Source: a virus
Virus record (IMG/VR): IMGVR_UViG_3300008261_000241
Location: 1-31,871 of that record
Direction: 5' to 3' (one strand)
Length of the DNA: 31,871 bases
Part shown: positions 1 through 31,871 of the stretch, in pieces
How positions within the stretch are numbered: position 1 is the first letter of the stretch
Layout of the letters: each line of letters begins with the position of its first letter
Translations under genes and position numbers: made by a program
Notes under the pieces: model-generated
Seen by the model: the letters and a program-made list of their open reading frames with translations, nothing else
Databases searched by the model: none
What the model was told of the DNA's origin: nothing

Positions 1-99
1 CACATCAGTACCGCCCACTTGAAACTGTTCGTTTATTGTGCGGTCTAAAAATTTAAAATCATTGCCCTTTTCAGGACGGTACAGAGATAAACGTGGCAT
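1..99 (-). CDS. gp14: Neck protein, gp14-like (N-terminal 33 codons only)
   Basis: The minus strand from 99 down to the window edge is open and reads MPRLSLYRPEKGNDFKFLDR followed by TINEQFQVGGTDV. This start resembles the N-terminus of the gp14 neck proteins of marine T4-like phages, which join the head to the tail with gp13. The gene is cut by the window edge, so length and the rest of the fold are not visible. It diverges from the gp13 gene, and a perfect TATAAATA late promoter lies 8 bases before its ATG. The assignment rests on a short stretch and on the neighbouring gp13 gene; another baseplate or neck component with the same N-terminal style is possible. Confidence 0.5.
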   Translation of the reverse strand, partial: MPRLSLYRPEKGNDFKFLDRTINEQFQVGGTDV

Positions 100-107
100 A
101 GTGACAG

Positions 108-115
108 TATTTATA
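108..115 (-). promoter_or_regulatory. Late promoter TATAAATA for the gp14-like gene
   Basis: The minus strand reads TATAAATA, a perfect match to the T4 late consensus read by a gp55-type sigma factor. Eight bases separate it from the ATG at 99, so the predicted leader is about 3 nt. It abuts a second late motif on the plus strand. Confidence 0.7.
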
Positions 116-123
116 GCTAAATA
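116..123 (+). promoter_or_regulatory. Late promoter GCTAAATA for gp13
   Basis: GCTAAATA ends five bases before the gp13 ATG. If it works like T4 TATAAATA (about -13 to -6), transcription would begin at the ATG itself. No Shine-Dalgarno sequence is present. Confidence 0.6.
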
Positions 124-128
124 TTCGT

Positions 129-887
129 ATGAACGATTCTACAATTTCCCGACAACAAGTAATCGACTACGTTAAACCCTTGCTAGGTGAAGGGATGATC
201 GATGTTGAGTTAGAACCCCAGCATTATAATGTTGCAATTGACAGGGCTTTAGCAAAATTTCGTCAACGAAGTAGTAACGCCAGCGAAGAAAGTTATGCAT
301 TTTTAACTTTGCATACAGATATAAACGAGTATATACTTACTTCTGAAGTAACGGAAGTAAGACAAATATTCCGCAGAAGCGTTGGAAGTAGAAGTGGTGG
401 GGGCGATGGTGGAACAATGTTTGAACCATTTAACCTAGCTTATACAAATGCTTATCTTTTAAGCTCTAGCAACATGGGCGGACTTGCTACATATTATGCT
501 TTTGCTAGTTATCAAAAGCAGGTAGGTAAAATGTTTGGTAGTGAAATCAATTTTTCGTGGAATCCTACTTCCAAGAAGCTTACACTAATGCAACGACCAC
601 GCGGCGAAGAACAAATTTTATTATGGTTGTATAACCAACGTCCAGATTTTGTATTATTTCAAGACCCGTATGCTGGTATTTGGCTTAAAGATTATGCGTT
701 AGCAACCTGTAAAATTATCTTGGGAGAAGCCCGAGAAAAATTTCAAACGATTGCTAGTCCTCAAGGTGGAACAACCCTAAACGGCACTGCCCTCAAAACT
801 GAAGGTAAGGCAGAAATTGAGCAACTTGAAATGGATCTTATCAACTACAAAGATGGTGGAAAACCATTGACTTTTGTCATAGGATAA
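129..887 (+). CDS. gp13: Neck protein gp13
   Basis: 252 residues; T4 gp13 has 309. It is a head-tail connector protein that completes the neck together with gp14. Recognisable features are the N-terminal segment with IDVELEPQHYNVAIDRAL, matching the T4 gp13 style (INVELTPDQIYDCIQRAL), and the C-terminal helix starting WLKDYALATCKIILGEAREK, then a GGTTLNG turn and an acidic coiled stretch ending in LTFVIG, as T4 ends GILVG. The central part is shorter than in T4. The ATG at 129 is chosen because the conserved domain starts almost at once; there is no Shine-Dalgarno, but a late-promoter motif sits five bases upstream. Confidence 0.88.
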   Translation: MNDSTISRQQVIDYVKPLLGEGMIDVELEPQHYNVAIDRALAKFRQRSSNASEESYAFLTLHTDINEYILTSEVTEVRQIFRRSVGSRSGGGDGGTMFEPFNLAYTNAYLLSSSNMGGLATYYAFASYQKQVGKMFGSEINFSWNPTSKKLTLMQRPRGEEQILLWLYNQRPDFVLFQDPYAGIWLKDYALATCKIILGEAREKFQTIASPQGGTTLNGTALKTEGKAEIEQLEMDLINYKDGGKPLTFVIG

Positions 888-891
888 TGTA

Positions 892-921
892 AATTATAGT
901 ATCTCTGGAGATACTATGATT
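892..921 (+). promoter_or_regulatory. RNA hairpin hiding the kinase ribosome-binding site and start codon
   Basis: The sequence ATAGTATCTC-TG-GAGATACTAT (896-917) is a perfect inverted repeat. Four further outer pairs (one G-U) extend it to a stem of about 14 bp spanning 892-921. The stem contains the Shine-Dalgarno GGAG (907-910) and the ATG (916-918) of the kinase gene. Folding would block initiation. T4 uses comparable RBS-hiding hairpins on early transcripts of genes such as e; the same role here is inferred. Confidence 0.65.
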
Positions 922-1572
922 ATAGGCTTTGTTGGTTTTATTGGGTCGGGCAAAGATACTGCCGCAGACTACCTAGTTAACTTTCACGGATTTAGACGTG
1001 ATTCATTTGCAAACACATTAAAAGACGCGGTTGCGGCTGTATTTGGCTGGGACCGCGTTCTGCTGGAGGGTAGAACTGCGGAAGCCCGGGCGTGGCGAGA
1101 AGAAGTCGATATTTGGTGGGCAGAGCGATTAAAAATGCCCAAACTTACTCCTCGATGGGTATTACAATACTGGGGTACAGAAGTTTGCCGTCAAGGGTTT
1201 CACGACGATATCTGGATTGCTAGCGTAGAAAATAAGATGCGTAAAACTACCGATAATATTGTTATAAGCGATGTGCGATTTCCTAATGAAATCAAAGCAA
1301 TTCATAATGCAGGCGGAAAAGTTATACGAGTAAAACGCGGCGAAGATCCTGAATGGTACGAGGCTGCTATTAGTGCTAATAAAGGTCCTGATGCAAATTC
1401 TACTTGGTCATTAAGTAAGGCTAAATTAGCACAGCTTAAAATTCATGCTAGCGAAACAGCTTGGGTAGGCGGCGACATAGACGTAACAATTTCTAATGAT
1501 AGTACAATTGATGAATTGTTTTTATCGATCAGAAATCAGGTGATAGATCTCCCTGTCTCCATGGCAAATTGA
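916..1572 (+). CDS. Deoxynucleoside monophosphate kinase (T4 gene 1 type)
   Basis: 218 residues; T4 gp1 has 241. It phosphorylates dNMPs to dNDPs for phage DNA synthesis. The P-loop is GFIGSGKDT near the N-terminus (about residues 7-15); further family features are QYWGTEVCR, VISDVRFPNE and the C-terminal region of DIDVTISNDSTIDEL, which matches the T4 ending (LVITNDGSLEEL). The ATG at 916 is preceded by GGAG, but both lie inside a strong hairpin. The 3' end overlaps the convergent HNH-like gene by 44 bases. It sits between neck and sheath genes rather than with replication genes. Confidence 0.88.
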   Translation: MIIGFVGFIGSGKDTAADYLVNFHGFRRDSFANTLKDAVAAVFGWDRVLLEGRTAEARAWREEVDIWWAERLKMPKLTPRWVLQYWGTEVCRQGFHDDIWIASVENKMRKTTDNIVISDVRFPNEIKAIHNAGGKVIRVKRGEDPEWYEAAISANKGPDANSTWSLSKAKLAQLKIHASETAWVGGDIDVTISNDSTIDELFLSIRNQVIDLPVSMAN

Positions 1573-1864
1573 GATCGTGCAGTATGCGCTGGCAGTTAGC
1601 ACATACTGTTTTTAGATTGGTAATTTTACAATTATCTAAATCACCGTCTACATGATAAACATTAAATTGTACCATATGTTTACTGCTATGTCCACACTTA
1701 TCGCATTTATTCTTTAAACGATATCCTGCACGATACCATTTAGGTAATCCATCTTTAGCTCCACGGGCGCAGTGGTCACATTTACTTCTATAAAACGGTT
1801 TTTTTTCTTTGTAATAGTTTATGGCCACCGGTCTTTTGCCGCAGGTTTTACATAATTTTCTCAT
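1529..1864 (-). CDS. Small HNH-like zinc protein
   Basis: 111 residues. Three Cys pairs (C5/C8, C29/C32, C54/C57) precede an HNH-like segment: H71-x-D73 in YHVDGD, N83-L84, then C88-x2-C91-Q and H96. A canonical HNH domain has CxxCH; here the last His of that motif is Gln, so nuclease activity is uncertain. The start at 1864 is chosen because AAGGG lies five bases upstream; an ATG at 1879 is an alternative. The open frame extends to 1969 but that would overlap the sheath start. Similar small proteins are common in marine T4-like phages. It is convergent with the kinase and overlaps its last 44 bases. Confidence 0.7.
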   Translation of the reverse strand: MRKLCKTCGKRPVAINYYKEKKPFYRSKCDHCARGAKDGLPKWYRAGYRLKNKCDKCGHSSKHMVQFNVYHVDGDLDNCKITNLKTVCANCQRILHDLNLPWRQGDLSPDF

Positions 1865-1892
1865 CAGCGCCCTTTTCATGCCCTTTTCGTTG

Positions 1893-1900
1893 TATTTAAG
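1893..1900 (-). promoter_or_regulatory. Late-type promoter CTTAAATA for the HNH-like gene
   Basis: The minus strand reads CTTAAATA 28 bases before the chosen ATG (1864). It is divergent from the sheath promoter at 1923-1930. The same octamer precedes the sugar cassette at 10294. Confidence 0.45.
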
Positions 1901-1922
1901 TCGGTAAAATTTGAGGCCTTCC

Positions 1923-1930
1923 GCTAAATA
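1923..1930 (+). promoter_or_regulatory. Late promoter GCTAAATA for tail sheath
   Basis: The octamer is identical to the one before gp13. The predicted start is about 27 nt before the sheath ATG, and the leader carries a strong Shine-Dalgarno (AAGGAGAT at 1950-1957). Confidence 0.6.
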
Positions 1931-1962
1931 TAACAAATGATAATCCATTAAGGAGATACCAA

Positions 1963-4900
1963 ATGGCAATGAGTTCAGCAGGCGTACAAGTAAACGTCAT
2001 TGATGAAAGTTTTTACACTTCGGCAGCACCGGGGACTACTCCCCTTATTATTGTTGCATCAAAAACAAATAAGACTAACAGTTCCGGTACTGGAATAGCA
2101 CCGGGAACTTTGGCTTCAAATGCAGGCAAAGTTTATACCATTACAAGTCAGAGAGATCTTTCTGATACGTTTGGTACTCCATATTTTTACACTGATTCAA
2201 ACAGTAATCCTATTCATGGCGGAGAACTTAATGAATATGGTCTACAAGCGGCCTACAGTACGCTAGGTGTTACCTCTAGAGCCTACGTAGTAAGAGCTGA
2301 TGTTAACTTATCCGAGTTGGTTCCAAAAACATCTGAACCAACAGGATTACCTGCCGCTGGAACTTATTGGATCGATACTACAAGTTCAAAATTTGGCATA
2401 AGCGAGTGGAACGCAACTACAAAGGTGTTTATTAATAAAACTCCTCGAGTAATTAACGATGTTACATTATCTTTATATGCTGATGCAAATAGAGTGCCGC
2501 TTGATAGTTTTGGAAATCAAGGCGATTACGCTGTTGTAGTTACCAATGATAATCGTTATACAATGTATTTTAAAAACGTTGACAACGTTTGGGTTAGATT
2601 AGGTAGCAACATTCAAACTACATTCGGCAACCCAATTGTTGATTCAAGATTTGTAAGCAACTGCTGGCAAACTAGCTGGCCTATTGTAAAAGGTACTCCG
2701 ACACAACCGTCTAGCGGAAGTAGATTTGCTATTAACGATATAGAAATTACAATTACTGATCCAACAGTAGACGGAATTGCAAGAAGTATCAATGCCCTTA
2801 CTCCTCAAGCAGGTGTAGGTGCAAAATCAGACGGTACTAACTTGTATCTATATGCTGATGCATCAGCACAATCAGATCAAGCAGCCGGCCCAAATGGAAA
2901 AATTGCATTAGTTAATAGAGGCGGCTCTGCAACTCTTGCTAGTTTAGGCCTTGAAGTTGGCGTTTTTGGACCATTAAAATTAACACTTGCTCCGCATTAT
3001 CAATTCCCACAATATGCATCTCAGGGTGTTGCTACAGGTAGTGTTTATGTTAAAACAACAAGTCCTAATAGCGGTGCTAATTGGGTTGTAAAATATTTTA
3101 ACGGAACTGAATCTATTTGGGAAACAGTAAATGCTCCGGTGTTTAAGAATTCTAGAGAAGCTATTAAATCACTTGATTCTTCCGGCGGTACAAACATTGC
3201 GGCAGGTAAGTTGTTTATTCAGAGCGATTACAACGAAGGTAACGGAACTGCGGCACAGGCAACTATTGCTAACTTTAAATTATATCGAAGAGTTACTTCG
3301 GCCCCTACAGTTGTAACAACAGTTATACCTAATACTTCGGCATTTGCTATAGGTGCAACATTTATAATTTCTGAAACAGAACCGAACAGTACTACATTAG
3401 GCAATCCAAAAACTGTAGTAATTACAACAAGTAGCGTTGCAGGGTTTGCAACTGCTGTAAGTGCAGTTGGTCTAAAATATGTTACTTCTACATACGATCC
3501 TGTATCAGGAGTATTAAGACTAGAACACTCATTAGGCGGTGAAATTTTCATGAGTGACGGGATAGATGTTCCGTTATTCCAAGCAGGTTTTTATGATTCT
3601 GCAACCAATACCTATGCTTCAAATGTGTATCCTACAGGGTTGTATGATGGATTTGCATTAAAAGCAAGTAACTGGAAACCAGTTGAGTTACTAACTTCTG
3701 TAGTAAAATCATCTGCAACCGCTTTAACTACAGCTCCAGCAGATGGAACATTGTGGTATTCTGCTATTCAAGACGAAGTTGATATTCTTGTACATAATGG
3801 CACAACCTGGGCAGGATATCATTCAGTATACCCATTGACTAGTCCTAATGGACCTATTATTAAAGCAACAGCCCCAGGCAAAGATGACGGTCAAAGTGAC
3901 GGTACTCCATTAGTAGACGGCGATTTATGGATCGATAGTAGCGACCCAGAAAAATATGGTCAAAATGTTTATGTATGGAGCGCAAGTTTAATCAAATGGG
4001 TTAAACAAGATCTTACAGACAATACAAGTCCAACAGGATGGTTGTTTGCTGATGCTCGATGGGGTGCTAGCGGAACTGCTACAACGCCGGCAACTATCAA
4101 GGCATTATTAACAAGTTTATATCTTGATCCAGATGCTCCTGATCCTACAATATATCCACAGGGTATGCGCCTATGGAATACTCGTCGTAGCGGAAACAAT
4201 GTAAAACAATACAAAGCAACCGCAATTGATATCACTGCCGACAACGGTACTAATCAGCGTTTTAACGACGAAGTTATGGACGGATCTACTAATTCTCCTA
4301 AATATGCAACTGCTCGTTGGGTAAGTGCATCTGGCAATAATGAAGACGGATCTGGTAAATTTGGTCGACACTCACAACGTGGGTTTGTTGTCAAAAGTCT
4401 TAAATCTTTAATTGACACTAGTCTATCAATTAGAGATACTGATACAATGGTAGTTAATTTACTAGCATGTCCTGGGTATCCAGAGGCAATTACTAATCTA
4501 GTAGGCCTAAACGTAGCTAGAGGATTAACTGGATTTGTTATTGGTGACACACCGTTTAGATTACCTGCTACAGGTACTGCTCTACGTGAATGGGGCGCAA
4601 GCAATACAGCACTTGACAACGGAGAAACTGGATCTGTAACGTACGATGAATACATGGGAATGTTCTATCCAAGCGGATTTACCACAGACAACAGCGGTAA
4701 CAGCATTGTTGTTCCGCCAAGTCATATGGTATTGCGTACTATGGCGTTGAGTGATCAAAAGAGCTACCCATGGTTTGCTCCAGCTGGTACACGCCGCGGT
4801 GGTGTTGATAACGCAACAGCAGTTGGTTACCTTAAAAACGGCGAATTCCAACAGGCTCCACTACCACAGAGCTTACGAGATGTTCTACAAGATGTTAAGA

Positions 4901-5301
4901 TTAATCCAATTGCAACATTGCCTGGAGCAGGAATTGTATTGTTTGGTCAAAAGACAAGGGCTAGAAATTCAAGCTCTTTAGATAGAATTAACGTATCTCG
5001 TTTAGTTGCGTACCTACGTAGACAACTTGACTTGTTAGCTCGTCCATTCTTGTTTGAGCCAAACGACAGAACTACACGTAACGAACTCAAGCAATCGGCA
5101 GAAAGTTTATTACTAGAACTTGTAGGACAAAGAGCACTTTACGACTTTATTGTTGTATGCGATGAATCTAACAATACTCCTGCAAGAGTTGATAGAAACG
5201 AACTATATCTTGACATTGCTATTGAACCGGTAAAAGCAGTGGAATTCATTTACATTCCATTACGCTTGAAAAATACTGGTGATATTGCAGCCGGAAGATA
5301 A
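1963..5301 (+). CDS. gp18: Tail sheath protein gp18, expanded
   Basis: 1112 residues, far longer than T4 gp18 (659). It polymerises round the tail tube and contracts on infection. The C-terminal third is standard sheath: WFAPAGTRRGGVDNATAVGY, then KINPIATLPGAGIVLFGQKT, and LARPFLFEPNDRTTRNEL, ending in the strand segment AVEFIYIPLRL. The N-terminal segment with NVIDESFYTSAAPGTTPLI is also typical. The extra length lies between about residues 125 and 700 and holds repeated modules of the form G-x-(Y/L)-(W/V) followed 15-25 residues later by another Trp (near residues 133, 187, 359, 595, 651), plus two copies of a longer beta-rich module (near 245-340 and 455-545). The start has a strong Shine-Dalgarno. 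Confidence 0.93.
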   Translation: MAMSSAGVQVNVIDESFYTSAAPGTTPLIIVASKTNKTNSSGTGIAPGTLASNAGKVYTITSQRDLSDTFGTPYFYTDSNSNPIHGGELNEYGLQAAYSTLGVTSRAYVVRADVNLSELVPKTSEPTGLPAAGTYWIDTTSSKFGISEWNATTKVFINKTPRVINDVTLSLYADANRVPLDSFGNQGDYAVVVTNDNRYTMYFKNVDNVWVRLGSNIQTTFGNPIVDSRFVSNCWQTSWPIVKGTPTQPSSGSRFAINDIEITITDPTVDGIARSINALTPQAGVGAKSDGTNLYLYADASAQSDQAAGPNGKIALVNRGGSATLASLGLEVGVFGPLKLTLAPHYQFPQYASQGVATGSVYVKTTSPNSGANWVVKYFNGTESIWETVNAPVFKNSREAIKSLDSSGGTNIAAGKLFIQSDYNEGNGTAAQATIANFKLYRRVTSAPTVVTTVIPNTSAFAIGATFIISETEPNSTTLGNPKTVVITTSSVAGFATAVSAVGLKYVTSTYDPVSGVLRLEHSLGGEIFMSDGIDVPLFQAGFYDSATNTYASNVYPTGLYDGFALKASNWKPVELLTSVVKSSATALTTAPADGTLWYSAIQDEVDILVHNGTTWAGYHSVYPLTSPNGPIIKATAPGKDDGQSDGTPLVDGDLWIDSSDPEKYGQNVYVWSASLIKWVKQDLTDNTSPTGWLFADARWGASGTATTPATIKALLTSLYLDPDAPDPTIYPQGMRLWNTRRSGNNVKQYKATAIDITADNGTNQRFNDEVMDGSTNSPKYATARWVSASGNNEDGSGKFGRHSQRGFVVKSLKSLIDTSLSIRDTDTMVVNLLACPGYPEAITNLVGLNVARGLTGFVIGDTPFRLPATGTALREWGASNTALDNGETGSVTYDEYMGMFYPSGFTTDNSGNSIVVPPSHMVLRTMALSDQKSYPWFAPAGTRRGGVDNATAVGYLKNGEFQQAPLPQSLRDVLQDVKINPIATLPGAGIVLFGQKTRARNSSSLDRINVSRLVAYLRRQLDLLARPFLFEPNDRTTRNELKQSAESLLLELVGQRALYDFIVVCDESNNTPARVDRNELYLDIAIEPVKAVEFIYIPLRLKNTGDIAAGR

Positions 5302-5303
5302 TG

Positions 5304-5311
5304 GGTAAATA
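5304..5311 (+). promoter_or_regulatory. Late-type promoter GGTAAATA for tail tube
   Basis: GGTAAATA lies just after the sheath stop and 21 bases before the tube ATG. It would allow tube protein to be made from its own short mRNA as well as by read-through. The match is to the TAAATA core only. Confidence 0.45.
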
Positions 5312-5332
5312 CATAGAACAAGGAACCCTACG

Positions 5333-5947
5333 ATGATCACTTTAAACAAATTTTCAGTTCCAATTCCGGGGCAAGGAAATCAGACGTTACTGATGCCAAA
5401 ACTAAAATACCGCTTCAGGGTATCTTTAGAAGGTTTTGGCGCATCTGGCGGAAGCACTGAATTAACAAAGCAGGTAATGAACATTACTCGCCCAGGAGTA
5501 CAATTCGACAATATCGAATTAAACATTTACAACAGTAAACTTAACTATGCTGGTCGTTACACATGGGCAGATATTACCCTTGTTGTAAGGGATGATGTAA
5601 GCGGAGATACAAGTAGAATTGTTGGAGAACAAATTCAGAAACAATTTGACTTCTTCGAACAAAGTTCTGCGGCAGCAGGTATCGATTACAAGTTTACAAC
5701 TAGAATTGAAATCCTAGACGGTGGTAACGGATCCAACGAACCGGGCATTTTAGAAACGTTTGAACTATACGGATGCTATCTACAAAATACAGTTTATTCT
5801 AACACAGATTATTCATCTAGTGATCCTGTAGATATTACTATGACAATTAAATATGATAACGCTATTCAAATGAAGGGCACTACACGCAGTGGTATTGGTT
5901 CTGAAATTGGAAGAGCAGTAGGCCAGGCAGCAACTGGTTTAGGTTAA
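5333..5947 (+). CDS. gp19: Tail tube protein gp19
   Basis: 204 residues; T4 gp19 has 163. It forms the stacked hexamers of the inner tail tube inside the sheath. The family pattern is seen in the N-terminal segment with PKLKYRFRVSLEGFG, the central NYAGRYTWADITLVVRDDV and C-terminal DPVDITMTIKYDNAIQ. It is directly downstream of the sheath gene with a GGAACC-type Shine-Dalgarno, and a strong terminator follows. The extra length relative to T4 is mainly a glycine-rich tail after the tube fold and loop insertions. Confidence 0.92.
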   Translation: MITLNKFSVPIPGQGNQTLLMPKLKYRFRVSLEGFGASGGSTELTKQVMNITRPGVQFDNIELNIYNSKLNYAGRYTWADITLVVRDDVSGDTSRIVGEQIQKQFDFFEQSSAAAGIDYKFTTRIEILDGGNGSNEPGILETFELYGCYLQNTVYSNTDYSSSDPVDITMTIKYDNAIQMKGTTRSGIGSEIGRAVGQAATGLG

Positions 5948-5963
5948 TCAACATAACCCAATA

Positions 5964-5990
5964 AAAACGGACCGTAAGGTCCGTTTTTTT
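5964..5990. terminator. Bidirectional Rho-independent terminator
   Basis: AAAACGGACC-GTAA-GGTCCGTTTT forms a 10-bp stem with a 4-nt loop, followed by a T run on plus (to 5991). On minus the stem is followed by TTTTTAT. It therefore ends both the gp19 transcript and the convergent minus-strand sugar cassette. Confidence 0.9.
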
Positions 5991-6925
5991 TAATCTAAAA
6001 TCTGCATCTGTGCATTATGGGTCTTGCCCTTACCATTAAGTATTTCATTAAGATAAAAAGTAAGTTGATGTAGCTCTTCCCTACTGTAATGAAAATACCT
6101 GCAAGGAAATCCAATGACATGCATCAGATAACTATCACTTGGTCTATGACTTAAACTTAAGAATGCTTGATTAGGATTTGCTATATTTTCTCTTACATGA
6201 GAAAACATAAAAGGCCCGCTATTTTTTCCAACTATAAGCTCTGCTTTAGTTGATAAAAATCCTATCTCGTTAAGGTCACCTCCTTCTACTTCTGCAAATA
6301 TATCATCTGTAAAATATATATTAGATGTATAAGGAAACCACTCGGTACTAAATTTTGTAGTACACACAAATGAAACATCGGGATGAATCTGTGCTAGATT
6401 TTTTATAATCTCTCCCATGGTGCCTAATTGACTTTGAGAACTTTGTGCTATTCCATTACAAAATAAAGCTATACGTCCTTTACCTTCAAGCCATGCCAAT
6501 GCAGGCGCAATATTAAATTTTGACCAATCTGTGGTAGGTATAAGTGCAAATAAGTTAGTAGTATGTTCAATTGGCCTATCTAGATACCATGCTACTCTGT
6601 CGTAGATATACATCCACATTCTATTGAGCATTGGGTAGTTTGCGTGTTCCTCATTAGGAAACATAAAATCTTTATACCCTCCAACCCAGGTGTTAATGTA
6701 GATGGTATCCTCTGATGCAGAAACTCTATGAGAATCTGTTACAGGTATTTGATCAATAGGTAAGTGCGTGAACGGCATATCTCCCATAGTTTTAATCTTA
6801 TTAACCTGTGAATGTGAGAATTCAATATCAGGTAGTTGTCGAATTAAATCTTGCATATAACCTTTACCGGAGAACACATCTCCGTTATGCCACCTATTAT
6901 AAAAACAAATTTTATTGATAGTCAT
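5990..6925 (-). CDS. Putative glycosyltransferase (GT-B/heptosyltransferase-like)
   Basis: 311 residues, last gene of the sugar cassette. The N-terminal segment ICFYNRWHNGDVFSGKGYMQ followed by DLIRQLPDIEF resembles the start of GT-B type enzymes of LPS clusters. The second half has a Rossmann-like pattern (GRIALFCNGIAQ, then DVSFVCTTKF) and ELIVGKNSGPFMFSH, similar to the conserved 'visible in a donor pocket' loop of family 9-like enzymes. Substrate and acceptor cannot be read from the sequence. It overlaps the upstream gene by TAATG-type coupling. A non-catalytic sugar-binding role cannot be excluded. Confidence 0.5.
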   Translation of the reverse strand: MTINKICFYNRWHNGDVFSGKGYMQDLIRQLPDIEFSHSQVNKIKTMGDMPFTHLPIDQIPVTDSHRVSASEDTIYINTWVGGYKDFMFPNEEHANYPMLNRMWMYIYDRVAWYLDRPIEHTTNLFALIPTTDWSKFNIAPALAWLEGKGRIALFCNGIAQSSQSQLGTMGEIIKNLAQIHPDVSFVCTTKFSTEWFPYTSNIYFTDDIFAEVEGGDLNEIGFLSTKAELIVGKNSGPFMFSHVRENIANPNQAFLSLSHRPSDSYLMHVIGFPCRYFHYSREELHQLTFYLNEILNGKGKTHNAQMQILD

Positions 6926-7299
6926 TAGTATATTTTTTCCTCAACAATGTGGCTATTAGTAAGTTCATTAATTTGTCTTTTCACCACTGCTCGTTTATCA
7001 TTATAAATGTAAACAGACCTAGCAAGGTCGATAAACTCCTGATCAAATAATTTTGATTTTTCTTTAATACGTATGTCGTCTTCAATTTGCCAAATAATTT
7101 CATTAATACATTTTAGTTCTAATGACAAATTTCTAATTATTATTGTATCTAAATTAAGCAACTCTGAAAGTTCGTCGAGCTCTTTAGTAATGTTTTGTAT
7201 TTTACCTGTGTCTGACGTGTGATCTAATTTTATCGATAAGATTGTAATTTTATCAATTAACTCTCCTACACTTATTGGAGCCAAAATGCGACTAGACAT
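6925..7299 (-). CDS. DUF6165-like protein of polysaccharide clusters
   Basis: 124 residues, mostly helical. The N-terminal APISVGELIDKITILSIKLD, the central INEIIWQIEDDIRIKE and the ARSVYIYNDKRAVVKRQIN segment followed by a C-terminal IVEEKIY match a small family I recall from LPS and capsule gene clusters (DUF6165). No catalytic motif is visible. The start and stop codons overlap those of both neighbours by one base, so it is made in fixed proportion with the dehydratase and the glycosyltransferase-like protein, and may assist the latter. Confidence 0.6.
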   Translation of the reverse strand: MSSRILAPISVGELIDKITILSIKLDHTSDTGKIQNITKELDELSELLNLDTIIIRNLSLELKCINEIIWQIEDDIRIKEKSKLFDQEFIDLARSVYIYNDKRAVVKRQINELTNSHIVEEKIY

Positions 7300-8465
7300 T
7301 AAATTTCTCCTAGTGTTTTAGCTAGCCATTCTAAATCTTTTTTGGTAACAAAGTGACTATTACCTATATAGACACCATTGTCGTTTAGTAGATCTACATT
7401 TGCATTTTTACGGGGAGTACCAAACTTGTAACCTTTAAGGAAGGGTTGACGTAGCAGGTTGCCTCCTACAATAGGACGATGTTCAACGCCGTTGTCATCA
7501 AACACTTTTTTCATTTTTTTAGTAAGTTCTGGATTTTTACAAATGAACGGAAATGCAAAATTACTGTTATGTATATTATGATCAACAGGATAAAATTTGT
7601 CTTTATGATCGTCCATGATTTTAACAAATTCTTTAAAATTCTGTCGACGCTGGTCAATCATATCGTCAAGGCGAGTAAGTTGACTTAATCCTAATACTGC
7701 ATTAAAGTCGCTACTGCGAAAATTATATCCATCTGTCATGAACAAGAACTGTGGATGTATTTCTGGATACTGGTCAGCATACTTTTTCAAGTTGCCTGAC
7801 TCACGTGCTAGTCCATGACTACGTTTCATACGCATGAGTTCGTATAGTTCGCTGTCATTTACGTTAACCATACCACCTTCAATTGTAGTCATATGGTGGC
7901 CAAAATAAAAGCTAAAACTTGCCGCAACACTATTTGCGCCAACTTTATAACCGTTAATATCTAAACATCCGTGAGACTCGCAAACGTCATCTAGGATAAC
8001 TGCATCAGGAAATATCTCTTGATATAGATTATTATCTGCAGGAAACCCTAACAGATGTGTTACAAACACAATTTTAATATCTGGGTGTTTTTCTTTAATT
8101 TCTTTCATGTGTTCAATATCAAAACTAAAATTTTGTAAATTGACATCACAAAAAATTGGTTTGAAGCCTAACTGAAACACTGGACTAATGTTAGTGACCC
8201 AGGTACATGCCGGAACAAGCACCTTATCACCATCTTTAAATCCGTATTTTTCTTTAACGGCCGCCATGATTAAACTATTAGCAGTGCTACCCGAACTAAC
8301 CATTAACGCATGTTTGCTTCCTACCCATTGAGCCCATTGGTCTTCAAATTCTCGAACACGTGGTCCGTTTGTGTAGCGATCACTAGTAAGTAAAAACTTT
8401 ATCATCTCATATTTGTCACCCCAGGTAACAGCATTTTTCATTAAAGGCCAGCGTGATTGTTTCAT
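7299..8465 (-). CDS. colD: ColD-like GDP-4-keto-6-deoxymannose 3-dehydratase (PLP fold)
   Basis: 388 residues, DegT/DnrJ/EryC1 aminotransferase fold: cofactor phosphate loop SSGSTANS (about 57-64), Asp159/160 in ILDDVCESHG contacting the pyridine ring, and the signature SFYFGHHMTTIEGG (185-198). At the position of the usual PLP-binding lysine (SFxxxKxxT type) the residue is His190. The same Lys-to-His replacement defines E. coli ColD (about 388 residues), a dehydratase that removes the 3-hydroxyl of GDP-4-keto-6-deoxymannose. That substrate is exactly the product of the adjacent gmd gene. The likely product leads toward colitose or a related 3,6-dideoxysugar; a ColC-type finishing enzyme is not in the window. 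Coupled by ATGA to the upstream gene. Confidence 0.8.
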   Translation of the reverse strand: MKQSRWPLMKNAVTWGDKYEMIKFLLTSDRYTNGPRVREFEDQWAQWVGSKHALMVSSGSTANSLIMAAVKEKYGFKDGDKVLVPACTWVTNISPVFQLGFKPIFCDVNLQNFSFDIEHMKEIKEKHPDIKIVFVTHLLGFPADNNLYQEIFPDAVILDDVCESHGCLDINGYKVGANSVAASFSFYFGHHMTTIEGGMVNVNDSELYELMRMKRSHGLARESGNLKKYADQYPEIHPQFLFMTDGYNFRSSDFNAVLGLSQLTRLDDMIDQRRQNFKEFVKIMDDHKDKFYPVDHNIHNSNFAFPFICKNPELTKKMKKVFDDNGVEHRPIVGGNLLRQPFLKGYKFGTPRKNANVDLLNDNGVYIGNSHFVTKKDLEWLAKTLGEI

Positions 8466-9247
8466 AGTTTTCTTTCGATGTCTTCTTCAGAACATTCTTC
8501 TCCGTATTGTATTTCTATTAGTTGTAATGGTTGATCTGTTTCATTACACAGGTGATGCCACTCATTAAGTCCTATCCAAATAGGTTCGTGTTGATTAAAC
8601 GTGCCTATTAATTCTAGATCTGTAGTAATTGAACTTAAGGTGTAAACAGTTGCAATTCCTTCTGCAACAAACCAGAACTCTTTTCTTTTTGCATGTCGTT
8701 GCATACTTAAACTCTTACCAGGCATGACTGTAAGTTCTTTAAGTTTAAGTTGAGTTTCTGTTTCCATGCCGCGTTCGTATAACAGTCTAAAATGCCCCCA
8801 AGGTCTGTCAGTCTGCGGATGTTTCCATTCGCTTAAAATCCAGCGGCTACTATTTTGTTTCCAGTCTCCACCTACACCAAATTGAAAAGACAAATTTGGA
8901 TCACTAGCAAACATTTCTTGTTCAGGAACGTTAGCAGTGTTTCTATCACCGCCATTTGCAAATACAATGTGTGCGTCTGGATACATTGCTCTCACTTGTG
9001 TTATACCGTCAGCTCCAGTACCATCTTCGTCATTAAGATGTAACACTTGATAAACACATTCTAAATTTTCAATAATAGCAGAACGTTCTGAAAACGGCAT
9101 AAACGCTCTACCTTTTTTCCTCTTTAACCAATCGTCTGAGTTAAGACCCACAATTAAAATATCTCCTAACTGCGAAGCAGAATTAAGATAAGATAAATGT
9201 CCAGAATGGACTGGGTCAAACCCGCCGGTACATACAACTATTTTCAT
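8462..9247 (-). CDS. Nucleotidyltransferase-cupin (phosphomannose isomerase type II-like) fusion
   Basis: 261 residues with two parts. Residues 1-140 are an HxGH-class nucleotidyltransferase: [10 protein letters not shown] with H14-S-G-H17, [19 protein letters not shown], and the FANGGDR loop at about 96-102. Residues 145-261 match the cupin seen at the C-terminus of ManC/type II phosphomannose isomerases: RPWGHFRLL, then [20 protein letters not shown] with metal-ligand-type His, and [14 protein letters not shown]. It could activate a sugar phosphate and isomerise or bind a mannose phosphate, feeding the GDP-mannose route, but the exact substrate and nucleotide are unknown. ATGA overlaps couple it to both neighbours. 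Confidence 0.75.
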
Positions 9248-10272
9248 AAAGATAATCCTTTTTTGCTATCATTAAAGCACATATCTGCTACAAGACCTTC
9301 TAACCCAAATACAGGGTTCCAACCTAATACAGTTCTTGCCTTGGTGCTGTCACCTAATAAGGTATTAACATCAGCAGGCCTATAAAATTCTTCGCTTACT
9401 GCAAATAAAACTTTACCCGTATCAACATCTATACAGTGTTCATTTAATCCGCTGCCGCGCCACTCAACATTACATCCAAACCATTTAGCAGACATTGTAC
9501 AAAATTCTCGTACAGTAGTTTGTATACCCGTTGCTAACACATAATCACCTGGAGTGTCTTGTTGTAACATTAACCACATGCCTTCTACAAAATCTTTTGC
9601 ATGACCCCAATCACGTAAGGAATCAATGTTGCCTAACTTTACAGGCTCTTGAGATTCACCTGATAAGATTTTAGCAAGCCCTTTAGTAATTTTGCGTGTG
9701 ACAAAAGTTTCACCGCGCCGTGGACTTTCGTGATTAAACAATATTCCGTTGCTGGCATGTAATCCGTAACTTTCTCTATAGTTTACGGTAATCCAATAAC
9801 CATAGAGTTTTGCAACTCCGTAAGGACTACGAGGATAGAACGGCGTAGTTTCTTTCTGCGGAACTTCTTGAACAGAACCGTACATCTCGCTTGTACTGGC
9901 CTGATAAAATTTTACTTTATGACCAGTATCATGTAATGCTCGAACTGCCTCTAACATATGGAGAACTCCGATGGCATTAGTTTCTGCTGTGAATTGCGGA
10001 ACTTGGAAACTTACGTGTACATGACTTTGTGCCGCCAAATTATAAACTTCGTCTGGTTTAATTTTTAGAAGAATATTCCGAAGATTTGTACTGTCTGTTA
10101 GATCACTATAATGTAATGTAACTCGATTTCTAAATGTTGAAATATTTGGTATGTTTTCAAAATTTGAATTTCGTCTAACTAACCCGTGGACTTCGTAACC
10201 TTTGTCCAAAAGTAACTCAGCCAAATAAGATCCATCTTGTCCAGTGATGCCAGTAATAAGTGCTATTTTCAT
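9244..10272 (-). CDS. gmd: GDP-mannose 4,6-dehydratase
   Basis: 342 residues, full length for the family. It converts GDP-mannose to GDP-4-keto-6-deoxymannose. The short-chain dehydrogenase NADP site is TGITGQDG (7-14); the catalytic set is T127/S128-E129 in ASTSEMYG and Y151-x3-K155 in [10 protein letters not shown]. The segment [17 protein letters not shown] and [20 protein letters not shown] are hallmark GMD stretches. First gene of the minus-strand cassette, preceded by a late-type promoter motif at 10294. A similar enzyme (GDP-fucose or perosamine route) shares this step, so the final sugar depends on the ColD-like neighbour. Confidence 0.93.
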
Positions 10273-10293
10273 GGTTGTTTAATTAAGTATGCA

Positions 10294-10301
10294 TATTTAA
10301 G
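10294..10301 (-). promoter_or_regulatory. Late-type promoter CTTAAATA for the sugar cassette
   Basis: The minus strand reads CTTAAATA 21 bases before the gmd ATG. The match is to the TAAATA core; the first bases deviate from TATAAATA. It is the only promoter-like sequence seen for the five-gene cassette. Confidence 0.45.
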
Positions 10302-10357
10302 GCTTCTATAATGCAGGCAATACAAAACAGATTGGATCATTTTGGTAAAAAAAGTTC

Positions 10358-10386
10358 TTGTGTTCTGGATGGTTTTATCATATACT
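10358..10386 (+). promoter_or_regulatory. Sigma70-type promoter of the envelope operon
   Basis: TTGTGT (10358-10363), a 17-base spacer, then TATACT (10381-10386). The predicted start is near 10393, with an AGAGG Shine-Dalgarno before the ATG at 10416. It resembles a host-polymerase (early or middle) promoter rather than the phage late type. Confidence 0.6.
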
Positions 10387-10415
10387 AATAACATGTTCAA
10401 CACACAGAGGCTTAT

Positions 10416-10544
10416 ATGAAAGCATTTATTTTAGGAACAATTTTTGGTTTGGTACTAGCAACCGTTGGGTTTAGCGGCATTGCTAAAATTCTTGATAACG
10501 GTGTCGAGAAAGTTAAAACACAGTCTGTGGAGATGTCAAAATGA
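10416..10544 (+). CDS. Small membrane protein, unknown function
   Basis: 42 residues, first gene of the operon. An N-terminal hydrophobic segment (FILGTIFGLVLATVGFSGIA, about 4-23) is followed by a short charged tail (KILDNGVEKVKTQSVEMSK). It looks like a single-pass inner membrane peptide. The AGAGG Shine-Dalgarno and ATGA overlap with the lipoprotein gene support it as real. Short proteins of this style occur in marine T4-like phages; no function is known to me. Confidence 0.65.
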   Translation: MKAFILGTIFGLVLATVGFSGIAKILDNGVEKVKTQSVEMSK

Positions 10545-11161
10545 AATACACACTTACCGCATTAGCTGTTGTTACGGCACTGGTTGGCTGTTCATCTAAA
10601 CCTGTCACCAATGGCGACGACCCGATTCGTAATCAAAAGTTGTCAACATCTTTTGTTTCTGAAGGTGTTAAGATTGAAACTAGTTGTGCATGGTACAAGC
10701 CATGGAAATCTGAGTGCGATGTTATTGCAATTGAATCTATTGGAGTTGTTGCAACTAACGGTAATAGTGCTAACAATCTTCGTACAGGCCTCCTACGTGC
10801 AGAAATGCAGGCAAAGGCTAATGTAAGTCATTTTATTAGCGAAGAAATTACCAGTAATCGTGTAACTAGTACTATTGCCAAAAATATTGAAAAGGCACAA
10901 GATCGGATTAATAAAGGCGGCGCTGATGGTAAAACAGTTGAAATGACTGACCAAGAAGCTAAAAGTCTATCGTTACGCGAAAACTCTAACGATACTGCTC
11001 ATAACGTAACCAGCACTATTCGAGCAAATTCTAGATCTATCCTTCGAGGTTTTAAACTTGTCGGGCAAGAAGTATCTGGAGACCAAGAAGTAAAAGTAAC
11101 GATTCGGTGGGATCTTGAATCTGATCGAACTGCAATAGTTCTTCGTAAGAAATTCCAATGA
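10541..11161 (+). CDS. Lipoprotein, LPP20/FlgP-like
   Basis: 206 residues. The N-terminus is a lipoprotein signal: MKYTLTALAVVTALVGC with the lipobox LVGC (C17) and SSK after it, so it should be lipid-anchored in the host envelope. The mature part has IESIGVVATNGNSANNLRTG followed by RAEMQAKANVSHFISEEIT, a pattern similar to the LPP20 lipoprotein fold (FlgP in Vibrio flagellar operons), in which small domains act on alanine/glutamate-rich helices. The match is by eye and remote. It shares ATGA overlaps with the genes on either side. A role in changing the host surface during infection is an inference from location only. Confidence 0.6.
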   Translation: MKYTLTALAVVTALVGCSSKPVTNGDDPIRNQKLSTSFVSEGVKIETSCAWYKPWKSECDVIAIESIGVVATNGNSANNLRTGLLRAEMQAKANVSHFISEEITSNRVTSTIAKNIEKAQDRINKGGADGKTVEMTDQEAKSLSLRENSNDTAHNVTSTIRANSRSILRGFKLVGQEVSGDQEVKVTIRWDLESDRTAIVLRKKFQ

Positions 11162-12138
11162 AATTTTTAGCCTTAATGTTGACAGTCTGCATGGCTGTCA
11201 ACGCCTATGGACAGGACCAACTGGTTCGTGTAGAGGGTATCGGCTCTACTAAAGAATCTGCAAAGCAGGATGGATTCCAGGCGGCAATTGAGTTAGTGTC
11301 TGGCAGTGTTATGTTGTCTGATAGGGAAACTAAACGTGACAAACTTACAAAAAATGAAATTTCTAATCATAGTGCAGGCTATGTTAGCAATTACGCAATT
11401 ATTGATGTAAGGAAATCCGCAGGTAACGTAATTGTAGAAATGGATGTTTGGGTTCGTCCGAGTAACATGGCTAACCATCATCTTAATTCTGGTAAATCAG
11501 AACAATATTTAGACGGCGAAAAAATTTCTGATACCTATAAAAGTTCTCGGAAGGAAAGAGAGTCAGCTGACAAATTTTTAAATAAAATACTAGCAGACTA
11601 TCCAACTAAAGCAATGGATATTGTTCAAGAAAATATTGAACATCAATTAGATGCCCGACGTAACTATGTATTGCTAATTCAATATAAATTAACATGGAAT
11701 CAAAATTATCTTAAGTCATTAAATGAAGCTACAAACATAGTACAGACGGGCCCGGAATATTACGACTTATCTTGTTTCTGTTATAGGGCAAGGAATCAAG
11801 TTATGGTAGTTTCTACTCGACCGAAATCTTTGTTTAATAATGTAGATAAATTTTATCTTAAAGATGACGAATTTACTAGACTAATTGCTGATAAACTTAA
11901 TCAGGCTCCCCGAATTCGAGCAAGATTACTTGACGAAAATGGAAAATCTATCTATTCCGTTTGCTATGAATCTGACACACTTTGGGCAGAACATCGTCCG
12001 GGTAGAAATTTTGTTATACATGGTGCTCACTCGGAACGAGATCGACTAATATTTGCAATTCCTTATCACTTACAAAGTTCTGTCAAGAATGCGGATAGGG
12101 TTGAACTATCTGTAGTAAGTAGTGTACAATGTAAATGA
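11158..12138 (+). CDS. Secreted protein with FlgT-like N-terminal domain
   Basis: 326 residues. A cleavable signal peptide is visible (MKFLALMLTVCMAVNAYGQ). After it, VRVEGIGSTKESAKQDGFQA followed by AIELVSGSV and the segment EISNHSAGYVSNYAIIDVRK, then VIVEMDVWVRP, follow the layout of the FlgT N-terminal domain, a periplasmic flagellar ring protein. The rest (about residues 120-326) is not recognised. The preceding gene resembles FlgP/LPP20, and flgP and flgT are neighbours in bacteria; this pairing supports but does not prove the call. Overlaps the upstream gene by ATGA. Confidence 0.55.
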   Translation: MKFLALMLTVCMAVNAYGQDQLVRVEGIGSTKESAKQDGFQAAIELVSGSVMLSDRETKRDKLTKNEISNHSAGYVSNYAIIDVRKSAGNVIVEMDVWVRPSNMANHHLNSGKSEQYLDGEKISDTYKSSRKERESADKFLNKILADYPTKAMDIVQENIEHQLDARRNYVLLIQYKLTWNQNYLKSLNEATNIVQTGPEYYDLSCFCYRARNQVMVVSTRPKSLFNNVDKFYLKDDEFTRLIADKLNQAPRIRARLLDENGKSIYSVCYESDTLWAEHRPGRNFVIHGAHSERDRLIFAIPYHLQSSVKNADRVELSVVSSVQCK

Positions 12139-12139
12139 T

Positions 12140-12787
12140 ATGCCTCAACAACTATACTATTTTAAAGAAGAACTATACGGTCGTCCTGAAGTTTTAGCAC
12201 ATGTTGCAAAACTTAAAGATCATAATCCCAAATTTACTCTGCTAGACGTTGGTGCTACGCACAATCCGTTCAATCGAGAGTTCCTTACACATACCTTTGA
12301 TCTTAATCCGTCAGGAATGGAAGGAATTCATGAGTTCAGCGGAGACATTAATTGTTCCGAAGATTGGGTACAAATCTTTGATTATGTACAAGAACACGGT
12401 AAGTTTGATTTTGTAAATTGCACCCATACGTTAGAAGATATTGCCTATCCTCATACGGCATTAAAATATATGCCGCAAATAGCAAAAGAGGGTTTTATTG
12501 CAGTCCCGAGCAAATATTGGGAATTGCAAAGAAGAGATTCTTATCGAGGCGGCATTCATCATAGATGGATATTTGATAACAAGGATGGAATTCTTACCGC
12601 ATATCCTAAAATAAATCTAATAGAAACTCTTACTTGGTTTCCGCACGGTACAACAATTGAAGAACAAGCTCACACAGAATTGAGACTTTTTTGGAAAGAT
12701 TCTATTGATTTTCGGGTAATAAACAACGACTATCTAGGACCAACAGCTGAAGCAGTTGTAGAAATGTACAAAAATTTAATACCTTAA
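12140..12787 (+). CDS. Class I methyltransferase-like protein
   Basis: 215 residues. FTLLDVGATHNPFN (about 33-46) stands where a Rossmann methyltransferase has motif I, but GATHNPF replaces the usual GxGxG; GKFDFVNCTHTLEDIAYP resembles motif IV with an acidic residue and a following His-Thr-Leu-Glu. S-adenosylmethionine binding is thus likely but not certain. The target is unknown; sugars, lipids and proteins are all possible. The ATG at 12140 is preferred over a GTG at 12122 because it leaves one base after the upstream stop. It is the last gene before a strong terminator. Confidence 0.6.
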   Translation: MPQQLYYFKEELYGRPEVLAHVAKLKDHNPKFTLLDVGATHNPFNREFLTHTFDLNPSGMEGIHEFSGDINCSEDWVQIFDYVQEHGKFDFVNCTHTLEDIAYPHTALKYMPQIAKEGFIAVPSKYWELQRRDSYRGGIHHRWIFDNKDGILTAYPKINLIETLTWFPHGTTIEEQAHTELRLFWKDSIDFRVINNDYLGPTAEAVVEMYKNLIP

Positions 12788-12814
12788 AGCCCCAAATATT
12801 TGGGGCTTTTTTTT
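12786..12814 (+). terminator. Rho-independent terminator
   Basis: AAAGCCCCAAA-TA-TTTGGGGCTTT is a perfect inverted repeat (12786-12809) followed by T8 to 12814. It closes the operon begun at 10358. A long reading frame can be read through it from 12800, but that is ignored because the real start of the next gene is at 12830. Confidence 0.92.
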
Positions 12815-12816
12815 GA

Positions 12817-12824
12817 CATAAATA
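12817..12824 (+). promoter_or_regulatory. Late promoter CATAAATA
   Basis: CATAAATA (one change from TATAAATA) follows the terminator by two bases and ends five bases before the ATG at 12830, predicting a leaderless transcript. No Shine-Dalgarno is present. Confidence 0.6.
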
Positions 12825-12829
12825 TCTTT

Positions 12830-14053
12830 ATGGCAAACATATTAAATAACTTCTTAAGCGATTTTGCAGGCGGTCTGTTCGGCGATACAGGATATCTCAA
12901 AGATTATAAACACGCCGCAAGATTATATCAAGACAATTACTATGGAATGTCTCCAAAAGCAGGATGGAGCTATTTTGTTGAGATTGGACTAAATCCTGCC
13001 CTACCTGACAAAGCACAATTTCCAGAAGTAAATGCTGATTGGTACAATAGAAGCAAGGGAAAATTAGGGTTACTAGCAAAAACTGTAGATTTACCTAGAG
13101 TATCTATTTCTAACGAAGTTCTTAATTCATATAATAAAAAAACTATAGTACAAAACAAAGTTACATATAATCCCGTATCAATAACTTTCCACGACGATAT
13201 GAATAATTTTATCAGCAACCTGTGGAGTAATTATTATCAATATTACGTTGCTGATAGCAGATATACAGGAACATTGTCCGGATCAGTATATGGCAGGACT
13301 CTCGAACTTCCAGCATCATACAAACCGGGAGCAGAATGGTCCGATCGAGCGTTTGCATACGGGCTTAATAACGGTCAAGACCTGCCGTTCCTATCTTTTG
13401 TAAGAATTTTTTTATTAAACAGAAAACAGTACACATCAATATCTTTAATTAATCCTAAAATAGTTGACTATCAACCGGCCCAGCTAGATCAAAATAACGG
13501 GAACAAATTAATGGATTCAAAATTTACGTTTGCGTACGAAACAGTTCATTATAATAATAACCATCTAGCTAATAAAGTTACTAAAACTAAACCTGGATTT
13601 AATGAAGAACATTACGATAACACTCCTAGTCCTTTGTCTATATATGGTAAAGGTAAAAAAGGTTTACTTGGTATGGTAGAGGGTTCAGCTGATATTTTTG
13701 AAACATTATCATCTCCTGAGCTATCTGTAGGAGATATAATTAAGGTTGCTGTAGGAACTAAAAATTTAGTTCAAAATGCAAAACAAATTACTGGAAAATC
13801 TGCGGCTAGCGAATTAAAAAGTATATTAGTTGGAACTATTGCAGGTGCCGCTGTAGGAAAAGGGGCCGCAGGCGAATATGCAAAAGATGTAATGCGTTCT
13901 CCTGTAGATATTAAATTATTTACGGAGCCGGTGCCTTTAAATACAGTCGCCGCAAATGGAGTTAGTCGGCCTGGCGAATTTAATAGTAAAGGTGATGTTG
14001 TAGATTATCAAGGAAGAGTATTAACTCCTGCTAAACAAAGTGATAAAAAATAA
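12830..14053 (+). CDS. Baseplate tail-tube cap/initiator protein (gp48/gp54 type)
   Basis: 407 residues from the ATG at 12830. The N-terminal third has LKDYKHAARLYQDNYYGMSP followed by KAGWSYFVEIGLNP, then KTVDLPRVSISNEVLN with SYNKKTIVQNKVTYNPVSIT and FHDDMNNFISNLWSNYYQYY. This is the tail-tube fold of the gp48/gp54 proteins, which cap the baseplate and nucleate the tube in T4. I cannot separate the two by eye. The C-terminal 130 residues are glycine/alanine-rich with GKSAASELKSILVG followed by TIAGAAVGKGAAG. It leads a late operon ahead of gp4. Confidence 0.65.
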   Translation: MANILNNFLSDFAGGLFGDTGYLKDYKHAARLYQDNYYGMSPKAGWSYFVEIGLNPALPDKAQFPEVNADWYNRSKGKLGLLAKTVDLPRVSISNEVLNSYNKKTIVQNKVTYNPVSITFHDDMNNFISNLWSNYYQYYVADSRYTGTLSGSVYGRTLELPASYKPGAEWSDRAFAYGLNNGQDLPFLSFVRIFLLNRKQYTSISLINPKIVDYQPAQLDQNNGNKLMDSKFTFAYETVHYNNNHLANKVTKTKPGFNEEHYDNTPSPLSIYGKGKKGLLGMVEGSADIFETLSSPELSVGDIIKVAVGTKNLVQNAKQITGKSAASELKSILVGTIAGAAVGKGAAGEYAKDVMRSPVDIKLFTEPVPLNTVAANGVSRPGEFNSKGDVVDYQGRVLTPAKQSDKK

Positions 14054-14433
14054 TGCCCAATAAAATTTATACCAATATTCCTATAGAGAAAAAAAGTGAT
14101 AGTGCAAATTTCACTAAACAATATTTTGATGAATATTTTGATAAACCTATTCAAATTGATAACAATGCATTAATATTGTTTAAGGCCTATTTTGAAAAAA
14201 GAGGATTTGATAAAGCTAGTGCAGAAACTATTTCTGCAGTTATTAATGTTCAAGCAAAACAAGAAGACCTTAATCCTATGGTTATTTTAGATACATTATC
14301 AGGCCTTGATAATGTTGAAGTTAATGGAATAGTTACACAAATTCTTAATTATAACAGATTTAAATCTAGCTCCTTGGGCATATATGTAGCTCCTACTAAT
14401 TCGGATGAGGCACATCGAAATATTTTGCCATGA
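14053..14433 (+). CDS. Conserved virion-region protein, unknown
   Basis: 126 residues, overlapping both neighbours (TAATG with the upstream gene, ATGA with gp4). It is helix-rich: IDNNALILFKAYFEKRGFDK, then SAETISAVINVQAKQEDLNP and NGIVTQILNYNRFKSSSLGI. No catalytic residues or signals are visible. Because it is wedged between a tail-tube cap/initiator gene and gp4, an assembly or minor structural role is likely. I do not recognise a named family. Confidence 0.65.
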   Translation: MPNKIYTNIPIEKKSDSANFTKQYFDEYFDKPIQIDNNALILFKAYFEKRGFDKASAETISAVINVQAKQEDLNPMVILDTLSGLDNVEVNGIVTQILNYNRFKSSSLGIYVAPTNSDEAHRNILP

Positions 14434-14873
14434 GTCTTAAATTTGCAAAAGATTTTTATACCGTTAAGAATCCGGAAAAATACATAGGGACTAAAACTCC
14501 TATGTATAGAAGTTCATGGGAATTAACGTTTATGCAATTTTGCGACCACAATCCTAGCGTACATCAATGGTCGAGTGAGAGTGTTAAAATTCCTTACAAA
14601 GATCCGTTATCAGGAAGGAATACAGTTTATGTTCCTGATTTTTTGATTGTCTATTTAGATAAGCATCAAAAAAAACATGCAGAACTTATAGAAATAAAAC
14701 CAGCCAATCAAACAATCCTTGAAAAAGTTGGGAAGAATCCTTACAATCAAGCCCAGTATGTTAAGAACATGGCCAAGTGGGCCGCAGCCAGTAATTGGTG
14801 TAAAAATAACGGGTTAAAGTTTAGAGTTATAAACGAGAGCGATATTTTTCATAACGGCAAGAAGAAAAAATAA
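14430..14873 (+). CDS. gp4: Head completion protein gp4
   Basis: 147 residues; T4 gp4 has 150. It acts late in head maturation, before tail joining. The N-terminal part of MSLKFAKDFYTVKNPEKYIG with TPMYRSSWELTFMQFCDHNP is diagnostic, followed by a nuclease-like core: VYVPDFLIVYLDK, AELIEIKPANQT, with the PD-(D/E)-x-K-like acidic and lysine residues (D in PDF, E and K in EIK). YVKNMAKWAAASNWCKNNGL completes the fold. The ATG overlaps the previous stop as ATGA. Confidence 0.9.
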   Translation: MSLKFAKDFYTVKNPEKYIGTKTPMYRSSWELTFMQFCDHNPSVHQWSSESVKIPYKDPLSGRNTVYVPDFLIVYLDKHQKKHAELIEIKPANQTILEKVGKNPYNQAQYVKNMAKWAAASNWCKNNGLKFRVINESDIFHNGKKKK

Positions 14874-14874
14874 T

Positions 14875-16050
14875 ATGTTGTTTATACATAAAACAGTTAG
14901 CCTTTGTGATCATTGTTATGCTCACATCCCTGGCAATGTAATTGAAAATAATAATTTAATCAAATTAATTAAACGTTGTCCGGAACACGGAGAAATGACT
15001 TCTATAATTGAAATAGATAAAGAATTTTATTATTCTTTAAATCACGCTAAAATAGAATCTCGATTTAATAATATATTATTTGAAGCTAGCGATAAATGTC
15101 AACTTACGTGCCCACATTGTTATCACTTACCGGACAATCAAACTCAAGACAGACCAGTAGAAGAAATATTAGCACAAGTTAGTACCTTTCCTAGGCAAGT
15201 TCTGCCCATGTTTGCAGGAGCTGAATCAACACTACGATCTGATTTTGTTGAAGTTTGTCAAAAAATAAGTGCCATGGGATATTCTCTTGATATTCTTACA
15301 AACGGTATACGATTTGCTAATAAGGATTTTGCACTTTCATCATGGAACGCAGGACTTCGTCATGCTTGTATAGGATTAAATCATTGGTCTTATCAAGGAA
15401 CCACAATACATAATAAACAACTTGCAGGAATAAGGAACTTACTAGATATAGGGTATACTATAGGATATATTGGATATACCATGGAAACTTTAGATCATGT
15501 ACCTGACATTCTTGAAGAAATTGAAACTATACGACACTCCAATATCTGGCATTATAGAATTCGGTGCGGCAGTTTTATAGGTCGTAGTTCTGATCAAGAA
15601 CGTAGTTACTTGAGCAACTTACTTAAACGAGTAGAAGAATATTACGGAAGCCCTGTAGAATATGTAGGGTCTGACGACAACCCTTACCATATTATGGTTA
15701 GGGCACCGACGGGCGCGATTCTACGATTAATACAATGGCCTGATGTTACCAATATTGATATGGAAGAGCTTAATACCGGACCCTGGTGTCAATTTTATAA
15801 CGGTCCAATTACCAATTTTGTACATCAAGTTATAACAAGAGATGCGTATAAAAACATGAAACTGCCCCAAAAGGATACTGCCCCAAAACGATATCAATAT
15901 AAACCTATCAACGAGACGGGTCACGATTATTGGAAGCACGGCTGGACAGGGCCAATAGAAGTAACAGAATTAGATTGGTCTTATATTGACCTCCCTAAAA
16001 AACAATTTGACATTAAAATTGAATCAGAAAGAAGATTAATGGATAAGTAG
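14875..16050 (+). CDS. Radical SAM enzyme, unknown substrate
   Basis: 391 residues. The iron-sulphur motif is C75-x3-C79-x2-C82 (CQLTCPHC), followed by typical barrel segments (FAGAESTLRSDF, YSLDILTNGIRF, GLRHACIGLNHW). In front of it is a small metal-binding unit: C11-x2-C14 in SLCDHCYAH and C35-x2-H38 in KRCPEHGE, the layout seen in rubredoxin-like N-terminal modules of radical SAM proteins such as the lipid-biosynthetic MJ0619/Tes group. Further C-terminal cysteines for a second cluster are not obvious (WCQFYNG has one). It follows gp4 by one base and precedes gp16 by four, so it is co-expressed with virion genes. Reaction unknown; this is a likely acquired host-metabolism or modification gene. 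Confidence 0.75.
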   Translation: MLFIHKTVSLCDHCYAHIPGNVIENNNLIKLIKRCPEHGEMTSIIEIDKEFYYSLNHAKIESRFNNILFEASDKCQLTCPHCYHLPDNQTQDRPVEEILAQVSTFPRQVLPMFAGAESTLRSDFVEVCQKISAMGYSLDILTNGIRFANKDFALSSWNAGLRHACIGLNHWSYQGTTIHNKQLAGIRNLLDIGYTIGYIGYTMETLDHVPDILEEIETIRHSNIWHYRIRCGSFIGRSSDQERSYLSNLLKRVEEYYGSPVEYVGSDDNPYHIMVRAPTGAILRLIQWPDVTNIDMEELNTGPWCQFYNGPITNFVHQVITRDAYKNMKLPQKDTAPKRYQYKPINETGHDYWKHGWTGPIEVTELDWSYIDLPKKQFDIKIESERRLMDK

Positions 16051-16054
16051 AAAT

Positions 16055-16534
16055 ATGACAAAACGACTTGAAGAAATCCTTAATATTGAACCTACTGAAA
16101 AAGACGAAGTCAGAGTAGATCCTGTGGAAGTAAGTGTTCCTACCATTGATTTACAAGAAAAACTAGAAGAATTTGACAAAATTAGCGCCGCACTTCCTAG
16201 GGTTAAGGGGCTCGGCGATCTCAGCGACTCTGAACTAGATCAACTTGCAGGAAAAGCAGAAAAAGCCTATGATGATCTTATGGATTTAGGTATGCAGGTA
16301 GAGGCACGTTACAGTACTCGTATGTTTGAAGTAGCTGGGCAGATGCTACAGGCGGCAATTACAGCTAAAACTAATAAAATTGATAAAAAACTTAAAATGG
16401 TCGATCTACAACTAAAGAAGCTGGCAATTGATAAAAAGCACGGTGCCGCAGGCGGCGAGCAAGTCGACGGTGAAGGTTACATACTTACAGATCGTAATAG
16501 TATTCTGGAAAAACTTAAAAATATGAATAAATAA
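16055..16534 (+). CDS. gp16: Terminase small subunit gp16
   Basis: 159 residues; T4 gp16 has 164. It recognises DNA and stimulates the gp17 motor during packaging. The conserved part is a long helical hairpin: LSDSELDQLAGKAEKAYDDL, then GMQVEARYSTRMFEVAGQML followed by AAITAKTNKIDKKLKMVDLQ. The position two genes upstream of gp17 agrees. The C-terminus ends in YILTDRNSILEKLKNMNK. The stop overlaps an ATG (16534) as TAATG, but the next gene is taken to start at 16552. Confidence 0.8.
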   Translation: MTKRLEEILNIEPTEKDEVRVDPVEVSVPTIDLQEKLEEFDKISAALPRVKGLGDLSDSELDQLAGKAEKAYDDLMDLGMQVEARYSTRMFEVAGQMLQAAITAKTNKIDKKLKMVDLQLKKLAIDKKHGAAGGEQVDGEGYILTDRNSILEKLKNMNK

Positions 16535-16551
16535 TGCATCGGGAACCTATC

Positions 16552-17169
16552 ATGAAAACATTTAAAGAATATCTATCAGAGTCCAAAAAAACCTATAATT
16601 TTAGGATTAAGGTCGCTGATAACGATTTTGGTAAAGATCGAGAAACCGCACTAGAAAATTCACTAGCTAGATTTGCAATATCTTCTTTTAAGAAAACAGG
16701 CAAAACACCTATCCAACAATTACCATTAGATTTTCCACAGCTCAAGAATACAGAAGTTAATATCTACGAAGTAAACCTAGATTATCCAACAACACAATTT
16801 GAACTCAAAGAATATCTAGCTAGTGAACTTAAAGTTACTAGAGATCATATTGTAGTGCGTAGTCCAGATGAACCATACGAACAATACCAACAAGAAACTG
16901 AAAAGCGCGAGGGTGCGCTACTTTTAGATAACGAATATAAAGAAGCACCAGATGTAAATCCAGAAGATTACTACGGTGACAAATACAATTCAGGATTTGT
17001 GCAAGAATTAAATGCAATTCTTAAGTTACAAAGAAAAGAGCGAGGGGAAGTTATTCCTGAAGCATCTGATAGCAATACTGGCGCAACAGCAAAGGCCAAG
17101 TTTAACACGGACGCACCTCAAAATAATAAGAGTCCTGTAGTTCAAGCAGCCGACTTAAGGAAGAAATAA
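16552..17169 (+). CDS. Probable head-internal protein with capsid-targeting N-terminus
   Basis: 205 residues from the ATG at 16552; an ATG at 16534 would add six residues. The first residues MKTFKEYLSES align with T4 internal protein III (MKTYQEFIAEA), whose first ten residues target it to the prohead core and are cut by gp21 protease after L/I-x-E. Here L8-S9-E10 is followed by S11. The rest is acidic and disordered-looking (EPYEQYQQETEKREG) with no enzymatic motif. Position between gp16 and gp17 fits a head gene. The function beyond targeting is unknown. Confidence 0.6.
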   Translation: MKTFKEYLSESKKTYNFRIKVADNDFGKDRETALENSLARFAISSFKKTGKTPIQQLPLDFPQLKNTEVNIYEVNLDYPTTQFELKEYLASELKVTRDHIVVRSPDEPYEQYQQETEKREGALLLDNEYKEAPDVNPEDYYGDKYNSGFVQELNAILKLQRKERGEVIPEASDSNTGATAKAKFNTDAPQNNKSPVVQAADLRKK

Positions 17170-17171
17170 TT

Positions 17172-18293
17172 ATGCAAATGATCAATGTATTACAGCGTCT
17201 AGCTGAATTAGATGGACAGAATCCAAACGTGGTTCCGGCCAAACCAAAAGTAAGTGCAGATGCTGCCGTCGAAGCAGTACAACGCACACTATCAGAAGAG
17301 TTAAGTGTAGAAAGTCTACGTTATCTTTCTGGTGTTAAAAATACGTTAGAAGAATGTGGTATGATGCCTAGTATGGAAAATATGATGCCAAGTGCTCCTA
17401 CTATTCCGGCAAGTTTTAGTATTAATGCATCAGCATCCAGTGGCGACGAAGTTGCTAGTATGTTGACACAAATTATGAATCTAGCGGGTGTTAAGCCAGT
17501 TGGTTCTCAAGATATGCCTTTAGAACCAGGTGCACCTGATACGGGGGATGCATTAGCGTCTCGCGGTAACGGTAATGACGAAATGAAAAGAATGATTGAC
17601 GTCATGAATGAGCCAAGAGGCCCAGGTGACAATGCTCCACCAGATATGGATGGTCCAGAAGATGAAGGCATGTTAGGTACTATGGCAGGTGCTGGCATTG
17701 GTGCCGCGTTAGGTGGTCCTTTAGGTGCGGCAGTTGGCGGTGCAGCCGGTGATAGTATCACAGACCCAGAAGAAGAAAGTCTAGGTGAAGAGCCTCCCGT
17801 TGATATTGCAGGCGTGGGTGGTGGTTTAGCTGCCGCAGCCTTGTCTGGTGGCGATCCCGAAGAAATTGCCGCAGGTGTTGAAGCAGGACAAGAAGCAACT
17901 GAAGGCGATCAAGTGTTAGTACCTGATGCAAAAGAAGACATGCGTAGATTGATGGATATGATCGGCGGTGGTCTTGACAATGCTCCAAACGATCCTAACA
18001 ATATCCCAGATTTTGATTCGAACAAAATGGCATATCAACCAAATGATGCTAACGTGGGTGACAGAATGGATGGTACTATGCCAAAAGGTTTTGCTGAAGA
18101 TACAATGACTCAAAAATTGTTTAATGATTATCAACAGTTTATGACTGAAGGCAGCAAAGTAGATCAAAACAAAGATGGCAAGAATGACTGGGAAGATGTA
18201 AAAATGCACATCAGACACAAAAGTGGACTGAGGATGATATTGCACATCTTCTTAAATGTCAAGATTTTGATACTGGACCAGATTACTTTATAA
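17172..18293 (+). CDS. Acidic glycine-zipper protein ahead of terminase, unknown
   Basis: 373 codons as read; true end uncertain. Starting at the second ATG (17178) the N-terminus is MINVLQRLAELD, again L8-x-E10. The middle is Asp/Glu/Pro-rich and contains a glycine-zipper segment at about 169-196 (GTMAGAGIGAALGG, then GAAVGGAAGDSI). The end KVDQNKDGKNDWEDVK looks natural, but the last 29 codons (from MHIRHKSG on) do not: they overlap the terminase frame. The gene may have lost its natural end or may continue by frameshift into terminase. Likely a head component from location. Confidence 0.6.
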   Translation: MQMINVLQRLAELDGQNPNVVPAKPKVSADAAVEAVQRTLSEELSVESLRYLSGVKNTLEECGMMPSMENMMPSAPTIPASFSINASASSGDEVASMLTQIMNLAGVKPVGSQDMPLEPGAPDTGDALASRGNGNDEMKRMIDVMNEPRGPGDNAPPDMDGPEDEGMLGTMAGAGIGAALGGPLGAAVGGAAGDSITDPEEESLGEEPPVDIAGVGGGLAAAALSGGDPEEIAAGVEAGQEATEGDQVLVPDAKEDMRRLMDMIGGGLDNAPNDPNNIPDFDSNKMAYQPNDANVGDRMDGTMPKGFAEDTMTQKLFNDYQQFMTEGSKVDQNKDGKNDWEDVKMHIRHKSGLRMILHIFLNVKILILDQITL

Positions 18294-19756
18294 GAAACTT
18301 CTTTTATATACAACATCCAACCCAAGGTAAAATACAATACGATCCGTTTAGCTATCAAGAAAATTTATTAGACAGTTATCACACTCATCGTTTTAGTGTA
18401 AACATGTTAGGACGACAAATGGGTAAAACTACCACTGCGGTAGGCTATTTGTTGTGGTATGCTATGTTTGTTCCTAACAGCACAATTCTTATTGCCGCCC
18501 ACAAATATACAGGCGCACAGGAAATTATGCAACGTTTACGTTATGCTTACGAACTTTGCCCTGATAGTATACGATGTGGAGTTACAAGTTACAACAAGCA
18601 AAGTATTGAATTTGATAACGGTTCTCGTATTATGGCGCAGACAACTACAGAAACAACCGGTCGAGGTATGTCTGTATCTTTATTATACTGCGACGAGTTT
18701 GCCTATGTAGAGCCTAACATTGCTACAGAATTTTGGACTTCTATTGCCCCTACATTATCCACAGGCGGTAAGGCAATTATTACAAGCACACCTAACAGTG
18801 ACGAAGACCAATTTGCGTTAATTTGGAGTGAAGCTAGTAAACGATTTGATGAATACGGTAATCAAACAGAACTAGGCCGTAACGGGTTTTATCCTTACAT
18901 GGCAATCTGGAGCGAGCACCCAGACCGCGATGAAGTATGGGCTAACGAGATGAAGTCTCAGTTGGGCATTGAACGGTTTGAACGAGAACACGAATGTAAG
19001 TTCTTAATTTTTGACGAAACATTAATTAACTCTATTAGCCTTGCAAATTTAGAAGGAATTGAACCAAAAATGAAAATGGGGCAAGCCCGTTGGTATAAAA
19101 AAATTGATACATCCTGTACCTATATTGTTGCACTAGATCCCAGTTTAGGTACAGGGGGTGACCCGGCTGCTATTGAAATTATAGAATTGCCTAGTATGAT
19201 ACAAGTCTGTGAGTGGCAACATAATTCAACTCCTGTACAGGCACAGGCAAGAATTTTAAGAGATTTATGTAAACATATAGACGAACAATTTGTCGCCGAC
19301 GGGCTTAATACTTCTTTATATTATAGTGTTGAAAATAACACCGTCGGTGAAAGTGCCCTAGTTTCAATTAACGAATTAGGAGAAGAAACAATCCCTGGGT
19401 TATTTTTAAGCGAGCCAATAAAGAAAGGGCATGTTCGTAGATTCCGCAAAGGATTTAATACAACACACTCTGCTAAATTGTCCGCCTGCGCCAAGTTAAA
19501 ACAACTTGTAGAAACTAAAAAAATAGAAATTAATAGCAAACCGTTAATAAGTGAACTTAAAACATTTATTGCAAACGGAATAACATTTAAAGCAAAAACT
19601 GGGCAACACGACGATATGGTTTCTGCATTATTACTAGCAATTCGCATGATTATGATGCTACAAGACTGGGATCCGCATATCTATGATAAAATGCGAGATC
19701 ATAGCGGCCTAGAAGAATACGATATGCCCTTGCCAATCTACATTAATAGTTTTTAA
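18203..19756 (+). CDS. gp17: Terminase large subunit gp17 (no in-frame start codon)
   Basis: ATP-driven DNA packaging motor and nuclease. From the first ATG in this frame (18404) the protein has 450 residues, but conserved coding runs back to about 18203 (NAHQTQKWTEDDIAHLLKC, then IQHPTQGKIQYDPFSYQENL). Walker A is GRQMGKTT, with Walker B LLYCDEFAY and coupling TSTPNSDED; nuclease acidic residues are in ALDPSLGTGGD, SVENNTVGES and HDDMVSA. Between the TGA at 18185-18187 and 18404 no ATG, GTG or TTG occurs, so the N-terminus must come from upstream: by a -1 shift at A-AAA (18200-18203), from a missing base, or because a deletion removed the start. About 517 residues are conserved; T4 gp17 has 610. 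Confidence 0.85.
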   Translation, partial: NAHQTQKWTEDDIAHLLKCQDFDTGPDYFIRNFFYIQHPTQGKIQYDPFSYQENLLDSYHTHRFSVNMLGRQMGKTTTAVGYLLWYAMFVPNSTILIAAHKYTGAQEIMQRLRYAYELCPDSIRCGVTSYNKQSIEFDNGSRIMAQTTTETTGRGMSVSLLYCDEFAYVEPNIATEFWTSIAPTLSTGGKAIITSTPNSDEDQFALIWSEASKRFDEYGNQTELGRNGFYPYMAIWSEHPDRDEVWANEMKSQLGIERFEREHECKFLIFDETLINSISLANLEGIEPKMKMGQARWYKKIDTSCTYIVALDPSLGTGGDPAAIEIIELPSMIQVCEWQHNSTPVQAQARILRDLCKHIDEQFVADGLNTSLYYSVENNTVGESALVSINELGEETIPGLFLSEPIKKGHVRRFRKGFNTTHSAKLSACAKLKQLVETKKIEINSKPLISELKTFIANGITFKAKTGQHDDMVSALLLAIRMIMMLQDWDPHIYDKMRDHSGLEEYDMPLPIYINSF

Positions 19757-19762
19757 TAAATA
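19755..19762 (+). promoter_or_regulatory. Late promoter AATAAATA
   Basis: AATAAATA overlaps the gp17 stop and ends five bases before the ATG at 19768, again predicting a leaderless mRNA. No Shine-Dalgarno is present. Confidence 0.55.
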
Positions 19763-19767
19763 ACACT

Positions 19768-22086
19768 ATGAATACTCACATCATCAGCCAGGACGTTTTT
19801 GACAAAATTCGTAGCCGTTTTAGAAATCTTGAAATGGGCGATCCTCAAGGAGAAGTTACCGCTAACCCTAAAGAAGCACACTTTTTTGATTTTGATTTTG
19901 TAGTTGAAGATAAAAATTTAGGCAGAGTTAGTATAAGCATTAATGAAATCGGTTGTTTAAAAGTATTTTACAGTCAAAATATTTTAGAAGATGCTGACGA
20001 TTTTACAAAAGATATTTGGTATGACTTCTTAAGAGAAATGAGAATGTTTGCTAAACGTAGACTTTTACGATTTGACACACGAGATATTACCAAGAAAAAT
20101 CTCGACAAAGATGATTTTCAACACTTGGCATCATCTAGTATAGGAAATATGGATATGAATGAATCGATTAAATTTGAAGGAACTAAAAAGACAAGTAGAC
20201 GAGTTTTAGAAAAAACTACCCTTGTTGTTCGACATAAAAATAGCATCGAAAATGAACAAGCAGGTGCTAGAAGTCGACGAAATAATATTAAAGCATTGTT
20301 TATTGAAAATTCTGAAGGCGAACGTTTCAAATATCCTTTTATTCATGTAGCAGGAGCAAAGGCAATGCAACGGCATGTTGCCAACGGTGGACGCCCATAT
20401 GATGAGTTTGGCAATGCTATCATAAGAATGAGTGAGCAGATCAGCCAGCTTTCAGAATTTAAACGCAAAGTGAGTCATGATAATCTAAATCAATCAGTTA
20501 ACGAAATTACAAACAGAGCTAATACAAAATTAGAATCTCTCCGTAGACAAGTTGAAGGATTAGGCGGACAAAACTACTACGAAAAGTGGAAAGAAGGTTT
20601 TGTTCCGAATGCCGGATCAGATCTAGTTATGGACCAAGCTACTCTCGAAGACTATAAACATAAATTTACAGTTTCAAGTTTTAAAGAAGAATTAGCACAA
20701 TATTTTCCTTTAATTCACAGTATTATGCAAGAAGCAAATACTGTAGATTTAGAAGATGTTGTAAGCGAGGGCAATGAAGCCGAGCAGTGTGATGTATGTG
20801 ATCGTCCAAAAGATGATTGTGTATGTGACGATGTTAAAGAACATGCAAGTTTTAGAGATTTTGTAGAGTGGGCAAATAGAGTAGAAGAAGGCAAATTAGG
20901 CATGGATCAACTTGGGGATCTACATGACCTGTTAGAAAAAGGATTACCTTTAGGTGTAGACGGAGTAAGCGCCATTGAAGCACTAGAAGGCATCGGCATA
21001 CACGATGAAGAACTATTTGCAAAACTTGAAGCAATGGCTGATCCTGAACAAGGCGGCAATCCGGAAACAGATGTAAAAGACACAGTGTTATCTTGGTTAA
21101 GTGCAAGCGATCCGGAAGCGGCACAAGAATTTGGATATGAACCAACTGATGAAAGCAATGAAGAAGAGATGAAAGAAGTAGCATCTCCTAGGGTTATTGC
21201 AGAATTGGTTTATTCTATGTATAACAAAAACCATAAAGAAGAAAATTTAGGACCGTTCCCTAAAGGAAAACACGGTGTATTAACCGCTGTAAAAAAACAG
21301 TTTGGAGATGAAGGTATGAAAATGGCAGAAGTATTGGTCAACTATTTAGACCCACAAGAAAATGAAGGTATGTCCGGTGCGGCATTAGGTGGAGTTGCCG
21401 GAGCTATAGCAACCAAAACACCAGGTGGCGCAATGGCTGGTGCTGATATCGGAAGTGCAATCCAAGACAAATTGGGAGAAGCTGTAGAAGACCGAACATC
21501 TTATAAAGTAGCAAAATTTTTATTCGATAAAGGGTTGAGATATAATCCTCAAAATGAAAAACAGATCATTAATAAAATGGATGATGCAATGATTGCTATG
21601 AATATGCCTGCAAAAACTATTCAGTATCTATTAAGACACGACGAAGATTTTATCGGAGACACACTAGGCGAACTCCGACACATGGAAGATGCAGTAGCCG
21701 AGTTAGCCATGGCTTCGGTCGCGGCAGAGGGTATCAAAGATATTGCCAAAAAAGTAGGCGGCGCAGTTAAAGCTGGTGCTAAAGCAGTTGGTAAGGCCAT
21801 TGTTGGCCCAGATGACGAAGAATTGCTACAGAGATTAGAAAAAGAAACTGGTGGGAAACGTCCAAATGCTTACAATAAGCCAAAGAATGAAGCCACTGAC
21901 GACAAAAAGTTTGATCCATTAAAACATATTAAAAATCCTACCCAGGGAGAAAAAGACGCTGCCAAAGATGTCAAACGTGGAAGTTATTCGGATCGTGCCG
22001 CAATGTTAAAATCAGCAGAAACTGACGGCAGATTAAAAAATGAAGACGTTAATATTATTTTAAAATTAGCCGGTTTGGCAAAATAA
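19768..22086 (+). CDS. Large virion structural protein, unknown
   Basis: 772 residues, following gp17 under a late-type promoter. N-terminal 330 residues are mixed alpha/beta with VSISINEIGCLKVFYSQNIL and a coiled stretch near 240-260. A cysteine cluster C341-x2-C344-x6-C351-x-C353 (CDVCDRPKDDCVC) suggests metal binding. Then come an acidic helical region, a glycine-zipper segment at about 536-566 (GAALGGVAGAIATKTPGGAM then AGADIGSAIQ), and a C-terminal lysine-rich tail ending VNIILKLAGLAK. Proteins of this size and ending occur in marine T4-like phage virions, but I do not recall a role. Confidence 0.6.
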   Translation: MNTHIISQDVFDKIRSRFRNLEMGDPQGEVTANPKEAHFFDFDFVVEDKNLGRVSISINEIGCLKVFYSQNILEDADDFTKDIWYDFLREMRMFAKRRLLRFDTRDITKKNLDKDDFQHLASSSIGNMDMNESIKFEGTKKTSRRVLEKTTLVVRHKNSIENEQAGARSRRNNIKALFIENSEGERFKYPFIHVAGAKAMQRHVANGGRPYDEFGNAIIRMSEQISQLSEFKRKVSHDNLNQSVNEITNRANTKLESLRRQVEGLGGQNYYEKWKEGFVPNAGSDLVMDQATLEDYKHKFTVSSFKEELAQYFPLIHSIMQEANTVDLEDVVSEGNEAEQCDVCDRPKDDCVCDDVKEHASFRDFVEWANRVEEGKLGMDQLGDLHDLLEKGLPLGVDGVSAIEALEGIGIHDEELFAKLEAMADPEQGGNPETDVKDTVLSWLSASDPEAAQEFGYEPTDESNEEEMKEVASPRVIAELVYSMYNKNHKEENLGPFPKGKHGVLTAVKKQFGDEGMKMAEVLVNYLDPQENEGMSGAALGGVAGAIATKTPGGAMAGADIGSAIQDKLGEAVEDRTSYKVAKFLFDKGLRYNPQNEKQIINKMDDAMIAMNMPAKTIQYLLRHDEDFIGDTLGELRHMEDAVAELAMASVAAEGIKDIAKKVGGAVKAGAKAVGKAIVGPDDEELLQRLEKETGGKRPNAYNKPKNEATDDKKFDPLKHIKNPTQGEKDAAKDVKRGSYSDRAAMLKSAETDGRLKNEDVNIILKLAGLAK

Positions 22087-22109
22087 ACCTATTTCAGTAA
22101 CCATTTAGG

Positions 22110-22138
22110 TTGCGATGATAAATAGATGTGTGTATACT
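22110..22138 (+). promoter_or_regulatory. Sigma70-type promoter for gp32 and the recombination block
   Basis: TTGCGA (22110-22115), 17 bases, TATACT (22133-22138). Same -10 and spacer as the envelope-operon promoter. Its -10 lies in the left arm of the terminator hairpin. A GATAAATA motif (22117-22124) in the spacer could be a late promoter for the same gene. Confidence 0.5.
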
Positions 22139-22165
22139 TAATCGTATGCACACATTTTTCTTTTT
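22126..22165 (+). terminator. Rho-independent terminator (or gp32 leader hairpin)
   Basis: ATGTGTGTATAC-TTAATC-GTATGCACACAT is a 12-bp stem with one G-U pair, followed by TTTTTCTTTTT. It ends the upstream structural gene transcript. It also sits 68-97 nt before the gp32 start, about where T4 has its gp32 autoregulatory pseudoknot, so a dual role is possible. Confidence 0.75.
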
Positions 22166-22222
22166 AGTCAGTTGGCTTTAAAGAAGAGGCATAATATAAA
22201 ACATTTATTAAGGAAAAACATT

Positions 22223-23203
22223 ATGGCAACTTTAGCAGAAATCCGCGCAAAACTTCAAGCATCATCTCAACAAAACACCGGCAGCGCAAGCGGTGGAGAC
22301 AACGCAATTTATCCCCATTGGAACATTCAAGAAGGCACTAGTGCAACAGTACGATTCCTTCCAGATGGCGATCCAAATAACACTTTTTTCTGGATCGAAC
22401 GTGCAATGATCAAATTGCCATTCGCTGGCATTAAAGGTGAAACAAATTCCAAACCCGTTACTGTACAAGTTCCTTGTATGGAAATGTGGGGCGAAACTTG
22501 TCCAGTTCTTACTGAAGTGCGTCCTTGGTTTAAGGATAAGTCTTTGGAAGATATGGGTCGTAAGTACTGGAAGAAAAAGTCATACCTGTTCCAAGGCTTT
22601 GTTGTTGACAGCAAGCTTCAAGAAGAAGGTAAAACTCCAGAAAATCCAATCCGTAGATTCATTATTGGTAGCCAAATTTTTAACATTGTTAAGAATGCGC
22701 TGTTGGATCCTGAGATCGAAGAAACACCAACAGACTATGTCCGTGGTTTAGACTTTAAGATCACAAAAACAAGTAAAGGTGGTTATGCTGACTACAGTAC
22801 TTCTAACTGGGCTCGTCGTGAGCGTTCGTTAGGTGCTGAAGAAGCAGCCGCGATTGAACAGTATGGATTGTTTAGTCTAAAAGACTTCCTGCCTAAAAAG
22901 CCAGGCGAAGTTGAACTCAAAGTTATTGCAGAAATGTTTGCGGCATCAGTAGACGGCGAAGCATATGATCCAGAACGTTGGGGACAATATTTCAAGCCAG
23001 CAGGCTTTAATTCTGGTAATTCTAATGCATCGTCAGAAAGCAAATCTGCTCCAGCAAAAGCTGTTAGCAAGCCCGTAGAAACTGATGCTGAAGAAGATGC
23101 TCCGTTTGACACAACTCCTGCAGAGGCTGCACCAGCAACTTCTGAAGCAAGTGGACGTGCGGCAGACATCCTTGCGATGATTCGTAACCGTCAAAAATCT
23201 TAA
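22223..23203 (+). CDS. gp32: Single-stranded DNA-binding protein gp32
   Basis: 326 residues; T4 gp32 has 301. It coats single-stranded DNA in replication, recombination and repair. The N-terminal basic helix and the OB-fold region are seen in ATVRFLPDGDPNNTFFWIER and GRKYWKKKSYLFQGFVVDSK with QIFNIVKNALLDPEIEETPT. Of the T4 zinc ligands (one His, three Cys) only C85 and C93 in PCMEMWGETCPV are evident, so zinc binding may differ. The acidic stretch ETDAEEDAPFD precedes a basic end, AADILAMIRNRQKS. The ATG at 22223 has AAGGA upstream; an earlier ATG at 22172 lacks one. Confidence 0.93.
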   Translation: MATLAEIRAKLQASSQQNTGSASGGDNAIYPHWNIQEGTSATVRFLPDGDPNNTFFWIERAMIKLPFAGIKGETNSKPVTVQVPCMEMWGETCPVLTEVRPWFKDKSLEDMGRKYWKKKSYLFQGFVVDSKLQEEGKTPENPIRRFIIGSQIFNIVKNALLDPEIEETPTDYVRGLDFKITKTSKGGYADYSTSNWARRERSLGAEEAAAIEQYGLFSLKDFLPKKPGEVELKVIAEMFAASVDGEAYDPERWGQYFKPAGFNSGNSNASSESKSAPAKAVSKPVETDAEEDAPFDTTPAEAAPATSEASGRAADILAMIRNRQKS

Positions 23204-23216
23204 TTAGGAGATAGAC

Positions 23217-24278
23217 ATGGGAAAGGCCTTCGATATTTCGAAGTTCCGCAAGTCTATCACTAAAAGTATTGATGGCTTGGGAATTGGTTTCAATGATCCA
23301 ACAGACTGGATCAGCACTGGCAACTATGCCCTTAACTATCTTATCTCAGGGGACTTCTTTAAGGGAGTTCCCCTTGGTAAGGTAACGGTATTTGCTGGAG
23401 AATCTGGTGCAGGTAAATCATATATCTGTTCCGGTAACATTATTAAAGCCGCACAAGAACAAGGAATTTTTGTTGTACTAGTTGACAGCGAAAACGCCCT
23501 TGATAAGGCATGGCTTGAAGCATTAGGTGTTGATATTTCAGAAGAAAAACTTTTGAAACTTAACATGGCTATGATCGACGACGTGGCAAAAACCATTTCA
23601 GAATTCATGAAAGAATATAAATCAATGCCGCAGGAAGAACGTCCTAAAGTATTGTTTGTAATCGATTCACTTGGCATGTTGCTTACTCCAACTGACGTTA
23701 ATCAGTTCGAAGCAGGTGAAATGAAAGGTGACATGGGTCGTAAACCTAAAGCACTTACATCACTTGTTCGCAACTGTGTGAATATGTTCGGCTCTTACAA
23801 CGTAGGTATGGTCTGTACAAATCACACATACGCAAGCCAGGATATGTTTGATCCAGATGACAAAATTTCAGGCGGTCAAGGCTTCATTTACGCAAGTTCA
23901 ATTGTTGTTGCAATGCGTAAACTTAAACTTAAGACAGATGAAAACGGTAACAAGGTAACAGATGTTCTAGGTATTCGTTCTGCATGTAAAATCATGAAGA
24001 CACGTTATGCTAAACCATTTGAAAGTGTACAAGTTGAAATTCCATATTCAACAGGTATGGCTCCGAGCTCCGGTTTAGTTGACATGTTCGAGAAAATGGG
24101 TGTATTATCTAAAGTCGGAAATAAATTAGCCTATACTAGTAAAGATAGTGGCGAAATTATTGCAGAGTTCAGAAAAAACTGGACTGAAGATAAATTAAAG
24201 TTAATTATGAACGAGTGGGACAGTAGTTCTGTACCAGCGATCACAACCATTGACGAATCGGAGGAAGCTAATGGATGA
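23217..24278 (+). CDS. uvsX: Recombinase UvsX (RecA family)
   Basis: 353 residues; T4 UvsX has 391. It pairs gp32-coated DNA for recombination-dependent replication and repair. The P-loop is GESGAGKS (61-68), with VVLVDSENALDKAWLEALGV following, VLFVIDSLGMLLT as Walker B, and MKGDMGRKPKALTSLVRNCV, MVCTNHTYAS and ISGGQGFIYASSIVVAMRK as DNA-binding loop and core. The C-terminus is short and acidic (TTIDESEEANG). A perfect GGAGATAGAC-type Shine-Dalgarno precedes it and it lies 13 bases after gp32, so the pair is one operon. Confidence 0.95.
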   Translation: MGKAFDISKFRKSITKSIDGLGIGFNDPTDWISTGNYALNYLISGDFFKGVPLGKVTVFAGESGAGKSYICSGNIIKAAQEQGIFVVLVDSENALDKAWLEALGVDISEEKLLKLNMAMIDDVAKTISEFMKEYKSMPQEERPKVLFVIDSLGMLLTPTDVNQFEAGEMKGDMGRKPKALTSLVRNCVNMFGSYNVGMVCTNHTYASQDMFDPDDKISGGQGFIYASSIVVAMRKLKLKTDENGNKVTDVLGIRSACKIMKTRYAKPFESVQVEIPYSTGMAPSSGLVDMFEKMGVLSKVGNKLAYTSKDSGEIIAEFRKNWTEDKLKLIMNEWDSSSVPAITTIDESEEANG

Positions 24279-24516
24279 AAGTTTAGTAATGGAAGTATGG
24301 GATACATTTCGTGAATATATCCCAGACAAGCACAAAGAAATGGCAGCTAATCAATATGTCGATTTCTTGCTGGGTAAAGATATTAGCGCGGAATCCCTCG
24401 AAGGATTCATGGGCTACGATCCATATCTTGATGATGCAATTAAAACCATAGTCGAAGAATTCAAGGAATTGGACGAAGATACTGAAGATGACGATTACTA
24501 CGAAGATGAGGAGTAA
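24271..24516 (+). CDS. Small acidic protein, unknown
   Basis: 81 residues, starting inside the end of uvsX (8-base overlap) behind GGAGG. Three helices are likely (MDESLVMEVWDTFREYIPDK, AANQYVDFLLGKDI, DDAIKTIVEEFKELDEDT) and the end is nearly all Asp/Glu/Tyr (EDDDYYEDEE). Acidic tails of this kind can mimic DNA or bind recombination proteins. Conserved small genes follow uvsX in related phages. Function not known. An upstream in-frame ATG at 24250 is rejected in favour of the one with the Shine-Dalgarno. Confidence 0.65.
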   Translation: MDESLVMEVWDTFREYIPDKHKEMAANQYVDFLLGKDISAESLEGFMGYDPYLDDAIKTIVEEFKELDEDTEDDDYYEDEE

Positions 24517-24518
24517 TT

Positions 24519-24977
24519 GTGTCACAATGGTATGCCAAGGTTAGCAAAGATATTTCATTTTTGCCTGCTTGTATTGACTATTTCTATGCCGAACTAGGGC
24601 AAGCCAGAGCTGAAGTTAAAATCTATGGTAACATAGAAAAAGCCAGTTCTGCTTTGCCTGGTGTAGTTGAACAACGTTTCAATAATCTTCAAGAAATTGA
24701 AGCTATCCTTGAATACCTTAACATTGAACTTCGACGTTTGAGGTCAAAATGCTTTAAGAAATACCTAGAAAACTATCAGAGAGCGTTAAGTTCCAGAGAT
24801 GTTGAAAAATACGTCGATGGAGAACCTGATGTAGTTGATATGGAAAAAATTATCAACGAATTTGCGCTATTAAGAAATCAGTGGTTAGGAGTTATTAAAG
24901 GTTTAGACATCAAACAATGGCAATTGAGTAATATTATAAAGTTAAGAACTGCGGGCCTAGAGGACGCATCACTTTAA
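24519..24977 (+). CDS. Recombination-block helical protein, perhaps UvsY-like mediator
   Basis: 152 residues, GTG start two bases after the upstream stop. Long helices dominate: LQEIEAILEYLNIELRRLRS, then FKKYLENYQRALSSRDVEKY and ALLRNQWLGVIKGLDIKQWQ. Its C-terminal half faintly parallels T4 UvsY (137 residues), a helper that loads UvsX on gp32-covered DNA, and the place between uvsX and uvsW fits. The similarity is a structural impression, not a clear motif match. A general virion or replication accessory protein is the alternative. Confidence 0.6.
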   Translation: MSQWYAKVSKDISFLPACIDYFYAELGQARAEVKIYGNIEKASSALPGVVEQRFNNLQEIEAILEYLNIELRRLRSKCFKKYLENYQRALSSRDVEKYVDGEPDVVDMEKIINEFALLRNQWLGVIKGLDIKQWQLSNIIKLRTAGLEDASL

Positions 24978-24986
24978 TGGATTGTT

Positions 24987-26204
24987 ATGTTTATAGAAGA
25001 CCTTATTCAACGACTAGCAGGTGACGGACAATGGCTCTTTACTGAGCCTGTTATACCTCTGCATCATCTAGACTCAAGCATAGTACATAGTCTATCTATG
25101 CAAACTGTGACTGGTTACGGTTTTACTGAAAAACAGGCCAGTTTGGCATTAAAACTAATCAAAAAATACCAAAATTCTCTCAATTCTGCCTTAAAAACTA
25201 ACATTTCTGACTCTATTGATAATCCCCAGTATAAACTACCTATTCGTGTATTATCGAATAATAGAACAATTACCATAAGGAAGAAAGAATTCATTAATCA
25301 ACAGGTAATTTCTGTAAGTTTTCCCTATGATGACGGATTAATACAGCTAATACGTGGGTACAAAGAATCCTTTAGTAAAGAGTCCTCTAACAATCAAACT
25401 GTAAACTGGAATCCTGACTTAAAATCATGGGATTTTAATTTACGTGAGGAACATATTGCATGGGTAGCTTCAAATCTTATGAATTCCTCATTTCATACAG
25501 ATGAAAAATTTTTAGATTTGTTGGCCCAGGTACGTGAAATTGAACAATCAATTGAAAAATATGTACCTATGGTAAATTTTGAAGAAAATAAATTTATTTT
25601 TACTAATGTTCCTAAAAATGTTCCGCAACCTGATAGCCTTGATGTAGTAGAAGTATTAATGCAGGCTAAAAAATACGGAATAAATTTGTGGGCCGACGAA
25701 ATTGGAGAAGTTTTAGATAATATTGATATTACTCCAGTTACAAAAAAATGTATTACTACACCGTTTGGTAAAGATATCGAAATTGATGGGAAAGAAGTTG
25801 AATTTAGTGATCTTTTAAACACACTAGGCTATAATTCTCCCACGTTGATTGTAATCCCCGGGGGAATGGAGTTAAAATATTTGAGATATTGCATTAGAAC
25901 TCTAATGAAATACGGTGTATCAACTGAAGAGATGAGTGTGTTATTTAGATTAGATGGTCATACAGGAAAAACAGCCAATGAAATCATTAAAGATTCAAAG
26001 GTTAACAATCCTATTTCTGAAAAAATTAAATTTTTCTTTGTTTCGGGTAGAATACCCAAGCCATTAATCGAATCGAAGATTGAAGTTTTGTCAGTTCTTA
26101 ATTTTGGTTTAAGTGGTGTTCATTATACATTGTCAAATTACCTAAAAAATCACCATTTTGTCGTAAATTATAAAATTAAGGAATCAGACTTTGCCGTCCT
26201 GTAA
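24987..26204 (+). CDS. Conserved protein between uvsX and uvsW, unknown
   Basis: 405 residues. N-terminal part: MFIEDLIQRLAGDGQWLFTE, then GYGFTEKQASLALKLIKKYQ, a helical segment. Near residues 137-155 the stretch WNPDLKSWDFNLREEHIAWV resembles the substrate-recognition strands of SNF2/HARP-type proteins. The C-terminal half is alpha/beta without P-loop (LIVIPGGMELKYLRYCIRTL, then FFFVSGRIPKPLI), perhaps a degenerate helicase-like domain. Location suggests work with UvsW in branched-DNA processing; this is inferred from place alone. It overlaps uvsW by 14 bases. Confidence 0.55.
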   Translation: MFIEDLIQRLAGDGQWLFTEPVIPLHHLDSSIVHSLSMQTVTGYGFTEKQASLALKLIKKYQNSLNSALKTNISDSIDNPQYKLPIRVLSNNRTITIRKKEFINQQVISVSFPYDDGLIQLIRGYKESFSKESSNNQTVNWNPDLKSWDFNLREEHIAWVASNLMNSSFHTDEKFLDLLAQVREIEQSIEKYVPMVNFEENKFIFTNVPKNVPQPDSLDVVEVLMQAKKYGINLWADEIGEVLDNIDITPVTKKCITTPFGKDIEIDGKEVEFSDLLNTLGYNSPTLIVIPGGMELKYLRYCIRTLMKYGVSTEEMSVLFRLDGHTGKTANEIIKDSKVNNPISEKIKFFFVSGRIPKPLIESKIEVLSVLNFGLSGVHYTLSNYLKNHHFVVNYKIKESDFAVL

Positions 26205-27642
26205 AATTATTATTAAAGACGAAGTTAACGTTAAGATAGAAAATTTAGATCTTGACACACGTAAGGCGCTGGTCAAGAAATTTAAGTACGAAGACCCCAC
26301 TGCAAGGTATCGTCCTGCCTATAAATTAGGGAGATGGGACGGTACTGTTTCATATTTTGGTCTAGGAGGAACAACCTACCTCAGTATGTTAGAGCAGGTC
26401 CTAGAAATTTTAGCCAATCGAAACTATCACATCGAATACGAAGATCGTAGGACTGCACCAGCCTTGGAATTTTCTGAAATTTCTGAGGATTTTTGGGGTG
26501 AAAAATGCTGGCCCAAAGGCCATAGGTTTGAAGACCAGCCTATTCGTTTGAGAGACGATCAAGTTGAAGTTGTTAATAATTTTCTAAAGAATCCGCAAGC
26601 ATTGCAAGAAGTTGCAACTGGCGCAGGTAAAACTATTATGACCGCAACTTTGGCAAAAATTGTGGAAAAATATGGCCGAAGTATTGTTATTGTTCCTAAC
26701 AAAAGTTTAGTTGAACAAACAGAAGAAGATTTTATCAATGTTGGATTAGACGTTGGTGTTTATTACGGCGATAGAAAAGACATAGGAAAAACACACACTA
26801 TTGCAACTTGGCAAAGTCTCAATATTTTAGACAAAAAATCCAAAAATGACGAAGAACTGTTAAGTCTAGCTGAATTTCTTGACGGAGTAAATTGTGTCAT
26901 TGTTGACGAAGTTCATATGGCTAAAGCGGAAGTCTTAAAAACGTTGCTTACTCATAATCTTTCAAACGCACCTATACGTTGGGGATTAACTGGGACTGTT
27001 CCAAAAGCTGATTTTGAGTTTCAGAGTTTACGTGCAAGTCTTGGCGAAGTAGTTGGTAGAGTAACTGCAAATGAGTTACAAGAAAAAGGAATCTTAAGTC
27101 AGTGTCATGTTAATGTTATACAGACAGCCGAATGGAAAGAATTTTCAAGTTACCCCGAAGAATTAAAATATTTGGTTACTGATTCTACACGTATGGAATG
27201 GATATCTAGTTTAATTACAGAAATTGCATTAACTGGCAATACATTAGTGTTAGTTGACCGGATTGAGTCTGGTAATTTTCTTATCGAAGGTCATCAGGAT
27301 AGAGTGTTTATTTCAGGCAAAGTAAAAACTAAAGATAGAAAAGACGAGTATGACGAAATTAAAACAAGTGACAATAAGACTATTGTGGCGACTTATGGTG
27401 TGGCCGCTGTGGGTATTAATATTCCTAGGATCTTTAATCTGGTTCTTCTGGAACCCGGAAAGAGCTTTACAAGGGTTATACAATCTATTGGAAGAGGTAT
27501 TAGGAAAGCCGAGGACAAAGACTTCGTCCAAATTTGGGACTTGACAGCATCAACAAAATATGCTAAAAAACACTTAACGGAAAGAAAAAAATTCTACAAA
27601 GAAGCACAGTATCCGTTTACAATAGAAAAGGTAAAATATTAA
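26191..27642 (+). CDS. uvsW: DNA/RNA helicase UvsW
   Basis: 483 residues; T4 UvsW has 503. It unwinds branched and R-loop structures and shifts phage replication from origin- to recombination-driven. The N-terminal fold is recognisable (KYEDPTARYRPAYKLGRWDG). Superfamily II motifs: ATGAGKT (142-148), D239-E-V-H242 (VDEVHM), GLTGTVPKA (motif III), YGVAAVGINIP (motif V) and QSIGRGIRKAEDKD (motif VI). It begins at TTG (26191), inside the upstream gene; no better ATG is near. The neighbouring downstream gene follows after two bases, so it is coupled. Confidence 0.93.
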   Translation: MPSCKIIIKDEVNVKIENLDLDTRKALVKKFKYEDPTARYRPAYKLGRWDGTVSYFGLGGTTYLSMLEQVLEILANRNYHIEYEDRRTAPALEFSEISEDFWGEKCWPKGHRFEDQPIRLRDDQVEVVNNFLKNPQALQEVATGAGKTIMTATLAKIVEKYGRSIVIVPNKSLVEQTEEDFINVGLDVGVYYGDRKDIGKTHTIATWQSLNILDKKSKNDEELLSLAEFLDGVNCVIVDEVHMAKAEVLKTLLTHNLSNAPIRWGLTGTVPKADFEFQSLRASLGEVVGRVTANELQEKGILSQCHVNVIQTAEWKEFSSYPEELKYLVTDSTRMEWISSLITEIALTGNTLVLVDRIESGNFLIEGHQDRVFISGKVKTKDRKDEYDEIKTSDNKTIVATYGVAAVGINIPRIFNLVLLEPGKSFTRVIQSIGRGIRKAEDKDFVQIWDLTASTKYAKKHLTERKKFYKEAQYPFTIEKVKY

Positions 27643-27644
27643 TA

Positions 27645-28148
27645 ATGCAAATTTTAACGTTAGATAACAAGACGTTCTATCTCAACGATCTTCCAGAAGA
27701 AATTGAAGACGATGTAAGGTTCGCGGTACTAGATAATAGTGACAATCAAAATCCAGACTACTTCTATATCCCATTGATTTTTTTAGAAAGTTTTACAGGT
27801 CCAGCAGTCGTATTACGAATAGGAAAACACGAACTTACAATGCCATTAGATTGGTGTACTATCGTTGGAGATCCAGAAGGTCCAGATATGGAAGTATTAC
27901 CGATTACCAGTCTTAATGACAGAGGTTTTAGAACTTTTTGTTTTAATCCATTAAGTGGATTCCGACCAGAGTTTCACGACATTGATATTATAAATGTATA
28001 TCAAGATGTAAAATGGTATTTTCCTAAAATGAAACCAGGACAACTTTTATGTACACCATTAGAAGGGGGAGAAAAACCTCTGTGTGCTTATTTTGTTAAA
28101 GAAGTAAGTCGTCAATGTGAAATTGTTGATTATACCAAATGTTGGTAA
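27645..28148 (+). CDS. Conserved protein after uvsW, unknown
   Basis: 167 residues. The pattern is beta-rich: MQILTLDNKTFYLNDLPEEI, then VVLRIGKHELTMPLDWCTIV followed by GDPEGPDMEVLPITSLNDRG, and DVKWYFPKMKPGQLLCTPLE. The strongly patterned Trp, Pro and Gly content suggests a compact, well-conserved enzyme-free fold. I recall close relatives in marine T4-like phages next to uvsW, always uncharacterised. No metal or catalytic motif is obvious. It sits two bases after uvsW. Confidence 0.7.
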   Translation: MQILTLDNKTFYLNDLPEEIEDDVRFAVLDNSDNQNPDYFYIPLIFLESFTGPAVVLRIGKHELTMPLDWCTIVGDPEGPDMEVLPITSLNDRGFRTFCFNPLSGFRPEFHDIDIINVYQDVKWYFPKMKPGQLLCTPLEGGEKPLCAYFVKEVSRQCEIVDYTKCW

Positions 28149-28149
28149 A

Positions 28150-28404
28150 ATGGGAAATTTAAGACCAAACGAGCAGATTACATATTCAACCGAAGGCAAC
28201 ACTACCTACGGGTATTATCAAGACGGCGAACGATTTGTAATTGGTTATAATTTACCTAAACGCAGAGATCCGTTAGACATCAAACATAATATGGACTTAT
28301 GGATTGATATATTAGATGCCGGCGGAGAAAATCATACTTTACAACAGGCAATTGATCGTGTTAAACTGTTGTATTACTTGACCAAGGAGACAGCAAATGG
28401 ATGA
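28150..28404 (+). CDS. Small conserved protein, unknown
   Basis: 84 residues. MGNLRPNEQITYSTEGNTTY followed by GYYQDGERFVIGYNLPKRRD suggests a small beta fold, then an acidic helix DLWIDILDAGGENHTLQQAI. ATG at 28150 is one base after the upstream stop and is preferred over an ATG at 28117 inside the upstream gene. No recognised function. Overlap of 8 bases with the next gene indicates coupled translation. Confidence 0.65.
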   Translation: MGNLRPNEQITYSTEGNTTYGYYQDGERFVIGYNLPKRRDPLDIKHNMDLWIDILDAGGENHTLQQAIDRVKLLYYLTKETANG

Positions 28405-28585
28405 AGAAATTTTAGATGGTCGTGAATCAGTACCAATTGACTTGCCGAAAGAAGAGTTGTTTCAGCTTATGTTAAGGGCGCATGAAAAAGATGTAACTCT
28501 TAATCAATTAGTTGAAAGTATTCTTCGAGAGCTTATTGAAAGGGCAGAAAATGAGTCACGAGCAGGACAAATTCAATCACAGTAA
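28397..28585 (+). CDS. Ribbon-helix-helix-like small protein
   Basis: 62 residues. The N-terminal strand VPIDLPKEELFQLMLRAHEK followed by DVTLNQLVESILRELIE fits the ribbon-helix-helix (Arc/CopG) layout: a beta strand with alternating residues, then helix-turn-helix. Such dimeric proteins bind DNA as regulators or antitoxins; no toxin partner is near. AAGGAGA lies just upstream of the ATG. The call is by pattern only and the strand lacks strongly basic residues, so DNA binding is not certain. Confidence 0.6.
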   Translation: MDEEILDGRESVPIDLPKEELFQLMLRAHEKDVTLNQLVESILRELIERAENESRAGQIQSQ

Positions 28586-28862
28586 ACGGCTTCATGCAGA
28601 CGAAACTGCAATTAAAAAACAAACAAAGATAGCCAAAGAACATCGAGTTAGTGAGTACAATCCTAGCGCTGTTAAACAGCCCCATCGCTTTAATAAAAGG
28701 CATGCCATGGACTGTGGTAACCCTGAATGTTACCTATGTGGTAATCCACGTAAAACGCATAAGGACAAGTTAACACAACAGGAAAAACGACTGTTCCAAG
28801 ATTTAGATAAAACAACTGATAGACACAGCAACGGATTAAAACCTAACAATGGCGAAACTTGA
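28551..28862 (+). CDS. Small zinc-ribbon-like basic protein
   Basis: 103 residues. The distinct part is HRFNKRHAMDCGNPECYLCG followed by NPRK: three cysteines in C-x4-C-x2-C with a near His, a single zinc site. Both flanks are Lys/His-rich, which suggests nucleic-acid contact. Proteins of this form are common in marine T4-like phages. Start at 28551 is chosen because AAGGGC precedes it; a longer reading from 28512 is not supported. Overlaps both neighbours. Confidence 0.6.
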   Translation: MSHEQDKFNHSKRLHADETAIKKQTKIAKEHRVSEYNPSAVKQPHRFNKRHAMDCGNPECYLCGNPRKTHKDKLTQQEKRLFQDLDKTTDRHSNGLKPNNGET

Positions 28863-29307
28863 TATAAAACGAGAACTGTATGCAATTGATCATAAAGATT
28901 ATAATTTTTATGATAATTTAACTCCGGAAGAAAAGAAAGAGTTTAGTCCGTTTATTCTTATGAGATATGCCGCAAGTGTTCAAGGGGACAGAGATGTACA
29001 AGAACATTTCCTAGAAATGACTAATGAATTAATTAATAAAAATCATTGGTTATTAAGTAAGGATCATAAACCCTTATTATGGAAATTATTTGCATCAATA
29101 GGTGTTGGTGTATCAGCTTATCATCCGTACATTGCCGCTGGAAAAAAGACCAAGGCGGTTAAGATAGAAAAATTATTAGCAGAGTTACATCCTGCCATGA
29201 AGATAGATGATATTCGTGTATGGGCATCTTTAATGGATAAAACAGACAAGGAAGAATTGTTTGACAGTATGGGCTTTGATAAAAAACAGCGTAAGGAGTA
29301 TGAATGA
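28849..29307 (+). CDS. Helical conserved protein, unknown
   Basis: 152 residues. Helices include YDNLTPEEKKEFSPFILMRY, EHFLEMTNELINKNHWLLSK and KIEKLLAELHPAMKIDDIRV. ILMRYAASVQGDRDVQEHFL is conserved in appearance. The place in a block with uvsW, and a size near the T4 clamp-loader subunit gp62 (187 residues), make a replication accessory role possible, but the sequence does not show it clearly. It overlaps upstream by 14 bases and downstream by ATGA. Confidence 0.6.
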   Translation: MAKLDIKRELYAIDHKDYNFYDNLTPEEKKEFSPFILMRYAASVQGDRDVQEHFLEMTNELINKNHWLLSKDHKPLLWKLFASIGVGVSAYHPYIAAGKKTKAVKIEKLLAELHPAMKIDDIRVWASLMDKTDKEELFDSMGFDKKQRKEYE

Positions 29308-29591
29308 AATTCCGTAAAAAACCAGTAGTGATTGAAGCAGTTCAATTTATATACTCAACTGAAGGTATTGCTAACATTAAAGAATTCTGTGGCAGTGCGT
29401 TAGGTACTATTAAAAAAGCTCGACACCCTACAGCATTAGGTGAAGCAGAAATCGGTACGTTAGAAGATGGAGTACATTTAAAAGTACAACATATCGCCAC
29501 AGAGGGCGATTGGATTATTAAAGGAGTGCAAGGGGAATTTTATGCTTGCAAGCCGGATATTTTTGAAGCCACTTACGAATCTGTAGAATGA
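29304..29591 (+). CDS. PGDYG-type phage protein
   Basis: 95 residues. MKFRKKPVVIEAVQFIYSTE at the start and GDWIIKGVQGEFYACKPDIF-E-A-T-Y-E at the end match a widespread small phage family (PGDYG-type, known from many tailed phages). Function is unknown; the fold is probably a beta barrel. It overlaps both neighbours by ATGA-type junctions. Confidence 0.75.
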   Translation: MKFRKKPVVIEAVQFIYSTEGIANIKEFCGSALGTIKKARHPTALGEAEIGTLEDGVHLKVQHIATEGDWIIKGVQGEFYACKPDIFEATYESVE

Positions 29592-30283
29592 TACAATTGG
29601 CCGAACAACCATTTAACTGCGTCCATTGTAACAAGGCCTTTATGAAAGAAAAGACCTTGTATGCTCACATGTGTGAAAACAAAAGACGAGCAATGCAGAA
29701 AGATGAAAAGCGTGTTCAGGCAGGCATGATGGCCTTTAATAGATTCTTTAGACTCACTCAAGGTGCTAAAAAAGACAAGACCTATGATGATTTTATAAAG
29801 AGCCCTTACTATAATGCGTTTGTTAAGTTTGGATCTTTTATTAATAATGTCATGCCCATATATCCTGATAAGTTCATGGACTATGTTATTAAAAGCGGTG
29901 TTAAACTAGACCAATGGTGCAGAGACGAACTGTATGAGACTTATCTTTATGAGATGATAAAAACTGAACCAGTTGAAAGTGCAGTACAAAGATCTTTGCA
30001 AACAATGATGGAATGGGGCGATGTAAGTCAAGCACAGTTTAATCATTATTTCAATTATGTAAATTTAAATCGAGCAGTACACGATATAAGAAACGGAAAA
30101 ATCAGTCCTTGGTTATTACTCAATTGTGCATCAGGTAAAAAGATGTTAAATAATTTTAGCAATGAACAATTGGATTTAATTGCACCGGCATTTGATTTAC
30201 CGTTTTGGCTTAAAAAATTCAAACAGGTTCCTGCTGATATTATTTTAGTAAAAGAAATATGTGATGAGGCGGGAATAGAATGA
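29588..30283 (+). CDS. Zinc-finger-start protein, unknown
   Basis: 231 residues. The N-terminus holds a C2HC-like finger: C-x2-C-x12-H-x3-C in NCVHCNKAFMKEKTLYAHMC. The remainder is helical with many aromatics (SPYYNAFVKFGSFINNVMPI, then YPDKFMDYVIKSGVKLDQWC) and the acidic end VKEICDEAGIE. Related uncharacterised proteins occur in T4-like phages of marine hosts. The finger suggests contact with nucleic acid; nothing more can be inferred. Confidence 0.65.
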   Translation: MIQLAEQPFNCVHCNKAFMKEKTLYAHMCENKRRAMQKDEKRVQAGMMAFNRFFRLTQGAKKDKTYDDFIKSPYYNAFVKFGSFINNVMPIYPDKFMDYVIKSGVKLDQWCRDELYETYLYEMIKTEPVESAVQRSLQTMMEWGDVSQAQFNHYFNYVNLNRAVHDIRNGKISPWLLLNCASGKKMLNNFSNEQLDLIAPAFDLPFWLKKFKQVPADIILVKEICDEAGIE

Positions 30284-30666
30284 GTCAAGAAAATATAAGA
30301 CAGTTCTGCGAGCAACATCGAATCCGAGTTCTTGATACAAATAAAAGAGCACATCGTTATCAAAGAATTAACATGCAGTATTTTAGAGATCCTATGGATT
30401 TTAATAAAGTCTCCCTTGTAGATATTGTAAATGACAGCGAACCCTTGTATACTGTAGAGATTGCACAAAGTGAATTAGAACGTATTGCAGACTTTGAATC
30501 AGAAGTGTTTAACAATATGAGGAAGCAAGGGCATTACAGAATGTTTGAAACACTAATGGAACAAAAAGAACACGAAAAATATTTGAAAGACAAATATCCA
30601 GCAGTAAAGAAAGCCTACGAGCATTATAGTCTTATATTAAAACTAGCAGAGAGTGGAGAATTGTAA
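30280..30666 (+). CDS. Conserved small protein, unknown
   Basis: 128 residues, ATGA overlap with upstream gene. Basic N-terminus (CEQHRIRVLDTNKRAHRYQR), a mid-domain (FRDPMDFNKVSLVDIVNDSE) and a helical end (RKQGHYRMFETLMEQKEHEK). Shares its stop/start with the Pol III-like gene by one base, so the two products are probably made together. No recognised function. Confidence 0.65.
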   Translation: MSQENIRQFCEQHRIRVLDTNKRAHRYQRINMQYFRDPMDFNKVSLVDIVNDSEPLYTVEIAQSELERIADFESEVFNNMRKQGHYRMFETLMEQKEHEKYLKDKYPAVKKAYEHYSLILKLAESGEL

Positions 30667-31247
30667 TGCCAGATATTGACATCGACTTTGCTGATAGATC
30701 ACATGCACTTAATTTAATAAAGACTATTCCTGCATCAATACAAGATAAAGACGGAACTTTTAAAAAGCACAATACTGGAGTATATTGTACTGCTATTCCG
30801 TACAATCCATTAACTGGATTAAGTAGTATTGAATATAAAGAAGCAGAACAAAGAGGATATTTTAAAATTGATTTTTTAAATGTTGGTATGTATAGCGGCG
30901 TTAAAGATGAAGCACATCTTATTCAACTTATGGAGACTGAACCATTATGGGATCTACTAGAACAAGACGATTTTACCCAACTGCTGTTCCATGTGAATGG
31001 GCATGGGTCTATTCTGAGACAAAGCAAGCCAAAGTCTATAGAGCAATTGGCAGCGGTACTAGCAATGATCAGACCTGCGAAACGTTATCTGATTGGGAAA
31101 GACTGGACTACGGTGATGACGGAAGTTTGGACGAAACCAACGGGTGAAGAATATTATTTTAAAAAGGCTCATGCCATGGCCTATTCTGTTGCCATTGTTG
31201 TACAGATGAATTTAATCTGTGAAAATATCAGCTACGGATTTAGTTAA
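30666..31247 (+). CDS. Miniature DNA polymerase III alpha-like protein
   Basis: 193 residues; bacterial Pol III alpha has about 1,100-1,200. The start MPDIDIDFADR matches the PD-x-D-x-DF catalytic motif (D401 and D403 in E. coli), here D3 and D5; the third catalytic Asp is matched by D69 in FKIDFLNVGM (E. coli KFDFLGL, D555). Later segments HVNGHGSILRQSKPKSIEQL with AAVLAMIRPAKRY and FKKAHAMAYSVAIVVQMNL echo the Pol III finger/thumb motifs with ALFRPGP and NKSHSAAYA. The PHP, beta-binding and OB domains are missing, so the polymerase may be inactive, a primer-processing factor or a decoy. Stop/start overlap with the upstream gene. The trailing end overlaps the next gene by eight bases. Confidence 0.7.
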   Translation: MPDIDIDFADRSHALNLIKTIPASIQDKDGTFKKHNTGVYCTAIPYNPLTGLSSIEYKEAEQRGYFKIDFLNVGMYSGVKDEAHLIQLMETEPLWDLLEQDDFTQLLFHVNGHGSILRQSKPKSIEQLAAVLAMIRPAKRYLIGKDWTTVMTEVWTKPTGEEYYFKKAHAMAYSVAIVVQMNLICENISYGFS

Positions 31248-31626
31248 CTCTAAATTTTTTAGGATTTCTTACTAGCTGTATTGATTTTCGTTTAATACGT
31301 TTTTCTGCTATTTCTCCTAGGCTTACAGTGGGTCCAAAGAGAATCTCAACGTCTTTACTGTTAAATGTTTTAATAAACGGTCTAAAATCAATCATATCTA
31401 TTTTTAAAAAAATATTAATAGGAATCTTTCGATTGCTTTCCCACCACCAGACATCTCCGAGTTCTAAAAAAGGATTTTGCAGTCCAATAGATTTGATTAC
31501 AGCATAGTCGTACATGCTTGTTACTTGATTATCGTGATTGATAACAATACCTAAATATTCCGTGTCGTTACAACGGAGACAGGTCATAAAAGGATAGTTT
31601 GCTTGGAAGCTCTCGCTTGTAGTCAT
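31240..31626 (-). CDS. Conserved small protein of marine T4-like phages, unknown
   Basis: 128 residues. The segment YPFMTCLRCNDTEYLGIVIN holds one CxxC; LELGDVWWWESNRKIPINIF with three consecutive Trp is distinctive, and KRIKRKSIQLVRNPKK forms a basic end. Nearly the same sequence pattern is known to me from cyanophage genomes as an uncharacterised protein. The start at 31626 (MTTSESFQ) is supported by a perfect late promoter 38 bases upstream; a later Met (MTCLRC) is an alternative. Tail-to-tail overlap of eight bases with the Pol III-like gene. Confidence 0.75.
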   Translation of the reverse strand: MTTSESFQANYPFMTCLRCNDTEYLGIVINHDNQVTSMYDYAVIKSIGLQNPFLELGDVWWWESNRKIPINIFLKIDMIDFRPFIKTFNSKDVEILFGPTVSLGEIAEKRIKRKSIQLVRNPKKFRVN

Positions 31627-31633
31627 GCTTTAT

Positions 31634-31641
31634 AATAAATA
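31634..31641 (+). promoter_or_regulatory. Late promoter AATAAATA
   Basis: AATAAATA ends five bases before the ATG at 31647, the same spacing as at 12830, 19768 and 129. The predicted mRNA begins at the ATG. It lies divergently to the next motif. Confidence 0.55.
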
Positions 31642-31646
31642 CCGAT

Positions 31647-31871
31647 ATGCAAAATTTACCAGTCTATTTATATTCCAATTTGTTCGAAGTTATACTAGAT
31701 CTGGACAATAACAGAGGAATACATCAAATTATGTATCAACGCCCTATTAAAGTACAGAAAGGTGTAAAAAACACTATTCAAATTCAGTTCAAAAATTCTG
31801 ATCAAAAAAAGGTTAGTATAAATGGACAGCAGTTTTATTTAAATGTTTTTGATCAAGAAAACAGAAAGTTA
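31647..31871 (+). CDS. Virion-type protein, N-terminal 75 residues (runs off the window)
   Basis: The plus strand is open from the ATG at 31647 to the window edge (75 codons, no stop): MQNLPVYLYSNLFEVILDLD, then GIHQIMYQRPIKVQKGVKNT with IQIQFKNSDQKKVSINGQQF. The opening is like those of structural proteins in marine T4-like phages that are annotated only as virion components. A late-type motif five bases before the ATG agrees. Length and function cannot be judged from this part. Confidence 0.65.
   Translation, partial: MQNLPVYLYSNLFEVILDLDNNRGIHQIMYQRPIKVQKGVKNTIQIQFKNSDQKKVSINGQQFYLNVFDQENRKL
31665..31672 (-). promoter_or_regulatory. Late promoter TATAAATA for the 31240-31626 gene
   Basis: The minus strand reads TATAAATA, a perfect consensus match, 38 bases before the ATG at 31626. 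It lies inside the coding start of the divergent plus-strand gene. Confidence 0.65.

Follow-up and report, generated by a model that had tools for sequence, protein, structure and literature searches.

Large terminase subunits (TerL) of the T4 gp17 type (PF03237/PF17289) combine an ATPase and a nuclease domain, and relatives of this type begin at an ordinary ATG. The terL gene of the IMG/VR virus record IMGVR_UViG_3300008261_000241, analysed here over its whole length of 31,871 nucleotides (the window), is alike in both domains and aligns with these proteins over nearly its full length after the N-terminus, differing only in that its 5′ end is missing from the contig. Programmed −1 frameshifting in phages, as in tail assembly chaperone genes, has overlapping frames and an A-run in common with the window, which, however, lacks the canonical heptamer, the structure and the conservation, and is not a member of this class. 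Chimeric or lossy joins of metagenome-assembled viral contigs have in common with the window an abrupt switch of sequence, which falls here where the population's other assemblies end, although the window has no Ns and no long repeat at the join, just a short imperfect overlap (TAAAA). Judged by comparison of the sequences, terL seems to be without a start only because the contig lacks the stretch that carries it.

Results

The terL frame is closed by a TGA at 18185-18187 and contains no ATG, GTG or TTG before 18404, as the preliminary description had reported; the open frame extends from 18188 to 19756 (522 codons, stop to stop), and the ATG at 18404 opens 450 amino acids with the N-terminus MLGRQMGKTT, at Walker A. 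The upstream gene does read into this region one frame ahead (ORF 17172-18293, 373 aa, overlapping terL), and the arithmetic behind the proposed 861-residue product of a −1 step on the A5 run, located at 18200-18204, is right. The assignment to gp17 also holds, with matches to PF03237 (Terminase_6N; 1.3e-15, above cut-off) and phrog_36964 (2.6e-114). The P-loop, GRQMGKTT, is that of a Walker A ATPase, and the RNase H-like nuclease C-terminal domain PF17289 was found at 24.5 bits (cut-off 22.6). By terL, the nearest named phages are the PA5oct-like Pseudomonas phages (53% identity) and Sinorhizobium phage Phosso (49%). The conserved gp17 coding, which had been said to begin at about 18203, is present, but real homology begins exactly at the junction, at 18206; the tblastn matches of nearly all full-length relatives begin at query residue 2 (window base 18206), because the window left of this base is not terL sequence. 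The features of the region are the following.

17172-18205, plus strand: gene of structural type and unknown function that has lost its 3′ end at the junction; relatives carry it directly before terL, complete with a 3′ end and stop of its own
18199-18206, plus strand: junction, reading GATGTAAAAAT followed by GCACATC in the window and CTTGTTAAAAGA followed by GCACATC in two contigs of the same population
18204-18206, plus strand: ATG that lies at the junction in the frame of the upstream gene and does not start terL
18206-19756, plus strand: terL, T4 gp17-like terminase large subunit by homology and domains, 5′-truncated by about 10-14 codons including the ATG
18404-18406, plus strand: ATG at Walker A, the earliest in frame in what is left of terL, but not where the native gene starts

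In two relatives (L071 and L079; the same sequence occurs in L064-L066) Walker A of terL is interrupted by an intein-like insert that is over 300 residues long, with the boundaries LGRQMGK^ALSLETPI...LIPTHN^TTTAVG.

Viral contigs scanned with terL yielded 80 relatives, and scans with the neighbouring genes added more loci. A native N-terminus with a start codon, of the kind M-A-S-K-N-L-D-G-N-L-V-K-K-AH..., is present in all 102 distinct readable relatives, the in-frame ATG lying 9-20 codons (mostly 10-14) upstream of the site that matches window base 18206; only L001 and L032, cut by a contig end, could not be read and are excluded from this count. The N-terminus is absent from the window, which we attribute to the join and not to the gene. 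Recoding of terL, one of the options that had been left open, finds no support in the ordinary ATG of its relatives.

Before this ATG, nearly all relatives have a block composed of a terminator hairpin, a T-run, a T4-like late promoter TAAATA, 5 nt and the ATG; the hairpin, for example AATAGCCTCTTCGGAGGCTATTTTTTT, is followed by CAGTAAATA or CATTAAATA, five bases and ATG. The hairpin and T-run directly before the late promoter are near-identical in most relatives (e.g. L010, L016 and L082). The spacing between TAAATA and ATG is exactly five bases in 83 of the 90 distinct terL starts with an upstream TAAATA, and over all genes of 26 loci, which partly overlap in origin and give counts that are not independent, 57 sites have a spacing of 5 and at most 17 have any other spacing between 0 and 24. 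Exceptions with longer spacing, in L022 and L053, have a Shine-Dalgarno-like GAGG or AAGGA before the ATG. The promoter-start part of the block occurs in the window at other late genes.

19757-19770, plus strand: TAAATA-N5-ATG before the ORF at 19768, an intact example of the block that is missing before terL
118-131, 12819-12832 and 31636-31649: further TAAATA-N5-ATG sites, before the ORFs at 129, 12830 and 31647

At ORF 12830 the site is in addition preceded by a terminator hairpin and a T-run (about 12789-12818).

In relatives, the copy of the upstream gene has its own stop codon before the terminator-promoter block, whereas the window ORF consists, from about 18205 on, of terL sequence read out of frame. 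The upstream gene ends about 125 bp before the terL ATG in L010 and L075, which are among the closest relatives on both sides, and 53-70 bp before it in most others, with the terminator and TAAATA-N5-ATG in between. About 270 nt separate the end of the upstream homology from the terL junction codon in L010, as compared with about 20 nt in the window. Since the upstream genes and terL of L010 and L075, as well as the downstream gene of L010, all rank with the window's best matches, the two halves joined here are the right neighbours; they are also alike in composition (GC 0.377 and 0.367; tetranucleotide distance 0.204 between halves vs 0.22-0.25 within them), and therefore give no sign of origin from unrelated genomes. 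The C-terminus of the upstream protein (KVDQNKDGKNDWEDVKM) had no convincing match to a known module in phage records (one match, E = 9) or in the relatives compared, and the left flank of the same population, sought with the neighbouring gene at 16534-17166, returned only relatives at no more than 69% identity.

A C-terminal module of about 45 residues (KFDPLKHIKNPTQGEKDAAKDVKRGSY.DRAAMLKSAE.DGRLK) is common to two different structural-type proteins, namely homologs of ORF 17172 (in L003, L007, L010, L016, L018 and L075) and the product of window ORF 19768-22086, and differs between close relatives as if it belonged to a set of swapped C-terminal tags. Elsewhere in the window, sugar-nucleotide genes (GDP-mannose dehydratase/epimerase and aminotransferase) lie on the minus strand between phage tail genes, at 5990-10272.

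The same phage population is represented by two IMG/VR contigs from different samples, 3300008110 (L097) and 3300008267 (L098), also numbered L001 and L002 at the junction comparison. From 18199 to the right, they share 99.96-99.97% identity with the window over 13.4-13.7 kb and differ from it by only three (L097) and two (L098) substitutions besides the junction bases. In both, the CTTGTTAAAAGA that precedes GCACATC codes for LVKR, the expected N-terminal coding of terL, as in relatives; immediately left of the join, TAAAA alone is common in register to all three. Both contigs end at the identical base, 12 nt upstream of GCA, so that assembly of this phage stops at that place, and the window junction falls within those 12 nt, for which simple arithmetic gives a random join a chance of about 24/31871. 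The population thus reads differently across the join, as a misjoin predicts. The exact junction was found in no other IMG/VR contig, nor did any of them contain an exact match to the left flank at 18108-18136, and a search of the window for repeats of at least 22 nt that might have caused the join revealed one unrelated pair only.

In L097, a 109-bp deletion corresponding to window positions 31649-31757, absent from the window and from L098, takes away the beginning of ORF 31647 immediately after its TAAATA-N5-ATG site. Contigs of this population therefore contain start-removing losses, whatever the cause.

Discussion

Assembly error, deletion and recoding had all been left open for the terL 5′ end. 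A missing segment, whether artefact or deletion, stands from this list, and recoding and a single-base error in the A5 run do not, because every distinct readable relative has a normal upstream ATG and because in two other samples this phage carries the usual terL codons at that point. The window, a contig from a metagenome, belongs to a phage whose terminase is of the T4 gp17 type, and quite probably contains a join at about 18199-18206 that is false or lossy. Such a join would link the 3′ part of the structural-type upstream gene directly to terL codon ~11-15, and the skipped stretch, estimated against relatives at about 100-270 bp, would have held the end of the upstream gene, the rho-independent terminator hairpin, the T4-like late promoter, and the terL start with its first codons. 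An assembler may have merged the ends of two contigs where they overlap briefly and imperfectly (TAAAA..G), and this cause is favored over a deletion in the real molecule because L097 and L098 share their contig end close to the join. The 5 nt in common at this join are fewer than assemblers normally need, which counts against a misjoin. In the real phage, terL most likely has an ordinary ATG as its start, so that no recoding is required.

A real deletion would mean a defective phage genome or minority variant in which promoter, start and first terL codons are genuinely absent, and which would need intact helpers. It is unlikely, though to be taken seriously: at base resolution the join is clean and shows TAAAA microhomology, and L097 of the same population has an independent deletion, but the start of an essential packaging gene would have been lost and its neighbor truncated, the native codons are present elsewhere in the same population, and the position coincides with the shared contig end. 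It would be most surprising if the deletion had given rise to a real replicating genotype, with terL placed behind the upstream gene without start or promoter and TerL made only as a frameshift fusion.

Recoding at the terL 5′ end is very unlikely. The frames would fit a −1 step at A-AAA, yet A-AAA-ATG is not a canonical X-XXY-YYZ slippery heptamer and no downstream structure is apparent (fold z = 0.07, with 105 of 200 shuffles as stable). The two genes are separate in all relatives, without any fusion and nearly always with a terminator, and a promoter, between them, neither the overlap nor the slip site is conserved, and the same population has other bases there, leaving true ribosomal frameshifting into an 861-residue upstream protein-TerL fusion with a minimal probability. 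Less probable still is that one wrongly sequenced or assembled base masks a normal in-frame reading. The A5 run is a homopolymer, but the added A that had been suggested would merely fuse two proteins that every relative examined encodes separately, and the native bases upstream of the junction in L097 and L098 differ beyond any one-base change. Equally implausible is a start at the rare CTG at 18188, the first codon after the TGA, or at the ATG at 18404 beside Walker A: the former has a context without counterpart in relatives, and the latter, while opening 450 aa, would lose about 66 residues that align in full-length relatives.

With a missing segment preferred over a recoded gene, a false claim of recoding or fusion in the literature is avoided; no misassembly or frameshift case of this kind at terL appeared in the titles and abstracts of the literature searched. 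Such a contig error would mislead gene callers into starting terL at Walker A and giving the upstream gene a false C-terminus.

The late promoters of T4 span positions −13 to −6, counted from the start of transcription (PMC1524935). With TAAATA ending five bases before the ATG, +1 would therefore fall on the A of the ATG, which suggests that late mRNAs in this phage group may be leaderless. The conserved block of terminator, late promoter, exactly 5 nt and ATG before late genes thus predicts leaderless late mRNAs and merits a study of its own.

Follow-up and report, generated by a model that had tools for sequence, protein, structure and literature searches.

The question raised by this locus is what purpose a protein of 193 residues, bearing the catalytic aspartates of bacterial Pol III alpha, can have in a T4-like phage, and whether such a protein can form a polymerase active site alone. 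The gene lies near the end of the window, i.e., the whole stretch of 31,871 nucleotides that was analysed, and its position and neighbours are collected in Table 1; its product is called the C half below. An earlier account made from the letters alone (the sequence-only reading) had proposed a stripped family C core.

Table 1. Features of the window around the polymerase-half gene and in the replication block.
Feature	Position	Strand	Remarks
Putative C-terminal half of a split minimal Pol III alpha	30666..31247	+	193 aa; ATG at 30666, stop at 31247
GGAG, Shine-Dalgarno-like	30655..30658	+	8–11 bases 5' of ATG at 30666
Upstream neighbour gene, 128 aa	30280..30666	+	1-base overlap with start of polymerase half; no PHROG or Pfam match
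Convergent small gene, phrog_11637	31240..31626	−	overlaps 3' end of polymerase half
phrog_11058 protein	29588..30283	+	flanking block
UvsW-type helicase	26191..27642	+	replication block
UvsY-like recombination mediator	24519..24977	+	replication block
UvsX recombinase	23217..24278	+	replication block
gp32-like ssDNA-binding protein	22172..23203	+	replication block

Sequence family, active site and predicted fold of the C half

The single window protein gave no match in the PDB (phmmer), and Pfam alone remained below the cut-off; profiles and structure were therefore needed. The protein was matched by phrog_11778 ('DNA polymerase', E = 1.1e-65), and its homology to this family is, judged by sequence comparison, far above chance. 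Homologues of the C half were found in 63 annotated phage records and in more than 550 IMG/VR stretches; identity to the window copy: 34–53% (aligned cultured relatives), 53.8% (Atu_ph07), 79% (IMG/VR contig G001, a close relative).

The following motifs were located in the window protein: MPDIDIDF, with D3 and D5; HNTG (35–38); KIDFLNV, with the KxDF lysine K67 and with D69; IRPAK (135–139); FKKAHAxAY (165–173). Profile alignment to Taq: D3/D5/D69 – D463/D465/D618, K67 – K616; structural numbering: P2 – E. coli P400. These two alignments uphold the earlier assignment of D3, D5 and D69 as the catalytic Asp of family C, and the window protein carries all three in PDxDxDF and KxDF, by which membership of the family was judged. 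The echoes of the finger region were found to be real as well, IRPAK resembling YRPG and FKKAHAxAY resembling FNKSHAAAY, and in profile searches the credible PDB matches were Pol III alpha. Loss of the aspartates in close homologues was not seen: D3, D5, D7 and D69 are identical in 81/81 distinct C halves, as are K67, H35, G38, P45, R136, P137, K139, H169 and Y173.

An AlphaFold2 model of the C half was obtained with a mean pLDDT of 86.5 (the alignments for structure models were built from the window and IMG/VR rows); structure matches: residues 2–191 – E. coli alpha (2hnh) 400–784, Z 8.5, 172 residues; 5lew, Z 8.8 over 190 residues; residues 1–193 – Geobacillus PolC 971–1358, Z 8.3. All matches of rank 1–14 were family C polymerases and the best unrelated chain had Z 3.3; the Foldseek E-values were modest (best 2e-3). 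Structure prediction, the check proposed in the sequence-only reading, gave in this way a match over the full length to both Pol III alpha and PolC. In the model, the C half consists of the later portion of the palm together with a finger domain of reduced length. In alpha, the thumb is inserted between the second and the third catalytic Asp; the corresponding gap in the window protein (D5 to D69) is 64 residues, as stated earlier and confirmed on the translation of the ORF, a spacing that fits loss of the thumb, and without a thumb the enzyme may bind DNA poorly. The accessory domains are indeed absent: at a length of 193 residues and with an alignment to E. coli 400–784 only, there is no PHP, thumb or C-terminal beta-binding/OB domain.

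A separate gene for the first part of the palm

The first residues of the window protein already belong to the catalytic strand; the palm half that carries the GS motif (GxGRGS) is hence missing from it. A search of complete relatives with PF07733 gave a second small gene, which matches only domain positions ~11–98, i.e., the first part. This N half (PHROG 11127, beside phrog_11778 for the C half) is a separate gene of ~170 aa, distant from the C half, and carries the GS motif, in which G, G, R, G and S are invariant. Its product stops 35–37 residues past the start of GxGRGS in 90/90 copies (in G001 it ends ...GVGRGSSVASYVLYLIGVHKIDSLKYNLDWREFLR-stop), and the C half begins exactly at MPDIDIDF in 80/89 loci. 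Model of the N half: pLDDT 90.7; residues 61–168 – E. coli alpha 273–393, Z 8.3–10; best unrelated match Z 2.5; the first ~60 residues lie outside the structural match. Both models have the Pol beta-like palm fold and match solved alpha in it, and the two halves tile one alpha chain (273–393 and 400–784), about six residues being lost at the cut. Median dN/dS (simple NG86 estimates, pairs with dS under 2) was 0.10 for the C half and 0.08 for the N half; both are under purifying selection. A check for Shine-Dalgarno-like motifs before the N half gave 0/90, the exact start of this gene being uncertain; it overlaps the preceding gene in Atu_ph07, RaK2 and PAC2. The N half also matched PHROGs 13169, 7513 and 11165, phage DnaE-like families of unusual size, which are perhaps other split or rearranged forms of Pol III.

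The family C relationship given in the sequence-only reading thus stands, and the stand-alone core does not, the palm half with the GS motif being a second gene in 62 of the 63 phage records that contain the C half. The lone exception, PP728206, is an unverified record of 109.5 kb (other records of its genus here are ~346 kb), in which a profile search for the N half also gave no match. Both halves are present on the IMG/VR contigs G001, G002, G008 and G009 (181–383 kb); the one-half contigs that were checked are smaller (N half only, ≤213 kb; C half only, ≤148 kb). The distance between the halves ranges from 11 kb (Alishewanella phage Slicko01) to 182 kb (Atu_ph07) or more, and no fused form was found among 90 N-half and 89 C-half loci. 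A family B polymerase was found in every complete genome checked (W01–W08, W10, G001, G002).

In the window itself (31.9 kb) a search for the N half gave only a weak match (13 bits, 54 residues), rejected as a chance match on account of the absent GS motif. In Slicko01 (141 kb; OQ508956.1) the halves are at 67570–68181 (−) and 79023–79532 (−) with a clamp-loader gene between them, and a family B polymerase is also encoded; both halves were found in Slickus01 as well. They thus occur in 141-kb phages, below the usual jumbo limit.

Proposed assembly and its alternatives

A split, two-subunit minimal family C enzyme is the preferred reading (probability about 0.8). The C half would be the catalytic-Asp and finger part of a polymerase of the Pol III alpha/PolC type, and the N half, encoded tens to hundreds of kb away, would supply the GS motif that grips the phosphates of the incoming nucleotide; the two chains most likely associate non-covalently and would so restore a single palm of the Pol beta-like type, to which short fingers are attached, with PHP, thumb, clamp-binding and OB domains all lacking. 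That the two halves bind each other and catalyse, and on what substrate and for what purpose, is what we infer here. The complex probably performs short DNA synthesis of low processivity beside the family B replicase of the phage, and primer extension or gap filling is put forward tentatively as its specific role. For the broader proposition of a working polymerase that forms one catalytic domain from two chains beside a family B replicase, and is possibly a surviving early Pol III, not a reduced one, the odds appear to be just short of even.

Since the Pol beta-like fold serves many nucleotidyltransferases that are not polymerases, the same pair might act without a template, or modify RNA ends, proteins or nucleotides instead of DNA; the loss of the thumb and of most DNA-binding parts and the presence of a family B replicase in the phage would agree with this. 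The two finger motifs (IRPAK, FKKAHAxAY), by which family C polymerases are characterised, are however (nearly) invariant, and both halves are housed in replication gene blocks, which makes such an activity unlikely.

The ends of the two halves are exactly complementary, as might be expected if a split intein or RNA trans-splicing united them once they are expressed, and cyanobacterial DnaE, also encoded by two genes, can be rejoined by means of a split intein. The phage pair differs from it in size and in the split, and there is no room for an intein half at either end of the junction: the N half terminates too soon after its GS motif, and only 0–41 open residues (median 6) precede the motif of the C half. 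No intron or other Rfam family was found at 16 loci; in addition, translation of the C half can begin at a start codon of its own, and Shine-Dalgarno-like motifs lie 5' of it in 30/89 loci compared with 5% of random positions (about six times background). Joining is accordingly very improbable and, with neither intein room nor an Rfam match, non-covalent assembly is the simplest reading.

The decoy of the host polymerase suggested in the sequence-only reading, i.e., an inert scaffold that mimics the surface of host alpha and captures the host clamp, clamp loader or tau, would suit a small protein of a phage having its own polymerase, but is hardly credible in view of catalytic residues that are all invariant in 81 distinct sequences from distant phages and of the absence of the beta-binding, OB and tau-binding regions expected in a decoy (the alignment stops at E. 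coli 784).

Known relatives and gene neighbourhood

The phage pair shares with bacterial DnaE/Pol III alpha (E. coli 2hnh; Taq 2hpi, 3e0d) the catalytic Asp, the KxDF lysine, the finger motifs and the fold over the two tiled segments; it differs in having its palm in two chains and in lacking the PHP, thumb, beta-binding, OB and tau-binding parts. With PolC (Geobacillus, 3f2b) it shares the fold of palm and fingers; the exonuclease and OB domains are absent from the phage pair and the other differences are those from DnaE.

A split minimal Pol III alpha of the same family, consisting of two proteins from distant genes with a family B polymerase alongside, is described for jumbo phages of group 2.2 in passages of Iyer et al. 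2021 (PMC7824862), where the split form is proposed to be an early form of bacterial Pol III. The window gene belongs to this kind, described already in 2021, and the arrangement is therefore not new; the window copy comes from a fragment of an uncultivated phage and is distinct from those of cultured relatives at the identities given above. Against these passages, in which split point and co-occurrence counts are absent, the following is new: the exact split point, the near-perfect co-occurrence, the invariance of the active site, purifying selection, the absence of a splicing device, and the finding of the N and C halves together in non-jumbo phages of 141 kb. A truncated alpha of 172 aa was noted in the CBB paper (PMC5259590), and the Atu_ph07 paper (PMC6102473) lists as Pol III alpha subunit gp316, which in the Atu_ph07 record is the N half. 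Outside subscription journals, the only literature found on the split form was Iyer et al. 2021, and no bench test was found. Genes of this kind are spread over hundreds of phage contigs; an active pair would constitute a family C polymerase of very small size (~360 residues, two chains, active site split within one domain) and would reveal what catalysis requires of Pol III alpha and for what reason two polymerases of unrelated families are retained in some T4-like phages.

The position claimed beforehand, on the replication side of a T4-like phage genome, was confirmed by the gp32/UvsW replication block of the window (Table 1). In annotated relatives the C half is flanked by UvsW on one side and by a primase/DnaB-type helicase on the other, and is followed by the convergent small gene, whose position did not vary among the annotated relatives viewed; the N half is found near a clamp-loader gene, which it precedes.

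Further observations in the window and related contigs: between UvsY and UvsW (24987–26204, +) a protein of 405 aa without PHROG or Pfam match is encoded, and a DnaQ-type exonuclease takes the corresponding position in RaK2 and in CBB. A contig (L001; 7398–8081, +) bears an identical polymerase half and continues into the primase and DnaB-type helicase, after which a small nucleotidyltransferase-like protein with a GSQANYNYTDLSDIDLHL motif is found. Sugar-metabolism-like genes (epimerase/dehydratase, cytidylyltransferase and aminotransferase-like, named from the sequence only) lie inside the T4-like tail genes of the window (5990–10272, −). Between the gp1-like and sheath genes, an ORF (1529–1969, −) has, as read from the sequence only, a zinc-finger/HNH-like cysteine pattern and possibly encodes a homing endonuclease.
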